64,000 bases of DNA, from the NCBI RefSeq assembly GCF_001419745.1, contig NZ_LIRJ01000101.1:1-64000 (forward strand). The letters are read 5' to 3'. The DNA is from Streptomyces silaceus (lineage in GTDB: Bacteria > Actinomycetota > Actinomycetes > Streptomycetales > Streptomycetaceae). Below, piece by piece: positions 1 through 64,000 of this stretch. The notes below the pieces were generated by a model that was not told where the DNA came from, ran no database searches, and saw only the letters and a program-made list of their open reading frames with translations. Position numbers and translations under genes: made by a program. Within the stretch, counting starts at the first letter, position 1, and every line of letters begins with the position of its first letter.

Positions 1-10
1 GCCCCTGCCC

Positions 11-559
11 TCAATGACCCCGCGCCGCCCCGGCGCCCGGCGATCCCGCCGGAAGTCCCGCTCGTGCACGCGCTTGCCGCGCGGAGTCCTCCCGCGCGGC
101 CTGCTCGGGGTGGCGGCGCCGCCAGTAGGGGTTGTCGTGGGGCAGCTTGCTGGAGACCCGTCCGTACATGCCGAACGTCAGGATCATCAGCCCCATCACG
201 AAGCTGAACACGACGTTGGACATGCCGAAGTCCAGGAAGTTCGCCGGACGGTCCAGGGTGAACACGTGATAGAAGCCGCTGATCAGGAACAGCGTCCCCA
301 CGGTCATGTTCAGGTTCGAGGCGAAGCCTCCTCCCACGATTCCCCCGACCACGAGGGCCGCCCCTACGGCCAGCGAAATGATGCTCAGGGCCGTGTTGGT
401 GGTCAGGCCGGCGACGCTCCCGCTGGTGCTGAACGGCGTCAGCGCGTCAGCCAGGCCGAGGCAGCCGAAGATGATGAGCACCACGCCACAGAAGGCGGCG
501 CCGTAGCGGTACACGCCTGCGAGGTGGTGATCAACGGGAAGTTCCTCCTGCAGCTTCAT
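11..559 (-). CDS. DUF4383-like four-helix membrane protein
   Basis: The protein has 182 residues. I chose the ATG at 559 because a GGAGAC ribosome site lies just upstream, whereas the longer open frame adds an Arg-rich stretch unlike this family. Four hydrophobic segments are visible, at about residues 15-40, 50-75, 78-100 and 108-130. The motif FYHVFTLDRPANFLDFG between the third and fourth segments is typical of DUF4383 proteins. The C-terminal 50 residues are charged and probably cytoplasmic. No catalytic motif is present and no function is known for the family. It stands alone, with its 3' end at the window edge. Confidence 0.75.
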   Translation of the reverse strand: MKLQEELPVDHHLAGVYRYGAAFCGVVLIIFGCLGLADALTPFSTSGSVAGLTTNTALSIISLAVGAALVVGGIVGGGFASNLNMTVGTLFLISGFYHVFTLDRPANFLDFGMSNVVFSFVMGLMILTFGMYGRVSSKLPHDNPYWRRRHPEQAAREDSARQARARAGLPAGSPGAGAARGH

Positions 560-757
560 CTCGGTCTCCTTCCGCCGGCCGCCCGGCTGGTAGCGAAGGG
601 CTGTGGCGGCATGGGACCCGCATCGGGCCTGCCACCACCCGCGCACACTGGTCCGCAATGTGCGTCATGACCGTTTCCGGCGGATCTGGCTCAGCGGATG
701 CACGGCCGCCCGAAATCCTGGACGGCCGCCTGCGCCGTCTCGGCTGCGGCCCCGCGG

Positions 758-1498
758 TCAGGCCTGCGCGGTGGGGCGGACGACGATCTCGCTGACGTCG
801 ACGCCCTCGGGCTGTTCGATCGCGTAGCCGATGGCGGAGGCGACCGCGCAGGGCGGCATGGCGATCGCATCGCGCTGCTCGGTCAACGCGGCCGCGACCT
901 CGGGGCCGGCTCCCTTGCCGACGCCCTCGGTGTTGGTGAAGCCGGGCGAGACGAGGGTGACGCGCAGGTCGGGCCCCGATTCCTGCCGGAGGCCCTCGGT
1001 GAGCACCTTCACCGCCGCCTTGGTGGCCGCGTAGACCCCTTGGGGGGACTTGACGACGTAGGCCGCGGTGGAGGCGACGTTGACGAACTGGCCGGAGCCC
1101 TGTCGGCGGAAGACGGGCAGGGCCGCCCCGATGCCGTTCAGCAAGCCGGTGATGTGGGTGGCGACCATGGCGTCCCAGTCGTCCTGGCGCAGCTCGTCGA
1201 ACGGCGAGACGGCCATCGTGCCCGCATTGGACACGAGGACGTCGAGCCGGCCGTACTGACTCAGGGCAGTACGCGTCAGGCGCTGGAGGTCCTCACGACG
1301 TGTGACATCGACGACCAGGCCGGTGGCGGTGCCTCCCTTGGCCGTGATGCTGTCCACGACAGCGTTCAGCCGGCCCTCGCGCCGGGCTCCGAGCACGAGC
1401 CGGGCACCCTTCTCGGCGAGGTAGACCGCGGTCGCCTCGCCGATGCCGCTGCTGGCACCTGTGATCGCGATGACCTTGCCGTGGATACCCGACATCAT
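758..1498 (-). CDS. SDR family NAD(P)-dependent oxidoreductase
   Basis: This 246-residue protein is a classical short-chain dehydrogenase. The cofactor-binding glycine motif TGASSGIG is at residues 13-20, the NAG motif at 91-93, and the catalytic Ser143, Tyr156 and Lys160 are in place (YAATK). Length is normal for the family. The substrate cannot be read from the sequence. The start has two consecutive ATG codons preceded by AAGGAAG. The gene is divergent from the TetR gene at 1711, and the interval holds two TetR-type palindromes, so it is very likely the TetR protein's target. Such pairs usually respond to small electrophiles or antibiotics, but the inducer here is unknown. Confidence 0.93.
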   Translation of the reverse strand: MMSGIHGKVIAITGASSGIGEATAVYLAEKGARLVLGARREGRLNAVVDSITAKGGTATGLVVDVTRREDLQRLTRTALSQYGRLDVLVSNAGTMAVSPFDELRQDDWDAMVATHITGLLNGIGAALPVFRRQGSGQFVNVASTAAYVVKSPQGVYAATKAAVKVLTEGLRQESGPDLRVTLVSPGFTNTEGVGKGAGPEVAAALTEQRDAIAMPPCAVASAIGYAIEQPEGVDVSEIVVRPTAQA

Positions 1499-1529
1499 CA
1501 GCTTCCTTTCGCGGGGCGACGGGGCCGCG

Positions 1530-1577
1530 GGATTGCGCGATTCCCGGATTGCGGGATTCCCGAGTTGCGGGATTCCG
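1530..1577. repeat. Three 16-bp imperfect tandem repeats
   Basis: Three adjacent copies of a 16-base unit close to GGATTGCGGGATTCCC lie just upstream of the SDR start, followed by a partial fourth (GGGATTGCCGAG). They fall within the probable 5' untranslated region of the SDR gene. No function is evident; they resemble other short intergenic arrays in this window. Confidence 0.7.
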
Positions 1578-1620
1578 GGATTGCCGAGTGTGCGCGGGCC
1601 CCGTGCGGTGACCTACAGTG

Positions 1621-1674
1621 CAAGTGGGGGTGCCCCCACTTGACTCGATGCTAAGTGGGGGCTCCTCCGCTTAA
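1621..1674. promoter_or_regulatory. Two TetR-type operators between SDR and TetR genes
   Basis: Two related dyads lie in the divergent interval. The first (1621-1642) is perfect: AAGTGGGGG, two central bases, CCCCCACTT, extended by one more pair. The second (1652-1673) reads AAGTGGGGG, CT, CCTCCGCTT, with two mismatches in its right arm. The form, nine-base arms around a two-base centre, is common for TetR proteins that control a divergent SDR gene in Streptomyces. The 3' site starts 37 bases before the tetR start codon. Autoregulation and repression of the SDR gene are inferred. Confidence 0.8.
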
Positions 1675-1710
1675 CAAGGCGAGGATCTCCGCACAGGAAG
1701 GCGAGCACGG

Positions 1711-2283
1711 ATGACTGACGGAGGGCTTCGCCCGTTGCGGGCCGACGCACGGCGCAACCGAGAGAAGATCCTCACGGCTGCCGTACGCGTGTTCACGACG
1801 GAGGGGTTGGACGCGCACCTGGAGCGCATCGCCAAGGAGGCGGGCGTAGGGAGTGCCACTCTCTATCGCAACTTCCCCACGCGAGAGGTCCTGATCGAGG
1901 CGGTGTACCGCAACGAGGTCGCCCACCTGTGCGACGCGGCCCCCGCCCTGCTCGCGCAGAAGCCACCTGTAGAGGCCCTGCGCGCGTGGACCCGCCTCTT
2001 CCTGGACTACGTCACCGCCAAGTACGGCATGATCGACGCCCTGCGCGCCATCGCCGCGACGGGCAGCAATCCCTATGGTCACAGCCGGGAGATGATCCAG
2101 GCCGCCATCACCTCGCTCATGGACGCCTGCACGGCCGCCGGCGCGATCCGTACCGATATCCGGCCCACCGACATCAGCGCCGCACTGGAGGGCATCGCTC
2201 TCACCTCGGCGGGCGCCGAACACCGACAGCAAGCAGAGCGCCTGCTCGACCTCACGTTGGATGGCCTCACGATCCGCCCATGA
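1711..2283 (+). CDS. TetR/AcrR family transcriptional regulator
   Basis: This 190-residue protein has an N-terminal TetR DNA-binding domain. The helix-turn-helix spans about residues 16-62 and includes the hallmark GVGSATLYRNFPTREVL, followed by an all-helical ligand-binding half. The start ATG follows an AGGAAGG ribosome site. It is divergent from the SDR gene and faces two palindromes matching TetR operator form, so it most likely represses itself and the SDR gene until a ligand binds. The ligand is unknown. Confidence 0.93.
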   Translation: MTDGGLRPLRADARRNREKILTAAVRVFTTEGLDAHLERIAKEAGVGSATLYRNFPTREVLIEAVYRNEVAHLCDAAPALLAQKPPVEALRAWTRLFLDYVTAKYGMIDALRAIAATGSNPYGHSREMIQAAITSLMDACTAAGAIRTDIRPTDISAALEGIALTSAGAEHRQQAERLLDLTLDGLTIRP

Positions 2284-2298
2284 GGACACACCTGTGCG

Positions 2299-2730
2299 GT
2301 GCTGAACGGCGCAATCTCCACCAGGCGTGAGTGCAGTGCGCGACGCGTCGCTACCGTGGGCGACACCACCGCCGCTCAGCCCGGGTGGGCCTACTCCACC
2401 GCCCTGACCGGTACATACCTGTTCGCCAGTTGGGGCCTTTCAGTCTCCGCTACCTCCAGTCAGCCGCTCGCCTTCGCCGGTTCCGAACGCTGCGACGGCT
2501 CCGGCCCTCGGAAAGGGATCTCGCCCCCCAGCCTCAACGGCACGATTACCCGTGACAGTTCGTTTACCGGGACCCGCACCATCGCCAAGAACTGCACCGG
2601 CACCCTCACCGTCGGCGCCTCCCTCCACTTCGATCTCTACATCGCGCCCAGCGGAGACTCCTTCGCCTACGTCCAGACCGACCCCGGTTCCGTCAGCGCC
2701 ACCACCGAACAGCGCGCCACCCGCGTCTGA
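2299..2730 (+). pseudogene. Remnant of a secreted beta-rich hypothetical protein
   Basis: This 143-codon frame ends in a sequence (HFDLYIAPSGDSFAYVQTDP) that looks like the C-terminal half of small secreted Streptomyces proteins built from GTY/TGT beta strands, with paired cysteines such as KNCTGT. The expected signal peptide is absent: the first 35 codons are polar and look like non-coding sequence. I infer a 5'-truncated gene. A functional protein from an internal start cannot be excluded, but no convincing ribosome site is visible. Confidence 0.4.
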
Positions 2731-2747
2731 AACGCAGACGGATGGAA

Positions 2748-2774
2748 GGGCACGTCCGCTGAACGGACGTGCCC
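2748..2774 (+). terminator. Intrinsic terminator hairpin
   Basis: A perfect 11-bp stem (GGGCACGTCCG pairing with CGGACGTGCCC) encloses a 5-base loop, shortly after the stop at 2730. It lacks a T-tract, which is usual in Streptomyces. It could serve the plus-strand remnant and also the minus-strand gene that ends at 2847. Confidence 0.7.
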
Positions 2775-2830
2775 TGGCGCACGTCAAGGAGAGGGTCGGC
2801 GGCTCGCAGCAGGCGACTCCTTTCCCGATC

Positions 2831-2853
2831 GGCTATCGGCTATCGGCTATCGG
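2831..2853. repeat. 7-bp tandem repeat, three copies
   Basis: GGCTATC occurs three times in a row directly before the 3' end of the minus-strand gene at 2847 and overlaps its stop region. This is slippage-prone sequence with no known role. Confidence 0.7.
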
Positions 2854-4001
2854 CCAGGCCGCTTCGGCCGTACGAAGGGAGGCAGCGCGTCCACTCGGCA
2901 CAGTGCCGCCGGTGCGCCGTCGCGGCAGATGCCCTCGTCGGCCAGGGCCGCCCACTCCGGGCGCCAGGCGGGCGCCCGGGCAGCCATCTCGGCCCGGACC
3001 GTGCCCGGCAGGGCCGCGACCAGACTCCGCGTGGCAGGCCACCAGTGCGGCAGGCAGTCGTAGGCCCGCTCCACCGTGCTGCCGTCCTCGGTCACCGTCA
3101 CCCGCATGTACAACCAGCGACCGCTCTCCTGGTCGGCCTCCGCCTCCCGCACCGCGGTCAGCAGCTCCAGTACCTCACCGAACAGGCGTCGGCGCAGCAC
3201 GTCCTGGAACCCGTCCTGTCCCTGCCCGTAGTGCGGGTCCCTGCTGTCGACGAAGGCCGCCGCCAGGACCGTGCGCCCCTCTTCCGGTACGCCGTGGTCC
3301 CGTACCCATTCCACCAACCGCTCCCGCTGCGCCGCGCCGCCCGGCGGCTCCGCGCGATCCCGCTCGGCAGCGCCCCTCATTCCCGCAGCGAGGACCGCGG
3401 CGTGCTGCTCCGGCAGATCGCACGGCACCCTCCGGTCCGACGGCTCCCCCTGGCCCGCCGGCAGCACCGGCCGATCGGCGAACGAGGCGGCAGCCGCACG
3501 GCCGTGCGCCGCCCTGCTGTCGGCCACCCGAGCCGGATCGGCACCGTCGTCCACCAGAGCCGCGCAGACCTGCTCGACCGGATCGTCGTCCACCGGCACG
3601 ATGCTGCCCACGCCGTCGTCGTGCGCTTCCGGAGGGTACGGTGCGTGCGCCCATGCGCCGCCGTCCCACCAGTACACGAAGCCGACGACTTCCGTGGTGA
3701 TGAGGCGTTCCAACCACGGCCACGGCAGCCAGGCCGGGCCGCCTGCCAACAGGTCCAGGGGCGGGCTCAGGCTGATCGTGTCGCTGTAGTCGTTGTCCAG
3801 GCCGTACATGACGGCTCGTCCGCCCTCGACCCAGGACAGGGCCCACCAACCGTTGCCCACGTCCTCGGAGCGCACTCCCACGCTGTCGACGGCGTAGTTG
3901 TGCTCGGGCAGCACCTGTTCCGTGCCCCAGGCGGCGAGGGTGGCCGCACGGTGCCACAGCACCTCGGGCGAAGGCAGTTCCGCCGCACGGTCGTTGCTCA
4001 T
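2847..4001 (-). CDS. Hypothetical protein, Trp-rich and acidic
   Basis: The product has 384 residues. I chose the ATG at 4001 (MSNDRAAELP), because the upstream extension is Cys/Arg-rich with poor codon bias. The protein is soluble, acidic and rich in Trp, for example NGWWALSWVEGGRAVMYGLD and YWWDGGAWAHAPYPP. It has no signal peptide, membrane segment or catalytic motif that I recognise. The N-terminal half resembles proteins that Streptomyces keeps as standalone hypotheticals, so I assign no function. It is divergent from the small gene at 4300. Confidence 0.7.
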   Translation of the reverse strand: MSNDRAAELPSPEVLWHRAATLAAWGTEQVLPEHNYAVDSVGVRSEDVGNGWWALSWVEGGRAVMYGLDNDYSDTISLSPPLDLLAGGPAWLPWPWLERLITTEVVGFVYWWDGGAWAHAPYPPEAHDDGVGSIVPVDDDPVEQVCAALVDDGADPARVADSRAAHGRAAAASFADRPVLPAGQGEPSDRRVPCDLPEQHAAVLAAGMRGAAERDRAEPPGGAAQRERLVEWVRDHGVPEEGRTVLAAAFVDSRDPHYGQGQDGFQDVLRRRLFGEVLELLTAVREAEADQESGRWLYMRVTVTEDGSTVERAYDCLPHWWPATRSLVAALPGTVRAEMAARAPAWRPEWAALADEGICRDGAPAALCRVDALPPFVRPKRPGR

Positions 4002-4299
4002 CGTGCACCACCCACGGCGGACACGGTCATGGGGCCGGAAAGCCTGGTTGTACGCATCGCAGCAGCGTACGCAGACACGCTGGGGCTCCGTGCTCCGGCT
4101 CCCGGCCCACGCGGGCACACCAGACGCCGATGCCAGGGGCTCCCCGGGCGTGGACACCACAGCTGGGGCAGGCCGGGTCGTCCCTCGCCATCACGGCATT
4201 CTCTGGCGCGCCGTGATGGCGGGCCCGCCTCACTCCGCGAATTCACTGGTCGACGACTATGCGTCTACGGTGGTCGACCGGGGCGACGGAGGGCTGCAC

Positions 4300-4635
4300 A
4301 TGATCGGCGCCGCCTCCTCGATGACCGGGGAGTGGGAGGCCGACTACCGCGTCCGGATACGCGGGCTGCCGGTGCACACCGCGGTGGACGATCTGCACCA
4401 CGCGATACGTGAAGCCGCCGCTGCGTACGGATGCCTGCACGCTGCGCGGACCCTGCGCCAGAAGCTGCCGGCGCTGTCGCCCGCGCAGGCCATCGAGTAC
4501 GCGCAAGGCTTGGCGGACGGGGAGGCCCCGGCGCACCTCGTGGCCGTCGCCACCGAAGAGCTCGTGAAGCCTCTCAACCCGGTGAGGGCCGTAGAGACCG
4601 TCCGGCACGGCACGCCGCCCAGCCCGCCCGACTGA
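4300..4635 (+). CDS. Small hypothetical protein
   Basis: The product has 111 residues from the ATG at 4300, which is preceded at optimal spacing by CGGAGGG. A longer in-frame start at 4216 has no such site. The sequence is mostly helical, with TAVDDLHHAIREAAAAYG and LSPAQAIEYAQGLADGE the clearest segments. There is no membrane segment or known motif. It is a single gene, followed by a tandem repeat and then the membrane protein at 4771. Function unknown. Confidence 0.6.
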   Translation: MIGAASSMTGEWEADYRVRIRGLPVHTAVDDLHHAIREAAAAYGCLHAARTLRQKLPALSPAQAIEYAQGLADGEAPAHLVAVATEELVKPLNPVRAVETVRHGTPPSPPD

Positions 4636-4640
4636 CCTTG

Positions 4641-4676
4641 GGCCGACGGGCCGACGGGCCGACGGGCCGACGGGCC
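4641..4676. repeat. 8-bp tandem repeat, four copies
   Basis: GGCCGACG is repeated four times, plus a half unit, immediately after the stop of the small gene. The copies are perfect, which suggests recent expansion by slippage. Confidence 0.85.
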
Positions 4677-4770
4677 GGGGAAAGCATCGGGACTCCCGAG
4701 CGGGCATCTCCACCCTCGATTCCACCCATGGGTCCAGGTGTCGCGAGCCGCATCGCAGCAGTCTGGGGGC

Positions 4771-5295
4771 ATGACAGCAACCGAGTGGATCGCCGACATC
4801 GCCCTCATCCTGATCGTCTTCCGGCAGCTGCGGGAGGACCGTCTCGACCACAAGACCTTCCTGCTCCCGCTGGGGATCGTGGCCTTCGTGGCGTACTCGT
4901 ACCTGGACTCCGTCCCCACCGCGGGCAACGACCTCGTCCTGATCGCGGCCCTGATGGCCGTGGGCGCCGCGCTCGGCATCGCCGGCGGCATCTACACCCG
5001 GATCCGCGCCCTCGACGGGCACCTCCTGATCAAGGCCGGTGCCGTGTCGGCGATCCTCTGGGTCGTGGGCATGGGAGCGCGGATGGGCTTCCAGATGTGG
5101 GTCGAGCACGACGGCGGCGCCGACGACGTCGCCCGTTTCAGCCTCGCGCACCACATCACCAGCCAGCAGGCATGGGTCTCTGCCTTCGTACTGATGGCTC
5201 TCACCGAAGTCGTCACTCGGGTGGCCACGATCTTCGTACGCAGCCGGGCCCTCAAGGCGACCCGCCCCGTGGCCGTCCTCGACCGTACGGCCTGA
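4771..5295 (+). CDS. DUF1453-like (CcdC-type) multi-pass membrane protein
   Basis: The 174-residue product starts at the ATG at 4771, preceded by GGGGG. About five membrane helices are visible, beginning with IADIALILIVFRQL. The opening helix, the conserved FRQLREDRLDHKTFLLPL and the central GGIYTRIRA loop fit DUF1453/CcdC-like proteins of actinomycetes. The gene ends 20 bases before the histidine kinase start, so it is probably cotranscribed with that two-component system and may be a membrane partner of the sensor. That partnership is inferred from position only. Confidence 0.7.
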   Translation: MTATEWIADIALILIVFRQLREDRLDHKTFLLPLGIVAFVAYSYLDSVPTAGNDLVLIAALMAVGAALGIAGGIYTRIRALDGHLLIKAGAVSAILWVVGMGARMGFQMWVEHDGGADDVARFSLAHHITSQQAWVSAFVLMALTEVVTRVATIFVRSRALKATRPVAVLDRTA

Positions 5296-5315
5296 CCGTG
5301 CAGTATGTTCGGCCC

Positions 5316-6509
5316 GTGCCCGCAGACCAGAGCGCCCCGCCCCTCAGCAAGGACACCGGCCAGGGGGCGGGACCGCGGCCCGTCCCCGGCCAGGACCCGC
5401 GCGTGCAGTGGGTGGTGACCCTCGCGGTCGTCGTCGTGGGCATGCTGACGATCCGGCCCATGGGTTTCAGCGGCCGGGGGCTGGCCGTGGCCGTCCTCTT
5501 CGTGGTCAACGCCGTGGCGCTGCTGGCCCGGCGCCTGCCCGAGCACAAGGTCTCCGCGCGCCTCGCCCTGATCTGGCTGACGCTCGGCATCGTCGCGGCG
5601 GCCGCCCTGATCGGCGTCAGCAGGAGCGGAACGAGTTACCTCTTCGCCTTCTTCCTCGCCGGTCACATCGGATACCGGCTGGAGACCAAGCCGGCACTCG
5701 TTCTCGCGGGATTCTGCAGTGTGCTCTGCGGCGCCGTCCTGTACTTCCGGCTCGGCCCGGGACACGACGTGTTGCCGTGGACGCTGGGGCTCACCGCCGG
5801 CGCCCCGGTCCTGGTCGGCATCGTCAACCGCACGCAGCGCCAGGCCGTACGGGCCGCGATCGAGGCGGCGGAGTCGGCCGAACGCGCCGCCCGGGCCGAG
5901 GCCCGCACCGCCGTGCTGACCGAGCGCAGCCGGATCGCCCGGGACGTGCACGACGTACTGGCGCACTCGCTCGCCGGGATCAACATGCAGCTGGAACTGG
6001 CCGACGCGCTGATCGACACCGGTGATCTGGAGAAGGTCCGGGAGGCCCACGGCAAGGCGCACGGCCTGGTCAAGGAGAGCCTGAAGCAGGCGCAGTGGAC
6101 CGTGCACACGCTGCGTGAGGACGCGCTGCCGCTGCTGGAGACCCTGACCGCGATGGTGGAATCCTCGGGTCACCGCGACGTTCTCACCGTCACCGGCACC
6201 GTACGCGACGTGCCGGCCCGGGCGGCCCAGTGTCTGCTGCGGATCGCCCAGGAGGCCCTCACCAACGCGGCTCGGCACGCTCCCGGGGGCGCCGTCGACG
6301 TCGAGCTGACGTTCGCCGTGGCATCGACCACACTGAGTATTCGCAACCGCCCCGCCACTCGTGAAGTGACCGCCGGTGTCGGCAGCGGGATGGGACTGAT
6401 CGGTATGCGCGAACGCGTCGCCCTGTTGGGCGGAACGGTCACCGCCGGCCCGGTCACCGAAGGGCCGCACCAGGGCGGCTGGCAAGTGGAGGCAGTGATC
6501 CCGGGATGA
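5316..6509 (+). CDS. Two-component sensor histidine kinase (NarL/DesK type)
   Basis: The protein is 397 residues from the GTG at 5316; a GTG at 5298 is an alternative and neither has a strong ribosome site. Four to six N-terminal membrane helices (about residues 30-165) are followed by a charged coiled linker. The HisKA_3 dimerisation helix has the motif ARDVHDVLAHSL with phospho-accepting His212. The ATP-binding domain shows the N box (EALTNAARHA) and the G box (GSGMGLIGMRERV). The start of the response regulator overlaps its stop by 4 bases, so the two form a system. The signal is unknown. Confidence 0.92.
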   Translation: MPADQSAPPLSKDTGQGAGPRPVPGQDPRVQWVVTLAVVVVGMLTIRPMGFSGRGLAVAVLFVVNAVALLARRLPEHKVSARLALIWLTLGIVAAAALIGVSRSGTSYLFAFFLAGHIGYRLETKPALVLAGFCSVLCGAVLYFRLGPGHDVLPWTLGLTAGAPVLVGIVNRTQRQAVRAAIEAAESAERAARAEARTAVLTERSRIARDVHDVLAHSLAGINMQLELADALIDTGDLEKVREAHGKAHGLVKESLKQAQWTVHTLREDALPLLETLTAMVESSGHRDVLTVTGTVRDVPARAAQCLLRIAQEALTNAARHAPGGAVDVELTFAVASTTLSIRNRPATREVTAGVGSGMGLIGMRERVALLGGTVTAGPVTEGPHQGGWQVEAVIPG

Positions 6510-7174
6510 GTGAACAGCCGGAGAAGCAGCAGCAGTTGCGGGTGGTCGTCGCCGACGACCAGGCCGCCGTCCGGGAGCCCCTCGCCGCGGTGCTCGCCCT
6601 GGTCGAGGACATCGACGTCGTCGCGGCCGCCGCGAACGGCGGCGAGGTGCTGACGGCTGTCGCCGCAGGGCCGGTGGACGTGGTGCTGATGGACCTGAGA
6701 ATGCCCGTGATGGACGGGATCGAGACGACACGCCGACTGGCCGAGGAACACCCGCAGGTGGCGGTGGTCGTCCTGACCACCTTCGCCGACGACGACTCGA
6801 TCCTGGGCGCGCTGGCCGCGGGAGCCCGCGGATACCTGACCAAGAACGCGGGACGCCAGGACATCACCCGCGCGATCCGGGCCGCGGCCGCCGGTCAGTC
6901 CGTACTCGACCGCGAGGTCCAGGACCGCCTGCTCGCCACCGTCAGGACCAAGGCACCCGCGCCGGGGCAGACCGCCCTGCCCCAGGACCTCACACCCCGC
7001 GAACGCGAAGTGCTCGCGCTCATCGGGCAGGGCCTGCCCAACCGGGGCATCGCCGAGAAGCTCTTCATCAGCGAGGCCACGGTCAAGACGCACATCAACA
7101 ACCTGTTCGCCAAGGCGGACATCCGCGACCGCGCGGACGCCGTCCGCCGGGCCATCGCAGCGGGCCTCGCGTGA
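6506..7174 (+). CDS. LuxR/NarL family response regulator
   Basis: This 222-residue protein has a receiver domain with acidic Asp17/Asp18, phospho-accepting Asp63 (LMDLRMPVMDG), Thr91 and Lys113. A LuxR-type HTH follows at about residues 160-222 (LTPREREVLALIGQGLPNRG, then SEATVKTHINNLF). It overlaps the upstream kinase by ATGA and the downstream gene by GTGA, so translation of the set is coupled. It should be phosphorylated by the kinase at 5316 and then bind DNA; its targets are unknown. Confidence 0.95.
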   Translation: MSEQPEKQQQLRVVVADDQAAVREPLAAVLALVEDIDVVAAAANGGEVLTAVAAGPVDVVLMDLRMPVMDGIETTRRLAEEHPQVAVVVLTTFADDDSILGALAAGARGYLTKNAGRQDITRAIRAAAAGQSVLDREVQDRLLATVRTKAPAPGQTALPQDLTPREREVLALIGQGLPNRGIAEKLFISEATVKTHINNLFAKADIRDRADAVRRAIAAGLA

Positions 7175-7725
7175 CCGGCAGCCCGGCAGCGGACAGCCCC
7201 GCAGAGGCAGACCGGGAGCAGCTGATCGCCGCGGCGGCCATCGGGCTTCAGGACCGTGCCGCTCTCTGGAGCACGGGCGAGACCGGCGCAGCCGACGTCG
7301 TCGCTGCCGCCTGTGATGCGCTCGTTGCCGGGCTGGACAGTCCTGCGCTGCGGATCTTGGCGGCGTGCACGCGCGCGGAGGCGGATTACGACGTACCCGA
7401 TCTCCTGCCCCCGGCACTCGACGAACTGGGCCTCACCCTCCACACAGGGGACAGCGTCGACGGGCGGGAGGCGGCCGTACGAGCGCTTGCCGCCCGGATG
7501 TTGGCCGGCGAGCTGACGGCACGCGAGCTGGTCTGGCGGATCCACCAACACTTCGGGCACGAACTGCCTCTGGCCGGACGACTGGTCGAGCTGGACGACG
7601 AGTACGACGCCCTCGAATACAGCGACGGGACACCGGCGCAGATCGACGCCGAGGTCACGGCCGAAGCTCGGCGGCTGGTCCGGCGTCCTCGCGCTCCGGC
7701 CGAACCCAGGGATGAGCCGTGCTGA
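7171..7725 (+). CDS. Hypothetical protein translationally coupled to a two-component system
   Basis: The 184-residue soluble product starts at a GTG whose GTGA overlaps the response-regulator stop. It is mainly helical and acidic, with segments such as DREQLIAAAAIGLQDRAALW and TARELVWRIHQHFGHELPLA. The middle part looks like the small actinobacterial proteins that pair a charge-rich helix with a VELDDEYDALEY acidic motif. No enzymatic motif is visible. Coupling implies a stoichiometric role with the regulator, but this is inference. Confidence 0.75.
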   Translation: MTGSPAADSPAEADREQLIAAAAIGLQDRAALWSTGETGAADVVAAACDALVAGLDSPALRILAACTRAEADYDVPDLLPPALDELGLTLHTGDSVDGREAAVRALAARMLAGELTARELVWRIHQHFGHELPLAGRLVELDDEYDALEYSDGTPAQIDAEVTAEARRLVRRPRAPAEPRDEPC

Positions 7726-7800
7726 GGCAAGCCGGTGGCCCCGGGAGCAGGCTGAAGAACCTTGGGGCCGCCGCCAGAGGCAGCCGTCTACCCTCTCGTC

Positions 7801-8733
7801 ATGCAGCGCATCGATGTCAACCGGGACGACGGCACGTGGGTGGGCCTGTCCCTGGACATCCGGGACCGTAGCCAGCCGGGGCTGTGCGTGTTCGCTGCCG
7901 GGCCGCGGCTCCTCCTCTCCCAGCTGTCGCGGCCCGTGCTGCTCGCTGTCGTCGACGCGCACCTCCACGGCGTGGACTTCTGGCGCACCGACGCGTATCG
8001 CTCATGCGTCCCGCCGTTGCGCGCCGACACGGCGCGCGCCCTGGCGGGCAGCCCGCGACGGTGGGCCCACCGGTTCGCCCAGAGCCTCACCGACGCACCG
8101 GGCAGCCCGTTGTACGAGGGTCGATGGCTGCTTTCGTGCGAGAGTCCGATCCAGCGCTGGCGCCATTCCGACACCTCGCATGCCGAGTACTGGAATGCGG
8201 TGCTCGTCGAGGGCCAGCCCGACGGATTCATCGACTGGTTCATCCATTCCGGTTCGTGGGAGGTCCTGCCGCTGCGGCCGATGCCCGGTGCTGACGACGG
8301 CCGGGTCAAGGCGTACCGCAAGCAGGCGCGTGACGGGACCCTCCCGCCCGTGCTGCTGTGGTGGGTCAGTGGCCTGGACTGCCATCTGATCCTGGACGGT
8401 CACGCGCGGCTCGCCGCGGCGATCGCCGAGTCCGTCGAGCCTCCGCTGCTGCAGTTGCACCGCACGCTGCCGCGCGACGACGTGGCCGCGCGCACTGATG
8501 AGGCCGTGGGCTTCTACGCATACGAACTGGCCCGCTTCGCACAGCTCCGCGCCGTCCACGGCCCCACCGTCCCGGACGGAGCCGCCACGGCCGGGCCTCA
8601 GCTCGCGCGCCTCCTCCACGACCTGAACACCGCGCAACAGCCCACCTGGGCCTGGCCGCTGCCCGGTGGGGACGATCAGTGGCGTCGTGTCGCACGCGAG
8701 GTGACAGCCCGCCAGGACTGGCCCCGTATCTGA
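7801..8733 (+). CDS. Hypothetical protein with a ParB-like DGHxRLAAA motif
   Basis: The product is 310 residues from the ATG at 7801; a TTG at 7762 is an alternative. The N-terminal two thirds are unrecognised. At about residues 176-215 the sequence RVKAYRKQARDGTLPPVLLW leads into HLILDGHARLAAAIAESVEP, which resembles the ParB/Srx fold hallmark of a short helix, a hydrophobic strand and DGHxRLAAA. No helix-turn-helix follows, so a chromosome-partitioning role is unlikely. A nuclease, CTPase or sugar-kinase variant of the fold would be possible. Function is unknown. Confidence 0.7.
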   Translation: MQRIDVNRDDGTWVGLSLDIRDRSQPGLCVFAAGPRLLLSQLSRPVLLAVVDAHLHGVDFWRTDAYRSCVPPLRADTARALAGSPRRWAHRFAQSLTDAPGSPLYEGRWLLSCESPIQRWRHSDTSHAEYWNAVLVEGQPDGFIDWFIHSGSWEVLPLRPMPGADDGRVKAYRKQARDGTLPPVLLWWVSGLDCHLILDGHARLAAAIAESVEPPLLQLHRTLPRDDVAARTDEAVGFYAYELARFAQLRAVHGPTVPDGAATAGPQLARLLHDLNTAQQPTWAWPLPGGDDQWRRVAREVTARQDWPRI

Positions 8734-9168
8734 CTCCTGCCGACCCTCTCCCCCGCCGGCCCTCGCGTCCGGGCGCACCGCCCGGGCCGAACCGCCGGTT
8801 GGTGGTCGCTCAGGGTGATCGAGGAGTCGATGCTAACCGCCTGGCTGCCGTTTCGGCGGGGTGCCACTTCGCCTGTCACCCTGGCCGCAGGCAGTTCAAG
8901 CCAGGTTGTCGGGCCCCGGAATCCGGGCCGTGACGCCGTCGTTCAAGAATCCTTTCTTCTGGCTTACCCGCAGGTCATCGGCTCACACCTACGCGGATCC
9001 GAGCTGCCGCACAACCGTCTCGGGTTGTCCGGATCATGGTGCGGTCCGCCGCGGATTGTCAGTGGCGTGGGCGAGGGTTCCGTCCGCAGATCACTCACCC
9101 CGCACCGGCCTTCTGATCAGGTGCGCCGGTCGAGTGCTGTGACCGTTTCCCGCTCCCGAGGAGGATCC
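8734..9168. other. 435-bp stretch without a recognisable gene
   Basis: No frame here has both a ribosome site and family-like sequence. The interval is somewhat lower in GC around 8940-9010 and contains an imperfect inverted repeat (GGCCCCGGA, one base, TCCGGGCC) near 8913-8932. It probably carries the promoter of the small ORF, kinase-like and ABC genes that follow. Confidence 0.5.
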
Positions 9169-9318
9169 GTGAATCCCGTCCGCGTGCTCGCCGCTCTTCA
9201 CCCCGTGTTCGAGAACCCTCCTGCGCAGGCCCCTCGGGCCCTCGCGTTCCGACGCCCCGTCGACCTGCGCCGCGTCCTCGCCTGCGCATCACGACCGTCA
9301 TCGGGGTGGGGAGCATGA
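9169..9318 (+). CDS. 49-residue ORF coupled to the APH-like gene
   Basis: A GTG at 9169 follows a strong GAGGAGG at 4-base spacing, and the frame runs 49 codons to a TGA whose ATGA overlaps the APH-like start at 9315. The peptide begins MNPVRVLAALHPVFENPPAQ and ends ACASRPSSGWGA. It is Pro/Ala/Arg-rich, with one Cys and three Ser near the C terminus, and has no signal peptide. It may be only a leader for translational coupling, or a substrate of the kinase-like protein and ABC exporter downstream. Nothing in the sequence settles this. Confidence 0.5.
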   Translation: MNPVRVLAALHPVFENPPAQAPRALAFRRPVDLRRVLACASRPSSGWGA

Positions 9319-9983
9319 CCGACCCGCACACGCCCGCCCCGCCCGCTGCGGACCTGCTCGCGGGGGTCGGCCGGGCCCTCGGCGCCCGATCGACCGTCCG
9401 GGACGCCGTCCCTGCGCGGAAGGACTCCCACGTCTGGCGCCTCGCTCTCCCCAACGACGTCCACTTCTACCTGAAGGTCTGTCGGCACCCGCTGGCGTAT
9501 GAGGGCGAGACGTTCGCCCTGCGGACCGCGGCGGACGGCGCAGAGAACCATCTGCGCGAAGCCGAGGACCGCGTGACGTCGCCCCAGCAGCAGCTGGTGC
9601 GTGATCTGGCCGCTGACCTGCGCGTCCTTCCAGCGCTGCCGCTCGCGTTCACCCACGGCGATGCCTGGGACCGCAATCTCCTGTGGTCGCGGAGCCGGAG
9701 ACAAGCAGGCTGGATCGACTTCGAGAGAAGCCATTTCGCCCCCGCTGTACAGGACTTCGTCATGTTGGCCTGCAGCACGTGGGTGGATCGACCCGAGCTG
9801 CGGACGGCCTGCCTGCAGGGCTACGGCCGTGACCTCACGCCCGAGGAGGAGCACGCGCTGAGGTGCCTGGCGGCGCTCGACGCGGTCAGCTGTCTCCACT
9901 GGGGCCCGCGGCTCGGCGACCACGAGGTCACCGCACGCGGCAAGCGCACTCTTGACCGGCTCACGACGGGGGTGTTCGCGTGA
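9315..9983 (+). CDS. Shortened aminoglycoside phosphotransferase-like protein
   Basis: The product has 222 residues. The N-lobe lysine is in HFYLKVCRHP (Lys54). The catalytic loop is HGDAWDRN (His114, Asp116, Asn121) and the metal-binding strand is GWIDFERSHFAP. Only 60 residues separate Lys54 from the HGD motif, where APH enzymes normally have 110-150, so the rest of the N lobe and the hinge seem to be missing by an in-frame deletion. The C lobe is intact. The start overlaps the 49-codon ORF (ATGA), and the ABC gene overlaps its end (GTGA). Whether it still phosphorylates anything is doubtful. Confidence 0.75.
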   Translation: MTDPHTPAPPAADLLAGVGRALGARSTVRDAVPARKDSHVWRLALPNDVHFYLKVCRHPLAYEGETFALRTAADGAENHLREAEDRVTSPQQQLVRDLAADLRVLPALPLAFTHGDAWDRNLLWSRSRRQAGWIDFERSHFAPAVQDFVMLACSTWVDRPELRTACLQGYGRDLTPEEEHALRCLAALDAVSCLHWGPRLGDHEVTARGKRTLDRLTTGVFA

Positions 9984-11923
9984 GGGCACCGCAGGAGAAG
10001 ACAACCGCGACGGACACCGGCCCAGCAGACGCGCCCGAAGCGCCCGGGGCCGTTCCGGCGGCCCGGGCGGGGGCTCCGCAGCCGTCCGCACCGCCGGAAC
10101 TCGACTACAACGGGCGCCCGCACCGGCTGGCGATGGACCAGACCACGTTGTGGGACATGGCCCGCCGTATCCCCGCGGCACTGGCCCAGACCGCACGCCT
10201 GGCCTGGACGGTTGACCGGCACATGACCCTCACCATCGTCGTGTGCCAGCTGCTGTCCGGCATCGGAACGGCCGTGATGCTCGGCTCGGTCTCCCGGGCA
10301 CTGCCCCAGCTCATGGTCTCCGACCCCCGTGCGGGCCTGGCGCACGCCTGGCCCGCGCTCACCGTCGCCGTCGTCGCGATGGCGACCGGGGCGAGCATGT
10401 GGATCCTCGCGGACTGGGCGACCCGGCGTCTGAACCCCCAGATCGCCTCGGCCGCCGACCTGCAGCTCGTCGACCTGCACATGCGGGCCGAACTCGCCGC
10501 GTACGACGCACCGGGCTTCGCCGACCGCAGCCAGGCGGCGGAGCTCGGCGCGCTGCGCGCCGTCGACCTCGCCGACGACGCCAAGACGTTCACCAACGGA
10601 TTCGTCCAGCTCGCTTCGGCGGCCGCGGTACTGACCTCGCTGCACCCCCTGCTGCTCGGTGTGCTGTTGCTGTCCGTGCTCCCCCGAGGTCTGGGCGGTG
10701 TGATCGCCGCGCGCGTCGACTACCGGGTGCACGACCGGACCGTCTCCGCCCGCAACGTCCGCGGGATGATGCGCTGGTGGCTGACGACCGAGACGCTCAG
10801 CGACGAGCTGCGGGCCAACACGATGCGCCCCTACCTGCACTTCTGGTACCGGAGCATGAGTGATCGCATCAGCCGCCGCGAGGTACAGGGCGCTCAGCCC
10901 TACCTGCGGATCACGCTGCTCGCCGCGACACTCGGCGGCCTCTTCACCTTGGGGATGTGGGCCTCGCTGGCCGCGCTGGTGCTCACCGGCGCCATGTCCA
11001 CGGCGATCGCCGGCACGGCCGTCGTCGCCTCCCAGACCGCCGGCCGCTCCCTGAACGCGGTCATCAGATACAGCACGGTCATGTTCCATCACGGCCTCTA
11101 CCTGTCCGACTACCACGAGTTCATCGACGAGGTCCGCGCGATGACGACGGCCCGCGGTGCCACGCGGGCCGCGGCCCCGCGGCAGATCCGCCTGGAGGGC
11201 GCCTCCTACACCTACCCGAGCAAGGACACCGCGGCCGTACGGCCCATCACCCTCACCCTCAACCGCGGCGAAGTCGTCGCGCTGGTCGGGGAGAACGGCG
11301 CCGGCAAGTCCACGCTGATCCGGATGCTCACCGGGCTGACCGTGCCCACCGACGGCAAGGTCCTCTGGGACGACGTCGATCTGGCCACCACCGACGCGGA
11401 GTCGGTCTGGCGCCATGTGGGTCTGGTCCCGCAGAAGAACGGGCACTGGCCTCTCGCCGCCCGCGAGAACATCACCCTGGGCCAGCCGCGCGAGCACGGC
11501 GACGAGCGGATCTGGGACGCCGCCGAACGCGTCGGCATGACCAAGGCGCTGCGCGAACTGCCCGACGGACTGGACACGTTGCTCGCCCGCTCCGTATGGG
11601 GCGGCCACGAGCTGTCCGGCGGCCAGTGGCAACGTCTGGCGTGCGCACGGGCGATGTACCGGGAGCCGGCCGTCCTCGTCCTTGACGAGCCGACCAGCGA
11701 GATGGACGCCCGCGGCGAGCACCAGATCTTCCGTGAGCTGCGGGCCATGGCACCCGACCGGATCACCGTGGTGGTCACGCACCGACTGGACAACGTCCGG
11801 ATGGCCGACCGGGTCGTCGTCCTCGAACACGGCCGCATCCGCGAGCAGGGCACCTTCGACGGCCTCGTCGCGACCGAAGGGAGCCTGCTGGGCGAGCTCT
11901 ACGCGCTGGCCCAGGACCGCTGA
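9980..11923 (+). CDS. ABC transporter, fused permease and ATPase
   Basis: This 647-residue protein is an ABC exporter half-transporter. A Pro/Ala-rich N-terminal tail of about 60 residues leads to six membrane helices at about residues 75-365. The nucleotide-binding domain follows: Walker A GENGAGKST near 437-445, Q loop, signature LSGGQWQRLACARA near 545, Walker B VLVLDEPTSEMD near 566, and the H-loop His in VVTHRLDN. There is no N-terminal C39 peptidase domain. It is coupled to the APH-like gene by GTGA and followed by a strong terminator. The substrate is unknown; a peptide or modified product of the preceding genes is possible. Confidence 0.93.
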   Translation: MRAPQEKTTATDTGPADAPEAPGAVPAARAGAPQPSAPPELDYNGRPHRLAMDQTTLWDMARRIPAALAQTARLAWTVDRHMTLTIVVCQLLSGIGTAVMLGSVSRALPQLMVSDPRAGLAHAWPALTVAVVAMATGASMWILADWATRRLNPQIASAADLQLVDLHMRAELAAYDAPGFADRSQAAELGALRAVDLADDAKTFTNGFVQLASAAAVLTSLHPLLLGVLLLSVLPRGLGGVIAARVDYRVHDRTVSARNVRGMMRWWLTTETLSDELRANTMRPYLHFWYRSMSDRISRREVQGAQPYLRITLLAATLGGLFTLGMWASLAALVLTGAMSTAIAGTAVVASQTAGRSLNAVIRYSTVMFHHGLYLSDYHEFIDEVRAMTTARGATRAAAPRQIRLEGASYTYPSKDTAAVRPITLTLNRGEVVALVGENGAGKSTLIRMLTGLTVPTDGKVLWDDVDLATTDAESVWRHVGLVPQKNGHWPLAARENITLGQPREHGDERIWDAAERVGMTKALRELPDGLDTLLARSVWGGHELSGGQWQRLACARAMYREPAVLVLDEPTSEMDARGEHQIFRELRAMAPDRITVVVTHRLDNVRMADRVVVLEHGRIREQGTFDGLVATEGSLLGELYALAQDR

Positions 11924-11944
11924 GCACCCCTCCCACCACGCCTC

Positions 11945-11979
11945 ACCGTGGGACCGCGCAGTCGGCGCGGTCCCACGGT
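11945..11979 (+). terminator. Strong intrinsic terminator after the ABC transporter
   Basis: A perfect 15-bp stem (ACCGTGGGACCGCGC with its complement) and a 5-base loop start 22 bases after the ABC gene stop. It closes the three-gene unit that begins at 9169. Confidence 0.9.
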
Positions 11980-12425
11980 TCCCCCGTCAAGCTGTATCCC
12001 TCATCATCAAGCGGGACGTCCGCGGCCAGGCGATCCGGGGCTCCAGGACAGCCATTTCATGCGGCAGCACAACGCATACCTCAGCTCGGGTACGTTCTTC
12101 GCATGCGCTGGTCGTACTCGGCTGTTGTGTCCAGACCCATCGCGGCGCGGCGTTCGTCCAGCTGCTCTGGATCGTGGACAGGTTGAGGCCGCAGGCTGGT
12201 GCACGGTGGCTCCTTCAAACTGCAAGGGCGCCGGTTGGCCCGGGGACGGACGGCACGGCTATCTCGCCATCCTCGACGGCCACCAGCAGGGGCCGGGCCG
12301 CGCTCGCGCTGGGCCGGATGCTGCCTCGCGAGCTCTCCCGGCGCGGCTTCCAGCGTCTCTGGGCCCGATAGCGCGCCGGCCCCTATGATGCGGGCCCGGG
12401 CCTTCGACATCCTGGGAGAAATGGC
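11980..12425. other. 446-bp interval, probably degenerate
   Basis: Between the terminator and the reductase gene I find no convincing intact gene. The only protein-like stretch is on the minus strand at about 12081-12205 (listed separately). The last 40 bases carry the leader of the reductase gene. Confidence 0.45.
12081..12205 (-). pseudogene. Possible C-terminal remnant of a lost gene
   Basis: A minus-strand frame ending at 12081 reads DPEQLDERRAAMGLDTTAEY and then DQRMRRTYPS, with amino acid composition and codon use like a real helical C terminus. Upstream the frame degenerates into Arg/Pro/Gly-rich sequence. I interpret it as a fragment; the family is not recognised, and it could be chance. 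Confidence 0.25.
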
Positions 12426-12986
12426 ATGAGTGACGCGAGCACCGGCACCGGCGACAGTGCCGGCGGCGGCAAAGTGGTCGTGAACAGGGTGATGTCGCTG
12501 GACGGGTTCATCGCCGGGCCCGACCACGCGATGGACTGGTTCTCCGAGTATCTGACCGCGGACACGTTCCCGGAGGTCATGGCGGCCACGGGCGCCATGC
12601 TCGTGGGCCGCGGCACCTACGACGTCGCCCAGGGCATGGCCGAGCAGGACACCGACTACGACGGCGGGCCTCAGTTCGTCCTCACCCACGAGCCTCCCGA
12701 CAAGCCGGACTCCGGCGTCACCTTCCTCACCTGCGACATCGAGGAAGCCGTGGCCACGGCGCGCGCCGCCGCGGGCGACAAGAACCTTGAGGTCCTCGGT
12801 GCCGACGTGGCCGCCCAGTGCCTGCGGCGCGGGCTCGTCGACGAGATCCTGGTGTACGTCGTACCGGTGCTGCTCGGCGACGGAGTCCGGTTCTCGCCGC
12901 CCGGTCTCGGCCGGATCGACCTGGAACCCTTCAGCAACACCCAGTCGGGTGCCGTCACGATGCTCCGTTACCGCGTACGGAAGTAG
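12426..12986 (+). CDS. Dihydrofolate reductase family (RibD C-terminal-like) protein
   Basis: This 186-residue protein has the RibD/DHFR reductase fold: the opening strand with SLDGFIAGPDHAMDWF (from about residue 24), GAMLVGRGTYD in the middle, LEVLGADVAAQCLRRGLVDE, and the terminal VPVLLGDGVRF. Such proteins are usually standalone NADPH-dependent reductases or general stress proteins of unknown substrate, not true folate enzymes. The ATG at 12426 follows GGGAGAAATGGC. It is monocistronic. Confidence 0.88.
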   Translation: MSDASTGTGDSAGGGKVVVNRVMSLDGFIAGPDHAMDWFSEYLTADTFPEVMAATGAMLVGRGTYDVAQGMAEQDTDYDGGPQFVLTHEPPDKPDSGVTFLTCDIEEAVATARAAAGDKNLEVLGADVAAQCLRRGLVDEILVYVVPVLLGDGVRFSPPGLGRIDLEPFSNTQSGAVTMLRYRVRK

Positions 12987-13129
12987 ACGCGCACCTCCAG
13001 CAGTTGGCACCGGCACGCGCGGACCCCCTGATCCCCGGCTCGCGTCGAACAGTGGATGGCGTCACACGTCCCACGGCCCGGGTCGCGGCGGCCGGAGACC
13101 CGCTCCGGACGCCGCGCCCGGGGCGTCCA

Positions 13130-13407
13130 CTATCCCCAGCTGCGGGCGCGGGGCGGGAGCACGAAGGACAGCAGGAAGACCAGGGCCACGGCGCCCGCGG
13201 CGCACCACAGGGTGCGCTGGATCGCGAGGGTGAAGTCCTCGGCCCTGCTCCCGCCGGAGGGGGCCCGCCGACGGCGAGCGACAGGTTCGTGTCCACCATC
13301 GACGCCACGGAGGTGAGATTGGTCTGCAGCAGGTCGTCCCACACGTCCCGCGCACCGCGCCCACCAGCCGTGTTCCTCGCCATGTCCTTCACCGACAGGT
13401 CCATCAC
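13130..13407 (-). pseudogene. Degenerate C-terminal fragment, possibly an MFS exporter
   Basis: The minus-strand frame ending at 13130 reads AEDFTLAIQRTLWCAAGAVA and continues as a hydrophobic helix to LSFVLPPRARSWG, like the last helix of a DHA2-type MFS exporter. The coding-like sequence just upstream (NLTSVASMVDTNLSLAVGG) is in another frame, so a frameshift lies near 13255-13275. No other MFS helices remain. This is a decayed 3' fragment; the family assignment rests on one helix. Confidence 0.4.
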
Positions 13408-13574
13408 GCCTCCGCACCCACCGACAACGAGCTGTCCCGCCAGACTCCCGGGGCCACCTGGAAGGCTCCTGGCACACGGCTCACCGCGGGGTCACATCTC
13501 CCACGCGCCTGCCTGCCTCGGCTGAACAGGACGCCCCTGAACCACCCGATCAAGGCACCACTAGGCTCCTCGGC

Positions 13575-14129
13575 ATGGATTCTCAGGGGGCCGCAGGGCC
13601 GGTTGACGTCTCATGTCCGGGGTGCGGCAGCACCGACGTGCGGACGGTCGAGCAGGCACAGACAGGGAAGCGCGCGATACGCGACGGTCTGCACAGCAGA
13701 CTCGCGCCGGGGCCCGACAAGACCGGCGACGGATGCATGCACTTCGCGGAGGGCATGGTGCTGACCGCTCTTGGCGTCGGCCTTGTGTACACGGGCGTTC
13801 AGCAGGAGAAGCCGCTCTACGTGATCGGCGGCGCGGTCCTCGCTCTGGTCTGCTTCTTCGGGACGTTCTTCGTGGTGCGCGGCGATCGCGGGGAAAAGGC
13901 CGCCGCGCTGGCCGGGATGCCCCTTGCGGAGCCGCTGTGGCAGCCCGCTCACTACTGCGTCGGCTGCACCTCGGTGTTCTGCCCCGGCAACACCCCGTGG
14001 CGCGGAACGCTCACTCCCGAGCAGTTCAAGAAGCTCGTGTGGACCCAGGCCGGCTACGCCGACCAGCTCCCGGCGGGAGACAAGGCGAAGGACGCGCAGA
14101 TCCCCGAAGGGGTCCTGCCGAACGCGTAA
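13575..14129 (+). CDS. Zinc-ribbon membrane protein, function unknown
   Basis: The protein has 184 residues. CPGC at residues 14-17 and CVGC at 128-131, plus Cys136, can form a split zinc ribbon. Between them lie two membrane helices at about 60-75 and 81-101. Both cysteine pairs would therefore be on the same, probably cytoplasmic, side. The C-terminal part (PEQFKKLVWTQAGYADQ) is soluble. Such proteins are common in Streptomyces without assigned function. Confidence 0.75.
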   Translation: MDSQGAAGPVDVSCPGCGSTDVRTVEQAQTGKRAIRDGLHSRLAPGPDKTGDGCMHFAEGMVLTALGVGLVYTGVQQEKPLYVIGGAVLALVCFFGTFFVVRGDRGEKAAALAGMPLAEPLWQPAHYCVGCTSVFCPGNTPWRGTLTPEQFKKLVWTQAGYADQLPAGDKAKDAQIPEGVLPNA

Positions 14130-14279
14130 GTCGGAGGCATCTCGCACCGAGACGTCGTGGCTCGCGGGGCGATGGTCGCCGATCTTGGGAACTGCCCGCG
14201 TCCACCGCGAAGTTGATATGAGAAGCTGCCGCCAGTCGTTGGCGGGCGAGACCGTGGTGGTCGGCGGGAGGAGTGCAGG

Positions 14280-15080
14280 GTGAGGCAGGACGGGGGCTTT
14301 CACGCCGAGGAGATCGACACCAGCAGGCCGCACCCGGCGAGGGTCTACGACTACTTGCTGGGCGGCAAGGACAACTACGAGGTGGACCGCCTCGCCGGTG
14401 ACAAGCTCGCGGCCGCGGCGCCCGAGGCCCGCGTCGGCGTACAGGCCAACCGCGACTTCCTCAGGCGTGCCGTCCGTCACGTCGTCGGTGACGGCATCCG
14501 TCAGATCCTCGACATCGGCACGGGCCTGCCCACCTCGCCGAACGTGCACGAGACCGCCCAGGAGACGGCGCCGGGCGTACGCGTCGCCTACGTGGACAAC
14601 GACCCGATCGTGAACACGCACGCCAACGCGCTGCTCGACGGCGCCGGCGGCACCACGACCGTGCTCGCCGATCTGCGCGATCCGCGGGCCATCCTGGACC
14701 ACCCCGACGTGCGGCACCTCATCGACTTCGATCAGCCGGTCGCGCTGTTCCTCGTCGCCATCGTCCACTTCCTCACCGACGCCGAGAAGCCCGAACAGAT
14801 CGTCGCCACCCTGCGCGACGCACTGCCGGCCGGAAGCTATCTGGTGCTCTCGCACGCCACCGGCGACTTCGCCGACCGCAGCGAGGCGCAGGCCGTCTAC
14901 AACCAGGCCACCGCCACCCTGAACCTGCGGACCCGTGCCGCGACCCTGCGCTTCTTCGAGGGCTTCGAGCTGGTCGAGCCCGGCCTGACCCAGGTCCCGT
15001 TCTGGCGCCCGGACGCCACCCCACCTGCGGGCTCCGACGCGATCGGCATCTACGGGGGCGTGGCGCGCAAGTCCGACTGA
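14280..15080 (+). CDS. SAM-dependent methyltransferase, DUF574 (Methyltransf_19) family
   Basis: The 266-residue protein opens with the family hallmark DTSRPHPARVYDYLLGGKDN at about residues 13-32. It then shows the SAM-binding region with LDIGTGLPTSPNVHE, and YVDNDPIVNTHANAL, which positions the acidic residue that binds the SAM ribose. The family is expanded in Streptomyces and its substrates are mostly unknown. The GTG at 14280 has a weak GGGAGG site. It is a single gene. Confidence 0.92.
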   Translation: MRQDGGFHAEEIDTSRPHPARVYDYLLGGKDNYEVDRLAGDKLAAAAPEARVGVQANRDFLRRAVRHVVGDGIRQILDIGTGLPTSPNVHETAQETAPGVRVAYVDNDPIVNTHANALLDGAGGTTTVLADLRDPRAILDHPDVRHLIDFDQPVALFLVAIVHFLTDAEKPEQIVATLRDALPAGSYLVLSHATGDFADRSEAQAVYNQATATLNLRTRAATLRFFEGFELVEPGLTQVPFWRPDATPPAGSDAIGIYGGVARKSD

Positions 15081-15160
15081 TCCTGAGTGGTCCTCGGGTG
15101 GTGACGTTCGTTGATCCCTGCGGTAGGTCGGAACTATGCGGCTTGCGCGGGGTGGTGGGC

Positions 15161-16003
15161 GTGTCGGATGAGGTGGCCCGGTCGGGGAAGGGGCGTCTGG
15201 ACGGCAAGGTGGCCTTCGTCACCGGTGCGGCCGGAGGGCTCGGGCGCAGTCACGTCCGGCGGCTGGCCGAGGAAGGCGCGGATCTGGTCGTCGTGGACAT
15301 CTGCCGGTCGGTCGAGACCGTGCCCTATCCGCAGTCGACGCCCGAGGACCTCTCCGAAGCGGTCGAGGAGGTCGAGGGTCTGGGACGCCGTGTCGTGGCG
15401 CGTGAGGCAGACGTGCGCGATCGGGACGCGCTTCAGGAGGCGTTCGACGCCGGGCTCGACGCGTTCGGGCGGGTCGACGTCGTCGTCGCCAACGCCGGCA
15501 TCGCGCCGCTCCTGGTGGACGACCAGGTGCAGGCCTGGCACGACGCCATCGACGTCAACCTCACCGGCACCTTCCACACCATCGAGGTGGCCATCCCGTC
15601 GATGATCGACGCCGAGCAGGGCGGCTCCATCGTGATCGTCAGTTCCACGGCCGGGCTGGTCGGCATCGGCGGGGGCAGCAACGGCGGTCTCGGGTACGCC
15701 GCCTCCAAGCACGGTGTGGTCGGGCTGATGCGCACGTACGCCAACAACCTCGCCCAGCACAGCATCAGGGTGAACTCCGTGCATCCGACCGGCGTGGCGA
15801 CCCGCATGGTCGTGGACCCGGCCATGGTCGAGTTCGTCGCCCAGGACCCGATCCTGTCCGAGGGGTCGCCCAACGCCCTGCCCGTGGACACCATCGAGGC
15901 GATCGACGTGTCCCACGCCGTGCTGTGGCTGGCCTCGGACGAAGCCCGTTACGTCACCGGTGTCACGCTGCCCGTCGACGCCGGATTCATCAACCGCCGC
16001 TGA
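15161..16003 (+). CDS. Mycofactocin-coupled SDR family oxidoreductase
   Basis: The protein is 280 residues from the GTG at 15161. Residues 21-28 form TGAAGGLG, NAG is at 111-113, and Ser161/162, Tyr179 and Lys183 are the catalytic residues. The insert DICRSVETVPYPQSTPEDL after the second strand is diagnostic of the mycofactocin-coupled SDR subfamily, whose members hold NAD(H) tightly and pass electrons to the peptide-derived cofactor mycofactocin. It probably oxidises an alcohol in a catabolic route. The amidohydrolase gene starts 26 bases later, so the two likely form an operon. No mycofactocin biosynthesis gene lies in this window. Confidence 0.9.
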   Translation: MSDEVARSGKGRLDGKVAFVTGAAGGLGRSHVRRLAEEGADLVVVDICRSVETVPYPQSTPEDLSEAVEEVEGLGRRVVAREADVRDRDALQEAFDAGLDAFGRVDVVVANAGIAPLLVDDQVQAWHDAIDVNLTGTFHTIEVAIPSMIDAEQGGSIVIVSSTAGLVGIGGGSNGGLGYAASKHGVVGLMRTYANNLAQHSIRVNSVHPTGVATRMVVDPAMVEFVAQDPILSEGSPNALPVDTIEAIDVSHAVLWLASDEARYVTGVTLPVDAGFINRR

Positions 16004-16028
16004 GTCACCGAGCCGGAGGTCGCGCGCC

Positions 16029-17696
16029 ATGACCGATCAGTACGCCGACACGATCCTGGTGGGTGGGCAGGTCAGGACGTCGTCGGGCTGGGCCGACGGG
16101 CTCGCCGTGCGCGCCGGGGTCATCGAAGCGGTCGGCGGTCGCGACGACGTGCTGCGACGGCGCGGACCGGACACGCGGGTGGTGGACCTCGCCGGCGACA
16201 CGGTTCTTCCCGGCCTGCACGACCTGCACGTGCACCCGATCTACGCGGGAGTGCGCGAACGGCGCTGCAAGGTCCCGCAGGGCTCCAGTCTGGACGCGAC
16301 CCTCCGCATCGTGGCCGAGCACGTGTCCCGGGCCGCCCCCGGGGCCTGGGTGCTCGGCGGTCAGTGGGACGCGTTCGCCCTCGGCGGCACCCCGGACCGG
16401 ACCCTGCTCGACGCCGTCTCCCCCGATCATCCGGTCATCCTGGAGGACACCAGCGGACACAGCTCATGGGCGAACAGCGCGGCACTGCGGGCAGCCGGCA
16501 TCCACTCCGGCACACCTGATCCGCTGGGCGGCTTCTTCGAGAGGGACGCGGCGGGTCATCCGAGCGGCATACAGCGCGAGACCGCCGCCGACCTGCTCGC
16601 CGCGTCCGCCCCCAAACCGACCGACGAAGAGGTCGAGGCGGCGCTGGAGTGGGCCCTCGACGAGATGCTCTCCTACGGCATCACCTCGTTCACCGAGGCC
16701 GCGGTCGGGTTCACCGCCGGGCCGCAGGCCGAGCTGCGCGCCTACACCCGGCTCGCCGCACGCCGGGCCATCAGGCAGCACGTGCGCCTGTGTCTCGTGT
16801 GGTCGCCCTACGACCCCCTGTGCGAGGACGTGATCGCCCACCGCAACCTCTACGCGAGCGACCACCTCGCCCCCGACTGCGTGAAGATCTTCCTCGACGG
16901 CGTGCCGACCGACAGCCACACAGCGGCGATGATCGACCCCTACAAGGACACGGAGGAGGGACGGGACGACGCGGCGGGCCGGTACGGGATGCTCGCGATC
17001 GCACCGGCGGTGCTCGACGAGGCGGTGACCCGGTTCGACCGGATGGGCATCACGGTCAAGTTCCACGCGGCCGGCGACGCGGCGGCCCGCGCGGCGCTCG
17101 ATGCCATCGAGGCGGCCCGCACGGCCAACGGCCACGGCCCGCACATGCACAACGTGGGTCACTGCTCGTTCGTGACGAAGTCCGACATCGAGCGCGCCGC
17201 GCGGATCGGCGCCACGTTCGAGGTCTCGCCCTACCTGTGGCGGCCCTCCCCCATCTGCTCCGACATCACGGCCGCCGTGGGCCTGGAAGCGGTCGAACGC
17301 GCCTGGCCGGTGCGCGAGATGCTGGAGGCACGCGCGCTGGTCGTGGCGGGCTCGGACTGGTGCGTCGTGCCGTCGGTGAACCCGTGGGCCGCCCTGGAGT
17401 CGCTCGTCACCCGGCAGGAGCCGGGCGGCAGCGCCGACTCCTTGGGCCCGTCCCAGGCCATCACGCTGGAGCAGGCCTTCGATCTGTTCACGGTCAACTC
17501 CGCGCGCCAGGAGGGCATGACGCACCGCGTCGGCCGCATCGAACCGGGCATGCTGGCCGACATCGTCGTCGTCGACCGGAATCCCTTCGCGGTGCCGATC
17601 ACCCAAGTGCACCGCACCGAGGTCAGGATGACCTTCGTGGAGGGTGCGCCGGTCTTCGAGGCAGGGGCGCACCGCTCCAAGGACTCCCCGCGGTGA
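16029..17696 (+). CDS. Amidohydrolase, YtcJ-like metal-dependent hydrolase
   Basis: This 555-residue protein has the typical beta-sandwich segments at both ends and a TIM-barrel core. The metal-binding HxH is His67-Val-His69 in PGLHDLHVHP. Further ligands are in KFHAAGDAA and HNVGHCSFV, and the final Asp is in VAGSDWCVVP. The C-terminal ADIVVVDRNPF strand is typical of the family. The start follows CGGAGG. It is most like YtcJ/LAF3 hydrolases of unknown substrate. With the coupled SDR it suggests degradation of an amide, ester or lactone carrying an alcohol. Confidence 0.9.
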   Translation: MTDQYADTILVGGQVRTSSGWADGLAVRAGVIEAVGGRDDVLRRRGPDTRVVDLAGDTVLPGLHDLHVHPIYAGVRERRCKVPQGSSLDATLRIVAEHVSRAAPGAWVLGGQWDAFALGGTPDRTLLDAVSPDHPVILEDTSGHSSWANSAALRAAGIHSGTPDPLGGFFERDAAGHPSGIQRETAADLLAASAPKPTDEEVEAALEWALDEMLSYGITSFTEAAVGFTAGPQAELRAYTRLAARRAIRQHVRLCLVWSPYDPLCEDVIAHRNLYASDHLAPDCVKIFLDGVPTDSHTAAMIDPYKDTEEGRDDAAGRYGMLAIAPAVLDEAVTRFDRMGITVKFHAAGDAAARAALDAIEAARTANGHGPHMHNVGHCSFVTKSDIERAARIGATFEVSPYLWRPSPICSDITAAVGLEAVERAWPVREMLEARALVVAGSDWCVVPSVNPWAALESLVTRQEPGGSADSLGPSQAITLEQAFDLFTVNSARQEGMTHRVGRIEPGMLADIVVVDRNPFAVPITQVHRTEVRMTFVEGAPVFEAGAHRSKDSPR

Positions 17697-17714
17697 CGGC
17701 CCCTGGCCTCTCGG

Positions 17715-19271
17715 TCAGGCGAGTGCCGTGACACCGGGGCTGAGCAGCGACAGCAGCCGGCTCGCCACCTCTCGCGCGTCCGTCCCGGCCGCGTACACGT
17801 AGTGGTCGGGGCGCACGGCCACGGCGGTGGCGCCCAGGTCGTCGAGCCATCGCCGGTACGTGCCGTCCAGATCGGCGACCACGGCACCCGCGGCCGTAGC
17901 GCCGAGGCCGACGACGGTGATACCCACGTCCCTCAGCGAAGGCACGTCCAGCAGGGGAAGGTCCTGCTCGGCGACCAGGAGGCGGAAGCCACCGCCTGCG
18001 AAATCGTCCAGCAACCCGGTCCTGCGGCCGTCGCTGACACGCCCCTGGACCGACAGCCGGCCCCCGCCCGTGTCGAACATGCCGGGGCCGAGATCCGGCA
18101 GCCGCATGCGTTCGGGCTCCTGAAGCGCGGCTCGGCGGGCCAGGAGTGCGCGGTCGCGCTCGCGGGCCAGCTCGGGGTCGCGCAGCGTATGTTGGCGACC
18201 GAGCTCCATGCTCGCGAGCGTCACAGCGCGCACGTGCGGATCCCGCTCGCTCTGGTAGGTGTCGAGCGCCTCGGCGCCCTGTACTCCCCTGAGGACGAGA
18301 TCCAGCTTGAAGGCGACGTTGAGTACGTCTCGTATGCCCGCGCACAACCCCTGGGCCAGGAAGGGCGGCATCTGGTGTGCGGCGTCCCCCGCGAGGAGGA
18401 TGCGCCCCTGGCGCCATCGTGTGGCGACCAGTGAGCGGAAGGTGTAGGCGGCGACGCGGGCGATCTCGGCGTCGTCGCGGGACAAGTAGCGCTCCACGCG
18501 GGCCCAGACGCTGTCCGCCGCACGTTCCCGCTCGACGTCGCCCTCGTCGAGCATGAAGCAGAACCGCTGATGGTCGGCGGCGGTGGTGATGATGGTGGTC
18601 GGTTCGGCGGGATCGCCGATCTGCAGCATCGGCGGCAGTCCCAGTTCGGCGGCGGGCCGCCGGAGCGCGAAGTCGCAGACCAGCCAGGGCTCGGAGAAGC
18701 CGAGGTCGTCCTGCTCGATGCGGAGGGCCTCGCGTACGAAGCTGTTGCCGCCGTCGCAGCCGACCACGTACCGCGCGGAGAGGGCGGCGCCGTCGGCCGT
18801 GTCGACGGTGACCTGGTCACGGTCCTGGGTCAGGCCGACGACTGTCGTGCCGAAGCGGATGTCGACGTTCGGCAGTGACGCGCACAGCGAGTGGAGGGCC
18901 TTCTCCAGGTCCGGCTGGTGGAACATGTAGAGGTCGGCCCAGCCGTTGGTGCCGACGCTCCGGAACTCCTGCCGGATGAGGAGTTCTCCCTCGCCGTTCC
19001 GCCATTCGTACGCTTCCCGCTCCTGTAAGAGGGGCGCCAACTCGTCGGCCAGGCCCAGCCCTTGGAACGCTCGCATGACCTCGCCGTCGAAACTGGCGGC
19101 GCGGGGAAGGCCGTACGGGGCGGGGTAGCGCTCGCACACCACGACCGAGCGCCCGGCCCTGCCGAGCAGCGCGGCGAGGGTCATGCCGACCGGTCCGGCG
19201 CCGATCACGGCGACGTCGACGCGGGGCGACGTCTTGTTCGCCGCCTGTTTCTCCGTGGTTCCGTTGGCCAT
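17715..19271 (-). CDS. FAD-dependent aromatic monooxygenase (MhpA-like)
   Basis: The protein has 518 residues from the ATG at 19271, which follows a GGAG site. It shows the FAD-binding GAGPVG at residues 24-29 with Glu47 closing the first Rossmann unit, the DG motif in VVGCDGGNSFVREAL, and the GD motif ILLAGDAAHQMPPFLAQG. A thioredoxin-like C-terminal part follows, ending near VRPDHYVYA. Overall it matches flavoprotein hydroxylases of the 3-(3-hydroxyphenyl)propionate hydroxylase group. It lies downstream of the oxidoreductase at 19331 on the same strand, 59 bases away, and converges with the amidohydrolase. The aromatic substrate is not known. Confidence 0.92.
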   Translation of the reverse strand: MANGTTEKQAANKTSPRVDVAVIGAGPVGMTLAALLGRAGRSVVVCERYPAPYGLPRAASFDGEVMRAFQGLGLADELAPLLQEREAYEWRNGEGELLIRQEFRSVGTNGWADLYMFHQPDLEKALHSLCASLPNVDIRFGTTVVGLTQDRDQVTVDTADGAALSARYVVGCDGGNSFVREALRIEQDDLGFSEPWLVCDFALRRPAAELGLPPMLQIGDPAEPTTIITTAADHQRFCFMLDEGDVERERAADSVWARVERYLSRDDAEIARVAAYTFRSLVATRWRQGRILLAGDAAHQMPPFLAQGLCAGIRDVLNVAFKLDLVLRGVQGAEALDTYQSERDPHVRAVTLASMELGRQHTLRDPELARERDRALLARRAALQEPERMRLPDLGPGMFDTGGGRLSVQGRVSDGRRTGLLDDFAGGGFRLLVAEQDLPLLDVPSLRDVGITVVGLGATAAGAVVADLDGTYRRWLDDLGATAVAVRPDHYVYAAGTDAREVASRLLSLLSPGVTALA

Positions 19272-19330
19272 GGTGTCTCCGTTCTCCTGTTCCAAGGGCG
19301 GGGTCGTCGCGTGGGGATGAGGGCCCGCGG

Positions 19331-20296
19331 TCACGGGACGAGCACGAGCTTGCCGGGGGCGTGACCGGCGATTCCGGTCTTGTGGGCGAGGGCGGCCTCG
19401 TGCAGCGGATAGCAGGTGTCGATGAACACGCGCAGCTCGCCCGCGCCCGCGCGGGCCGCGAGGTCGGCGCGCGCGGCGTGCCGGATGTCGGTTCCCATGT
19501 CCTGGCCCGGCCCGTTGCCGATCACGTGGATGCCGGCGTGGACGCGTCGGTCGGTGCCGGTGATGGAGGCGATGCGCCGCCGGTCGGCGACCAGTTCCAG
19601 GGAGGTGTCGAGCGCTTCGTCGGTACCGGCGCAGTCGACGGCGGCGGTGACGCGGTCCGGTGCGACGGCGCGTACACGGTCGAGCAGGCCGGGGCCGTAG
19701 GCGATCGGGACGGCGCCGAGTTCGCGCAGCAGACCGTGATTGCGGTGCGCGGCGGTGGCGAGCACGGTGGCGCCCTGCGCGACCGCCAACTGGACAGCCA
19801 TCAGGCCCACTCCGCCGGAACCGCCGTGCACGAGTACGGTGTCGCCCCGGCCCAGGCCGACGGCGTGCAGCGTGTGCGTGGCCGTGGTGCCCGTCAGCAT
19901 CAGCCCGCCCGCTTCGGGCCAGGTCAGGGTGGCGGGCTTGGGGATCAGGGAGGTCACGGGGGCGGTGACGTACTCGGCGTAGGCGGCCGTCACGGGGTAG
20001 ACGATCACTTCGTCGCCGATCCTGGCTCCGGTCACGTCGGCGCCGGTGGCCGTGACCACTCCCGCGCACTCCAGACCGAGCGCGGGCAGGCTGTCGAGAG
20101 AGAGACCGAATGAGTCCTGGTTGCTGTCGTCCACCGCGTGGAACGTGCCGCTGTAGAGCTTCCAGTCGATGGGGTTGACGCCGGCGGCGTGGACGCGGAC
20201 GAGGACCTCGTCCGCGGCGGGGCGCGGGATCGGCTGTTCGAAGACGCGGAGGACGTCAGGGCTGCCGTACGCGGTGGGTCGCACGATTCCGGGCAT
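19331..20296 (-). CDS. NADP-dependent quinone oxidoreductase-like MDR enzyme
   Basis: This 321-residue zinc-independent medium-chain reductase has the GroES-like N-terminal half (VLVRVHAAGVNPIDWKLYSG), the family segment AGGLMLTGTTATHTLHAVGL, and the NADPH-binding HGGSGGVG at residues 157-164. No zinc-ligand cysteines are present. It is the first gene of a two-gene minus-strand operon with the aromatic monooxygenase and probably reduces an enone or quinone product. A perfect palindrome lies about 200 bases upstream. Confidence 0.9.
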   Translation of the reverse strand: MPGIVRPTAYGSPDVLRVFEQPIPRPAADEVLVRVHAAGVNPIDWKLYSGTFHAVDDSNQDSFGLSLDSLPALGLECAGVVTATGADVTGARIGDEVIVYPVTAAYAEYVTAPVTSLIPKPATLTWPEAGGLMLTGTTATHTLHAVGLGRGDTVLVHGGSGGVGLMAVQLAVAQGATVLATAAHRNHGLLRELGAVPIAYGPGLLDRVRAVAPDRVTAAVDCAGTDEALDTSLELVADRRRIASITGTDRRVHAGIHVIGNGPGQDMGTDIRHAARADLAARAGAGELRVFIDTCYPLHEAALAHKTGIAGHAPGKLVLVP

Positions 20297-20498
20297 GGGT
20301 GATCCTTCCGAGTGGGGTGTGGTTCGGTCCCGTCGGCGCGGGGGTGACGTGGCGGCGGCACGGTCAGGTGCCGTCGTCCCCGTGCCGAGGGTCGGTGGAC
20401 GGCCTTGGCGGCTGCGGTCACGGCGCTGCGGTGACCTCGACGACCTCAGTCTCGAACGCCCCTGGCTTGATGTCTATTGCATACTTCGCACAGGTAGC

Positions 20499-20513
20499 TT
20501 GCGTCAGACGCAA
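20499..20513. promoter_or_regulatory. Perfect palindrome upstream of the oxidoreductase/monooxygenase operon
   Basis: TTGCGTC, one base, GACGCAA forms a perfect dyad in a locally AT-richer stretch between the operon starting at 20296 and the mepB gene ending at 20566. Its position fits an operator. No regulator gene sits next to it, so the protein that binds is unknown. The distance to the start codon, about 200 bases, implies a long leader. Confidence 0.5.
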
Positions 20514-20565
20514 TTGAGGGGGGTCCGCTCGGCCGGGCGGACGGCTACGGACCCGCTCCCCGCTC

Positions 20566-21093
20566 CTATGCGCGGTACAGGGCTTGGGCCCGCTTCAGGT
20601 CGGCGGGGAGGTTCTGGCGGCCGAGGTCGAAGAAGTGGTCGACCTGCCATGCCTGGGTGCTGCGGGCCTGCCGGTTGGTCGTGGTCACCCACGGCGGATA
20701 GACGCGGAATCCGCGCTTCCCGCCGGAACCGTCCCGGGAGACGATGCCGCGCTCGCACAGCACCTCGCGCGGGAACACGAACTGCCCGAAGCCTTCGTCG
20801 TCGTGACTGCTGATCACGAAGAGGTCGACCCCGTCGTCGGTGTCGAAGGGCCGGATCGGCCCCTGCTCGGAGCGCTGCCACACGGTGACGAACTGACCCG
20901 CCTTCGTCGGCGTGGTCTTGCCCACGCGGAACCGGACCGAGCGTCCGTCGAGCGTGAAGGCGTACGCCGCGTACTCGGCGCCCTCCGGCTCGGGCACCGG
21001 CAGCGAGCAGACGAAGCCGCTCGGGTCGTACACCGACGCCTTCGCGGCCAGCAGGTCGTCGTGGAGCGCTGACCACGGCTGATGCGTCACCAT
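20566..21093 (-). CDS. mepB: MepB family protein
   Basis: This 175-residue protein matches the MepB family throughout: NRVGKT-type RFRVGKTTPTKAGQFVTVW, then GPIRPFDTDDGVDLFVIS, GQFVFPREVLCERGI, GKRGFRVYPPWV and the terminal STQAWQVDHFFDL. In Staphylococcus aureus mepB lies beside the MepA multidrug exporter, but its molecular role is not established, and here no exporter adjoins it. The gene is monocistronic. Confidence 0.9.
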   Translation of the reverse strand: MVTHQPWSALHDDLLAAKASVYDPSGFVCSLPVPEPEGAEYAAYAFTLDGRSVRFRVGKTTPTKAGQFVTVWQRSEQGPIRPFDTDDGVDLFVISSHDDEGFGQFVFPREVLCERGIVSRDGSGGKRGFRVYPPWVTTTNRQARSTQAWQVDHFFDLGRQNLPADLKRAQALYRA

Positions 21094-21183
21094 GCACTCA
21101 TCCTGCCAGCGCTTTCGTACGTGCTCGTCGTCGGCTCGGCCTGTCGGGGGCGCGCCAGGCTCCTTCGGGAGCGGCGTCCGGAC

Positions 21184-22166
21184 TCAGGCGTAGCGGTCGA
21201 AGAGTGCCTGGACGTACTCCTCCAGCCGCCGGGTCAGCAGGGCGCGGGTCAGGGCGGTGCGGCCCACCTCGCGCCAGGGAACGGCGACCTTCTCGGCGTC
21301 CGGGGCGAAGGCCAGGGCGTCCAGCAGCCGCCAGTAGAGGTGGGCGGCCCGATCCTCGGCCAGGGTGCCGCCCGCCGCCGTGTAGCGGTCGGCGAAGTCC
21401 ATGCCCGTGAGCACGCCGTGCAGCAGCGCCAAGGCCGTGGAGCAGTGCGCCACGTCCAGGTCGGCGGGCCCCAGGAGGTCTCCACCCAGTCGACGACGCC
21501 GCTGATCCTCATGCCGTCGCCGTCTCCCGTGAAGAGGACGTTGCCGGGGTGGAAGTCCCGGTGCAGGAAGCACGCCCGGTACGTCGGTGGCCGGCGGCGG
21601 ATCACCTCCACGGCCCGTCGCCACAGCTCGGGGCGCGCGGTGTCGTCGGGTGGGCTCACCCGTTCGGGAGAGGTCCACGCCTGGTAGTCGCGCGGCCGTG
21701 ACGCGGCGGGCACCGACAGCCGGTGGATGCCGAGGAGTTGCCGGGCCAGCAGCTCGGTGCGCCGGGCGGCCCCCTCGTCGTCCGGGCGCACGGTGCCTGG
21801 CAGCAGGGACATGGGCAAGGAGGGGTGATCGCAGTGCTCCGCCGTGGGGTCCACGGCCACCGGACCGGCCGCGGGCACATCCGCGCCGTCGAGCAGGCGC
21901 AGCACCTGCGCCTCGCGGTTCAGCAGACCCTCCGCGTGCCGGACGTAGAGCGGCTTGACGAATGATCGGAGGACCAGCGAGCGCCGCCCGCGCGGCCCGT
22001 CGATGTCCAGGCGGCGCATCTCCGAGGTCCAGCCGCCGCGCAGCCTCGCGGCCTTCTCGATGCGTTCCCCCTCCGACAGTCCCTTCTCCACCCAGGCGCG
22101 TGTCGCGCCCCATCCCTGATCCTCAAGATCGGCGCCGACGTGCCCGGCCCCCTCGCCCGTCACCAT
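21184..22166 (-). pseudogene. Phosphotransferase (APH family) interrupted by a frameshift
   Basis: The first frame (from 22166) contains the APH catalytic loop CFLHRDFHPGNVLF and the metal-binding ISGVVDWVETSWGP. It then loses sense near 21467-21472. The continuation, ADLDVAHCSTALALLHGVL through LLTRRLEEYVQALFDRYA, is in another frame and ends at 21184. Losing one C in a C/G run (GGGGCCC before GCCGACCTG) explains the break. Joined, the product would be about 327 residues, normal for the family. It is either a recent single-base mutation or an assembly error; all catalytic residues lie before the break. Confidence 0.8.
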
Positions 22167-22254
22167 GGAGGGAGGCTGTCGATCACGTCGACGTACGTGA
22201 TCGACTGCCCCTCCCGGTCGAGGAGGACCGGGGTTCTCCGTGTGGGCGCGCCCG

Positions 22255-22437
22255 TCACCCGAACAGATTCCAGTGCGAGCTCGCCCCGACGAAGCCGCCG
22301 GCGCTGGCGATCCAGCCCATGAGGGTCAGGGACATCGACAGCCGGAGGTGCCTTCCGGCGTCCACGCGCAGCCCCTGGCGTCCCACGGTCAGCTGCCACG
22401 TCGGCCTCGGCTGCTCGCTCTTCTTGTGTGCGCTCAC
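22255..22437 (-). CDS. Small single-helix membrane protein
   Basis: A GTG at 22437 preceded by GAAGAGGAAG opens a 60-codon frame. The N-terminal half is polar (SAHKKSEQPRPTWQLTVG), and one hydrophobic helix at about residues 34-53 ends near SSHWNLFG. The composition is protein-like, unlike the upstream extension of the frame. Function unknown; the gene is small enough to be missed by standard gene callers. Confidence 0.5.
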   Translation of the reverse strand: MSAHKKSEQPRPTWQLTVGRQGLRVDAGRHLRLSMSLTLMGWIASAGGFVGASSHWNLFG

Positions 22438-22577
22438 GGCTTCTTCCTCTTCTCCGTTTCTCCGCGCTTCCTGGCAGCCCCGATTGCCGGGCAGGACGTG
22501 CGGCTGGTGACTCCATGTCATCCCGGCCGTTCTTCTCTGATCCAGGAATCGGGCCGGACCCGTACGAGATCGAATGA

Positions 22578-22593
22578 CGGCGGTGAGCCGCCG
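22578..22593. other. Short GC-rich inverted repeat upstream of the HTH/zinc-ribbon gene
   Basis: CGGCGG and CCGCCG flank a 4-base loop, about 120 bases before the TTG start at 22717. The stretch 22600-22690 is rich in TTCG/CGAA words and lower in GC, which fits a promoter region. The dyad may be a leader hairpin or an operator. Confidence 0.3.
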
Positions 22594-22716
22594 AAAGACG
22601 CGGAATGTGACCGAACTTCGCCGAGGTTCCCGAAGATTCGAGAATGTTCGCCGAACGTCGGGATTGTTCGACGGCGCGCGCCTACGCTTCTCCTACTCAA
22701 GGGAGGGGACGCGACC

Positions 22717-23511
22717 TTGCGGGACGATTCTGTGGAGCAGCCGGACGCGGCTGAACTGGTCGCGGCTCACGAGCGCGCCCTGAGCGGGTTCGCCGAGGCG
22801 CTCGGCCTTCTGCACATCGACTGCGGCGCGCCGCCGCGCTCCGCGCTCACCAAGGGAGCGAGGGCCGCAGGCCGCTGCTCGCTGCCCGCGTCCTCCCTCA
22901 CCGAGGTGTTCCAGGGCCGACGGCTGCCGAAGCTCGACTTCACCATTGAGCTGGTGCGGCAGTTGCGTCCGGGTGACCCGGACCTCCTGGACGAATGGCG
23001 CGACCGCTGGCGGGACGTCAAGCGGGCGGAGCACAGGGCGGCGTCGGCGCGGCGCGCGCTCAAGGCCCGCCCTCAGGGCGGAGCACCCGCCGTGCCCACC
23101 GTCCCTCACGAAGTCGAACAGGAGCGGGAACGGGACCAGGACCGGCCGGCGTCAAAGAAGGACCAGTCCAAGAACAACAGCTCTCGGCGCGCCCTCAAGA
23201 ACAAGAACAAGGGCAGCCGCCGTGCGGAGGACGCTCCGCTCTGTCCGGTGTGCCGTCTTCCGACCCATCGGGACTTCGCGGAGGTCTGGGCCTGCGACGG
23301 CTGCGGAGGGATCAGCAGATGGGACGCGAGCGGCACGGTGATCCTCATGGACTCGTCCCGCGGAAGATCCTCCTCCGAGACCAACGCCTACATCTGCACG
23401 ACCTGTGACCTGCTCGTCCACCCCCTCAAAATGCAGGGCGACCTCTGCCCGCGGTGCGGCACCAACCTCGTGACGGGTGAGCGGGCGAGGGACGACGACG
23501 CGGTCTGGTGA
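22717..23511 (+). CDS. HTH-like protein with two C-terminal zinc ribbons
   Basis: The best start is the TTG at 22717, 8 bases after GGGAGGGG, giving 264 residues. At about residues 48-80 the sequence SSLTEVFQGRRLPKLDFTIE resembles the divergent XRE-type helix region seen at the N termini of many actinobacterial regulators. A charged low-complexity linker (Lys/Asn/Arg/Ser) follows. The C terminus has two treble-clef or zinc-ribbon units: CPVC with CDGC, then CTTC with CPRC. It may be a DNA-binding adaptor; the function is unknown. It is convergent with the LysE gene and shares a terminator with it. Confidence 0.75.
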   Translation: MRDDSVEQPDAAELVAAHERALSGFAEALGLLHIDCGAPPRSALTKGARAAGRCSLPASSLTEVFQGRRLPKLDFTIELVRQLRPGDPDLLDEWRDRWRDVKRAEHRAASARRALKARPQGGAPAVPTVPHEVEQERERDQDRPASKKDQSKNNSSRRALKNKNKGSRRAEDAPLCPVCRLPTHRDFAEVWACDGCGGISRWDASGTVILMDSSRGRSSSETNAYICTTCDLLVHPLKMQGDLCPRCGTNLVTGERARDDDAVW

Positions 23512-23540
23512 CGACGTCGGGCCTGCCGTTTCCGTCCGGC

Positions 23541-23559
23541 TCGCCGCGCACCGCGGCGA
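23541..23559. terminator. Bidirectional terminator between convergent genes
   Basis: TCGCCGCG, a 3-base loop and CGCGGCGA form a perfect 8-bp hairpin. It is nested inside a second pair, GGCCTGCC (23520-23527) and GGCAGGCC (23565-23572). It sits exactly between the stops at 23511 (+) and 23573 (-). Confidence 0.8.
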
Positions 23560-23572
23560 CCGCGGGCAGGCC

Positions 23573-24217
23573 TCAGTCGGCCCGGCCCGTAGCCGCCACC
23601 GTCACGCCCAGGCCGATCATCGCGAAGCCGCCCGCACCGCCGACCATCGAGAGGCGGCGGTCCGAGCGGGCGAACCAGTTGCGGGCCGCTGAGGCGCCCA
23701 GGCCCCAGAGGGTGTCCGTGACCAGGCCGATGGTGACCGGGACCAGGCCCAGCACCATCATCTGGAGCGGGAGACGGCCCGCCGCGTGGTCCACGAACTG
23801 GGGCAGGACCGCCGCGAAGAAGACGATGCCCTTCGGGTTGGTGACGCCCACGAAGATCCCGTCCAGGATCGTGCGCAGATCTCCGCGCCGCTCCCCCGCC
23901 GGGGCCTGGATGTCCGCCGCACGCATCTCCTTGCGGTGACGGAAGGCCTGCACGCCCAGGTAGACGAGATACACCGCTCCTGCGAGCTTCACGCCCACGA
24001 ACACCGCCGCCGAGCTCTCGACCAGCGCGCCGAGGCCCCATGCCACGGCGACCACCAGGAAGTACGAGCCGATCAGGTTGCCGAGGACCGTGGCGAGCGC
24101 GGTGCGGCGGCCGTGGGCGAGGGCCCTGCCGATCACGAACAGCACGCTCGGCCCCGGAATCACGATCACCAGCAGCGACATCGCCGCGAACGCGAGAACG
24201 CGGTCCGTGGACACCAT
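23573..24217 (-). CDS. LysE family amino acid exporter
   Basis: The protein is 214 residues from the ATG at 24217, which follows GGGAGG. It has about six membrane helices. The family signatures are visible: VIVIPGPSVLFVIGRAL near the N terminus, KLAGAVYLVYLGVQAFR, and FVGVTNPKGIVFFAAVLPQF in the middle. LysE/RhtB proteins export amino acids or related metabolites across the membrane; the substrate here is unknown. It lies in the same direction as, and 136 bases downstream of, the WYL regulator gene. Confidence 0.9.
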   Translation of the reverse strand: MVSTDRVLAFAAMSLLVIVIPGPSVLFVIGRALAHGRRTALATVLGNLIGSYFLVVAVAWGLGALVESSAAVFVGVKLAGAVYLVYLGVQAFRHRKEMRAADIQAPAGERRGDLRTILDGIFVGVTNPKGIVFFAAVLPQFVDHAAGRLPLQMMVLGLVPVTIGLVTDTLWGLGASAARNWFARSDRRLSMVGGAGGFAMIGLGVTVAATGRAD

Positions 24218-24353
24218 GCCCGTCACCTCCCGAACTACGGCCGGAGCCATGCAGACAGAGGGCCATACAAACAGATGGTGGACCGCCTTCTCCAGGCTCG
24301 CCCCCTACCGATCCGACCGCGGCGGCAACGACGGGCGCCCCTTGATGTGCCCC

Positions 24354-25367
24354 TCAGGGCAGGGGCCGCTCGGCGGCGGGCTCGGCGGCGGCGTAGGACG
24401 TCAGGCGATCGGCGAACGCGGCGAGGAGGGCGCGCAGTTCGTCGGGACGCTCGATGACGAACGGGCGATCGAGCGAGGCGAGCACCGGAGGCAGCCAGTC
24501 GAGCCGCTCCGCCCGCAGCTCGACGCGCAGCCAGCGCGTGGCCTCCCGGTCCTCGCCCGACGCGGGCACGCACTCCTCCAGGGTCGCGACACTGGCGGGA
24601 AGGCGGGCGCGGATCTGCTCGGCCGTCCCGTGGATCCGCAAGGTCACCGCATGCCGGTACTCGGCTGTGGCGAACCCCGACAGGACGCGCTGTGCCGGAT
24701 CGTCGTCCACGGGCGGCTCGAAGGAACCGGGCAGGACCCGCGCGTCCGCGATGCGGTCGAGCCGGAAGGTGCGGTCCTCACCGAGGCCGGCGTCCTCGCC
24801 CGTGACGTACCACCGGCCCGCGTGGGCGACGATCCCGTACGCGTGCAGCGTGCGTTCGCTGCGGCGTCCGTCGCGGTCGGCGTAGCGGATCGAGACCGGC
24901 CGGCGGTGGCGCACCGCGTCGGCGAGGGTCAGCAGGACCCCGGCGTCCGGGGTGTCGACGTCGCCGGGCTGATCCGTGAAGGCGAGGGCGTCCAGGAGCG
25001 TGTCGAGCCGGCCGGCGATGTGCCGGGGCAGCACCCGCCGGATCTTCGCCGATGCCGTCTCGCTCGCCGTGCGTTCCGTCGTCGTCATCCCCGCGCGGCG
25101 GCCGGCGATCAGGCCGAGCAGCACGGCCAGGGCCTCGTCGTCGCTGAGCATGAGCGGAGGCAGGCGGTACCCGGGACCGAGGCGGTACCCGCCGTAGCGG
25201 CCTCGCACCGATTCCACGGGCACGTCCAGGTCGATCAGCTGGTCCACGTACCGCCGCACCGTGCGTCCTTCGACACCGAGCCGGTCGGCGAGTTCGGCCA
25301 CCGTCCGGGTACCGCCCGACTGCAGCAGTTCCAGAAGGGTCAGTACGCGGGCGGTGGGTCGAGGCAT
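24354..25367 (-). CDS. YafY-like transcriptional regulator (HTH_11 + WYL)
   Basis: This 337-residue protein has an N-terminal winged helix (TRVLTLLELLQSGGTRTVAE region, then GRTVRRYVDQLIDL) at residues 1-60. A WYL domain follows in the centre (AYGIVAHAGRWYVTGEDAG), with a WCX-like C-terminal part near RIHGTAEQIRARLPASV. WYL proteins sense nucleic acids or small molecules and often regulate an adjacent gene. It is divergent from the VOC protein at 25461, a frequent pairing in Streptomyces, and probably controls it. Confidence 0.92.
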   Translation of the reverse strand: MPRPTARVLTLLELLQSGGTRTVAELADRLGVEGRTVRRYVDQLIDLDVPVESVRGRYGGYRLGPGYRLPPLMLSDDEALAVLLGLIAGRRAGMTTTERTASETASAKIRRVLPRHIAGRLDTLLDALAFTDQPGDVDTPDAGVLLTLADAVRHRRPVSIRYADRDGRRSERTLHAYGIVAHAGRWYVTGEDAGLGEDRTFRLDRIADARVLPGSFEPPVDDDPAQRVLSGFATAEYRHAVTLRIHGTAEQIRARLPASVATLEECVPASGEDREATRWLRVELRAERLDWLPPVLASLDRPFVIERPDELRALLAAFADRLTSYAAAEPAAERPLP

Positions 25368-25383
25368 GGTCGCAGCCTAATGC

Positions 25384-25407
25384 GGATACAGGACCGATTC
25401 TGTCCCC
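25384..25407. promoter_or_regulatory. Candidate operator between WYL regulator and VOC gene
   Basis: The 93-bp divergent interval contains GGATACAG, eight bases, CTGTCCCC, an imperfect dyad with six of eight pairs matching. It is placed where a repressor could block both directions. The match is weak and assigned by position. Confidence 0.35.
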
Positions 25408-25460
25408 TATTTCTCCTAGCCTGCGACGTGCACGCCTCCCGCACAGCCAAGGAGATTCCC

Positions 25461-25865
25461 ATGGACTTCGTCTCGATCCGCATCATCACCGGTGACGTGG
25501 CACGCCTCGTCGCGTTCTACGAGCGGGCCACGGGCGCGCGGGCGACGTGGGCCACAGAGGACTTCGCCGAGCTCAGGACCGCCGGCGCCACGCTCGCGAT
25601 CGCCGGCACCCGCACCGTCCCCCTGTTCGCCCCGGGCTCCGCCCGCCCCGCGGCCAATGACAGCGTGATCACCGAGTTCCTCGTCGACGACGTGGACCGG
25701 GTGCACCAGAACCTGACCGGCTTCGTCACCGACGTCGTCGCCGGGCCCACCACGATGCCCTGGGGCAACCGGTCGCTGCTGTTCCGCGACCCCGACGGCA
25801 ATCTCGTCAACTTCTTCACGCCCGTCGCCCCGGCGGCCATCGCGAAGTTCGCCGACTCGGTGTGA
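25461..25865 (+). CDS. VOC (glyoxalase/bleomycin resistance-like) family protein
   Basis: The 134-residue protein follows an AAGGAG at ideal spacing. It shows the paired beta-alpha-beta modules of the vicinal oxygen chelate fold: [20 protein letters not shown] in the first half, and [21 protein letters not shown] in the second, with the typical FRDPDGN loop. The usual first His ligand is not present at the N terminus, so metal binding may be incomplete. It is probably regulated by the divergent WYL protein. The substrate is unknown. Confidence 0.9.
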
Positions 25866-25918
25866 CGAGGGTTCCGAGCCGCCGCGCCCAGGACGTGTCC
25901 GTCGATTCGGTCGTCAGG

Positions 25919-26101
25919 TCAGCGGTCCACCCAGCCCGGCACCCATGTGTCGTGCGGGGCTCGAGCGCCTGCGGTGCTCAGGCCGAAGGCCGCGATCCGC
26001 CTGGAGGCCGCCTGTTGGCTGATCCCCAGCTCGTCGGCCGCAGCCTGGAACTGGCCGGCCTCAGCGACGGCCACGAACGTCCGCAGCACTTCGACATCCA
26101 C
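25919..26101 (-). pseudogene. LysR-type regulator remnant (N-terminal HTH only)
   Basis: A GTG at 26101 opens with [20 protein letters not shown] and [19 protein letters not shown], the canonical LysR winged-helix start. After about 40 residues the family match ends, and the frame runs 20 more codons to a stop at 25919. The whole effector-binding domain is missing. Its position, divergent from the acetyltransferase at 26192 with a LysR-like palindrome between, shows the ancestral arrangement. Only the regulator has decayed. Confidence 0.75.
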
Positions 26102-26117
26102 GCTTCCACCCTGCTGA

Positions 26118-26134
26118 CACAACCATTGGTTGTG
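26118..26134. promoter_or_regulatory. LysR-type operator palindrome
   Basis: CACAACCA, one base, TGGTTGTG is a perfect 17-bp dyad between the LysR remnant and the acetyltransferase gene, 58 bases before the latter's start. Its position fits a LysR-type binding site. With the regulator truncated, it may now be unused or bound by a paralogue elsewhere. Confidence 0.6.
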
Positions 26135-26191
26135 GGTGGTGTGGTGCCGGGTTGTTTGATCGAGCGTTCCGCGCGGTGGTGGGATCAGCGC

Positions 26192-26743
26192 ATGTCCACT
26201 CGCACAGAGCAGGTTATGTACGTCCAGACGGCCGAGTTCGCGCGCCATGCGGAGCGGATCGCGGAGGTGACCGATGCGACGTCTCGACTGAACGTGCTTC
26301 CGTTCAGCGACGCCGAACGTCGCGCGGAACTACTTTCCGTTGTGTTCGGTGGCCCGCTGTCGGAGTCGGTGGTGATCTACCCGCCGTTCTTCACCGAGTG
26401 CGGGCTGAACACGACGTTCGGGGAGAACGTCTTCGTCAACCAGGGATGCACCTTCATGGACAAGGGAGGCATCCGTATCGGGAACGGCGTCATGATCGCC
26501 CCCAAGGTCAGCCTCATCACCGGAGGCCATCCGTTGCCCCTGGCCGAGCGCCGCGAGTACCTCTCCTTCGCCCCGATCGTCATCGAGGACGACGTCTGGA
26601 TCGGGACGGCCGCCGTGATCACGCAGGGGGTGACCGTCGGTGCCGGTGCGGTGGTCGCCGCCGGTGCGGTGGTCACCCGGGATGTCCCTGCCGGTGCCGT
26701 GGTCGCGGGAGTGCCCGCCCGGGTGATCAAGACGATCGACTGA
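26192..26743 (+). CDS. Sugar O-acetyltransferase (hexapeptide repeat, MaaA-like)
   Basis: The product has 183 residues. An N-terminal helical maltose-acetyltransferase region is followed by the left-handed parallel beta helix: [39 protein letters not shown] with the catalytic-site His, and [20 protein letters not shown] with [19 protein letters not shown]. Such enzymes transfer acetyl from acetyl-CoA to sugars or other hydroxyls as trimers in the cytoplasm. The start has GGTGGGA upstream. The neighbouring LysR gene is truncated, so control may have changed. Confidence 0.92.
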
Positions 26744-26809
26744 GCCCGCCGCAGCCCGAGGGCAGGGCCCGACGCCCACCGAGAGCCCGCCGGGCACGCT
26801 GTCGGCCGC

Positions 26810-29185
26810 CTAGAGCGGCGACGGGGCGATGACCTGTTCCGTCCAGATCGTCTTGCCCCGGGCCCCGTACCGGCATCCCCAGCGCGCCGCGAGCTGGGCG
26901 ATCAGGAAGAGGCCGCGGCCGCCCTCGTCCGTGATGAGCGCGCGCCGCAGCCGGGGCTGGGTGTAGCTCGGGTCGGAGACCTCGCACACCAGCACGGGCC
27001 CGCGGATGAGCCGGAGCCCGATCGGCCCGCCCGCGTAGCGGATGGCGTTGGTGACCAGCTCGCTGACGATGAGTTCGCTGGTGAACTTCAGGTCCTCCAG
27101 GCCCCACGCCGTCAGCTGCTCGGTGACGTCGGTGCGGGCGTCGTGCACGGCCGCCGGGTCCACCGGGTACTCCCACAGCACGGTGTCGCTCTCGGCGACG
27201 GCCCTCGTGCGGGCGAGGAGCAGCGTGACGTCGTCGACCGGCCGGTCGTGGCTCGGATGACTGGCGATCATGTCCCGGCCCACCTCCTCCAGTGGGCGCT
27301 CGGGCCGGCACAGGCGCGCCAGGTTGGCGAGCAGTTCCTCGCCGCCCCGGGTCACGTCGTGGTCGTAGTCCACCAATCCGTCGGTGTGCAGGGCGAGGAC
27401 GCTCCCGGGCGGCAGGGTCACATCGGCGACCTCGAAGGGGTTGTCCCCCACGCCGAGCGACGGCCCCGGGCTGAGGTCGACGAACTCCGCGCCTCCGTCG
27501 GGCCGGACCAGCGCGGGCGGGGGATGTCCGGCGGAGGCCATCTGGCACAGCCGGGTCACGGGGTCGTAGACGGCGAACAGGCACGACGCCCCGAGGACGT
27601 CGGGCTGCTCCGACTCGGCCTGCATGCGCTGGACCAGGTCGTCGAGGTGCGTCAGGAGCTCGTCCGGCGGCAGGTCGAGATCGGCCAGCGTCTGGACGGC
27701 GGTGCGGAGCCTGGCCATGGTGGCCGTGGCCTGCAGACCGTGGCCGATCACGTCGCCGACGACGAGTCCGATCCTCATCGACGACAGCGGCAGGGCGTCG
27801 AACCAGTCGCCGCCGACGCTGACGCTCCCGCTGGCGGGCAGATAGATCCCCGAGGTCTCGGCGGCCGCACTCGTGGTCACCGCCGGGGGCAGCAGGCTCT
27901 GTTGCAGGGCGAGGGCCGTCCGGTGCTCGCGGATGAACCGGAAGGCGTGGTCCAGCATGGCGGCGGTGCGGTCGCAGAGGTCCTGCATGAGCTTGACGTC
28001 GGCGTCGTCGTACGGCTCCGGCGTGCGGGTGCGGTAGGCGAGGACGTAACCGAACAGCCTGGCACGGTGGTAGAGCGGGCAGCCGAGCGCGCTGTGCATG
28101 CCCTCGGGCATCATCCGCGCCATCAGGTGCGGATCGTCGCCGACGGCCGCACGCCCGGTCGCGGCGTCGAAGACCCGCACCCCGCCGACCGCGACCGTGC
28201 TCTCGTCGTTGGGCGGGAGGGGGATCGGTTCGCCGGGCTGCACCATCTCCACCGGCCAGGTGCCGCTGACGGACTTGACCGCGACGCGGCGCGGACGCGA
28301 TGCCTCCGCCCCCGGGTAGCCGAGCACGGGGTCGCGTCCCTGGAGCACGTCGTCCGGGAAGTCCACGCAGGCCATGTCCGCGAGCCCGGGAACGAGCACC
28401 TCGACGAGGTCGCGGGCCACGTGCACCACGTCGAGCGACTCGCCGATCTCGAAGGCCTGCCGGTACGCGTCGGCGAGGCGCCGGTTGGCGCGCAGCCAGG
28501 CGGTCACGTCCCCCACGGCGGCGGCGACCCCCACCGGCCTTCCCCGGGCGTCGTCGACCGGGAAGCAGGTCAGCGAGACCGTCAGGTCCGCGTCGGCCGG
28601 TCCGACGCGGCAGTCCACGCCGATGACCGGTGACCGGTGCTCGGCGACGCCGGCGAGGATGGCCCGCGCGGACGACCGCCCCTCGGCGTCCGCGGCGATC
28701 AGCCAGTCGGCCTCGGCGCCTTCCGGGCGCAGGGCGTCGAAGGCGGCGTTGGAGCGCACGAGCCGCAGATCCCTGTCGAACTCGGCGACGCCCGCGCCGT
28801 TCTGCGCCAGCAAGGACCGGCCCAGATCGCCGTCCCGCCGTGCCGCGTCGGCGGCGGCGCGCGGCCAGGCGAGGGCCAGGACCCGGTCCGAGGAGTGCGC
28901 GGCGGCCACCCTGACGTCGGCCGGGACGGAGCGGCCGGAGCGGTGGCGCAGTCGTACGCGGAGGCGGCGATCCGGCAGGCCGCGAGCCGGGGCGGGCCCC
29001 CCTTCCGTCGGCCTGGCGATGCCCAGCAGGTCCGCGGCGGTCAAGGACGTCGCTTCCGCCCCGGTCCAGCCGAGCAGCTCCTCCGCGGCGGACGACCACC
29101 AGACCACCCGGCCCGCGCCGTCGAGCAGCGCCGCCGCCCCGTCCGCTCCGGCGTCGGAGACCGGCCCGCGGTCCGCTGGACTCAC
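26810..29185 (-). CDS. PAS/GAF SpoIIE-type phosphatase with C-terminal HATPase
   Basis: The protein is 791 residues from the GTG at 29185, which follows GAGGAGG at 6 bases. Domains in order are two PAS-like regions (about residues 15-110 and 120-235), a GAF domain (about 250-430), a PP2C/SpoIIE phosphatase (about 450-650) and an anti-sigma-type HATPase_c (about 660-791). The phosphatase metal motifs include VGGDWFDALPLSSMRIGLV and VGDVIGHG. The HATPase shows SELIVSELVTNAIRYAGG and GGRGLFLIAQLAARWGC. It probably dephosphorylates an anti-anti-sigma factor in response to a ligand or redox state. It is divergent from the DUF2975 gene. Confidence 0.93.
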   Translation of the reverse strand: MSPADRGPVSDAGADGAAALLDGAGRVVWWSSAAEELLGWTGAEATSLTAADLLGIARPTEGGPAPARGLPDRRLRVRLRHRSGRSVPADVRVAAAHSSDRVLALAWPRAAADAARRDGDLGRSLLAQNGAGVAEFDRDLRLVRSNAAFDALRPEGAEADWLIAADAEGRSSARAILAGVAEHRSPVIGVDCRVGPADADLTVSLTCFPVDDARGRPVGVAAAVGDVTAWLRANRRLADAYRQAFEIGESLDVVHVARDLVEVLVPGLADMACVDFPDDVLQGRDPVLGYPGAEASRPRRVAVKSVSGTWPVEMVQPGEPIPLPPNDESTVAVGGVRVFDAATGRAAVGDDPHLMARMMPEGMHSALGCPLYHRARLFGYVLAYRTRTPEPYDDADVKLMQDLCDRTAAMLDHAFRFIREHRTALALQQSLLPPAVTTSAAAETSGIYLPASGSVSVGGDWFDALPLSSMRIGLVVGDVIGHGLQATATMARLRTAVQTLADLDLPPDELLTHLDDLVQRMQAESEQPDVLGASCLFAVYDPVTRLCQMASAGHPPPALVRPDGGAEFVDLSPGPSLGVGDNPFEVADVTLPPGSVLALHTDGLVDYDHDVTRGGEELLANLARLCRPERPLEEVGRDMIASHPSHDRPVDDVTLLLARTRAVAESDTVLWEYPVDPAAVHDARTDVTEQLTAWGLEDLKFTSELIVSELVTNAIRYAGGPIGLRLIRGPVLVCEVSDPSYTQPRLRRALITDEGGRGLFLIAQLAARWGCRYGARGKTIWTEQVIAPSPL

Positions 29186-29304
29186 TTCGTACCTCCTCAT
29201 CGGGACGGGCAAGGAACGGACCATCGCAAGGGCCCCCACCTCAGCATGCGCCGCCACGGACGGCCGGGCACCCGGAAGGAAGCGGCCGCCACAGCTCGGA
29301 CTTG

Positions 29305-29352
29305 TCGATTATCGATATGCTCCCCTAAGCTTGGACCTATCGAAAAACGATA
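29305..29352. promoter_or_regulatory. TATCG/CGATA operators before the DUF2975/YozG unit
   Basis: Two dyads share the same half-site. The first, 29305-29317, contains TCGAT, T, ATCGA merging into TATCGATA. The second, 29338-29352, is TATCG, five A, CGATA, ending 13 bases before the GTG of the DUF2975 gene. The second overlaps the probable promoter/RBS region, which suggests repression, most simply by the small XRE-type protein encoded second in the unit. The region is clearly AT-richer than its surroundings. Confidence 0.65.
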
Positions 29353-29365
29353 AGGACGGGGCGCG

Positions 29366-29953
29366 GTGAACACGCGACTGACGAGGACCCTGGCCTCGGT
29401 GACCTTTGGACTGGCCGTGCTCTGCGGGCTCGCGTTCTTCGGCAAGGGGATCACGCACATGCTCGACGACGGGGCGATCTGCGTGGAGACGGACTTCTGG
29501 AGCAACGCCGCACTGGGCCCGGACGCCCTGCCGATCAACAAGGGCGTGGAGGCCACCAGCAATGCCACGCGTCTCTGCCAGGGAGATCCCTCCGCGGCTC
29601 AGCGCGCTGCCGAGCTCGGCGGCCAACTGCCCTGGCTGCTGTTCGGAGCGCTCGCGCTGTGGCTCTTCTCGCGGCTGCTGGATGCCGTCGTGGAGCGGGG
29701 ACCGTTCACCGAAACGGTGTCGCATCGGCTCACCGTGCTCGGCTGGTTCGTCACCTTGGGTACGCCGCTGACCGGGCTCGTCGACGGCTGGTCGCACTCC
29801 TGGCTCGTCGGCAGCATGGCGCCGATCGTGGGGTCCGGACCGGCGGTCTCCCAACCCCAGGCACTCATCCTCGCGGGTCTCGCGGCGGTCATCATGGGGA
29901 AGATCATGCGCGAGGGCGTGCGCATGCGAGAGGACCTCGAAGGCACCATCTGA
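29366..29953 (+). CDS. DUF2975 domain-containing membrane protein
   Basis: The 195-residue protein has four membrane helices at about residues 10-30, 85-107, 120-142 and 162-180, and an extracytoplasmic loop with two cysteines (ICVETDF and LCQGDPS) between the first two. The segment FSRLLDAVVERGPFTETVSHRL after helix 2 is the DUF2975 signature. DUF2975 proteins are commonly paired with a small YozG-like HTH regulator, as here (25 bases downstream). Their molecular function is unknown. Confidence 0.88.
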   Translation: MNTRLTRTLASVTFGLAVLCGLAFFGKGITHMLDDGAICVETDFWSNAALGPDALPINKGVEATSNATRLCQGDPSAAQRAAELGGQLPWLLFGALALWLFSRLLDAVVERGPFTETVSHRLTVLGWFVTLGTPLTGLVDGWSHSWLVGSMAPIVGSGPAVSQPQALILAGLAAVIMGKIMREGVRMREDLEGTI

Positions 29954-29982
29954 TGCACGGACCCGAAGGGACCATCTGATGC
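29939..29982 (+). repeat. Direct duplication of an 18-bp stop/start junction
   Basis: GAAGGNACCATCTGATGC occurs at 29939-29956 and again at 29965-29982, with one mismatch. The first copy ends the DUF2975 gene and could start an 8-codon ORF (MHGPEGTI) that stops within the second copy, exactly at the start of the HTH gene. This looks like a small tandem duplication that lengthened the intercistronic gap while keeping TGATG coupling. Confidence 0.8.
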
Positions 29983-30221
29983 CCGAAGAGGAACTCCACT
30001 CGATCCGGATCCACCTCGACCGGATCCTCGCCGAGCGGGGCATGACGCTCACCGAACTGTCCGCGCAGGTCGGCATCACCGTCGTCAACCTCTCCGTACT
30101 CAAGAACGGACGGGCCAAGGCCATCCGCTTCTCGACCCTGTCGAGGATCTGCGATGTCCTCCAGTGCCAGCCGGGAGACCTGATCACCCACGACCCCGCC
30201 GGCCCCACTGGGCCGACTTAG
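29979..30221 (+). CDS. YozG-like small XRE-family HTH regulator
   Basis: This 80-residue protein is a single helix-turn-helix unit: IRIHLDRILAERGMTLTELS, VGITVVNLSVLKNGRAKAIR, then FSTLSRICDVLQCQPGDLI. The length and the terminal QPGDLI are typical of YozG-like regulators. It is cotranscribed with the DUF2975 gene, and the TGATG at the duplicated junction couples translation. It probably represses this operon through the TATCG palindromes upstream. Confidence 0.9.
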   Translation: MPEEELHSIRIHLDRILAERGMTLTELSAQVGITVVNLSVLKNGRAKAIRFSTLSRICDVLQCQPGDLITHDPAGPTGPT

Positions 30222-30369
30222 GCAGTCTTCTGGGTCCGGATTCCTGTGCTCGCCCCGCACGATGATGATCAAGGTGTGGGGCGAGGGGCCGCCCTGCGGT
30301 TGCACCTTCCGTAGCGGCATGTGGTCCGGTGGACCTACGTCCCGATCCCCTGCGAAAAGGTCCCTGCTC

Positions 30370-31293
30370 ATGCATTCGTCTTTCATGCCGCCCCGCCAGG
30401 TCAAGATCGGTGACGCGGCGGCCTTCGTCGGCAGCACGCCGCGGGCGATTCGCCATTACCACGCGATCGGCCTGCTCCCCGAGCCCGAGCGGGGCGGCGA
30501 CGACCGCCGCCGCTACGGGTACGACGACATGATCCGCCTGCTGTGGATTCGCAGGATGGCCGACGCCGGGATCGCCCTGGACGACATCCGTGACGCCCTT
30601 ACCACCGGCAGGGATTCCACCGGTGCGGACAGCGGAGACGGTATCGCGGACGTCCTGGCGCGGTTGGAGGAAACCCTCGCGGAGCAGGAAGCGGAATTGC
30701 GGCGGCAACGGACCGCCGTGCAGCGGATGCGCACCGAAGGCAGCCGGATGGGCCTGCTCTCCGAGTTCGTCACCGAACGCCTCAAGGGCCTGCCCGAGGG
30801 CTCCCTGCGCCAGGCGGACCTGGACAGCCTGCTGGTCACTGAGCGGATCTTCGGCTCGCTCGGCGCGGCCGTCCAGGCCACCCGCTTCATCGCCCTCGCC
30901 ACGCATCCCGCTCTGCGGGAGGATTCCGACCGCATCGACGCCGCCGAGGAGGCACTCGACGACAGCGTCGCCGTCGATGATCCACGGGTGGCTCAAGTGG
31001 CCGTCGAGCGGCACGTCTTCGAATGCGCCCTGCAGGCCGTCATCGAGGAGTCCGGCCTGGGTGAGGACGACGATGCCCTCTGCGACGCCTGGGACGCGTT
31101 GCACCCTGCTGCCGCCGATGACGGCGAGGACGAAACCGACCTCAGCTCCGGCAGGCGGGAAGCCGACTCCATGAGCGCGCTCGAAGCCATCGGCAAGATG
31201 CCCTACGACTTCTCCCCAGCCCGCCTGCGCTGTTTGGAACTGGCCGAAGAGCTGTCCGCCCAAGACTCACCCGCCGCCCAGAACACGGTCTAG
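30370..31293 (+). CDS. MerR family transcriptional regulator, long form
   Basis: The 307-residue protein starts with a MerR winged helix (VKIGDAAAFVGSTPRAIRHY, then HAIGLLPEPERG) at residues 11-48, followed by GYDDMIRLLWIRRMADAGIA. A coiled-coil helix with LEETLAEQEAELRRQRTAVQ follows. The remaining 170 residues form an acidic helical domain that may bind a ligand; it lacks cysteines typical of metal sensors. The start ATG at 30370 has AAAAGG upstream. No obvious target adjoins it. Confidence 0.88.
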   Translation: MHSSFMPPRQVKIGDAAAFVGSTPRAIRHYHAIGLLPEPERGGDDRRRYGYDDMIRLLWIRRMADAGIALDDIRDALTTGRDSTGADSGDGIADVLARLEETLAEQEAELRRQRTAVQRMRTEGSRMGLLSEFVTERLKGLPEGSLRQADLDSLLVTERIFGSLGAAVQATRFIALATHPALREDSDRIDAAEEALDDSVAVDDPRVAQVAVERHVFECALQAVIEESGLGEDDDALCDAWDALHPAAADDGEDETDLSSGRREADSMSALEAIGKMPYDFSPARLRCLELAEELSAQDSPAAQNTV

Positions 31294-31913
31294 GGCTCCG
31301 GCCGGGAAGGCGCACCGGGTCGTGCCGGTGGCGGGCCGGGTCGTGCCGGTGGCGGGCCGGTCGGCGGGAGGATGTACTCCCATCCGGGCTGCCAGTGAGC
31401 CGGAGCCCGGACGAGATCTTCGAGGCGGGCGCCGGTGAGCAGGCAGTCCAGGGCCCACCGGTTGGCCGAGTGGGCGATCAGCAGAATACGGCTGCCGTCC
31501 CGCTGGGCAGCGAGGTCGGCGAGGAAGTCCTCGGTGGCGTCCAGAACATCGCGGTAGCTCTGTCCGCCCGGGAAAGGCTCGTCGATGTACCGGCCCCGCA
31601 GCGGGGCAAGCGCGGCCTGCGGGCAGCCGTTGAGGCGCCCGTAGTTGCATTCACGCAGGCGGGGGTCCTGGTGGAGCGGCACCGTGGTGCCCGCGAAGGC
31701 GATTCACGCGGTGTCCACGGCACGGTGCAGGTCGGAGGTGAACACCGCCGCGATGCCGTCGTCACGCCGGCGGTCGCCGAGTTCCCGGGCCTGTCGACGG
31801 CCGGCCGTCGAGAGTGCGCCCGGCAGCCAGCCGGTGGCGATTCCGGCTTCGTTGTCGGTGGTGGTGGCGTGGGTCTCGTAGACAAGCCGGATCGGCAGCT
31901 TCTCCTCGGTCAC
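31290..31913 (-). pseudogene. Histidine phosphatase family gene with an in-frame TGA
   Basis: From the GTG at 31913, which follows GGGAG, the frame shows LVYETHATTTDNEAGIATGW (catalytic His15) and TSDLHRAVDTA. It then meets a TGA at codon 70 (31704-31706). Sense continues in the same frame with IAFAGTTVPLHQDPRLRECN, the second active-site motif LLIAHSANRWALD and a normal C terminus. Full length would be 207 residues. A CGA (Arg) to TGA change explains the stop. The C-terminal tail is encoded by a 21-bp tandem duplication. It is probably inactive unless read through. Confidence 0.85.
31315..31356. repeat. 21-bp tandem duplication in the tail of the histidine phosphatase gene
   Basis: Two perfect 21-base units beginning CCGGGTCGTGCCGG lie end to end. 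In frame they encode a repeated Pro-Pro-Pro-Ala-Arg-Pro-Gly unit beyond the conserved fold, so the duplication kept the frame. Confidence 0.85.
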
Positions 31914-32101
31914 GTCTGGCTCCCTTCGACCAGGGCGACTTACAGCAGTACTCACAGCAGTGACGGCACATGGCTCGTCAACTGCACGCGCGGCGCTGTT
32001 ACATGCGTCATACCGGCTTGAACCTCACATCGATGTCAAGGAATAGCTTGGCGACGTCTTCGGCCGAGAGGCGGGCGAGGGCAGCGTGAGAGGAATCCGC
32101 G

Positions 32102-33028
32102 ATGAGCACAGCCCTGGGGTACCGCAGCTTCGGTGGCGCCGAGGTCCACGAGTTCTTCGACCGGCCCGTTCCGTCGCCCGGTCCCCTCGAAGTCCTCGTC
32201 CGCGTCGCGGCCACGGGGGTCAACCCGCTCGATCACCTGCTCCGGTCCGGACACGTCCGGGAGTTGAACGGCCACGTGCCCTTTCCGCAGGTGCTGGGGA
32301 TGGAGGCGGCCGGCACCGTCCTCGCGGTGGGTGACGACGTGACCGGGCCGGCCGTCGGCGACCGCGTCACCGGCTTCGCCCTGACCGGTGCCGGAACGTA
32401 CGCGCAGACGACTCTGCTGCTCGCCGAGTCCACGGCCCGCATACCCGACGCCCTGTCGGAGACCTGGGCGGCGACCATCCCCGTCGCCGGCACCACCGCG
32501 CTCGACGTCCTGGACCAGCTCGCGCTGCCCGGTGGGGCGTCGCTGCTCGTGAACGGCATCGGCGGCGGCGTCGGGATCGCCCTCTCGCAGATCGCACGCG
32601 ACCGCGGCCTGACCGTGGTCGGCACGGGCAGCGCGGCCAAGCGGGATCGCGCGACGGCGACCCGAGCGACCTTCGTCGACTACACCGCGGGCGATGTCGT
32701 GGCCCGGCTCCGGGCGCTGGCCCCGGACGGCTTCGACGCCGTGGTCGACACGGTCGGCGGAGACTCCCTGCGGCGCGTCGCCCCGCTGGTGACGAAGCCG
32801 GACGCGCTGATTTCGGTGGGCGACCCGTCCGTCACCGAGCTCGGTGGCGCGATGGTCCACCGCCGTCTCGACCGGCCCAGCCTCGATCGTGTCGCCGAAC
32901 TGATGGTCACCGGTCGGCTCGATCCCCACATCACCGCGACCTATCCGCTGGCGCGGGCCGAGGAGGCGCTGGCACTCGTCGAGTCGGGCCACGCGTCGGG
33001 GAAACTCGTCATCGACATGCGGCTCTGA
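32102..33028 (+). CDS. NADP-dependent quinone oxidoreductase-like MDR enzyme
   Basis: This 308-residue zinc-free medium-chain reductase has the N-terminal GroES-like domain (LEVLVRVAATGVNPLDHLLR) and the VLGMEAAGTVLAVGDDVTG segment. The Rossmann domain contains GGASLLVNGIGGGVGIALSQ. Ending in AEEALALVESGHASGKLVID, it is full length. It converges with the MerR gene at 33031 with only 2 bases between the stop codons. The MerR gene may respond to the same chemical stress, but arrangement alone does not show this. Confidence 0.9.
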   Translation: MSTALGYRSFGGAEVHEFFDRPVPSPGPLEVLVRVAATGVNPLDHLLRSGHVRELNGHVPFPQVLGMEAAGTVLAVGDDVTGPAVGDRVTGFALTGAGTYAQTTLLLAESTARIPDALSETWAATIPVAGTTALDVLDQLALPGGASLLVNGIGGGVGIALSQIARDRGLTVVGTGSAAKRDRATATRATFVDYTAGDVVARLRALAPDGFDAVVDTVGGDSLRRVAPLVTKPDALISVGDPSVTELGGAMVHRRLDRPSLDRVAELMVTGRLDPHITATYPLARAEEALALVESGHASGKLVIDMRL

Positions 33029-33030
33029 TC

Positions 33031-33465
33031 TCACGCTTCGCAGTGACGACCGTCCCCGGCCGGAACGGAACCGCGCCGGCCCGCACCGAGCCGGTGCCGG
33101 GTGTTGGCCTCGATCAAGGCATTGAGGGAGTCCCGCGTCTCGACGAGTTGGGTGATGTCGGCGGTCAGGCGGTCCCGTTCCCTGACCATCGTTTCGAACG
33201 CTTCCTCGTGGACGTCGGCGTCGTCACTGTCCACACAGGGGAGCAACTGGGCGATCACCTTGCTCCCCAGTCCCGCGTCGAACAGCCGCCGGATGAGCCG
33301 GACCCGCGCGACCTCCGTCGCGGCATAGTGCCGCTGGCCGCCACCGGACCGCGCGCTGTGGATCAGGCCCTGCTCCTCGTAGTACCGCAGCGATCGGGCG
33401 CTGGCCCCCGTCAGCCGGGCCACTTCCCCGATCCGCATCGTCGCAGGGGGCGTCGTCGAGGTCAC
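33031..33465 (-). CDS. MerR family transcriptional regulator
   Basis: The protein is 144 residues from the GTG at 33465, with the ATG at 33438 as alternative. The MerR winged helix MRIGEVARLTGASARSLRYY and EEQGLIHSARSGGGQRHYAA begins at residue 10. A dimerisation coiled coil (RERDRLTADITQLVETRDSL) ends the protein. The single Cys in LPCVDSDDADVHEE and the acidic cluster could bind metal, but the usual two-cysteine metal loop is absent. It converges with the oxidoreductase gene. Confidence 0.9.
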   Translation of the reverse strand: MTSTTPPATMRIGEVARLTGASARSLRYYEEQGLIHSARSGGGQRHYAATEVARVRLIRRLFDAGLGSKVIAQLLPCVDSDDADVHEEAFETMVRERDRLTADITQLVETRDSLNALIEANTRHRLGAGRRGSVPAGDGRHCEA

Positions 33466-33713
33466 GAGGCCCCCGTCCCACGCGTCAACCAGTGCCGCAT
33501 GGCGACAGCTTAGCCAGCACGCAGCCTTGCTTCGCCGCCTGCGCCGACGCCGGCCGAGGAACCCGGAACCTCCTCTTCCCTGTACGTGATCGGTAACAGA
33601 GCCGCGCGGCATGTCGGGTGAGGAGGCCAGGCGGGGCACACTCTGCTCAGCATCGAGTGCTGAGCCGAACGCTGACAGCCATCGCGCTCGGCCGACCACG
33701 GGGGATCGACATC

Positions 33714-34436
33714 ATGCATACTCCTGCTCGCAGGAATCAGCGGCGTTCCAGGGCCTGGAAGCCATACGTTCTCGGGACGGTGACGGCCGTCGCGCTGCTC
33801 GCGGCCACGGCGTGCGAGCCGGGCGGAGACGACGGTTCGGACGACTCCAAGCCCTCGGGCCGGTCGAGCGCGACGGCCTCGGCGAGGCCGGGCGGCACTT
33901 CGGGCGACAGCGGCAAGAACGACGGGAACGGCAACAGCGGCGGAAACGGAGGCTCCGGCGGGAACGGAGGCTCCGGCGGTAAGAAGGCCGTTGCCGCCTG
34001 CACCGAGGATGTTCTCTCGGTCTCCGCCACGAAGGAACCGGCGGACAGCAAGGACGCCCGGCACCTCCTCATCACCGTCCAGAACGCCGGTGAGAAGAAG
34101 TGCGATCTCTACCGCTACCCCTACCTCCAGCTCGGCGCCGACGCCCAGAGCACGGTCCCGGTCATCAAGGACAGCGACCCGGACCCCGGCAAGCCCGTCA
34201 CCATCGCCCCGGGCGAGGAAGCGCACGCCGCTCTGCTCGTGAGCGGCGGCGGCCGGGACGAGTACGAGGCGACCACCATCTCCCTCAGCCTTCAGGGCAG
34301 CAAGCCCGGCACGCAGTCCAGCGAGCCCATCGACGTACCTCTGCCGGTCGACACGCTGTACGCGGACGACGGGCAGCTCGTCACCTACTGGACGACGGCT
34401 TCCGGCATGGCTCTGGACTTCATCATGTCGAAGTGA
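33714..34436 (+). CDS. DUF4232 lipoprotein
   Basis: The product has 240 residues from the ATG at 33714. An Arg-rich N region and hydrophobic helix end at a lipobox (LLAATAC), so the protein is exported and lipid-anchored through that Cys. A disordered Ser/Gly/Asn linker (repeats of GGNGGSGG) follows. The C-terminal domain of about 140 residues, with CTEDVLSVSATKEPADSKDA and ending TYWTTASGMALDFIMSK, matches DUF4232, a beta-sandwich of unknown function. Its 3' end overlaps the convergent MFS gene by 14 bases. Confidence 0.88.
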   Translation: MHTPARRNQRRSRAWKPYVLGTVTAVALLAATACEPGGDDGSDDSKPSGRSSATASARPGGTSGDSGKNDGNGNSGGNGGSGGNGGSGGKKAVAACTEDVLSVSATKEPADSKDARHLLITVQNAGEKKCDLYRYPYLQLGADAQSTVPVIKDSDPDPGKPVTIAPGEEAHAALLVSGGGRDEYEATTISLSLQGSKPGTQSSEPIDVPLPVDTLYADDGQLVTYWTTASGMALDFIMSK

Positions 34437-35691
34437 CGGGCCTCGGGGCGCCCGGCGGCCCCGTGCCGTCCCGCGGTACTCCGCGGGCAAGGAGGACGCC
34501 CGCCGCCAACAGCGCGGCGAGCGCCCCGTACCCGTAGGTGAGGGTGGCCACCGTGGCCACTCCGGCGACGAGCAACGGGCCGCCCGCGTCGCCCAGTTCA
34601 CGGCCGAGTTCGGCGGATCCCATGGTCTGGCCCATGCGTTCCTCCGGCGTGGAGGCGGCCAGCGCGGCGAAACCGAGCGGGGTGATCAGGCCGGTGCCGA
34701 TGCCGGTCAGGGCGGCGGCGACGAGTACGCCGGCCAGGCCGGGCAGCATCGCGGCGGCCAGTCCGGCCGCGGTGACCAGGAGCCCGACGAACAGTCCGGT
34801 ACGGATGGTCAGGCGTCCGGCGTCCAGGGCGCGCCCCGCCTTCGGCTGGACGACGGCGGCGGACGTGGCGAGGACGGAGACGGCGGCGCCGGTCGTGACC
34901 GTGCCCAGTCCCGCCGCGGCGCCGGACACCGGCAGGAAGCCGACGCCGACGGAGAGCGCGGCGGTGGCGGCCGCGAGGGAGGCGGTGGGCCCGAGGAAGG
35001 ACGGGTCGGCAAGGCGCCGGGCCAGGTCGGCGATGGTCTGCCGCTTGCGGGGCAGCGGCGGTACGACGGGAACCACGAGGGCCGCCCACGTGGCCACGGC
35101 CGCGCCGCACACGGCCATGACCGCGAAGAGCAGCCGCAGACCGCCGGCCCAGACCAGGACTCCGCCCAGCAGCGGGCCGAGGGTGTAGCCGATGGACTTG
35201 TGGAACCCGTAACTGCCGAAGGCACGGCCGCGTGTGGCGGCCGGGTTGAGGCGGGCGACAAGGGCGGAGGCCGAGGGTGAGAACGCGGAGGCCGCGGCGC
35301 CCTGGCCGAGGCGGGCGGCCCACAGCCAGCCGGGGCTGTCGGCGACCACGTACAGCGCGGAGGCGACGGCGAACGTGATCAGGCCGCCCAGGAGCACCGG
35401 TTTGCCGCCGATCCGGTCGGCCAGCGAGCCGAACACCGGCTTGAGCAGGACCTCGGCGCCGTCGTACAGGGCGAGCAGCCCGCCCAGGACGATCAGCGAG
35501 GTGACGGCGTCCTCGGAGAAACCGCCGAGGTTGGCGGCGATGCCGTGCGCGCCGAACGCGGTGGTGAATCCGGCCGCGTACAACGGCCACATGACGCGTG
35601 CGAGCGCGGCCGGGGGTGCGGGTCCATCGGGACGATCGGCTCGGTCGGGTCCCTCGGCGTTCGCCACGGGCGGGAATGTAGCAGCCGACAC
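34423..35691 (-). CDS. MFS transporter
   Basis: This 422-residue protein has 12 membrane helices. The loop between helices 2 and 3 is FGSLADRIGGKPVLLGGLI, the hallmark of the major facilitator family, and RAFGSYGFHKSIGYTLGPLL follows in helix 5. The central cytoplasmic loop (PPLPRKRQTIADLARRLADP) separates the two six-helix halves. It is likely a drug or metabolite/proton antiporter; the substrate is unknown. The GTG start is at 35691 and no regulator adjoins it. Confidence 0.92.
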   Translation of the reverse strand: MSAATFPPVANAEGPDRADRPDGPAPPAALARVMWPLYAAGFTTAFGAHGIAANLGGFSEDAVTSLIVLGGLLALYDGAEVLLKPVFGSLADRIGGKPVLLGGLITFAVASALYVVADSPGWLWAARLGQGAAASAFSPSASALVARLNPAATRGRAFGSYGFHKSIGYTLGPLLGGVLVWAGGLRLLFAVMAVCGAAVATWAALVVPVVPPLPRKRQTIADLARRLADPSFLGPTASLAAATAALSVGVGFLPVSGAAAGLGTVTTGAAVSVLATSAAVVQPKAGRALDAGRLTIRTGLFVGLLVTAAGLAAAMLPGLAGVLVAAALTGIGTGLITPLGFAALAASTPEERMGQTMGSAELGRELGDAGGPLLVAGVATVATLTYGYGALAALLAAGVLLARGVPRDGTGPPGAPRPVTST

Positions 35692-35815
35692 CTGTGGACG
35701 TACCTACGGTGGCGTGGCGTCGGGAATCAGCGCCTGGCCTGAGGCGGTCGGTCCAGCGCGCGCGCCGCCAGCCCCGCGAAAGCACCCAGGACGACGGCCC
35801 GAGCATCATGTGAAC

Positions 35816-36247
35816 ATGGACCCGATCCTCTCCCAGCTTCCGGACCGCTTCTGGACCGTCAGGTACGACGGTTCACGCTTCCCCGGTGCGGCGACCGTGA
35901 CCGACCGGCCCGGCCTTGCCGCTGGCGCCAACTGCCAGCTGTTCGCGTACGAAGTGCTCCGGCACTTCGGTCTGGCGCCCGAGCCCCTGCGCTCCAGCGA
36001 CCTCTGGGACGACACGCGGTCCACCACCCGCGTCACGGCTCCCGAGCCGCTCGATCTGCTGCTCTTCAACGCATCGGAGGACGCCTACGGTGCCCACGTG
36101 GGCGTCTGGGTCGATGACGACGCGGTCCTCCATCTCTGCGCCGAGGTCGGGCAACCGACCGTGTGGACGCTGTCCGACTTCGCGGAAAGGGAGCGCTACC
36201 GGGTCCTGGTCGGCATCAAGCGCGTGTCCGGTCGAGGAGGACGCTAG
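35816..36247 (+). CDS. NlpC/P60-like cysteine hydrolase domain protein
   Basis: The 143-residue protein from the ATG at 35816 has the NlpC/P60-like core: Cys40 in GANCQLFAYEVLRHFGL, then LDLLLFNASEDAYGAHVGVW with His94, and VLHLCAEVGQPTVW with His106. This order of Cys, His and a third polar residue fits the papain-like catalytic triad. There is no signal peptide, so it acts in the cytoplasm if it is active. Its end overlaps the end of the DUF6000 gene by 4 bases. Confidence 0.7.
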   Translation: MDPILSQLPDRFWTVRYDGSRFPGAATVTDRPGLAAGANCQLFAYEVLRHFGLAPEPLRSSDLWDDTRSTTRVTAPEPLDLLLFNASEDAYGAHVGVWVDDDAVLHLCAEVGQPTVWTLSDFAERERYRVLVGIKRVSGRGGR

Positions 36248-36678
36248 CCCGCAGGACCATCCGGGCCGAGAGGTACCGCGGTCATCCCGACGCGCGCAGT
36301 GCGGCGCACTCCTCCGTCCGGCGTGCCGAAGCCCGCCAGGGCCACGCAGTAGGCCGAGCCCGCGCAGCAGACCTCGCTGGCCAGCAGGAGGTCTCCCAGG
36401 CGCCGGCGGAACTCCGTTCGGCCGGAGACGGCGATGAGCCAAGCGGCGGTCCTGCGTTCACGCCAGCCGCCTTCGAGGAGTACGCCGAGCTCGTGCGAGG
36501 TGATGGCTCCGGCGTCGTCGGCGAGCGAGCGCGCCAACCGGTCGTACGCAGGCTCCTCCAGCCGCAGCAGGCTCCCGCCGAGTTTCATGTAGCGCCGCTC
36601 GGGCGCGACATAGCGACGTATCAGTTCCCGCAGCTCGGCATCTTCGTGGGCTTGGCGCACCACGTGATCGTGGCGCAC
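36244..36678 (-). CDS. DUF6000 family protein
   Basis: The product is 144 residues from the GTG at 36678. It is helical and highly characteristic: RYVAPERRYMKLGGSLLRLE, SHELGVLLEGGWRERRTAAW, then LLASEVCCAGSAYCVALAGF. These segments match the actinobacterial DUF6000 family, which has no known function and often lies in immunity- or toxin-like neighbourhoods. The start has no strong ribosome site. It is divergent from the P-loop gene at 36769. Confidence 0.75.
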   Translation of the reverse strand: MRHDHVVRQAHEDAELRELIRRYVAPERRYMKLGGSLLRLEEPAYDRLARSLADDAGAITSHELGVLLEGGWRERRTAAWLIAVSGRTEFRRRLGDLLLASEVCCAGSAYCVALAGFGTPDGGVRRTARVGMTAVPLGPDGPAG

Positions 36679-36768
36679 TGGAGCGCAACCGGACGAGTTG
36701 TTTTCCGGGACCCACGTAGGGTGCCGAGTGCCTGTCGGCACCGCACCACGCGTCAGGGAAGGTCGGTT

Positions 36769-37305
36769 GTGTCGAAACTGCACATCGTCACCGGGGCTCC
36801 GGGGGCAGGGAAGTCCACGCTCGTACGGCACCTGGGCGCATTCCCGTTCGCCACCGTCGATTTCGACGAACTGCCCGACACGGACGGCAGTCTGCTCGGC
36901 ATCGACATCACCTCGCCCTCGGCCGGTGCCGTGTGGCCCGCCTACAACAGGCTCTGGGTGAAGATCGCGGCCATGCTGCTGCGGAGCGGGCAACCGGTGC
37001 TGGTCTCGTGTCCCTTGACGCCCGGCGAGTGGGCGAGCGCGAGCGAAGGCGCGGTGGACGCGCCGCTCGACGTCGTCTGGGCCCGGCTCGACTGCGCGGA
37101 CGCCGACAGGCGCGCCCGGCTTGCCGCCCGTGGGTGGGAGACCGGCGACATCGAGGACGCGCTCAGGGACGCGGAAGAGCTCCGCCATGAGGTGGACCGG
37201 GAATTCACCACCAGCGGCCGCGGTCCCGGCGAAGTCGCCGCGGCGGTCGCCGACTGGGTCGGTTCGGTGCGCGGTTCACCGGCTTCCGCGGGCCCGGCGG
37301 TGTGA
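36769..37305 (+). CDS. P-loop nucleotide-binding (AAA/kinase-like) protein
   Basis: The protein is 178 residues from the GTG at 36769, preceded by GGGAAGG. Walker A is GAPGAGKST at residues 9-17 right at the N terminus. An acidic Walker B-like strand VDFDELPD and LVSCPLTPGEWASASEG follow. The size and order resemble small nucleoside or antibiotic kinases (AAA_33-like). The C-terminal helix has a lid-like stretch with RRARLAARGWETGDIEDALR. The substrate is unknown. Confidence 0.8.
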   Translation: MSKLHIVTGAPGAGKSTLVRHLGAFPFATVDFDELPDTDGSLLGIDITSPSAGAVWPAYNRLWVKIAAMLLRSGQPVLVSCPLTPGEWASASEGAVDAPLDVVWARLDCADADRRARLAARGWETGDIEDALRDAEELRHEVDREFTTSGRGPGEVAAAVADWVGSVRGSPASAGPAV

Positions 37306-37345
37306 GCCGGACCCGCGGAAACCACCGCCGCCTCCGGGGGTTGCT

Positions 37346-38011
37346 TCAGCCTCCGTACACGCACTCCGCGATCGTCGCGTGCTTCTGCCAGCCCAGCGTC
37401 TCGTAGAGGGCACGGCCCGCGTCGGTCGCGCCGAGCACTCCGAGGTGGGCTCCCGCGTCCAGCGCGTGGTCGCCGAGGACGTGCATCACGTACCGGCCCA
37501 GTCCGCGCCGGCGGTGCGCCTCCTCGGTCACGATGCGGTCGGCGACCGCCGCCTCTCCGAGCAGCGCCATCTGGCCCTGGGCCGCCGGTCCGCCCGCCGC
37601 GTCGCGCACGCGGACGTGGAGGACGGAGTCGATGGTCTCGACCGTCGTCGTGTACCCCTCGGGCGCGACCGGGTTCGTGCGGGTGAGGTCGGCGGCCATC
37701 AGGTGTCCGGTCTCCTCGTAGGCCGTCCTCCACCCCCGGGGCAGCCAGGGCTCGATGTCCTCCGGTTCTGCGGGCGTCTTCATCCAGGTCCGCGGGGCGG
37801 TCACCGAGGCGGCGGCCCGGCGGACCAGTGACTCGTCGGCCTCGGGCAGGACGTGCCGTGCCGTTTCGACCGCGTTGCCGGCCACCTCGATGAAGAAGCC
37901 CCACGGCATCTTCGTCGGCGGCGGAGTCCGGCGTGACGCGGCCCAGCCCGCCGCCCATGTCCCGACCATGTCCGCAACCCTCAAGCCCTGCCGCATCGTC
38001 ATCAGCCGCAC
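37346..38011 (-). CDS. GNAT family N-acetyltransferase
   Basis: This 221-residue protein has a C-terminal GNAT fold. The acetyl-CoA binding loop is VTEEAHRRRGLGRYVMHVLG (RRRGLG), followed by DAGAHLGVLGATDAGRALYE and LGWQKHATI. The N-terminal 90 residues are a separate helical region with WGFFIEVAGNAVETARHVLP, of unknown role. It is monocistronic. The acceptor substrate is unknown. Confidence 0.88.
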   Translation of the reverse strand: MRLMTMRQGLRVADMVGTWAAGWAASRRTPPPTKMPWGFFIEVAGNAVETARHVLPEADESLVRRAAASVTAPRTWMKTPAEPEDIEPWLPRGWRTAYEETGHLMAADLTRTNPVAPEGYTTTVETIDSVLHVRVRDAAGGPAAQGQMALLGEAAVADRIVTEEAHRRRGLGRYVMHVLGDHALDAGAHLGVLGATDAGRALYETLGWQKHATIAECVYGG

Positions 38012-38192
38012 CCCCGTCGAGTAATGGTCCTGTACCAGCAGCGCATATTACGGCGTCGGTCGGCGACCGGCATCTGGTTCTGCGACCCGGTCAGGGGCCA
38101 AAGGCGCCTCCCCGTCGCCGAGTTATCTTGCTCGGGCGGGAGAGGGCCGTCCCGGCGGTCCGGCCGGACATCACAGGGTGGGAGTTGACGCG

Positions 38193-39398
38193 TTGACCAT
38201 GGGTGCTCAGGACGCGCTCGGCACGGCGGAGCGGCTGCGGGCCATCAGCCGTGAGCTGGCGGACCGCTTCTACGAGCGGGACGACGTGGTGCGGACGCTG
38301 GTGGTGACCCTGCTGGCCGGGCAGCACTCGCTCGTGCTCGGCCCTCCCGGTACGGCCAAGTCCGAGATGGCCCGCGCACTCACCGGCCGGATCGACGGAG
38401 CCTCCTACTGGGAGATCCTGCTGTCGAAGTTCACCGCGCCCACACGGATGTTCGGCCCCATCGATGTCGCCGCGCTCGCCCGGGGCGAGTACCGCCAGGT
38501 CTACGACGGCCGCGCCACGACCGCCCATGTCGCGTTCATCGACGAGATCTTCAAGTGCTCGACGGCCGCCCTGAACGAAACCCTCGGCTATCTCAACGAG
38601 CGCATCTACCACCCCGAGAGCGGCGGCGAGCCCATCCGCTGCCCCCTCATCGGGGCCATCACCGCGAGCAACGAACTGCCCTCAGGGGAGGAATCGGCCG
38701 CGATCTACGACCGGCTCCTCGTGCGGATCGAGGTCGGGTACCTGGAGGATCCCGCGAACTTCGCCGCGCTCGTGCGCTCCGCCGTCGGCCGCCCGGCCCC
38801 ACCGGCTCGCACCACCGTCGACCTGGCCGCACTGCGGCACGCCGTCACCGAAGCCGTACCGGCGGTGGACGTCCCCGATGCGATCGTGGACGCGGTGTGC
38901 ACGCTGCGGGCCGCCCTGCGCCGCAAGGAACTGGTCGCCTCGGACCGGCGCTGGCGCCAAGCGGTGGGCCTGCTGCAGGCCTCCGCCTACCTCGACGGCC
39001 GCCCGGCCGTCACCGAGGGCGACCTGTCGGTCCTGACCCACGTGCTGTGGGACTCCCCCGCCGAGCGTCCGACCGTCGAGCGCGAGGTGCTGAACCTGGT
39101 CAATCCCGACGCCAAGGAGGCCCTCGACCTGGCGGACGTCATCGCGGAACTGGAGACCCAGCTCGACGCCATGGCCGGGCAGTCCCGCGAGGCGCTGAGC
39201 GACTGGGTCATCAAGAAGGCCCACAACAAGCTCGCCACGGCCGGCAAACGGTTGGAGACGCTCCGCGAGGAAGCGGTGGGCGCCGGGCGCTCGACCGCCA
39301 CCATCGACCGCGTCACCGGCCGCCAGCGCGCGGTCCGCGCCCGCGTCCTCACCGAGGCCCTCGGGATCGACGCGAGCATGGCGCAGGCCCAGCTCTGA
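38193..39398 (+). CDS. MoxR-type AAA+ ATPase (RavA-like)
   Basis: The product has 401 residues if the TTG at 38193 is used, which lies 8 bases after GGGAG; ATG at 38199 is an alternative. Walker A is LGPPGTAKSEMARAL near residues 50-60 and Walker B is VAFIDEIFKCSTAALNETLG near 112. The segment GAITASNELPSGEESAAIYD carries sensor 1. A LARA-like C-terminal extension of about 140 residues follows. The downstream VWA gene begins 2 bases after the stop, so this is the two-gene RavA/ViaA arrangement, a chaperone pair for metalloproteins or membrane complexes. Confidence 0.9.
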   Translation: MTMGAQDALGTAERLRAISRELADRFYERDDVVRTLVVTLLAGQHSLVLGPPGTAKSEMARALTGRIDGASYWEILLSKFTAPTRMFGPIDVAALARGEYRQVYDGRATTAHVAFIDEIFKCSTAALNETLGYLNERIYHPESGGEPIRCPLIGAITASNELPSGEESAAIYDRLLVRIEVGYLEDPANFAALVRSAVGRPAPPARTTVDLAALRHAVTEAVPAVDVPDAIVDAVCTLRAALRRKELVASDRRWRQAVGLLQASAYLDGRPAVTEGDLSVLTHVLWDSPAERPTVEREVLNLVNPDAKEALDLADVIAELETQLDAMAGQSREALSDWVIKKAHNKLATAGKRLETLREEAVGAGRSTATIDRVTGRQRAVRARVLTEALGIDASMAQAQL

Positions 39399-39400
39399 CC

Positions 39401-41035
39401 ATGGTCGAGTGGGAGGAGGATTCGGAGGGGGCACTCGACGGACCAGGGGGCACACGCCTCGGGCGGCGGTACTCCACGGCCGTGGTCGCGGATCCGTTCG
39501 AGCGGATCGCGTGGCGTGATACGTACGAGCAGTCGGCCGGACTCCGCGACCTGGTAACGGAGTTGACCGGGCGGCACGCCTACGCCGCCGACCTCCTCAC
39601 CGACCTCTTCCTGGCCTCCTACAAGACCCGCCCCCGCTTGCGCGAGCGCGCGGAGATGGCACCCTCCCAGCTGGTCAACCACCAGATCGTCGCCTCGCTG
39701 ATGGAGACCTCGGAGTTCGCCGAGCTGCGCCGGGAGACGGCCGGCGACGCCTACGCCGCCGCCATGGCCGTCCTCGCGCAGGCATCGGCCGTGCGCCGGA
39801 TGCTGGAGCGAACCCGGGCCGCGCAGGAGCAGGCCGAGCGGGCCGCGCGGGCCCAGCGGCTGGCCGACAGCGCTACGGACGGCGTGGTCGAGGCGCTCCA
39901 GTCGGCCGCTGACGCAGCGGACGAGGACGGCTCCTCGTCGGCGCGAGGGCAGCACTTCGGCGACGGCGCCGGGCACACCACACAAGCCGTACGGGAAGCC
40001 ATCGAGGCCGCCGAGGCCGCGGAGACCGCCGCGCAACAGGCCGCGCAAGGGGCCGCTCAAGCCGTCACGATGGCGGCCCCGGGGCTGCGTGGGTCCGCGC
40101 GGGACGCGGTGACGGAGGCCACCGGGGCCGTGCGGGCCGAGGCTTCGCTCATGCGGGCGTGGGGCGTCGGGTCCGGCGAGCTGGAGCGGATGTCGTTCGA
40201 CGAGCGCGCCCGGCTCGCCGAGCGGTTGCGCACCAGTCGGCTCGCCGAGTGGGCCGACCTGATCGGCCGTTTCCGGCAGATGGCCGAGGGCGAGCGGGCC
40301 CGCAAGGTCGAGGGTGCCGCCGGAGAGCTGGTCGGGGTGACGCTCGGCGACGACCTGTCCCGCGTCATCCCGTCCGAGCTGGCGAATCTCGGCCTGCCCG
40401 AACTGCGTGCGGTCTTCGCCGCGCGGTACGCCGCCGGGGAGTTGATGCTCTACGACCACCGAGGGGAGCAATCCACCGGCCGGGGAGCCGTCATCGCCTG
40501 CGTCGACACCTCGCACTCCATGTACATGGAGGGGCCCGGTGGCGGTACCCGGGAGGCATGGGCCAAGGCGTGCGCCCTGGCGCTCCTGGACCAGGCGCGC
40601 CACGCCAAGCGGGACTTCGTCGGCATCCTGTTCTCCGCCGCCGACAAGATCCGCGTCTGCCGCTTCCCGGCCGATGAGCCGGTGGGCATCGACCAGGTGC
40701 TCGACTTCGCGGAGACCTTCCTCGGCGGGGGCACCAGCTATCAGACGCCGCTGACGGCGGCCGGTGATCTGCTGGAGGAGGAGTTCGACGACGCCTCCCG
40801 AATGCGCGGCGACATCGTGATGCTCACCGACGACGAGTGCGACGTCACCGAGGAGTGGATGCGCGGCTGGAACGACGCGAAGCACCGGCTGGGCTTCCGC
40901 GTCTTCGGCGTGGCCATCGGCGCTCCGCCCGCCGCCGAGGCCGGGTCGGTCCTGGACGCGCTGAGCGACAACCTCCGCTCGGTCGAGGACTTCACCGACG
41001 TCCACGCCGCCGCCGATCTGTTCCGGGTGATCTGA
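39401..41035 (+). CDS. VWA domain protein (ViaA-like), partner of the MoxR ATPase
   Basis: The protein is 544 residues from the ATG at 39401. The first 330 residues are helical and Ala-rich, including coiled coil (AIEAAEAAETAAQQAAQGA). A von Willebrand A domain follows at about residues 360-540, with the metal site D369-T-S-H-S373 (DxSxS), Thr in GGGTSYQTPL and MLTDDECD. This is the layout of ViaA and other VWA partners of MoxR ATPases. Translation follows the ATPase gene with a 2-base gap. The client protein is not in view. Confidence 0.9.
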   Translation: MVEWEEDSEGALDGPGGTRLGRRYSTAVVADPFERIAWRDTYEQSAGLRDLVTELTGRHAYAADLLTDLFLASYKTRPRLRERAEMAPSQLVNHQIVASLMETSEFAELRRETAGDAYAAAMAVLAQASAVRRMLERTRAAQEQAERAARAQRLADSATDGVVEALQSAADAADEDGSSSARGQHFGDGAGHTTQAVREAIEAAEAAETAAQQAAQGAAQAVTMAAPGLRGSARDAVTEATGAVRAEASLMRAWGVGSGELERMSFDERARLAERLRTSRLAEWADLIGRFRQMAEGERARKVEGAAGELVGVTLGDDLSRVIPSELANLGLPELRAVFAARYAAGELMLYDHRGEQSTGRGAVIACVDTSHSMYMEGPGGGTREAWAKACALALLDQARHAKRDFVGILFSAADKIRVCRFPADEPVGIDQVLDFAETFLGGGTSYQTPLTAAGDLLEEEFDDASRMRGDIVMLTDDECDVTEEWMRGWNDAKHRLGFRVFGVAIGAPPAAEAGSVLDALSDNLRSVEDFTDVHAAADLFRVI

Positions 41036-41915
41036 TCGGTTCCGGGTGCTCTGGCGCCCCGGGCCCCTCCCGTCGTCGATCAGGCCGCTCGGGATCAGTC
41101 CACCTTCTCGTCGGCGATTCCCCGGCCGTCCGCCTGATCCCCCATCGGTGCTTACCTGGATTTCCGGGATTACCGGCATTGAAGGGCGTTGCTGGCACTA
41201 CTGGCGATACCGGCATTGCCGACGATCCATCAGCGCTTCACAGTTCCTGTCCAGTTTTCACACCTGGCCATGAGGGGCACGACAGCCCCCGACTGCCCAC
41301 TCGTTCAACTCACCGGGAAATACACGCTTTTGCCGAAACTGTCTGATGTGTTGACCAGGTGTTGATGGGCTGTTCGCGCAGTTCTCCGAACCACCTGGCC
41401 AAACAACTGACGGGTAGGACAGGATATCGTTTGCGGACGGCAGCCAACCGGCTTTGTTTTTCGGCATGTTGGCTGAAAAAGTGTGTCGTCGGAAGTCCGC
41501 TGTGATCGAGAGGAAGCCAGGAAGTGCTGATGAGTACGGTGAGACAGATCGGGCCCTCAAGGCGGCCTCGATGCGCCCACTGGCTCGGCTCGCCCACGGC
41601 TCCCTCCTTCCGGCCGACCCCTGGGACCGCACGCCGAACCGTGCCGTGGTCCTCGTAGTCGACCCGCTCCCTCACCCGACGGTCCTCCCCCACCAGGCGG
41701 CGCATTCGCTCCGGCCGCCCGAGACCGTCCGTGTGTCCGCGCGGCCGTCGAGCGGGCCATCCCCGTTCAGCCGATCGCGGGCGGCGCGTTCCGTGTCGGG
41801 CCGTTCGCCCCGTCGGCCGCAGCCGGCACTTCTCCCCGCACGTGTTGCCGTCACTCCGTCCGTTCGGCGGCGCCCGGCTGCCCTGCTCCCCCATTGACAC
41901 CTGTAAGAGGACGTG
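41036..41915. other. 880-bp intergenic region before the conservon
   Basis: No frame here has protein-like composition with a ribosome site. Features present: an 11-bp direct repeat TACCGGCATTG (41171 and 41208); a low-GC zone at about 41280-41500, likely the conservon promoter region; and an inverted repeat (41441-41475, listed separately). The remainder (41500-41900) is GC-rich and could encode an untranslated leader. Confidence 0.6.
41441..41475. promoter_or_regulatory. Inverted repeat in the low-GC region upstream of the conservon
   Basis: CAGCCAAC (41441-41448) and GTTGGCTG (41468-41475) are perfect complements separated by 19 bases containing a T-rich stretch. The form could be a protein-binding site or a hairpin. 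It lies about 440 bases ahead of cvnA in the least GC-rich part of the window. Confidence 0.4.
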
Positions 41916-43352
41916 ATGACAGACCTGATACAGGCCACCTCGGTGGTTCCCTCAGTTCTGGCCCTGGCCGCCGGCGGCGCGGCCTGGCGGTTCTGGGACC
42001 AGTACCGGGGCGAGCGCCGTACCGGCGACCGCCTCCGTGAACAGGCCGCGGAGCTCGCCGGGCGCCAGCGCGCCACCGAAGACGTGCTGATGCAGCTCGC
42101 GGGCGGTGTGATTCCCGGACTCGGGGCCGAGGCCGCGCGTCAGGGCACCGGCCGCGGGGTCGACATCGAGCTGCCCCCGGCGCTGGTGAACACCGTCCTC
42201 GCCCAGCGCCTGACGGAGTTGGCCAACTCCGCGGCGCACACCGTACGCAAGGTGCAGTACGACGCGCAGACCAGCACGAGCGCCCAGATCACCGAGGCGC
42301 AGCAGACCGCGCAGGACGAGACCGACCGCGCGCGGGTCTCCGCGCAGGAGTCCAGCCGCGCCGCGGTGCGCGCCGTGTCCTCCGCCATGGTGGGCATGGC
42401 GTCGAAGCTGAGCCAGCGGGTCAGCCAGGGTGTGCGGCGGCACGAGGGCGACGAGGCGTACGAGACGCTCGTCGGCATCGACCACCCCACGCAGCAGATG
42501 CTGCTCGTCGCCCAGAACTACGTGGTCCTGTCCGGCGGCAAGCTGTCGCGCCGGTGGCCGGCCACCCCGATGACCGATGTGGTGCGGGCCGCGATGGGCA
42601 GCATCGAGGAGTACGAGCGGGTCGAGCACCAGGAGCTCGACGTCGCGGTGACGAGCCGGGCCGTCGGGCCCATCGTCCACGCGCTCGCCGTACTGCTGGA
42701 CAACGCGGTCCGCTACTCGCCCTCCACGGCCCGCGTGCACGTCGCCTTCCAGGAGGGGCACCACGGAGTCTCGGTCATCGTGGACGACGCCGGTCTGCGC
42801 ATGAACGACGAGCAACTCACGTGGGCCCGGGCCATTTTGACGGGTGCTCAGCGCGACGACATCAACCAGCTCGGCGCGCACCCGCAGACCGGTCTGCGGG
42901 CCGCCGCCGCCCTCGCCGGGGACTACGGTTTCCGGATCGACGTCGAGGCTCCCAACCCGTTCGGCGGGACCCGCGTCTACATGTTCGTACCCAAGAGTCT
43001 GCTGACCTCCGCACCCGTGCCCAAGCCCCGTTCCGCACCCGCGCCCGCACCCGCAGCCACTCCCGCGCCGGCGCCCGCGCCCGCTCCGGCACCCGTCGCG
43101 GCGGTGCCCGCCGAGCCGGTCGCCGAGCCCGTCGCCGCGCCGCGCACCACCGCCAGCGGGCTGACCGTCCGGACGCGGACGCGTCCCACGCCTCCCGCGG
43201 CCGAGCGGCCGGCCGCCCCCTCCGAGGACACCGCGGGCCCGGCGGCCCCGGCCCCGGGCCGTCCCTCCATCGCCGCCGCCTGGGCCAAGGGCACGCGCAG
43301 CGCGCGTACCCCGGACCCGTCCACCACCACGCACGAAGGAGCCCAACCGTGA
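41916..43352 (+). CDS. cvnA: Conservon sensor CvnA, histidine kinase-like ATPase
   Basis: The protein is 478 residues from the ATG at 41916, 5 bases after AAGAGG. A short N-terminal membrane segment (VPSVLALAAGGAAWRF) is followed by a long coiled-coil signalling helix rich in Ala/Gln. The kinase core has the H-box-like GIDHPTQQMLLVAQNYVVLS, the N box LLDNAVRYSP and a degenerate G box. The 110-residue tail is Pro/Ala repeats. In Streptomyces conservons CvnA is membrane-bound and acts with CvnB-D as a sensor/GTPase complex. It begins the coupled gene run A-B-C-D-P450. Confidence 0.93.
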   Translation: MTDLIQATSVVPSVLALAAGGAAWRFWDQYRGERRTGDRLREQAAELAGRQRATEDVLMQLAGGVIPGLGAEAARQGTGRGVDIELPPALVNTVLAQRLTELANSAAHTVRKVQYDAQTSTSAQITEAQQTAQDETDRARVSAQESSRAAVRAVSSAMVGMASKLSQRVSQGVRRHEGDEAYETLVGIDHPTQQMLLVAQNYVVLSGGKLSRRWPATPMTDVVRAAMGSIEEYERVEHQELDVAVTSRAVGPIVHALAVLLDNAVRYSPSTARVHVAFQEGHHGVSVIVDDAGLRMNDEQLTWARAILTGAQRDDINQLGAHPQTGLRAAAALAGDYGFRIDVEAPNPFGGTRVYMFVPKSLLTSAPVPKPRSAPAPAPAATPAPAPAPAPAPVAAVPAEPVAEPVAAPRTTASGLTVRTRTRPTPPAAERPAAPSEDTAGPAAPAPGRPSIAAAWAKGTRSARTPDPSTTTHEGAQP

Positions 43353-43765
43353 CCACCGGCAATGAACTTGGCTGGCTGCTGGACCGTTCACTGGGGACTC
43401 TGGAAGGTGTCAGGCACGCGGTCCTGATGAGCTCCGACGGTCTGCTGCACTCGCGTACGTCCGACATCGAGCAGGACGACGCGGAGAAGTTCGCCGCGAT
43501 CACCGCCGCGGTCCGGGCCGCCGCGCTGGCGTACGACCAGGAGACCGGCGGCGGGGGCACCCGGCAGGCGCTGATCGAGCTGACCAACCACGTGGGTCTG
43601 ATCACCCAGGCCGGCGGCAACACCATGCTCTCCGTGCAGACCACGGGTCCGGACGCCGACATCGGCCTGATCACCCATCACATGCTGGAGCTGGCCCAGC
43701 GCGTCGGTCACGAGATGAAGGTCGCCCCGCGGCAGCCTTCCGTCGAAGGCCTCCCGACGACGTGA
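43349..43765 (+). CDS. cvnB: Conservon roadblock/LC7 protein CvnB
   Basis: The 138-residue protein starts at a GTG whose GTGA overlaps the CvnA stop. It has the roadblock/LC7 fold: LDRSLGTLEGVRHAVLMSSD, EKFAAITAAVRAAALAYDQE, then TMLSVQTTGPDADIGLITHH. Roadblock proteins act as GTPase-activating or regulatory dimers; in conservons CvnB partners the CvnD GTPase. It is coupled on both sides. Confidence 0.95.
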   Translation: MTTGNELGWLLDRSLGTLEGVRHAVLMSSDGLLHSRTSDIEQDDAEKFAAITAAVRAAALAYDQETGGGGTRQALIELTNHVGLITQAGGNTMLSVQTTGPDADIGLITHHMLELAQRVGHEMKVAPRQPSVEGLPTT

Positions 43766-44118
43766 GCGGGCCGCGGCGAGACCCGGACCTGGTCAGGCCC
43801 TACGTCCGTACCGACGGGCGTACGCGTGCCCATCCGGATGTGCGCCTGGAGACCGTGGTGCTCGCCGCGAGCGGCCCGCGCGAGGGTCTGAGTGCGGACG
43901 CGCGGCGGGTGATGAGCCTCTTCGGCAACGCCAGGGGCGGCGGTCTGGCGGTCGCGGACATCGCGGCCGCCCTGGAGTTCCCTCCCTCCACCGTCCGCAT
44001 CATCGTCTCCTCCCTCATCGACGAGGGACTGCTGACCCGGCCGGTCCCCGCCGGCGAAGACCAACCCGAAACCGATCTGCTCCAGGAGGTACTGCGTGGT
44101 CTCCGCGCCCTCGTCTGA
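43762..44118 (+). CDS. cvnC: Conservon DUF742 protein CvnC
   Basis: This 118-residue protein matches the DUF742 family: RPYVRTDGRTRAHPDVRLET, then LAVADIAAALEFPPSTVRII, VSSLIDEGLLTRP, a winged-helix-like unit. The GTG start overlaps the CvnB stop by 4 bases, and its own end overlaps CvnD by 23 bases. In conservons it is an adaptor in the CvnA-D complex and may bind DNA or protein. Confidence 0.95.
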   Translation: MSGPRRDPDLVRPYVRTDGRTRAHPDVRLETVVLAASGPREGLSADARRVMSLFGNARGGGLAVADIAAALEFPPSTVRIIVSSLIDEGLLTRPVPAGEDQPETDLLQEVLRGLRALV

Positions 44119-44707
44119 CGGCCTCATCTATGTGCCCCCCGGCGTGACCCGCTCCGCGAAGATCGTGATCTCGGGAAGTTTCGGTGTCGGCAAGACGACG
44201 TTCGTCGGGAGCGTCTCCCAGATACCGCCGCTGCGCATGGAGGAGCGGATCACCCAGGCCAGTGCGGGAGTGGACGACCTGGCGCGGACGCCGCGCAAGA
44301 CGACCACGACGGTCGGTCTGGACTTCGGGCGGCTGCACCTGAGCGACGCCCTCGTGCTGTATCTGTTCGGCACCCCCGGTCAGGACCGCTTCCGCCCGCT
44401 GTGGGCGGGGCTGACCGAGGGTGCGCTCGGGGCGCTGGTGCTGGTCGACACCCGCAATCTGGAGGCCTCCTTCGAGATCCTCGCCCTGCACGAGGCGCAG
44501 GGCACGCCCTACGCCGTGGCGATCAATCTGTTCGACGGCGCCCCGTACTACCAGCTGGACGAGATCCGTCAGGCCCTGGACCTGGACCCGCACACGCCGC
44601 TGACGACGTGCGACGCGCGTGAGGGCAGCTCCGGCGTCATGGCCCTGATCACCCTCTGCGAGTACCTGTCCGACCTGAAAGCACCTGCCTTGGAGCCGCG
44701 CCCGTGA
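44096..44707 (+). CDS. cvnD: Conservon GTPase CvnD (ATP/GTP-binding, Ras-like)
   Basis: The 203-residue protein is a small G protein. The P loop is SGSFGVGKTTFVGSVSQ, Thr in TTTTVGLDFGRL is switch I, and LFGTPGQDRF is switch II with the G3 motif. The base-recognition motif is changed, with VAINLFDG in place of NKxD, as in other conservon GTPases. It overlaps CvnC by 23 bases and is followed by the P450 gene overlapping by GTGA. Confidence 0.95.
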   Translation: MVSAPSSDGLIYVPPGVTRSAKIVISGSFGVGKTTFVGSVSQIPPLRMEERITQASAGVDDLARTPRKTTTTVGLDFGRLHLSDALVLYLFGTPGQDRFRPLWAGLTEGALGALVLVDTRNLEASFEILALHEAQGTPYAVAINLFDGAPYYQLDEIRQALDLDPHTPLTTCDAREGSSGVMALITLCEYLSDLKAPALEPRP

Positions 44708-45909
44708 CCAGCCCGACCACGATCCCCGAGGCGCCGGTGCGCCGGATCGCCCTGTACGACGCCGAGTTCGCGGCCGATCCGCACGCCGCGTACGAGCGCA
44801 TGCGGGCCGAGTTCGGACCGTTCGTCCCGGTGGACCTCGTCCCCGGGGTCCCGGCGACCCTCGTCATCGGTTACTCCCAGGCCCGGCGGATCCTCAACGA
44901 CCCCCTGCGCTTCCCGGCCGACCCGCGGGTGTGGGAGCAGTCCGTTCCGCAGAGCTGCCCGGTCCGTCCCATGATGGAGAGCCGCCCCAACGCGCTGCGG
45001 TCCACCGGTGCGGCGCACACCCGCTACCGGTCGGCGAACACGGCCGCGATCAACGGCGTCGACCAGCACGAGCTGCGCACCCTCGTCGAGCAGGTCGCCG
45101 ATGCCACGATCGCCGAGTTCCGGGCGGCCGAGGGCGCGGACCTGCTGGTCCAGTACGCCTGGCCCATCGCCTTCCGGGTGCTGAGCGCCCTGCTCGGCTG
45201 CCCCGACGAGATCGGCCGCCGGATCGCCGACGGCATGGCCAAGATCTTCGAGGGCGTGGACGCCGCCAGCGGCAACGAGATCCTCTCGCAGGCCGTCGCC
45301 GACCTGGTGAACCTGCGCCACCAGCAGCCCGGTGACGACATCACCTCCCGGCTCCTGGCGCACGCCGCGCAGCTCGACGACGTCGAGATGGCCCATCAGC
45401 TCGTCACGCTCTACGGCGCCGGCATCGAACCGCTCACCAACCTCATCTCCAACACCGTCCTGAAGATCCTCACGGACGACCAGTTCTCCGGCGATCTGCA
45501 CGCCGGCGGCTCCTCGGTCCGCGAGGCGCTCGACACGGTGCTGTATACCGACCCGCCCCTGGCCAACTACTGCATCAGCTATCCGCCCAACCCCGTCGAC
45601 GTCGACGGGTTCCTGCTGCCCGCGCACGAGCCGGTCGTCATCTCGATGGCCGCCTGCAACAACGATCCCGTCCTCGGGGAACAGCGCATCGCCAGCAATC
45701 GCGCGCACCTGTCCTGGAGCACCGGCCCGCACGCCTGCCCCGCGCGTCCGCACGCCTACCTCATCGCCGAGACGGCCATCACCCATCTGCTCGACGCGCT
45801 GCCCGAGATGGATCTCGCCACGGCGCCGGGTGAGCTGACGTGGCGTCCCGGGCCGTTCCACCGGGCACTGGCCGCGCTTCCTGTCGTGTTCCCCGCCGCA
45901 TCAGCCTGA
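44704..45909 (+). CDS. Conservon cytochrome P450, CYP157-like, lacking ExxR
   Basis: This 401-residue P450 is coupled to CvnD (GTGA). The heme-binding loop is STGPHACPARPH with Cys345. The K-helix motif ExxR, otherwise nearly universal, is absent: the segment DTVLY at residues 277-281 carries Thr278 and Tyr281 where Glu and Arg are expected. The I helix reads YGAGIEPLTNLIS instead of the usual AGxET. This matches the CYP157 family, which is known to lack ExxR and to lie in conservons beside a CYP154. Such members may serve structural or regulatory roles, but activity cannot be ruled out. Confidence 0.9.
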   Translation: MTSPTTIPEAPVRRIALYDAEFAADPHAAYERMRAEFGPFVPVDLVPGVPATLVIGYSQARRILNDPLRFPADPRVWEQSVPQSCPVRPMMESRPNALRSTGAAHTRYRSANTAAINGVDQHELRTLVEQVADATIAEFRAAEGADLLVQYAWPIAFRVLSALLGCPDEIGRRIADGMAKIFEGVDAASGNEILSQAVADLVNLRHQQPGDDITSRLLAHAAQLDDVEMAHQLVTLYGAGIEPLTNLISNTVLKILTDDQFSGDLHAGGSSVREALDTVLYTDPPLANYCISYPPNPVDVDGFLLPAHEPVVISMAACNNDPVLGEQRIASNRAHLSWSTGPHACPARPHAYLIAETAITHLLDALPEMDLATAPGELTWRPGPFHRALAALPVVFPAASA

Positions 45910-45922
45910 AGGGACCTCCGCC

Positions 45923-47155
45923 ATGTCCTCGACCACGACACCGATCACGCTCGACCCGACCGGGTTCCGCGCCCACGACGAGCACCGGGAGCTGCGCAAG
46001 CACGGCAGCGCGGTCCGCGTCGACATTCTCGGCGTGACCGCCTGGTCCGTCTCCGATCCCGCTCTCCTCAAGGAGTTGCTGACCAGCGCGAACGTCTCCA
46101 AGGACGCGCGCGCCCACTGGCCGGAGTTCCAGGAGACGGTCCAGCGCTGGCCGCTCGCCCTGTGGATCGCGGTGGAGAACATGTTCACCGCGTTCGGCGC
46201 CGACCACCGGCGTCTGCGCCGCATGGTCGCCCCCGCCTTCAGCCACCGCCGCATCACCGCCCTCCAGCAGAACATCGACACCATCGTCACCGGCATCCTC
46301 GACGACCTCGCCGCTCTCGCCCCCGGTGAGACGGTCGACCTGCGCGAGCGCCTCGCCTACCCGCTGCCGATCGCGGTGATCGGCGACTTGATGGGCGTAC
46401 CGGCCGGCCAGCGGGACGCCTTCCGTCAGGTCGTCGACGGCGTGTTCGACACCACGCTCACCGCCGAGCAGTCCGAGGCCAACACCGCGGCCCTGTACGG
46501 GGCGCTGCAGAAGCTCATCGACTCCAAGCGCGCCGAGCCGGGCGACGACATGACCTCGCTCCTGATCACCTCGCGCGACACGGACGAGGAGGGCGGCCTG
46601 TCGGAGGACGAGCTGCGCGACACGCTCCTCCTGATGATCAGCGCCGGGTACGAGACCACGGTGAACGTCATCGACCAGGCGATCACCCAGCTGCTCACCC
46701 ACCCCGACCAGCTCACCCTCCTCCGGACGGGCAAGGTCGACTGGAACGACGCCGTCGAGGAGACCCTCCGCTTCGAGCCGGCGGTCCGGCATCTGCCGCT
46801 GCGGTACGCGGTGACCGACATCGAGCTGCCCGACGGCCAGACCATCGCCCGGGGCGAGGCGATCCTCGCCTCCTACGCGGCGGCCAACCGGCACCCCGAC
46901 TGGCACGGTGACAGCGCCGACGCCTTCGACATCAGCCGCCCGCTCAAGGAGCACCTGGCCTTCGGGCACGGCGTCCACTTCTGCCTGGGCGCCCCGCTGG
47001 CCCGCATGGAGGTCGCCACGGCCCTGCGCCTGCTCTTCGACCGCTTCCCCGACCTGGAACTCGCCGTACCGATCGAGGAGTTGCGGCCCCTGGGCTCCCT
47101 GATCAGCAACGGCCACCAGACGGTGCCGGTCCGGCTCGGACGGGGCACCGCCTGA
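45923..47155 (+). CDS. Conservon cytochrome P450, CYP154-like
   Basis: This 410-residue P450 is canonical: I helix LLLMISAGYETTVNVID, K helix EETLRFEPAVRHLPLRYAV with ExxR, and heme loop LAFGHGVHFCLGAPLARMEV. It starts 13 bases after the CYP157-like gene and follows GAAGGGA. CYP154 proteins in Streptomyces oxidise diverse substrates, including flavonoids, steroids and polyketides, and pair with CYP157 in conservons. It is the last gene of the conservon run. No ferredoxin gene is adjacent. Confidence 0.92.
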   Translation: MSSTTTPITLDPTGFRAHDEHRELRKHGSAVRVDILGVTAWSVSDPALLKELLTSANVSKDARAHWPEFQETVQRWPLALWIAVENMFTAFGADHRRLRRMVAPAFSHRRITALQQNIDTIVTGILDDLAALAPGETVDLRERLAYPLPIAVIGDLMGVPAGQRDAFRQVVDGVFDTTLTAEQSEANTAALYGALQKLIDSKRAEPGDDMTSLLITSRDTDEEGGLSEDELRDTLLLMISAGYETTVNVIDQAITQLLTHPDQLTLLRTGKVDWNDAVEETLRFEPAVRHLPLRYAVTDIELPDGQTIARGEAILASYAAANRHPDWHGDSADAFDISRPLKEHLAFGHGVHFCLGAPLARMEVATALRLLFDRFPDLELAVPIEELRPLGSLISNGHQTVPVRLGRGTA

Positions 47156-47267
47156 GCCTGCCGTGACCCGAGCAGACCGGGGTGCGCCCTCGGCCTGCTC
47201 AGGCGTGGACACGATGTGTGGCCGCTTTTGAGGAATGCGGTGCCGCCGACGCCGGTTGCTGCAGAGC

Positions 47268-48212
47268 ATGAAGGCTATTGGTGTGGAAGAGTTCGGTGGT
47301 CCGGAGGCTCTGCGGGTGCTGGAATTGCCCGTACCCCAAGCCGGGCCCGGCGAGGTCCGTATGCGTGTGCATGCCGCCGCCGTGAATCCGACGGATGTGC
47401 TTCTGCGTACCGGTGGGCACGCCGTTCGCATGCCCGACCGGCGGCCCCCGTTCGTACCCGGTATGGATGCCGCAGGTGTGATCGACCAGCTCGGGCCCGG
47501 GGCCGATGACCGGCTCGCCGTGGGCCAACGGGTCGTCGCCATCGTCATGTTCGCCGGTCCGCACGGCGGGGCCTACGCCGAGCGGATCGTGGTTCCCGCC
47601 GCATCCGTGGTCCCGGCACCCGAAGGCGCCGGCTTCCCCGCCGCGTCGACCCTCCTCATGAATGCCATGACCGCCCGCATCGCCCTGGACGCGCTGGCCG
47701 CACCGGCGGGCGGGACGATCGCCGTGACCGGGGCGGCCGGTGCCGTCGGCGGGTACGCGGTGCAGCTCGCCAAGGCCGACGGCCTCACCGTGATCGCGGA
47801 CGCCGCCCCGCACGACGTCGACCGGGTGCGGGCGTTCGGCGCGGACCACGTCGTCGAGCGCGGTTCCGATGTCTCGGCCCGTATCCGCGCGTTGGTGCCC
47901 GACGGCGTCGCCGGTCTCGTGGACGGCTCGATGCAGACCACCGAGGTCGTGGCCGCCGTCGCCGATGGCAGAGCGGTCGCCGAACTCCGGGGCTGGCAGG
48001 GCCCGGCCGAGCGCGGGATCCGCGTCCACCCGGTGATGGTGACGGACGGCATGACCGACACCGAAGGACTCGACAAGCTTCGTCGACAGGTCGAGGCGGG
48101 AGTCCTGACGCTGCACGTCGCCGACGTGCTGCCCGCCGAGGAGGCCCCGAAGGCCCACCGCCTCCTCGAAGCAGGCGGCCTCCGCGGCCGGTTGGTGCTG
48201 GACTTCTCCTGA
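47268..48212 (+). CDS. NADP-dependent MDR oxidoreductase
   Basis: The product is 314 residues from the ATG at 47268. The GroES-like half (GEVRMRVHAAAVNPTDVLLR and FVPGMDAAGVIDQLGPG) is followed by the Rossmann unit IAVTGAAGAVGGYAVQLAKA. No zinc-ligand pattern is visible, so it is a quinone reductase-like enzyme. It lies 112 bases after the P450 gene on the same strand and is not clearly in its operon; a role in recycling or stress is possible. The ribosome site is weak. Confidence 0.9.
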   Translation: MKAIGVEEFGGPEALRVLELPVPQAGPGEVRMRVHAAAVNPTDVLLRTGGHAVRMPDRRPPFVPGMDAAGVIDQLGPGADDRLAVGQRVVAIVMFAGPHGGAYAERIVVPAASVVPAPEGAGFPAASTLLMNAMTARIALDALAAPAGGTIAVTGAAGAVGGYAVQLAKADGLTVIADAAPHDVDRVRAFGADHVVERGSDVSARIRALVPDGVAGLVDGSMQTTEVVAAVADGRAVAELRGWQGPAERGIRVHPVMVTDGMTDTEGLDKLRRQVEAGVLTLHVADVLPAEEAPKAHRLLEAGGLRGRLVLDFS

Positions 48213-48272
48213 CGGCCGGCGACGGCACGCACGGCTGACAGCCCTGTGCGGCGGCTTCGTTAATGTGCTCGG

Positions 48273-51200
48273 GTGAGCACCGATCTGACCCTGCTGCCGC
48301 GCGTCGCCCATCGCGGGCAGGAGGTCACCGCACCCCGGCTGTGCGCCCTTCTCGCCCTGCTGGCCACGGATCTGCGCGCGGGGTGCAGCGTCGGGCGGAT
48401 CGTCGAGGGGCTGTGGCCGGAGGCGCTGCCGCAGCGGCCGGGAAAGGCCGTGCAGGTGCTGGTGTCGCGGGCGCGCGCACAGTTGGGCGCCTCCGTCGTG
48501 GTCGGTACGCCGGTCGGATACCGGCTGGCGCTCACCGAGGAGCAGGTCGACAGTTCCGCCGTTCTGCTGTTCGCCGAGACCAGTGCGGAGCGTGCGCGGG
48601 GCGGGGACCACGCGGGGGCGCTGGCCGCGGCCGACGCCGGGCTCGCGCTGTGGGAGGGCGTCCCGGACGTCGTCGGCAGCGGCACGCCCGGCGATCCGGT
48701 CGTGGCGTTGCGGGCCGCGCGCGCTCCCGTACGCGATGCGCTCGTACGGGCGCGGGGGCTCGCGCTGGCCCGGCTCGGACGGCACGCGGAGGCCGCCGGG
48801 CCGCTGGCGACGGCGGCCGCGCGCCATCCGCGCGACGAAGAGGTGCTGGCCGAGTCGCTGCGGGGCCAGGCCGTCACGGCGAGTCCGTCCGCGGCGCTGG
48901 AACGGTACGAGGCCTACCGCCGTGAGCTGCGCGACGAACTGGGGACGGACCCGGGCCCCGGACTCCGGGCCGTGCAGCGGGAACTGCTGGGCGGCGGGGC
49001 GCCCGTGGTGCGGCGCGGCGTGCTCCAGGAACCCAACCCGCTGCTCGGCCGGGACCAGGACGTGGCCTCGGTCGTCCAGCTGCTGCGGGATTTTCGGGCC
49101 GTGACCGTCGTGGGCACAGGAGGGCTCGGCAAGACGCGGCTCGCGCATGCCGTCGCCAGGCGCGCCGGGCGGCGCGCGGTGTACTTCGTGCCGCTGGCCG
49201 GCGTCACCGCCGACGAGGACGTGCCCGCTGCGGTGGCCTCCGCGCTCGGCGCGGGACGACACGCTCCGGGGCGCCCCGGCGGGCCGGTCGTCCACGGTCC
49301 CGCCGATCCGGTCTCCGGTGTTCTGGGCGTGGTCGGTCCGGGGCCCGCCCTGCTCGTACTCGACAACTGCGAGCAGGTCGTCGAGGGCGTCGCCGACCTC
49401 GTCCGGGCCCTGGTGTCGTCGTCCGAGGACCTGCGCGTGCTGGCCACCAGCCGGGCTCCGCTGGACCTGCTGTCGGAATCCGTGTACGCGCTGGGCGAGC
49501 TGGGGCTCGACACGGCGGTCGAGCTCTTCTCGCAACGGGCCCGGGCGGCACGCCCCGGCGTGGAGCTGCCGCCGGGCGCAGTGTCCGACCTGTGCCGTCA
49601 CCTCGACGGCCTGCCGCTCGCCGTGGAACTGGCCGCCGTGCGCGTACGAGTCCTGTCGGTCGCGGAGATCGCCCGCCGCATCGGCGACCGGTTCGCCCTG
49701 CTGCGCGGCGGGCCACGGGACGTACCGGAGCGGCATCGCACGCTGCACGCCGTCGTGGAGTGGAGCTGGAACCTGCTGGGCGAGGACGCCCGCGCCGCGA
49801 TGCGCCTCCTGTCCGTCTTCCCCGCCGGGTTCTCCGGCGAGGCCGCCGAACGGGTGTGGGGCCCGGACGCGCTGGGCGTACTGGAACAGCTCGCCGGTCA
49901 GTCACTGCTCACGGTCACGGACACCCCGGCCGGAGTGCGGTTCCGGATGCTGGAAACGGTACGGGAGTTCAGTGCGGCCCGCCGGGCGGCGGCAGGCGAG
50001 GACGAGACAGCCGTGGCTCATCTCCTGGCGTGGGCACAGGACTTCGGGCTCGCGCATCACGAGTCGCTCTTCGCACCCCGGCTGTCCGCCGAGCGCTGGG
50101 GGCGGATCAGGGCCGAGCAGGACAACCTGGTCCTGGCCCTCCGGCACGCGCTGGTCCGCTCGGACGGCCCCACCACGGCCGCGGTGACCGCCCTCCTCGC
50201 CGCCTTGTGGTCCACCGACTCCAACTATCCCCGCCTGACCGCCCTCGCCTCCGCCACCGCTCCCCCGCTCTCCCACTACCGCCCCGACCCTCCGTACGTC
50301 GAGGCCGCCCGCACCGCGGCGGTGCTCTGCGCGGCGGGCCTGTCCATGAGTTCGGGACCGCGCCACCCCGGCGTCCTGCGCTCGCTCGTCACCCTCCGCC
50401 GCCTGCCTCCCGCACGGCCGGACACTGCTGTGCGTGCCTTGGCCGTGGTCCTCGCGGCCGTCCCGGAGACGGTGCCGCCCGAGCACCATGTGCTGCGCGG
50501 GCTCTGCGCCGACGCGCGGCCGCTGGTCGCCGGGATGGCCGAGTGCGTGGCCACCTACGTCTGGGAGTACGAGCACGACGTGACCCGCGCGATCGCCGCG
50601 GCACGGCGCACGGTCGACGCACTGGTGCCGGGTGCCCCGCAGTCCTTCCAGGTGGTGGCCCATGCACGGCTGGGTGAGCTGTGCCTGCGGACGGAGCAGG
50701 GCGAGGTCGCGTACCGGCATCTGACCGCGGCGCTCGACGTGCTGCCGCGTCTGGGCGACGAGCACGACGCCATCGGGATCCGCCGGGGCCTTGCGCTGGC
50801 CTGTCTGCAGCGCGGAGAGGCGGACGAGGCGGAGTGCTGGCTGCGGGACGCCGACAGCGGTGCCGCTGTCACCGCTGGCGTCGAGGGCGGCGGTGTTCCG
50901 CGGCAGGACGCCTACTACAGCCCCGGCCTCGGTGAACGCGCCGAGGTCGCTCTCGCCCGCGGACGGACGGAGGCCGGTCTGGGGCTGTGGCGCACGGCGG
51001 TGGAACAGCTGACGTCGGCCGGTCCGTCGCGCGGGGACGGGGAACGGCTCGATCCGTGGGAACTGGAGGTCCGGTCGGTGGCGGTGACGGCTCACGCGCA
51101 CGCCGGGCGGCCGGAGCTGGTGACGGAGTCGGTCGGCCGACTGGAGCGGCAGCTGCGGGACCTGCTTCTGGGCCCGGCCGGTACGCCCATGGATCTGCCG

Positions 51201-51467
51201 GTGGTGGGGACGGTTCTGCATGCGCTCGGCATGGCGGGGCTCGCGGCCACGACCGGTCGGCGAGCCCGCCCGGTACGGATGATCGCGCTGGCCGAACGGC
51301 TCCACGTGCTGCGGCAGTTCCAGCCGACGATGTCCACGGCCCGTGCCCGTGAGGCCGCCCGGAACGCCGACGCGGCGGCGTACGCCGAGGCCGTGTCGGC
51401 GTACGCCGCTCTGGGGCGGGCGGAGTTGGGCGAGGCGGCCCGCGCCCTTATGCCGGATCGCGGTTGA
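48273..51467 (+). CDS. BTAD/NB-ARC regulator (AfsR/SARP-like)
   Basis: This 1064-residue protein begins with a winged-helix region that is partly degenerate (RIVEGLWPEALPQRPGKAVQ, then LVSRARAQLG). A bacterial transcriptional activation domain follows (about residues 100-240; RYEAYRRELRDELGTDPGPG). The NB-ARC-type ATPase has Walker A VGTGGLGKT near 281-289 and Walker B LLVLDNCEQVVEG. The C-terminal half consists of TPR-like helices. The architecture is that of AfsR-like regulators, which link ATP binding to transcription. The gene overlaps the convergent exporter gene by 20 bases. Targets are unknown. Confidence 0.9.
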   Translation: MSTDLTLLPRVAHRGQEVTAPRLCALLALLATDLRAGCSVGRIVEGLWPEALPQRPGKAVQVLVSRARAQLGASVVVGTPVGYRLALTEEQVDSSAVLLFAETSAERARGGDHAGALAAADAGLALWEGVPDVVGSGTPGDPVVALRAARAPVRDALVRARGLALARLGRHAEAAGPLATAAARHPRDEEVLAESLRGQAVTASPSAALERYEAYRRELRDELGTDPGPGLRAVQRELLGGGAPVVRRGVLQEPNPLLGRDQDVASVVQLLRDFRAVTVVGTGGLGKTRLAHAVARRAGRRAVYFVPLAGVTADEDVPAAVASALGAGRHAPGRPGGPVVHGPADPVSGVLGVVGPGPALLVLDNCEQVVEGVADLVRALVSSSEDLRVLATSRAPLDLLSESVYALGELGLDTAVELFSQRARAARPGVELPPGAVSDLCRHLDGLPLAVELAAVRVRVLSVAEIARRIGDRFALLRGGPRDVPERHRTLHAVVEWSWNLLGEDARAAMRLLSVFPAGFSGEAAERVWGPDALGVLEQLAGQSLLTVTDTPAGVRFRMLETVREFSAARRAAAGEDETAVAHLLAWAQDFGLAHHESLFAPRLSAERWGRIRAEQDNLVLALRHALVRSDGPTTAAVTALLAALWSTDSNYPRLTALASATAPPLSHYRPDPPYVEAARTAAVLCAAGLSMSSGPRHPGVLRSLVTLRRLPPARPDTAVRALAVVLAAVPETVPPEHHVLRGLCADARPLVAGMAECVATYVWEYEHDVTRAIAAARRTVDALVPGAPQSFQVVAHARLGELCLRTEQGEVAYRHLTAALDVLPRLGDEHDAIGIRRGLALACLQRGEADEAECWLRDADSGAAVTAGVEGGGVPRQDAYYSPGLGERAEVALARGRTEAGLGLWRTAVEQLTSAGPSRGDGERLDPWELEVRSVAVTAHAHAGRPELVTESVGRLERQLRDLLLGPAGTPMDLPVVGTVLHALGMAGLAATTGRRARPVRMIALAERLHVLRQFQPTMSTARAREAARNADAAAYAEAVSAYAALGRAELGEAARALMPDRG

Positions 51468-52263
51468 ACAGGGACGTGGACCAGACGTATCCGACCGCGG
51501 CCAGGACCAGGCACCACGCGAGCGTGAGCAGTCCGTTGTGACCGATCTCCGTGCCGAGGAGCAGGCCGCGCAGGGTCTCGATGGCCGGGGTGAAGGGCTG
51601 GTACTCGGCCACTGGCCGGAACCAGCCGGGCATCTGGTCGACCGGGACGAAGGCACTGGAGATGAACGGCAGGATGACCAAGGGCACCGCGTTGTTCCCG
51701 GCCGCCTCGCCGTTCGGGCTGATCATGCCCACCGCGATCGCGACCCAGGTGAGCGCCACCGCGAGCACCACCATCAGCCCGAGCGCGGCCAGCCACTCCA
51801 GGGCGGAGGCATCGACGGAACGGAAGCCGATCGCCACGCCGACCGCCCCGACGAGGACCACACTGGCGACCGCTTGCAGCACGCTGCCCGCGACGCGTCC
51901 GATGAGCACCGATCCACGGTGGACGGCCATGGTGCGGAACCGGTCGATGATGCCCTCGGTCATGTCGTTGGCCACGGACACGGCGGTACCGACGAGGGTC
52001 GTGCCCAGTGTCATCAGCAGGATGCCCGGAGTGAGGTAGGCGACATAGGCCGCGCGGGAGGTCGCCTCGGCGCCCCCGTCGGCCGTACCGCCGGCGGCGA
52101 TGCCGGCGCTCATCACGTCGCCGAAGACGTACACGAAGAGCAGCAGCAGGACGAGCGGCGTGAGCAGGAGGTTGAGGGTGAGGGAGGGATAGCGCCGCAC
52201 GTGCAGGAGGTTGCGGCGCAGCATCGTGGCCGAGTCGCGCACGGCGAGGGAGAGGGCACTCAT
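51448..52263 (-). CDS. ABC-2 type transporter permease (DrrB-like)
   Basis: The product has 271 residues and six membrane helices. It opens with DSATMLRRNLLHVRRYPSLT and a first helix, then VAYLTPGILLMTLGTTLVGT, ANDMTEGIIDRFRTMAVHRG, and the ABC-2 signature near QMPGWFRPVAEYQPFTPAIE. It is the partner of the ATPase encoded upstream; the start overlaps the ATPase stop by ATGA. DrrAB-type pumps export hydrophobic drugs. The 3' end overlaps the convergent regulator gene by 20 bases. Confidence 0.92.
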   Translation of the reverse strand: MSALSLAVRDSATMLRRNLLHVRRYPSLTLNLLLTPLVLLLLFVYVFGDVMSAGIAAGGTADGGAEATSRAAYVAYLTPGILLMTLGTTLVGTAVSVANDMTEGIIDRFRTMAVHRGSVLIGRVAGSVLQAVASVVLVGAVGVAIGFRSVDASALEWLAALGLMVVLAVALTWVAIAVGMISPNGEAAGNNAVPLVILPFISSAFVPVDQMPGWFRPVAEYQPFTPAIETLRGLLLGTEIGHNGLLTLAWCLVLAAVGYVWSTSLFNRDPA

Positions 52264-53222
52264 CCGGCGGCCTTGTGGGACGGGGCGGTCAGGGCGAAGA
52301 AGACGTCGTCGAGGTCGGGCGTGTGCACGGTCACCTCGTCCGCCTCGGCGCCCGCCGCGTCCAACCGGTCGAGCAGGGTGCGCAGTTCGCGCTGGCTGCC
52401 GCCTCCGGGTACCTGGAGGACGAGGGAGTCGTCGTCCCGCGCGCTGCCGTGCAGGGCGGCGGCGGCCGACCGGTACGCGGCCGGGTCGGTGAAGCGGAGC
52501 CGGACGTGTCCGCCGGGGATGAGGCGCTTCAGCTCCTCGGCGGTGCCTTCGGCGGCGATCCCGCCGTCGTTCAGGACCGCGATGCGGTCGGCGAGTTCGT
52601 CGGCCTCCTCCAGGTACTGGGTGGTGAGGAAGACGGTGACGCCGTCGGCGACCAGCTCGCGGATGATCTGCCACATGCTGTGGCGGCTGCGCGGGTCGAG
52701 CCCGGTGGTCGGCTCGTCGAGGAAGATGATCCGCGGGTCGCCGACCAGCGTCATGGCGATGTCGAGCCGCCGCTTCATGCCGCCGGAGTAGGTGGCCGCG
52801 GGCTTCTGCGCGGCCTCCGTCAGGTCGAACCGCTCCAGGAGCCCGGCGGCGACCCGCCGCCCCTCCCGCCTGGACAGGTGGTTCAGGTCCGCCATCAGGA
52901 GCATGTTCTCCTCGCCGGTGATCAGACCGTCGACGGCGGAGAACTGCCCGGTGACACCGATCGCGGCCCGTACCGTCCGGGGATCCGCCCTCAGGTCGTG
53001 TCCGGCGACGCGCAGGGCGCGGGCCTCGGCCGTGACGAGGGTGGAGAGGATCTTGACGGCGGTGGTCTTGCCCGCGCCGTTCGGGCCGAGCAGGGAGAAG
53101 ATCGTGCCCTGCGGCACGGCGATGTCGATCCCGTCCAGGACCACCTTGTCCCCGTAGGCCTTGCGCAGCCCCCGGGCCTCGATGGCGAGCGGGGACGGCG
53201 GGGATGTCGTCTTCGTTGTCAT
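52260..53222 (-). CDS. ABC transporter ATP-binding protein (DrrA-like)
   Basis: This 320-residue ATPase has Walker A LLGPNGAGKTTAVKIL, signature YSGGMKRRLDIAMTLVG, Walker B IIFLDEPTTGLDPRSRHSMW and the switch TQYLEEADELADRIAVLNDG. The C-terminal region (SDxLHVPG-like QVPGGGSQRELRTLL) is typical of DrrA drug-resistance ATPases. It acts with the permease at 51448, to which it is translationally coupled. Confidence 0.94.
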   Translation of the reverse strand: MTTKTTSPPSPLAIEARGLRKAYGDKVVLDGIDIAVPQGTIFSLLGPNGAGKTTAVKILSTLVTAEARALRVAGHDLRADPRTVRAAIGVTGQFSAVDGLITGEENMLLMADLNHLSRREGRRVAAGLLERFDLTEAAQKPAATYSGGMKRRLDIAMTLVGDPRIIFLDEPTTGLDPRSRHSMWQIIRELVADGVTVFLTTQYLEEADELADRIAVLNDGGIAAEGTAEELKRLIPGGHVRLRFTDPAAYRSAAAALHGSARDDDSLVLQVPGGGSQRELRTLLDRLDAAGAEADEVTVHTPDLDDVFFALTAPSHKAAG

Positions 53223-53239
53223 GCCGCAGAGGGTGGGGG

Positions 53240-53833
53240 ATGACGGATTCAGCGCGGTTTTACGAGGGTTTCAGCGCGCGCCTGCAGGACACCCTCCACC
53301 TCGTGGACGACGAACGCCGCGATCCGTGGGTGCCCTCCGCTGGGGCCCGGGAGCTGATGGTGTCCGTCTTCTACCCGGCCCGGCGCGGCGACGGCAGCGG
53401 CGACCGTGCGCCGTACCTGGCGGCCAAGGAAGCCGCCCCCCGCATCCGCGCCGCCGCCAACCTGGACGGCACGTTCTTCGCCCCGGTCCCGTCCACCGGC
53501 ACCGGCCGCCCCGTCCTCATGCTCGGTACCGACAAGAAGCACCACCCCCGGGCCGACGACACCACCTGGCTCCGCGAATGGCGTCGGCTGGACGGCTGGA
53601 AGCGCTGGTTCACGGTCGCGGACTCGGGCCACTTCACCTTCACCGACCTGCCGGTACTGGGCGGTCAGCTCGGGATGACCGACCCGTCGGCCCCGCTGTC
53701 CGGCACGCGCTCGGGACAGATCACCAACGGGTACGTCACGGCCTTCTTCGACCGGCATCTCCTCGGTCGGCACCGCCCCCTGCTGGACGGCCCGTCGAAG
53801 GACGACCCTGAGGTGACGTTCCACTCGCCCTGA
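53240..53833 (+). pseudogene. Alpha/beta hydrolase with a large internal in-frame deletion
   Basis: The frame of 197 codons from the ATG at 53240 starts like a PAF acetylhydrolase/lipase-type protein (FYPARRGDGSGDRAPYLAA). It then jumps, near 53433-53441, to RIRAAANLDGTFFAPVPSTG and ends normally, with the catalytic His in VADSGHFTFTDLP. The central segment that should carry the nucleophile GHSxGG and the acidic residue is missing, an estimated 100-140 residues. The frame is kept across the joint. The product should be inactive as a hydrolase. Confidence 0.7.
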
Positions 53834-53972
53834 CGGCCGACACACCGTGCGCCACCAGGGATCAAGCCTCTTCGGCACCGGCAAGAGCATGATCGAGCCA
53901 CTTCGGATCCCGCCCGATGAGTTTTCCCGGCCGCGGCGGTCTCATCATCGTCAACCGCTTCGGAGGAGTCAC

Positions 53973-54617
53973 ATGGAACAGCTGCTGAGGGTGCAGAACT
54001 TCACCATCTCGCAGGACGGCTTCGGCGCCGGGGAGGGCCAGAGCCTGGAGCGGCCGTTCGGCCACGCCGACCCCGGGAGCATGTTCTCCTGGGCGGGGGC
54101 GACGGCGAGCTGGCCCGGACGCACGGATCCCGGCGGCAGCCGCGGTCTCGACGACCACTTCACGCGCGACTACGCCCGCAACATCGGTGCCGAGATCATG
54201 GGCCGCAACAAGTTCGGTCCCCAGCGCGGCCCCTGGACCGACCACGAGTGGCAGGGCTGGTGGGGCGACGAGCCCCCCTTCCACACCCCCGTCTTCGTGA
54301 TGACCCACCATCACCGCCCGTCCTTCACGCTCTCCGACACGACCTTCCACTTCGTCGACGGCACCCCCGCCGACGTCCTCAAGCAGGCGCGGGAGGCGGC
54401 CGAGGGCAAGGACGTCCGGCTCGGCGGCGGGGCCACCACGATCCGGGAGTTCCTCGACGCCGATCTGGTCGACACCCTGCACGTCGTCGTGTCGCCGGTG
54501 ACGCTCAGCTCGGGCACCCGCCTGTGGGAGTCGCCCGACGAGCTACTCGACCGCTACCACCGCGACGTCGTGCCCAGCCCCAGCGGTGTGACCCACCACC
54601 TGTTCTGGCGGCGCTGA
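53973..54617 (+). CDS. Dihydrofolate reductase family protein
   Basis: The 214-residue protein follows CGGAGGAG at ideal spacing. It has the RibD C-terminal fold: opening NFTISQDGFGAGEGQSLERP, AEIMGRNKFGPQRGPWTDHE, VFVMTHHHRPSFTLSDTTFH, then DVRLGGGATTIREFLDADLV and DTLHVVVSPVTLSSGTRLW. These residues mark a standalone reductase subfamily (YyaP/YwjB-like), distinct from the shorter relative at 12426. It is a single gene. Confidence 0.9.
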   Translation: MEQLLRVQNFTISQDGFGAGEGQSLERPFGHADPGSMFSWAGATASWPGRTDPGGSRGLDDHFTRDYARNIGAEIMGRNKFGPQRGPWTDHEWQGWWGDEPPFHTPVFVMTHHHRPSFTLSDTTFHFVDGTPADVLKQAREAAEGKDVRLGGGATTIREFLDADLVDTLHVVVSPVTLSSGTRLWESPDELLDRYHRDVVPSPSGVTHHLFWRR

Positions 54618-54651
54618 CGTCAGGGGCGGCCCCTGTGCCGAGGGCAGCCCC

Positions 54652-55113
54652 TCACCCTCGTACGCCGTCCCCGCTGCCGTAGGGCGCGTACAGGTCGAGC
54701 AGGCGGATCCTGGCCGCCTGCAGACGGTGTGCGAGGACCCGGCCGACCCACTGGCCGACGACCGCGCCGAGCGCGGGGTCGTCCTCGCACATCAGCCGGA
54801 CCGCCTGCGCGTCGAACTCGTCTGCCCGTACGGGGCTCTGCGCCGCCGCGCCGAGCTGCCACACGTACGGCGGGAACAGCCAGGACCAGCCGACGAGTTC
54901 GCCGTGCCCGAGGGTCTCGATCACGGGTGCGCGGCGGCCGGGTACGTGCATGTCCAGCGCGATCGATCCGGTGCGGACGATCCAGAACCGGTCGGCGTGC
55001 CCACCCTCCTCGAAGAGGCGGGTGCCGGCCGGGAAGGACACCTGTCGCGCGATCCTCATCAGGCGCTCGCGGTGCACCGTCGGCAGGGCGCTCAGCATGG
55101 TCGTGTTGCTCAT
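54652..55113 (-). CDS. Cyclic nucleotide-binding domain protein (no HTH)
   Basis: The 153-residue product is a single cNMP-binding beta barrel (VSFPAGTRLFEEGGHADRFW, IVRTGSIALDMHVPG, VIETLGHGELVGWSWLFPPY) with a C-terminal helix. There is no DNA-binding domain, so it probably acts as a ligand-binding subunit or by protein contact. It starts at 55113. It is the last of four minus-strand genes with the Rv1733c-like protein, flavodoxin and acyl-CoA synthetase, an association seen in Streptomyces redox or low-oxygen clusters. Confidence 0.85.
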   Translation of the reverse strand: MSNTTMLSALPTVHRERLMRIARQVSFPAGTRLFEEGGHADRFWIVRTGSIALDMHVPGRRAPVIETLGHGELVGWSWLFPPYVWQLGAAAQSPVRADEFDAQAVRLMCEDDPALGAVVGQWVGRVLAHRLQAARIRLLDLYAPYGSGDGVRG

Positions 55114-55152
55114 CTTCCGCTCCTTTCCAGCGCAGCGCTCCTCTTCCGGCGC

Positions 55153-55203
55153 TCCGTCTTCAGGGGTCCGTCTTCAGGGGTCCGTCTTCAGGGGTCCGTC
55201 TTC
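55153..55203. repeat. 14-bp tandem repeat, 3.6 copies
   Basis: TCCGTCTTCAGGGG occurs three times in a row, followed by a partial copy. It lies between the cNMP-binding gene and the Rv1733c-like gene. The copies are perfect. Confidence 0.9.
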
Positions 55204-55272
55204 TGTTTTCTGCCGAGGCCCTCGTCGCCGTCGTCCGATCCCCGAGGGCCTCGGCCGCTTCGCCCCCGTCCC

Positions 55273-55887
55273 TCAGGTCCTGCGGCCGCTCCACCTCGGC
55301 CCGGTCAGCTCCCAGGCCCGGTCCCACTCGGCCATCCTCCGACGCCGGGACAGCGCCCGCACCGCGAGCCACGTCCCTCCGCCGAAGGCCGAGACCGTGA
55401 ACACCGTCCCGACGCCCGCGGCCGTCGCGGCACCCCAGAGCTCGTCCTCGTCGAAGGGTGCGGAGGTGACCCGGCCCCGGGCGTCGAGCCACACGTCGGC
55501 CCTGCTTCCGGCGGGGGCTCCGGCCGCCGCCTTGACCGTGGCGGTGCGGGTCCTGGTGGCGTGCGTCGCGCTGTCGCGTTCGGTCCAGCGGACGGTCACC
55601 AGACGGGTGCCGCGGACCTCGGTGCCGTCGGCGCCGACCGCGGGCGGCGGGGCGTCCGTGATGAGGGTGGCCCGCACGACGTGGCGTTCGGCCCGTTGGC
55701 GTTCGGCCTTCGCCTCGGTGCTGTCGTACGTGGCGGAGCCGACGAGCGCTCCCGCCAGGGGCACGCCGATCAGTGTCACCGCTCCGAGCAGCAGCGTGGT
55801 CCACGCCTCGACGACGTCGCTGCGGCGGCGCAGCGGGTTGCGCCGCCAGCGCCATCCGCGGACCCGGGTGCCCGGTCGGCCGGCCAT
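55273..55887 (-). CDS. Rv1733c-like membrane protein
   Basis: The 204-residue protein has an Arg-rich N terminus, a first helix (AWTTLLLGAVTLIGVPLAGA), an extracytoplasmic domain of about 100 residues rich in Arg/Thr (VRWTERDSATHATRTRTATV), and a second helix near residue 165. The layout is that of the Rv1733c family of actinomycetes, first noted in the M. tuberculosis dormancy regulon. No enzymatic function is known. Confidence 0.85.
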   Translation of the reverse strand: MAGRPGTRVRGWRWRRNPLRRRSDVVEAWTTLLLGAVTLIGVPLAGALVGSATYDSTEAKAERQRAERHVVRATLITDAPPPAVGADGTEVRGTRLVTVRWTERDSATHATRTRTATVKAAAGAPAGSRADVWLDARGRVTSAPFDEDELWGAATAAGVGTVFTVSAFGGGTWLAVRALSRRRRMAEWDRAWELTGPRWSGRRT

Positions 55888-55891
55888 GGCG

Positions 55892-56413
55892 TCAGTACCC
55901 CTCCGCGCGGCCCGCGAGTTCGCTCTTCAGCGTGGCGGCCACCCGCCGGGACCAGTCGGCGATCTGCTCGAAGTCGCGGTAGTCGCCGCCCTTGCCGGAC
56001 TTCAGGATCATGCGGGCGATGTGCCCTTTGGCGCCGTCCCGCAGGCAGCCGCCGAAGGTGACGTGCTCGTGGGCGCCGACCACGGTGAGGACGCGGTGCA
56101 CCGCGGGCACGGGTGCGATGTCCCGTTCGCTCGCCGAGGCGTCCAGCGGTCCGCTGCTGAAGAGCCACACCTCCTTCTTCACCAGCACCCGGCGCCGGCG
56201 GCGGACGAACCGGCGGGCGTCCTTGTGCCAGCGGCCCGCGTAGAGCGGAGCGCCGAGCACCACGGCGTCGTACTCCTCGATCCGGCCGGCGTCGGCGGCC
56301 GGCCGCAGGTCGGTCGCGATGCCCTCCTCCCGGAGGGTCCTGGTGATGGTGCCGGCTATCTCCGCGGTGGACCCGTTCTTCGTCGCGTAGGCGACGAGCA
56401 TCCTGCCTGTCAT
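55892..56413 (-). CDS. Flavodoxin domain protein (HemG-like)
   Basis: The 173-residue protein begins MLVAYATKNGSTAEIAGTIT, the FMN phosphate-binding loop of flavodoxins. VVLGAPLYAGRWHKDARRFV and WLFSSGPLDASASERDIAPV follow. It is close to the flavodoxin_5/HemG group, which transfer electrons with FMN. It starts 4 bases before the Rv1733c-like gene on the same strand and is probably cotranscribed. Confidence 0.88.
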   Translation of the reverse strand: MTGRMLVAYATKNGSTAEIAGTITRTLREEGIATDLRPAADAGRIEEYDAVVLGAPLYAGRWHKDARRFVRRRRRVLVKKEVWLFSSGPLDASASERDIAPVPAVHRVLTVVGAHEHVTFGGCLRDGAKGHIARMILKSGKGGDYRDFEQIADWSRRVAATLKSELAGRAEGY

Positions 56414-56440
56414 GGCGGATGTCTCCTCTCGGTCTCGGAG

Positions 56441-59302
56441 TCAGCGCAGTCGCCGCAGATAGGGATCGTGGGCGTCGCGCGGCAGGAGGCGTACGCGGGC
56501 GTCGAGTGCCGTGACGCCGCCCGGCCACGCCAGGACGGGGTTGAGGTCGGCCTCGGTGAGCTGCGGCAGGTCGCAGGCCATGCGCGAGAGCCGGTGCAGC
56601 AGCTGCTCGATGCCTTCGAGGTCGACCGGGCCGCTGCCGCCGTGCCCGAAGAGCAGCGGGGCGCAGCGCGGCGCGGTGATCAGGTCGTGGACGTCGAGGT
56701 CGGTGAGGGGCGCGAGCCGCGCCGCCTGGTCGGCGAGCACTTCGGTGGCCGTGCCGCCGAGGCCGAACAGGACGAGCGGCCCGAACACGTCGTCCTGGAC
56801 GACGCCGGCGCACAGTTCCGTGCCGCGCTCGGCCAGCGGCTGGACGACGACACCGGTGAGCAGGCCCGCGAACCGGATCGACAGGTCCCGGAACGCCGCC
56901 CGCACCTGGGTGTCGCCCTGGAGGTCGAGGTGGAGGGCGCGCTGCTCGCTCTTGTGCAGCAGTCCCGGCCAGTGCGCCTTCATGACCACGCGGCCGTCGG
57001 GCCGGCGCAGCCGCTCCGCGGCGATGACCGCGTCGTCCTCGGTCTCGGCCCAGGCCCAGGGCAGTTGGGGGATGCCGTAGCAGCCGAGCAGTTCCGCGCA
57101 GGTGCGCGGGCCGAGCCAGCCGCCGTCGGGGTGGGCGGTCAGGTGGGTCTCGACCACGGCGCGGGCGCGGGGGGTGTCGACGTCCCCGGGGTCGGGGACG
57201 GTGCCGGGCGGCCGGGCCAGCCACTCGGCGCGGCGGGCCGCGTGGGCCAGGGCGGAGGCGGCCGCCTGCGGGTCGGCGTACGCGGGGACGGAGCCGCCGC
57301 CCGTGCACGGGAGCAGCTGGACGGGGACGTCCTGGTCGAGGCGGACCGCGGCGACCGTTCGGGAGCGACGGCCGGGGGCGCAGGTCAGGGCCCGGCAGAG
57401 ATCGTCGCCGGTCGCCGCGGCGACCGCGGTGGGGACGAGGACCAGGAGGACGGCGTCGGCGCAGCCGTCGCGCAGCAGGCGGTCCACGCAGCGCCGCAGC
57501 TGTTCCTCGGTGACGTCCGCGCGGGCGTCGACCGGGTTGGCGGTCGTCGCTCCTTGGGGCAGGACGGCGGAGAGGTCGTCGACGACGTCCATGGGGAGGG
57601 CCGGGAGGGAGAGTCCGGCCTCCGCGCAGGCGTCGGCGGCGAGGACGCCCGCGCCGCCCGCGTTGGTGACGACGACGACACGTCGTCCCGCGGGGACGGG
57701 CTGGGCGTGCAGCAGGGCGGCGGTGGCGAGGAGGTCGCCGATGCTGCGGGTGGCGGTGATGCCCGCCTGGGTGAACAGGGCCTGGCGCGTCATGGTCCGG
57801 GTGGCGGCCGCGGCGGAGTGCAGGGCGGCGGCGCTCCGTCCTTCCCGGGTGCGGCCGACGTCGACGGTGAGGACGGGGATCCGCCGGGTGACCCGGCGGG
57901 CGGTGCGCGAGAAGGCCTGTGGGTTGCCGAAGGATTCGAGGTGGAGGAGCGCCAGGTCGGTGACGCCGTCGCTCTCCCACCACTGGAGCAGGTCGTTGCT
58001 GCTGACGTCGTACTTCTCGCCCAGCGACACGAAACTGGAGATGCCGAGGCCGAGCCGGGAGAGGCCGCCGAGCATCGCGATGCCCACGCCACCGGACTGG
58101 ACGGCGACCCCTGTCATGCCGGGCCGCGGGTGCCCGGCGGCGAACGTCGCGTCGAAGGAGAGATCCGTGTCGATGGTGGCCACGCCGAGGGAGTTGGGCC
58201 CCACGAGGCGCATGCCGTACGTACGACATGCGGAGAGCAGCGCCTCCGCCTGCCCGGGACCGAGCCCGCCCGTGATGACGACCAGTGCGCGAACTCCCGC
58301 CTTGCCGCACTCCTGCGCGGTGGCGGCGAGCAGGGCGGTGGGCACCGCGAGGACCGCCAGGTCGGGCACCTGGGGCAGTGCGGCCACCGAGGGGTGGCAG
58401 GGGACGCTCAGGAGCGAGGTGGCGTTGGGGTGGATGGCGTACAGCTGCCGGTTGTAGCCGCCGGTGCGCAGGTTGCGCAGGACGGCACGGCCGACCGAGC
58501 CCGCTTTCCGTCCGGCCCCGATCACGACGATCGACTCCGGCCGCAGGAGGGGGCGAAGGCTCGCCACTCCGGCGGTCCGTCCGCGCGTCTCGACCGCCGT
58601 CAGGTACGTCTCGCTGTCGGCTCCGGATCCCGCTTCGTCGGCGACCTCGTCGAGCTGGATGGTGCAGTGCACTGCGGGGCCCTCGAAGTGCCGGGCAGTG
58701 TGCAGTCCGAGGTCGGCGACGACCTTGAGGATCTCGTGGTTCTCGGCGAGCGCGTCGGCCGTGAACGCGGTGATGCCGTCGGCGCGGGCGGCCGAGACCA
58801 GGTGCTCCAGGAGCAGGGTGCCGATGCCCCGGTGGTGGAGGCCTGCCGCGACGGCGAGGGAGATGTCGGCGGTGGCGGGCCGGGCGGCGCGGGTCGGCGG
58901 CCCCGCGGCGCGGGTCGCCTCCTGCTCCGGGGTCCGCTCGTACTCGCCCAGGCCGACGATCCGCCCTCCGGTCTCGGCGAGCAGCGCGCGGTGTCCGGGG
59001 CGGGACGGGGCGCAGGCCCGGTCGGAGGCCTGTGCGGGGGACGGGTGGCGCGCCCCGGAGAACTTCAGACGCAGGCGCTCCGGTGGTATGTGCGCGTACA
59101 GGTCCTGGAGTTGGCTGTGGTCGCCGGCTTGGACGGGGCGGATGCGGGCCGTGGTCCCGTCGGCGAGCAGGGCGTGCACGGCTCGTGGTGAGCCCGCCGG
59201 GGTCCGGTCCTGTTCCGCGTCCCGGTCACTGCTCCTGTCCATGTTCGTGTACGTCGCCGGAGCGAGGTCCTCCGCCTCCGCGCCCGGAGCCGAGTCCTTC
59301 AT
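56441..59302 (-). CDS. GNAT/ADP-forming acyl-CoA synthetase fusion (PatA/AcsA-like)
   Basis: The protein is 953 residues from the ATG at 59302, which follows GGAGG. A GNAT acetyltransferase domain lies at about residues 40-215 (ISLAVAAGLHHRGIGTLLLE). An NDP-forming acyl-CoA synthetase follows: CoA-binding Rossmann unit (VVIGAGRKAGSVGRAVLRNL), LVGPNSLGVATIDTDLSF, a second ligase domain, and the C-terminal ATP-grasp (VVMKAHWPGLLHKSEQRALH). Such fusions acetylate protein lysines or metabolise acyl-CoA under energy stress. It heads the minus-strand cluster. Confidence 0.9.
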   Translation of the reverse strand: MKDSAPGAEAEDLAPATYTNMDRSSDRDAEQDRTPAGSPRAVHALLADGTTARIRPVQAGDHSQLQDLYAHIPPERLRLKFSGARHPSPAQASDRACAPSRPGHRALLAETGGRIVGLGEYERTPEQEATRAAGPPTRAARPATADISLAVAAGLHHRGIGTLLLEHLVSAARADGITAFTADALAENHEILKVVADLGLHTARHFEGPAVHCTIQLDEVADEAGSGADSETYLTAVETRGRTAGVASLRPLLRPESIVVIGAGRKAGSVGRAVLRNLRTGGYNRQLYAIHPNATSLLSVPCHPSVAALPQVPDLAVLAVPTALLAATAQECGKAGVRALVVITGGLGPGQAEALLSACRTYGMRLVGPNSLGVATIDTDLSFDATFAAGHPRPGMTGVAVQSGGVGIAMLGGLSRLGLGISSFVSLGEKYDVSSNDLLQWWESDGVTDLALLHLESFGNPQAFSRTARRVTRRIPVLTVDVGRTREGRSAAALHSAAAATRTMTRQALFTQAGITATRSIGDLLATAALLHAQPVPAGRRVVVVTNAGGAGVLAADACAEAGLSLPALPMDVVDDLSAVLPQGATTANPVDARADVTEEQLRRCVDRLLRDGCADAVLLVLVPTAVAAATGDDLCRALTCAPGRRSRTVAAVRLDQDVPVQLLPCTGGGSVPAYADPQAAASALAHAARRAEWLARPPGTVPDPGDVDTPRARAVVETHLTAHPDGGWLGPRTCAELLGCYGIPQLPWAWAETEDDAVIAAERLRRPDGRVVMKAHWPGLLHKSEQRALHLDLQGDTQVRAAFRDLSIRFAGLLTGVVVQPLAERGTELCAGVVQDDVFGPLVLFGLGGTATEVLADQAARLAPLTDLDVHDLITAPRCAPLLFGHGGSGPVDLEGIEQLLHRLSRMACDLPQLTEADLNPVLAWPGGVTALDARVRLLPRDAHDPYLRRLR

Positions 59303-59733
59303 CGCGGGCCTCCTGCCGCAGTCGCCCTCCCCCTTTCGTGTCGAGGATCGGCCCTGCCGGGCCCGCCAGACAGGGGCTGACCGGGCGCACGCCGGGGCCG
59401 ATCGGCCCTTCGCGGCGGCATCCGGCGACGGATGGGGCAGGGAGAAACGGAGGAGGCGGAGGACGTGTCGATGGGCACACTTCGGCGAGGAGGCGCTGCG
59501 CAGGATGCCGTACGCGTCGGCGTCCCGAAGTACCGACGTACTGGCGCAGGAGCGGGGGCGGCGGTCGTCGGTGCCGGCCATCGGCCTCGGCCCATGGTGC
59601 AGTGCCGCCCGGCGCCGGGTGGTTCGGGGCGGTCTCTCCGGCGCAGGGCGGTCTCCGACGCCGGGCGGTCTCCGACGCCGGGCGGTCTTTCCGGCGCGGG
59701 GCGGTCTCCGACGCCGGGCCGTCGTCTACCGCG
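59303..59733. other. 431-bp region with a 5-unit tandem array and no gene
   Basis: The stretch between the synthetase start and the DinB stop is very GC-rich and shows no protein-like frame. Near the DinB end it holds the repeat array at 59631-59719. The promoter of the synthetase should lie near 59310-59450. Confidence 0.6.
59631..59719. repeat. 17/19-bp tandem array with alternating units
   Basis: Five units are adjacent in the order A-B-B-A-B, where A is a 19-base unit beginning GGTCTYTCCGGCGC and B is the 17-base GGTCTCCGACGCCGGGC. The three B copies are identical. Recent expansion is likely. Confidence 0.85.
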
Positions 59734-60294
59734 TCACTGCCCCACGCGTCCGTCGACGCACTCGCGCAGCAGATCGGCATGTCCGCAGTGCCGGGCGTAC
59801 TCCTCGATCCTGTGGACCATGAGCTCCCGCACCGAGACGGCCTCCTTGCCGAGACGCTCGCCCAGATCCGGGTGCCGGGCCAACGCGGCGTCCAACGCGC
59901 CCTGTTCGCGCTCCAGGTCCGCGTACGCGGCGTCGACGACGGCTTGGTCCGCGACCGCTCCGTCGAAGTCCGCGTCCTTCGGGCCGTACACCCTCGGCAG
60001 GGGCTCGCCGTCGGTGATCCAGTTGCGCCAGTCGCGCTCCACCTCGACGAGGTGCCGCAGCAGGCCGAGCAGGGACATCGTGGACGGCGGCACGGAGCGC
60101 AGGGCCAGTTGCCCGGGGGTCAGGCCCTCGCACTTCATCCGAAGCGTCAAGCGGTAGTTCGTCAGGAAGTCGTCCAGGGTGGCGAGTTCGCCGTCCGGGC
60201 TGGTCCCCTCGCTGTTGCGGGGGTCCTTGTCCGGGTCCGCCCACATGTCGGGGTAGACGGTCGCCTGGGTCCATCGCGCGGGTTGATCGCTCAT
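59734..60294 (-). CDS. DinB family protein (DUF664-like)
   Basis: The product is 186 residues from the ATG at 60294. It has the four-helix DinB metal-enzyme fold: LDDFLTNYRLTLRMKCEGLT, LLRHLVEVERDWRNWITDGE, and the C-terminal ELMVHRIEEYARHCGHADLL. The His in LLRHL and the HRIEEYARHCGH motif are the expected metal ligands. DinB-like enzymes transfer thiols or act as isomerases; some are damage-induced. The substrate is unknown. The gene is monocistronic. Confidence 0.9.
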   Translation of the reverse strand: MSDQPARWTQATVYPDMWADPDKDPRNSEGTSPDGELATLDDFLTNYRLTLRMKCEGLTPGQLALRSVPPSTMSLLGLLRHLVEVERDWRNWITDGEPLPRVYGPKDADFDGAVADQAVVDAAYADLEREQGALDAALARHPDLGERLGKEAVSVRELMVHRIEEYARHCGHADLLRECVDGRVGQ

Positions 60295-60619
60295 GCGCGT
60301 CATGTTCATCGGCGAGGGCCCGAACCGCCACCGCTTTATCCTCGGGCTTCCGTGCCGCGTCCGGCCCCGCCGGCCCGACCAGTGGTCCGGCGTCCCCGCG
60401 CGATCCCCACGTCGTCAACAGCACGCGCGGTTCGCGACCCCCTCATTTCGGCAAGGAGCGCGATCTCCCTCCCGACGCCCGACGCGGTGACATGAACCCG
60501 CCCCCTCTCGCCCACGCGGCAGCCCCGTGCGCCTTCGCTCCGTCCATGGCCAGCGAACCCACCCGCACCGCTCGGATAGCATGATCCGACTCACCACGAT
60601 CGCCCACATCGCCCGTCCT

Positions 60620-60690
60620 TTGCCGGGAAACGGGCTATCTAGCACGAAGAGTGACTTACTTAAATAACCTCTAACAAATCGGTCAGACAA
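60620..60690 (+). promoter_or_regulatory. AT-rich promoter region of the PAP2 gene
   Basis: This is the most AT-rich stretch of the window, with CTTACTTAAATAACC and a probable -10 element such as TAAATA. It immediately precedes the PAP2 gene. The AT content suggests the transcription start and a short leader, but no -35 element can be fixed. Confidence 0.45.
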
Positions 60691-60711
60691 TTGAGATCTA
60701 AGGCGTCGCGG

Positions 60712-62058
60712 GTGCTTTCGCGAATAAATCCCAGAGATACGACCGCCGTCTGGCGTCAGCCGCGGGTGGTGCTGTGGACCACGGCGGGCGTGGTGACGCT
60801 CGGTTTCCTGATCGCGCTGGAAATCGCCGCGCGTCATTACGGTATGCCGGGTCCCATCACCAATCAGGCGAAGGAAGTGATCTTCGCCCCGAAATCAGGG
60901 CCGCTGCTGTACGCCAGCATGGCGCTGATGATGGTGGTGCTCACCTGGCGGCAACGCTTCATCGCCATTGGTGCCGCGATCGGCATCGACCTCGTCTTTT
61001 TCTTCGTGCGGTGGATCGTCGACGCCAAGATGATGTTCGGCAACGGCGCGTTGTGGGTGATTCTGGCCTGCGCGGTCATCGCCGTGACGCGTCGCACCGG
61101 CAAGGAGCGGGTCCTGCTCCTGAAGGGTGTGGGTCTCGGTCTGCTCCTGGTCGCCGGCCGCAAGACCGGTGACGCCTGGCTGCTCATCACGTCGAAGACG
61201 CGCCCCATGGTGCTCGACCAGTACGTGGCGACCGCCGACCACGCGCTCGGCAACCCGTCGTGGCTGGTGGGCCGGATCGTGCGCGCCACCGGCTCGACCG
61301 GCGCCCACATCCTCGACTGGGTCTACATCCAGCTGGCGGTGGCCGCGGTCGCCGCCGCGCTGTACCAGTTGCGTCACGTGGCGGCCGAGCGGCGCTTCCC
61401 GAAGCATCACCTGGTGCGTACGTTCCTGGTGATCGGCCTGCTCGGGCCGGGCATCTACATGATCTTCCCGGTGGTCGGACCGATCTTCGCGTACGGCTGG
61501 GGCGCGTTCGGCACCGGCTCCGAGCACCTCGCGCTGGGGAACATCTGGCCGGACACGCCGCCGCCGCTCACGCCGCCGGAGCCGATGCTCTACGACGAAC
61601 TCACCCCCCGGAACTGCATGCCCAGCCTGCACACGGCATGGGCCACGGCGATCTTCATCCATTCCCGCAGAGGTCCGCGCGTCCTGCGGTACGCGGGTAC
61701 TTTCTGGCTGCTCGCCACGCTCGGCGCGACGCTGGGATTCGGCTACCACTACGGTGCGGACATCGTCGCCGGTGTGGTGTTCACGCTCACGATCGAGGCG
61801 GGGCTGCGCGCATTCGACCGGGGCTGGGAGCGTTCCGGAATTCAGTTGGTCGCCTACGGCGCGATCGTCTTCACCGCCCTTCTGATTTCGTATCGCTATC
61901 TTTCGGTGCAGATGGCGGATCTTCCGTGGCTCTTCGGGCCACTGATCATTCTGTCGATGGTCTCGGTGATCTACCTCTACGTCCGCACGATGAAGATGTG
62001 GGATCCGAAGCCCGGGGGTCCGGTGCAGCAGCCGGAGCCGCAGCCCGCGATGGTGTGA
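60712..62058 (+). CDS. PAP2 family membrane phosphatase
   Basis: The protein has 448 residues from the GTG at 60712, 8 bases after CTAAGG; a TTG at 60691 is possible but lacks a ribosome site. It has about ten membrane helices. The PAP2 catalytic motifs are visible: RNCMPSLHTAWATA (PSxH) near residues 300-312, and GYHYGADIVAG (HxxxD) near 345-355. The expected first motif, KxxxxxxRP, is weak. Such proteins are lipid phosphatases or inositol phosphoceramide synthase-like phosphotransferases facing the outside. The gene ends before a strong terminator. Confidence 0.88.
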   Translation: MLSRINPRDTTAVWRQPRVVLWTTAGVVTLGFLIALEIAARHYGMPGPITNQAKEVIFAPKSGPLLYASMALMMVVLTWRQRFIAIGAAIGIDLVFFFVRWIVDAKMMFGNGALWVILACAVIAVTRRTGKERVLLLKGVGLGLLLVAGRKTGDAWLLITSKTRPMVLDQYVATADHALGNPSWLVGRIVRATGSTGAHILDWVYIQLAVAAVAAALYQLRHVAAERRFPKHHLVRTFLVIGLLGPGIYMIFPVVGPIFAYGWGAFGTGSEHLALGNIWPDTPPPLTPPEPMLYDELTPRNCMPSLHTAWATAIFIHSRRGPRVLRYAGTFWLLATLGATLGFGYHYGADIVAGVVFTLTIEAGLRAFDRGWERSGIQLVAYGAIVFTALLISYRYLSVQMADLPWLFGPLIILSMVSVIYLYVRTMKMWDPKPGGPVQQPEPQPAMV

Positions 62059-62092
62059 TGCGCTTCGCGGCGGCTTGACGCGGAGCAGGAAA

Positions 62093-62124
62093 GGGAGGGT
62101 CCCGGTCACGACCGGGGCCCTCCC
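62093..62124 (+). terminator. Intrinsic terminator after the PAP2 gene
   Basis: A 14-bp stem (GGGAGGGTCCCGGT with its partner, one G-U pair) and a 4-base loop start 35 bases after the stop codon, followed by CTTCTGTG. It separates this gene from the LRV-repeat gene. Confidence 0.9.
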
Positions 62125-62206
62125 CTTCTGTGTGGGGCGGTTCCTTGGGGGCGCGTACGTGGACCCCGCAGCCGGAGCGTCGCACCCAGGGCAGCAGGAT
62201 GGCCCC

Positions 62207-63781
62207 GTGAATCACGTCCTCTGCGGGCTCGCCGCGAATCCGGCTCTGCCGTCCGAACTGGTCGATCGGCTGATCGTGGTCGCCGCGGCCCCCGCGCATG
62301 CGGGCGCCGGTCCGGAGACGGAGGCCGATCCCGGGGCAGATCCCGCTGACCTCGCCGACGCCCTCGCCTGCCGTGCCGGCCTCAGCCGCGCGCAGGCGGT
62401 CACCCTGGCCGCGCGCGCCCCGGAGAGTGCGGTGCGCCTCGCCCACGAAGGCCGGCTCACCGCCGACGACGTCGACCCCGTCTCGCAGCCGCTCGTCGCC
62501 CTCGCGCTGCTCGACGAGCGAGCCGGGCGTCCTGCGTGGGCCCGGCTGCTCGCCGCTGACCCCGTGGTCGAGCATCGAGAGCGGCTGGCCACGTGTGCGG
62601 GCCTCCCAGCCGCTGTGGTGGAGACGCTCGCGGCCGACGAGGACATACGGGTGGTCACGGAACTCGCCCTGTGGGCGCCATCGGACACGGCCGCCGCCCT
62701 CGCCTCACATCCGCACGCCGAAGTCCGCCGCGCCGTGGCGGCCAACGAAGCGACGCCTCCGGCCCTGCTGGCAGCGCTGATCACCGGTAAGGGGCTGCCC
62801 GCCGCGCAGGCCTGTCTCGTATGCGACCGCGAGGAACCTCCGTTCGCGCACCCGCCGAACTGCGACCGGCTCGACTGCGACCTGCGGCCGGGCGCTTCCT
62901 GCGACGGCTCCCACGAGTCCACCACGCACGACATGCGGCTGATGGCCCTGCGGAACCCGTCCACTCCCGCCGAGGCCGTCGTCGCCTTCGCGGACCATCC
63001 GTCGCTGCTGCTTCGCTGGGCGCTCGCCGCCCGCCGCGATCTGCCGGCGGAGGTGTACGAGCAGCTCCTCCGGGACCCCGCGCCCGGAGTGCGGGCCGGT
63101 GTCGCGGAGAATCCCGCGATCGACCAGGCGTCGATGCGCGCGTCGGCCGACGACCGCGACGCTGAGGTACGCCGCTCCCTGGCCCTCAACCCACGGGTGC
63201 CCCTCGACCTGCTCGCGCGGCTCGCCGACGGCACCAGGATCGGCACGTTCCTGCTGCCGCGCATCGCCACCGCCTCCCCCGCCGAGATCACCGAGTTGGC
63301 CCGGTCCTCCGTGCCCGCCCTGCGGATGCTCCTGGCCCGACGACGCGACCTGCCGGACGCCGTCCGCGACGCACTGGCCGACGACGCCGACGCGAAAGTG
63401 GCCGGCTCCGTCGCGCCGCATCCGGGCCTCACCGAAGCGCGGCTGCGGGCGCTGGCCGACCGGCACGGAGCCCGGGTGATCGCCCAGGTCGCGTCCAACC
63501 CGGACGCGCCCCCGGCGCTCCTGACGGACCTGGCCCGGCGCGAACCGCCCGTACCGAAGGCGCTGCGGCGGATCGCCGGGCATCGCCGCGCGACGGCCGA
63601 GGCGCTGCTCGCCTGCCTGTCGGACAGGCGGGCGAGACCGATCGCCGCCGGGCACCCTGCCCTGCCGGGCCCGGTCATCGCCGAGTTGCTCGCCGATGAC
63701 GACGGTCAGGTGGCGGAAGCGGCGGCCGCCACCCCGTCGCTACCGATCTCCGTGATGGCCGGACTGATCCCCACCCCGTGA
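62207..63781 (+). CDS. Leucine-rich variant (LRV) repeat protein with a cysteine cluster
   Basis: The 524-residue protein from the GTG at 62207 consists of alternating short helices typical of LRV repeats, with recurrent units such as LALNPRVPLDLLARLADGTR and VAENPAIDQASMRASADD. Near the middle is CxxC(12)C(4)C(7)C, that is Cys203, 206, 219, 224 and 232, within DRLDCDLRPGASCDGSH. The Azotobacter LRV protein has an iron-sulfur cluster, so this group may bind iron-sulfur or zinc. The repeats suggest a protein- or nucleic-acid-binding solenoid. Function unknown. Confidence 0.8.
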   Translation: MNHVLCGLAANPALPSELVDRLIVVAAAPAHAGAGPETEADPGADPADLADALACRAGLSRAQAVTLAARAPESAVRLAHEGRLTADDVDPVSQPLVALALLDERAGRPAWARLLAADPVVEHRERLATCAGLPAAVVETLAADEDIRVVTELALWAPSDTAAALASHPHAEVRRAVAANEATPPALLAALITGKGLPAAQACLVCDREEPPFAHPPNCDRLDCDLRPGASCDGSHESTTHDMRLMALRNPSTPAEAVVAFADHPSLLLRWALAARRDLPAEVYEQLLRDPAPGVRAGVAENPAIDQASMRASADDRDAEVRRSLALNPRVPLDLLARLADGTRIGTFLLPRIATASPAEITELARSSVPALRMLLARRRDLPDAVRDALADDADAKVAGSVAPHPGLTEARLRALADRHGARVIAQVASNPDAPPALLTDLARREPPVPKALRRIAGHRRATAEALLACLSDRRARPIAAGHPALPGPVIAELLADDDGQVAEAAAATPSLPISVMAGLIPTP

Positions 63782-64000
63782 TCAGGACGGAGGCTGTTCC
63801 CTGCCGCGCCGCAGCCAGCCGTCGACCACGGCGAAGTCCGCCTCGGAAAGCCCCGTCACGGGCTCCACGCGGTGGAGCAGGGCATGGCCTCGGTGGCCCG
63901 GACCGTGCGCGCGGTCGAGCTTGGCCAACTGGGGTTCGACACGTCCTGCCGGCGCTGCCACTCCGCGACGGCTGACGGGACCGCCGCTCCTCCATCAGCC
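63782..64000 (-). pseudogene. C-terminal fragment at the window edge, possible frameshift
   Basis: A minus-strand frame ending at 63782 reads QLAKLDRAHGPGHRGHALLH, then VTGLSEADFAVVDGWLRRGR, like a true protein C terminus. Upstream the frame is blocked by a TGA near the window end. A second frame (VAEWQRRQDV) would join sensibly at about 63938-63942 if two bases were removed. The family is not recognised. The gene continues beyond the window, so this could be an error or a decayed end. Confidence 0.35.

Follow-up and report, generated by a model that had tools for sequence, protein, structure and literature searches.

The window, that is, the whole 64,000-nucleotide stretch of Streptomyces silaceus DNA analyzed here (contig NZ_LIRJ01000101.1, positions 1 to 64,000), contains six consecutive genes in which a conservon, an actinobacterial G-protein system, is followed by two P450-type genes (Table 1). 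According to the ORF-finder coordinates, cvnA, cvnB, cvnC and cvnD overlap serially, and cvnD overlaps by 4 bases the start of the CYP157-type gene, which occupies the fifth place counting from cvnA, i.e. four genes on. The conservon immediately upstream had been omitted from the original prediction. HATPase_c is the sole Pfam match of CvnA at 0.001, and the hydrophobicity profile of this protein exhibits a weak N-terminal stretch and one peak at residues 244-262, where the HATPase domain begins. The sixth gene had been described as a normal CYP154 and this assignment was confirmed, its ETLR motif being intact and its top PDB match being CYP154A1 (1odo) with 608 bits, while the runner-up reaches 278. 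In S. coelicolor, CYP154A1 is associated with polyketide synthesis and with the cyclization of a cellular dipentaenone, according to a table entry in the available part of PMC7369989. No glycosyltransferase was found among the six genes scanned at the locus. Downstream, a 1064-aa ORF (48273-51467) resembles by eye an AfsR/SARP-type regulator.

Table 1. Genes and sequence features of the conservon–P450 locus (positions in the window)
Feature	Coordinates	Strand	Basis or remark
cvnA: HATPase_c without any sensory (NIT) domain match	41913..43352	+	Pfam
cvnB: Roadblock/LC7	43349..43765	+	Pfam
cvnC: DUF742	43762..44118	+	Pfam
cvnD: GTPase-like (Pfam ATP_bind_1)	44096..44707	+	start codon per ORF list
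CYP157-type, ExxR-less P450-fold protein (CvnE position), 401 aa, GTG start	44704..45909	+	
C-helix H105xxxR109	45016..45030	+	H105 in 90/92 and R109 in 92/92 Y/F rows
Helix I A239-G-I-E-P243: acid retained, conserved Thr replaced by Pro	45418..45432	+	
K-helix D277-T278-V-L-Y281, where P450s have (E)E-x-x-R	45532..45546	+	phmmer, model, MAFFT
Short meander, 12 residues from P322 to H335	45670..45705	+	
Cys345-Pro346-Ala347: heme-ligand Cys retained, Gly of CxG replaced by Ala347	45736..45744	+	
CYP154A1-like canonical P450	45923..47155	+	13 bases past the CYP157-type stop
Intact ExxR (E280-T-L-R283) of CYP154	46760..46771	+	

ExxR is treated as an invariant part of the P450 core and is used for recognizing P450s. 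In the fifth gene, the K-helix Glu and Arg had been predicted to be replaced by Thr278 (ACG, 45535-45537) and Tyr281 (TAT, 45544-45546), which was borne out by the phmmer alignment to PikC, by a helix at residues 272-282 in the AlphaFold2 model and by a MAFFT alignment with canonical P450s. When a better-placed Glu-x-x-Arg was sought in the K-helix, the only ExxR occurrences were at residues 31-34 and 169-172; between residues 265 and 290, not even the relaxed pattern [EDQ]xx[RKH] begins. The retention of Cys345 and the alteration of the I-helix motif (AGIEP, with Pro243 for Thr) were likewise as claimed. Orthologs with 94 and 90% identity share VREALDTVLYTDP, and an 87% ortholog shares TVLY. 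Among the fetched loci of this genome, ExxR lies 20-110 residues upstream of 33 of the 36 P450 heme motifs, a regular-expression count in which so short a motif can arise by chance (one further match has no heme motif); the three exceptions are the window protein together with two relatives, whose motifs are EVLW and EVMW. Since orthologs share the residues and most P450 motifs of the genome have ExxR, the Thr/Tyr pair is neither chance nor a sequencing error. As the fetched loci cover the best matches only, the genome may have further P450s.

With respect to family profiles, the window protein reaches 17.6 bits against a Pfam p450 (PF00067) cut-off of 22.8, has no match to this profile at 0.001, and is absent from a genome-wide PF00067 search, which lists the CYP154 and nothing at 44704-45909. 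Counts based on PF00067 can therefore miss the CYP157-type group. At E values up to 0.01, however, the profile matches 21 of the 36 aligned orthologs, the window protein included. A phmmer search of the PDB retrieved 302 sequences up to E 0.1, the best being PikC (9.8e-39, residues 6-395). In the AlphaFold2 model, built from 36 sequences with a mean pLDDT of 81.6, the overall architecture leads Foldseek exclusively to P450s among the 50 matches listed, including CYP154C2 (TM 0.87/0.88) and CYP154C4 (about 0.87). Collectively, the phmmer, ortholog Pfam, model and Foldseek results indicate that the window protein is, as modelled, a P450 fold carrying Thr278 and Tyr281 in its K-helix.

The absence of ExxR agrees with CYP157, for which the accessible text of PMC3599690 reports the motifs EVLW (CYP157A), EQSLW (CYP157C1) and EQILW (CYP157C) and a link to an upstream conservon; the Thr/Tyr pair differs from all three motifs. 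The designation as a CYP157-type, ExxR-less P450 fold holds, while the family number stays putative, with CYP156 as another candidate name: among motif-bearing representatives, none of which is a named CYP157, the window protein shares 51.6% identity with L136_2 (DEVLW), 33.8% with L191_1 (NEVLW) and 29.6% with L249_1 (EQSLW), so that only the first lies above the 40% of the family rule.

Matches of 9.2e-46 or better were found in all 199 genomes of a genus sample. At 1e-36, matches occur in 112/393 genomes and 22/122 genera of a class sample, some of the weak ones possibly being canonical P450s, and in a phylum sample 14 of 396 genomes match at 1e-50. One scan considered the best 80 of 226 ortholog loci (58-94% identity, from Streptomyces, Kitasatospora and Nocardia). 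For residue statistics, sequences were drawn from 60 genus stretches, two paralog searches and a further 40 stretches representing other genera and families; these 40 were selected among the listed matches of the class sample, from which genomes of the window's genus were deliberately excluded. Group membership of a row was decided by its best BLAST query, irrespective of its motif. For the first alignment, identical proteins and any stretch below 700 bases or 300 residues were removed, which took the number of rows from 374 to 357; this alignment does not include loci L001-L030, and in it the window protein contributes two counts. After a recount at <99.5% identity, the aligned set comprised 247 non-redundant proteins of CYP157-like type together with 183 canonical P450s encoded at the same loci; the motif count leaves out loci L251-L280 of the phylum sample, and synteny counts, per-site counts and conservation ranks use the rows as they stood before this recount.

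The Thr/Tyr pair is no individual oddity: throughout the group, residue 281 is as a rule aromatic, and residue 278 varies strongly. Position 281 is aromatic in 245 of the 247 CYP157-like proteins (W 145, Y 62, F 38), the two others having one Leu and one Arg, against Arg in 183/183 canonical P450s. Position 278 is Glu in all 183 canonical proteins but in only 117 of the 247 CYP157-like ones, the remainder being T 37, Q 37, D 21, A 17, H 6, R 6, L 2, S 2, M 1 and Y 1. By conservation, position 278 ranks 273rd of 383 columns over 204 group rows, while it is invariant in 155/155 canonical rows; by entropy, position 281 comes no higher than 153rd of 383, since clades of the group differ in whether they carry W, Y or F. 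The heme-ligand Cys is present in 247/247. At the helix-I Thr position, the group has Pro in 200/247 and Thr in 31, against Thr in 179/183 canonical P450s; the helix-I acid is retained in 91/92 of the rows with Tyr or Phe at position 281 (Y/F rows). The residue following Cys is Pro in 239/247 and Ser in 8, against Pro in 26/183 canonical P450s. Cys-Pro was considered as a universal signature, since it occurs in 203/203 rows of the first set, but was rejected with 8 of 44 second-set rows having Cys-Ser.

The meander from P322 to H335 has 16-19 residues in 146/155 canonical rows. It is 14-15 residues long in 23/25 and 31/31 rows of two subgroups. In the larger group to which the window protein belongs, 55/56 W-type rows have 11-13 residues and 62/92 Y/F rows 11-14, the other 30 having 16, within the canonical range. 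The C-helix His and Arg of H105xxxR109 correspond to heme-propionate contacts of P450s, and the β1-4 Arg is a usual heme-propionate contact. The C-helix Arg (45028-45030 in the window) is found in 0/25 rows of the NEVLW subgroup and 179/179 elsewhere in the group; the β1-4 Arg is kept in 25/25 NEVLW and 26/31 EQ(S/T/V)LW/EVMW rows, its position being His in 53/56 W-type rows and Ser or Thr in 92/92 Y/F rows. In the alignment, CYP157-like subgroups thus lack different heme-propionate arginines.

Two quick trees were computed with no bootstrap. The first comprised 123 group members and 12 outgroup rows with motif columns excluded, and the second 50 first-set rows (5 chosen, 45 random representatives), 45 second-set rows and 9 outgroup rows. 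In the first tree, a starred branch parts the outgroup from the CYP157-like group, and residue states require 2 changes at position 281 (aromatic/Arg/Leu) and at least 9 at position 278 (Glu/other); with other families added, the second tree gives 3 and 9 changes, respectively. The extra change at 281 is due to L293_2, a CYP157-type gene beside cvnD which carries a full EALR while being nested on a long branch in the aromatic clade, and which is an apparent natural return of ExxR as judged from its placement. The Y/F proteins group in a single starred clade with 35 representatives, of which 17 carry Tyr and lack Glu, 16 combine Phe with Glu and 2 combine Tyr with Glu. Of the Y proteins without Glu, 16 fall in one starred Streptomyces/Kitasatospora clade and one is from Nocardia. 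The Thr/Tyr form is typical of one Streptomyces/Kitasatospora subclade. Overall, the distribution fits one old Arg to Trp change followed by repeated loss or drift of Glu, a direction suggested by outgroup rooting. A coupling of Tyr281 with Glu loss was also considered, as Y rows lack Glu in 60/62 and F rows have it in 29/29 (non-redundant rows), but it was rejected as not significant: there are only three independent pairs, one concordant and none opposed.

Regarding synteny, within 4 kb upstream of the best 80 of 226 loci, cvnB was found in 70, cvnC in 69, cvnD in 70 and cvnA in 58, and a CYP154-like match lies at most 1.5 kb downstream in 68, two of these being partial; several of the 80 loci without the full neighborhood are interrupted by contig ends. 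Across four subgroups, cvnD is immediately upstream in 75/88, 51/56, 21/25 and 28/30 genes with room for it. Where Y/F genes lack Glu, cvnD adjoins 59/59 and a canonical P450 56/56, whereas Y/F genes with Glu have them in 16/29 and 15/31, some being second copies in tandem arrays. The operon link is thus not obligatory, cvnD being lacking in 13/29 and the canonical P450 in 16/31 of the latter. Nearly all W-type genes have cvnD next (27/31 with Glu, 23/25 without), yet a canonical P450 adjoins only 10/31 with Glu and 0/25 without. A tie between loss of Glu278 and an adjoining CYP154 therefore holds in Y/F genes and fails in W-type genes, and the association is probably one of common descent.

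Four loci of Nocardia or of the same family (L121, L122, L129, L320) carry two or three tandem CYP157-type genes, and five Nocardia loci (L107, L111, L118, L125, L126) have the gene with no conservon or CYP154 match nearby; ten ORFs flanking two such conservon-less copies revealed no common Pfam partner. Among plasmid records, 82 of 72,556 match at 1e-30, 68 of them from Streptomyces and four at 60-80% identity; not all need belong to the CYP157-type group, and these matches suggest that the module may move between strains. A pattern scan of viral contigs, sensitive to close relatives only, yielded no relative.

In simple Nei-Gojobori counts between the window and five orthologs, the CYP157-type gene has dN/dS values of 0.14, 0.19, 0.24, 0.28 and 0.28, lower in each pair than those of CYP154 (0.22, 0.31, 0.28, 0.50 and 0.38); the gene is under purifying selection, tighter than its canonical neighbor. 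Constraint on cvnD is stronger than on the CYP157-type gene in three of the five pairs, and one ortholog's cvnA was omitted for a stop in the matched stretch. Over 51 complete loci, partial distance correlation among the six genes is highest for the CYP157-type–CYP154 pair (0.65); over 42 Y-clade loci, this pair reaches 0.52, with cvnB–cvnC close behind at 0.50. The high value for the P450 pair may reflect that both alignments are long and of low noise.

Several explanations of this gene have to be weighed. The low Pfam score and the missing match in the genome family search could point to a decaying pseudoenzyme or a sequencing artefact, which is nevertheless extremely improbable with the same residues in orthologs of 87 to 94% identity, dN/dS of 0.14-0.28 and an invariant Cys; a pseudogene was accordingly rejected on conservation and dN/dS. 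It is rather unlikely, though worth serious consideration, that the gene encodes a working P450 monooxygenase or peroxygenase with a differently stabilized K-helix core and with expression under the control of the conservon. Such an enzyme would be consistent with the purifying selection, with the near invariance of Cys, H105, R109 and H343 in the window's group, with the similarity of the fold to CYP154C2 and CYP154C4 (TM about 0.87 among the 50 matches listed) and with the naming of CYP157 among P450 families of biosynthetic clusters in the accessible part of PMC7369989, but it has to accommodate the Pro at the helix-I Thr position, the Ser or Thr at the β1-4 Arg position of every Y/F row and a signaling operon immediately upstream in most loci examined.

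The best NCBIfam match, TIGR04515 (P450-derived glycosyltransferase activator; 72 bits, E 5.6e-20), suggests another possibility, in which the protein would stabilize or activate CYP154 as the P450-derived activators EryCII and DesVIII do for glycosyltransferases. The canonical P450 invariably next to Y/F genes without Glu and the top-ranking partial distance correlation favor such a partnership. However, with a cut-off of 343 the score is far too low, CYP154 itself, a canonical P450, scores higher (134.7), these activators are described in the available part of PMC3391682 as having no Cys, which every protein of the group retains, and W-type genes mostly have cvnD but no canonical P450 beside them. 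We thus consider a role of this kind as quite unlikely, and an identity as a glycosyltransferase activator was rejected on the TIGR04515 score and the retained Cys345.

The explanation we prefer, at about even odds, is that the gene encodes a heme-thiolate P450-type accessory subunit of the conservon, in the CvnE position and partnering CYP154, instead of an ordinary monooxygenase. In its favor count the invariant Cys, the aromatic residue at 281, Pro at most helix-I Thr positions, the variability of position 278, cvnD immediately upstream of most genes, dN/dS below that of CYP154 in every pair, the cvnD and canonical P450 beside Y/F genes without Glu, and the partial distance correlation of the P450 pair. 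In the available text of PMC13343842, CvnE-type P450s overwhelmingly accompany CvnA proteins without sensory domain, AlphaFold2 predicts CvnE11 to contact the HATPase domains of CvnA11, and CvnF8, an accessory of the GAF type, binds CvnA8 and stimulates it in vitro; its introduction states that neither accessory type had previously been assessed biochemically. Taken with the HATPase_c-only CvnA found here, this literature points to the window protein as such an accessory subunit, probably an input subunit, of the conservon with CYP154 as a close partner. Counted against the accessory subunit are the helix-I acid (91/92), the EALR of L293_2, the rank of position 281, the 16-residue meanders, the non-obligatory operon link, the tighter constraint on cvnD in three pairs and the possible effect of alignment length and noise on the partial correlations. 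Some functional P450s also lack the helix-I Thr.

As a mechanism, the window protein would still bind heme via Cys345, while the aromatic residue at 281 would pack in place of the Arg-Glu-meander network and thereby relax selection on Glu278. With the helix-I Thr gone, it would not act as an ordinary O2-activating monooxygenase. As a ligand- or redox-responsive heme-thiolate subunit, it may, in concert with CYP154, influence the sensor-less CvnA, a plausible signal being the substrate or product of CYP154. A wider proposal, which we advance tentatively and with confidence well below even, is that the whole group is a P450-derived heme-thiolate sensor subunit for sensor-less CvnA proteins: a single ancient Arg to Trp change would have put an aromatic core in place of the ExxR/meander lock, leaving Glu nearly neutral, with the Thr/Tyr pair as the extreme form in which Cys is the last of the three classical residues and CYP154 supplies or consumes the signal. 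In P450cam, the thiolate loses a backbone contact through L358P, and the resulting changes resemble those upon partner binding (PMC6243089, available part). The Cys-Pro at 45736-45741 is a natural counterpart of this substitution, a parallel that is suggestive at most since some canonical P450s also have Cys-Pro.

The natural series described here (Arg to aromatic once, Glu lost often, one apparent return of ExxR) permits the purpose of the motif to be tested, including its roles in heme loading, folding and redox coupling. If these P450s are inputs of conservons, they would be sensors and help to explain how a sensor-less CvnA receives its signal. With the window protein below the Pfam cut-off, such genes can be missed. 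Earlier publications already describe both that CYP157 lacks ExxR and that it is linked to conservons, and the pattern of an aromatic 281 with a variable 278 is added here: in the CYP157 literature searched, with most subscription papers outside its scope, neither the Thr/Tyr pair nor a statement of a near-constant aromatic residue at the Arg position with a drifting Glu was found.

Compared with known systems, the window protein resembles CYP157, as described in the accessible text of PMC3599690, in its K-helix without ExxR, its retained Cys and the conservon upstream, and differs in its Thr/Tyr pair. Like CvnE proteins (PMC13343842, available text), it is encoded by the fifth gene, following cvnA to cvnD, and accompanies a CvnA without sensory-domain match, whereas its locus adds a canonical CYP154A1-like P450 as sixth gene. 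With EryCII, DesVIII and TIGR04515, it shares a P450 fold, eroded catalytic motifs and a possible partnership with another enzyme, but these activators are, in the part of PMC3391682 available, without the heme Cys that the CYP157-like group keeps in 247/247. Finally, CYP154A1 (1odo) and canonical bacterial P450s have the same overall fold, while the canonical P450 neighbors, with ExxR in 183/183 and the helix-I Thr in 179/183, differ from the window protein with its T..Y pair and Pro243.
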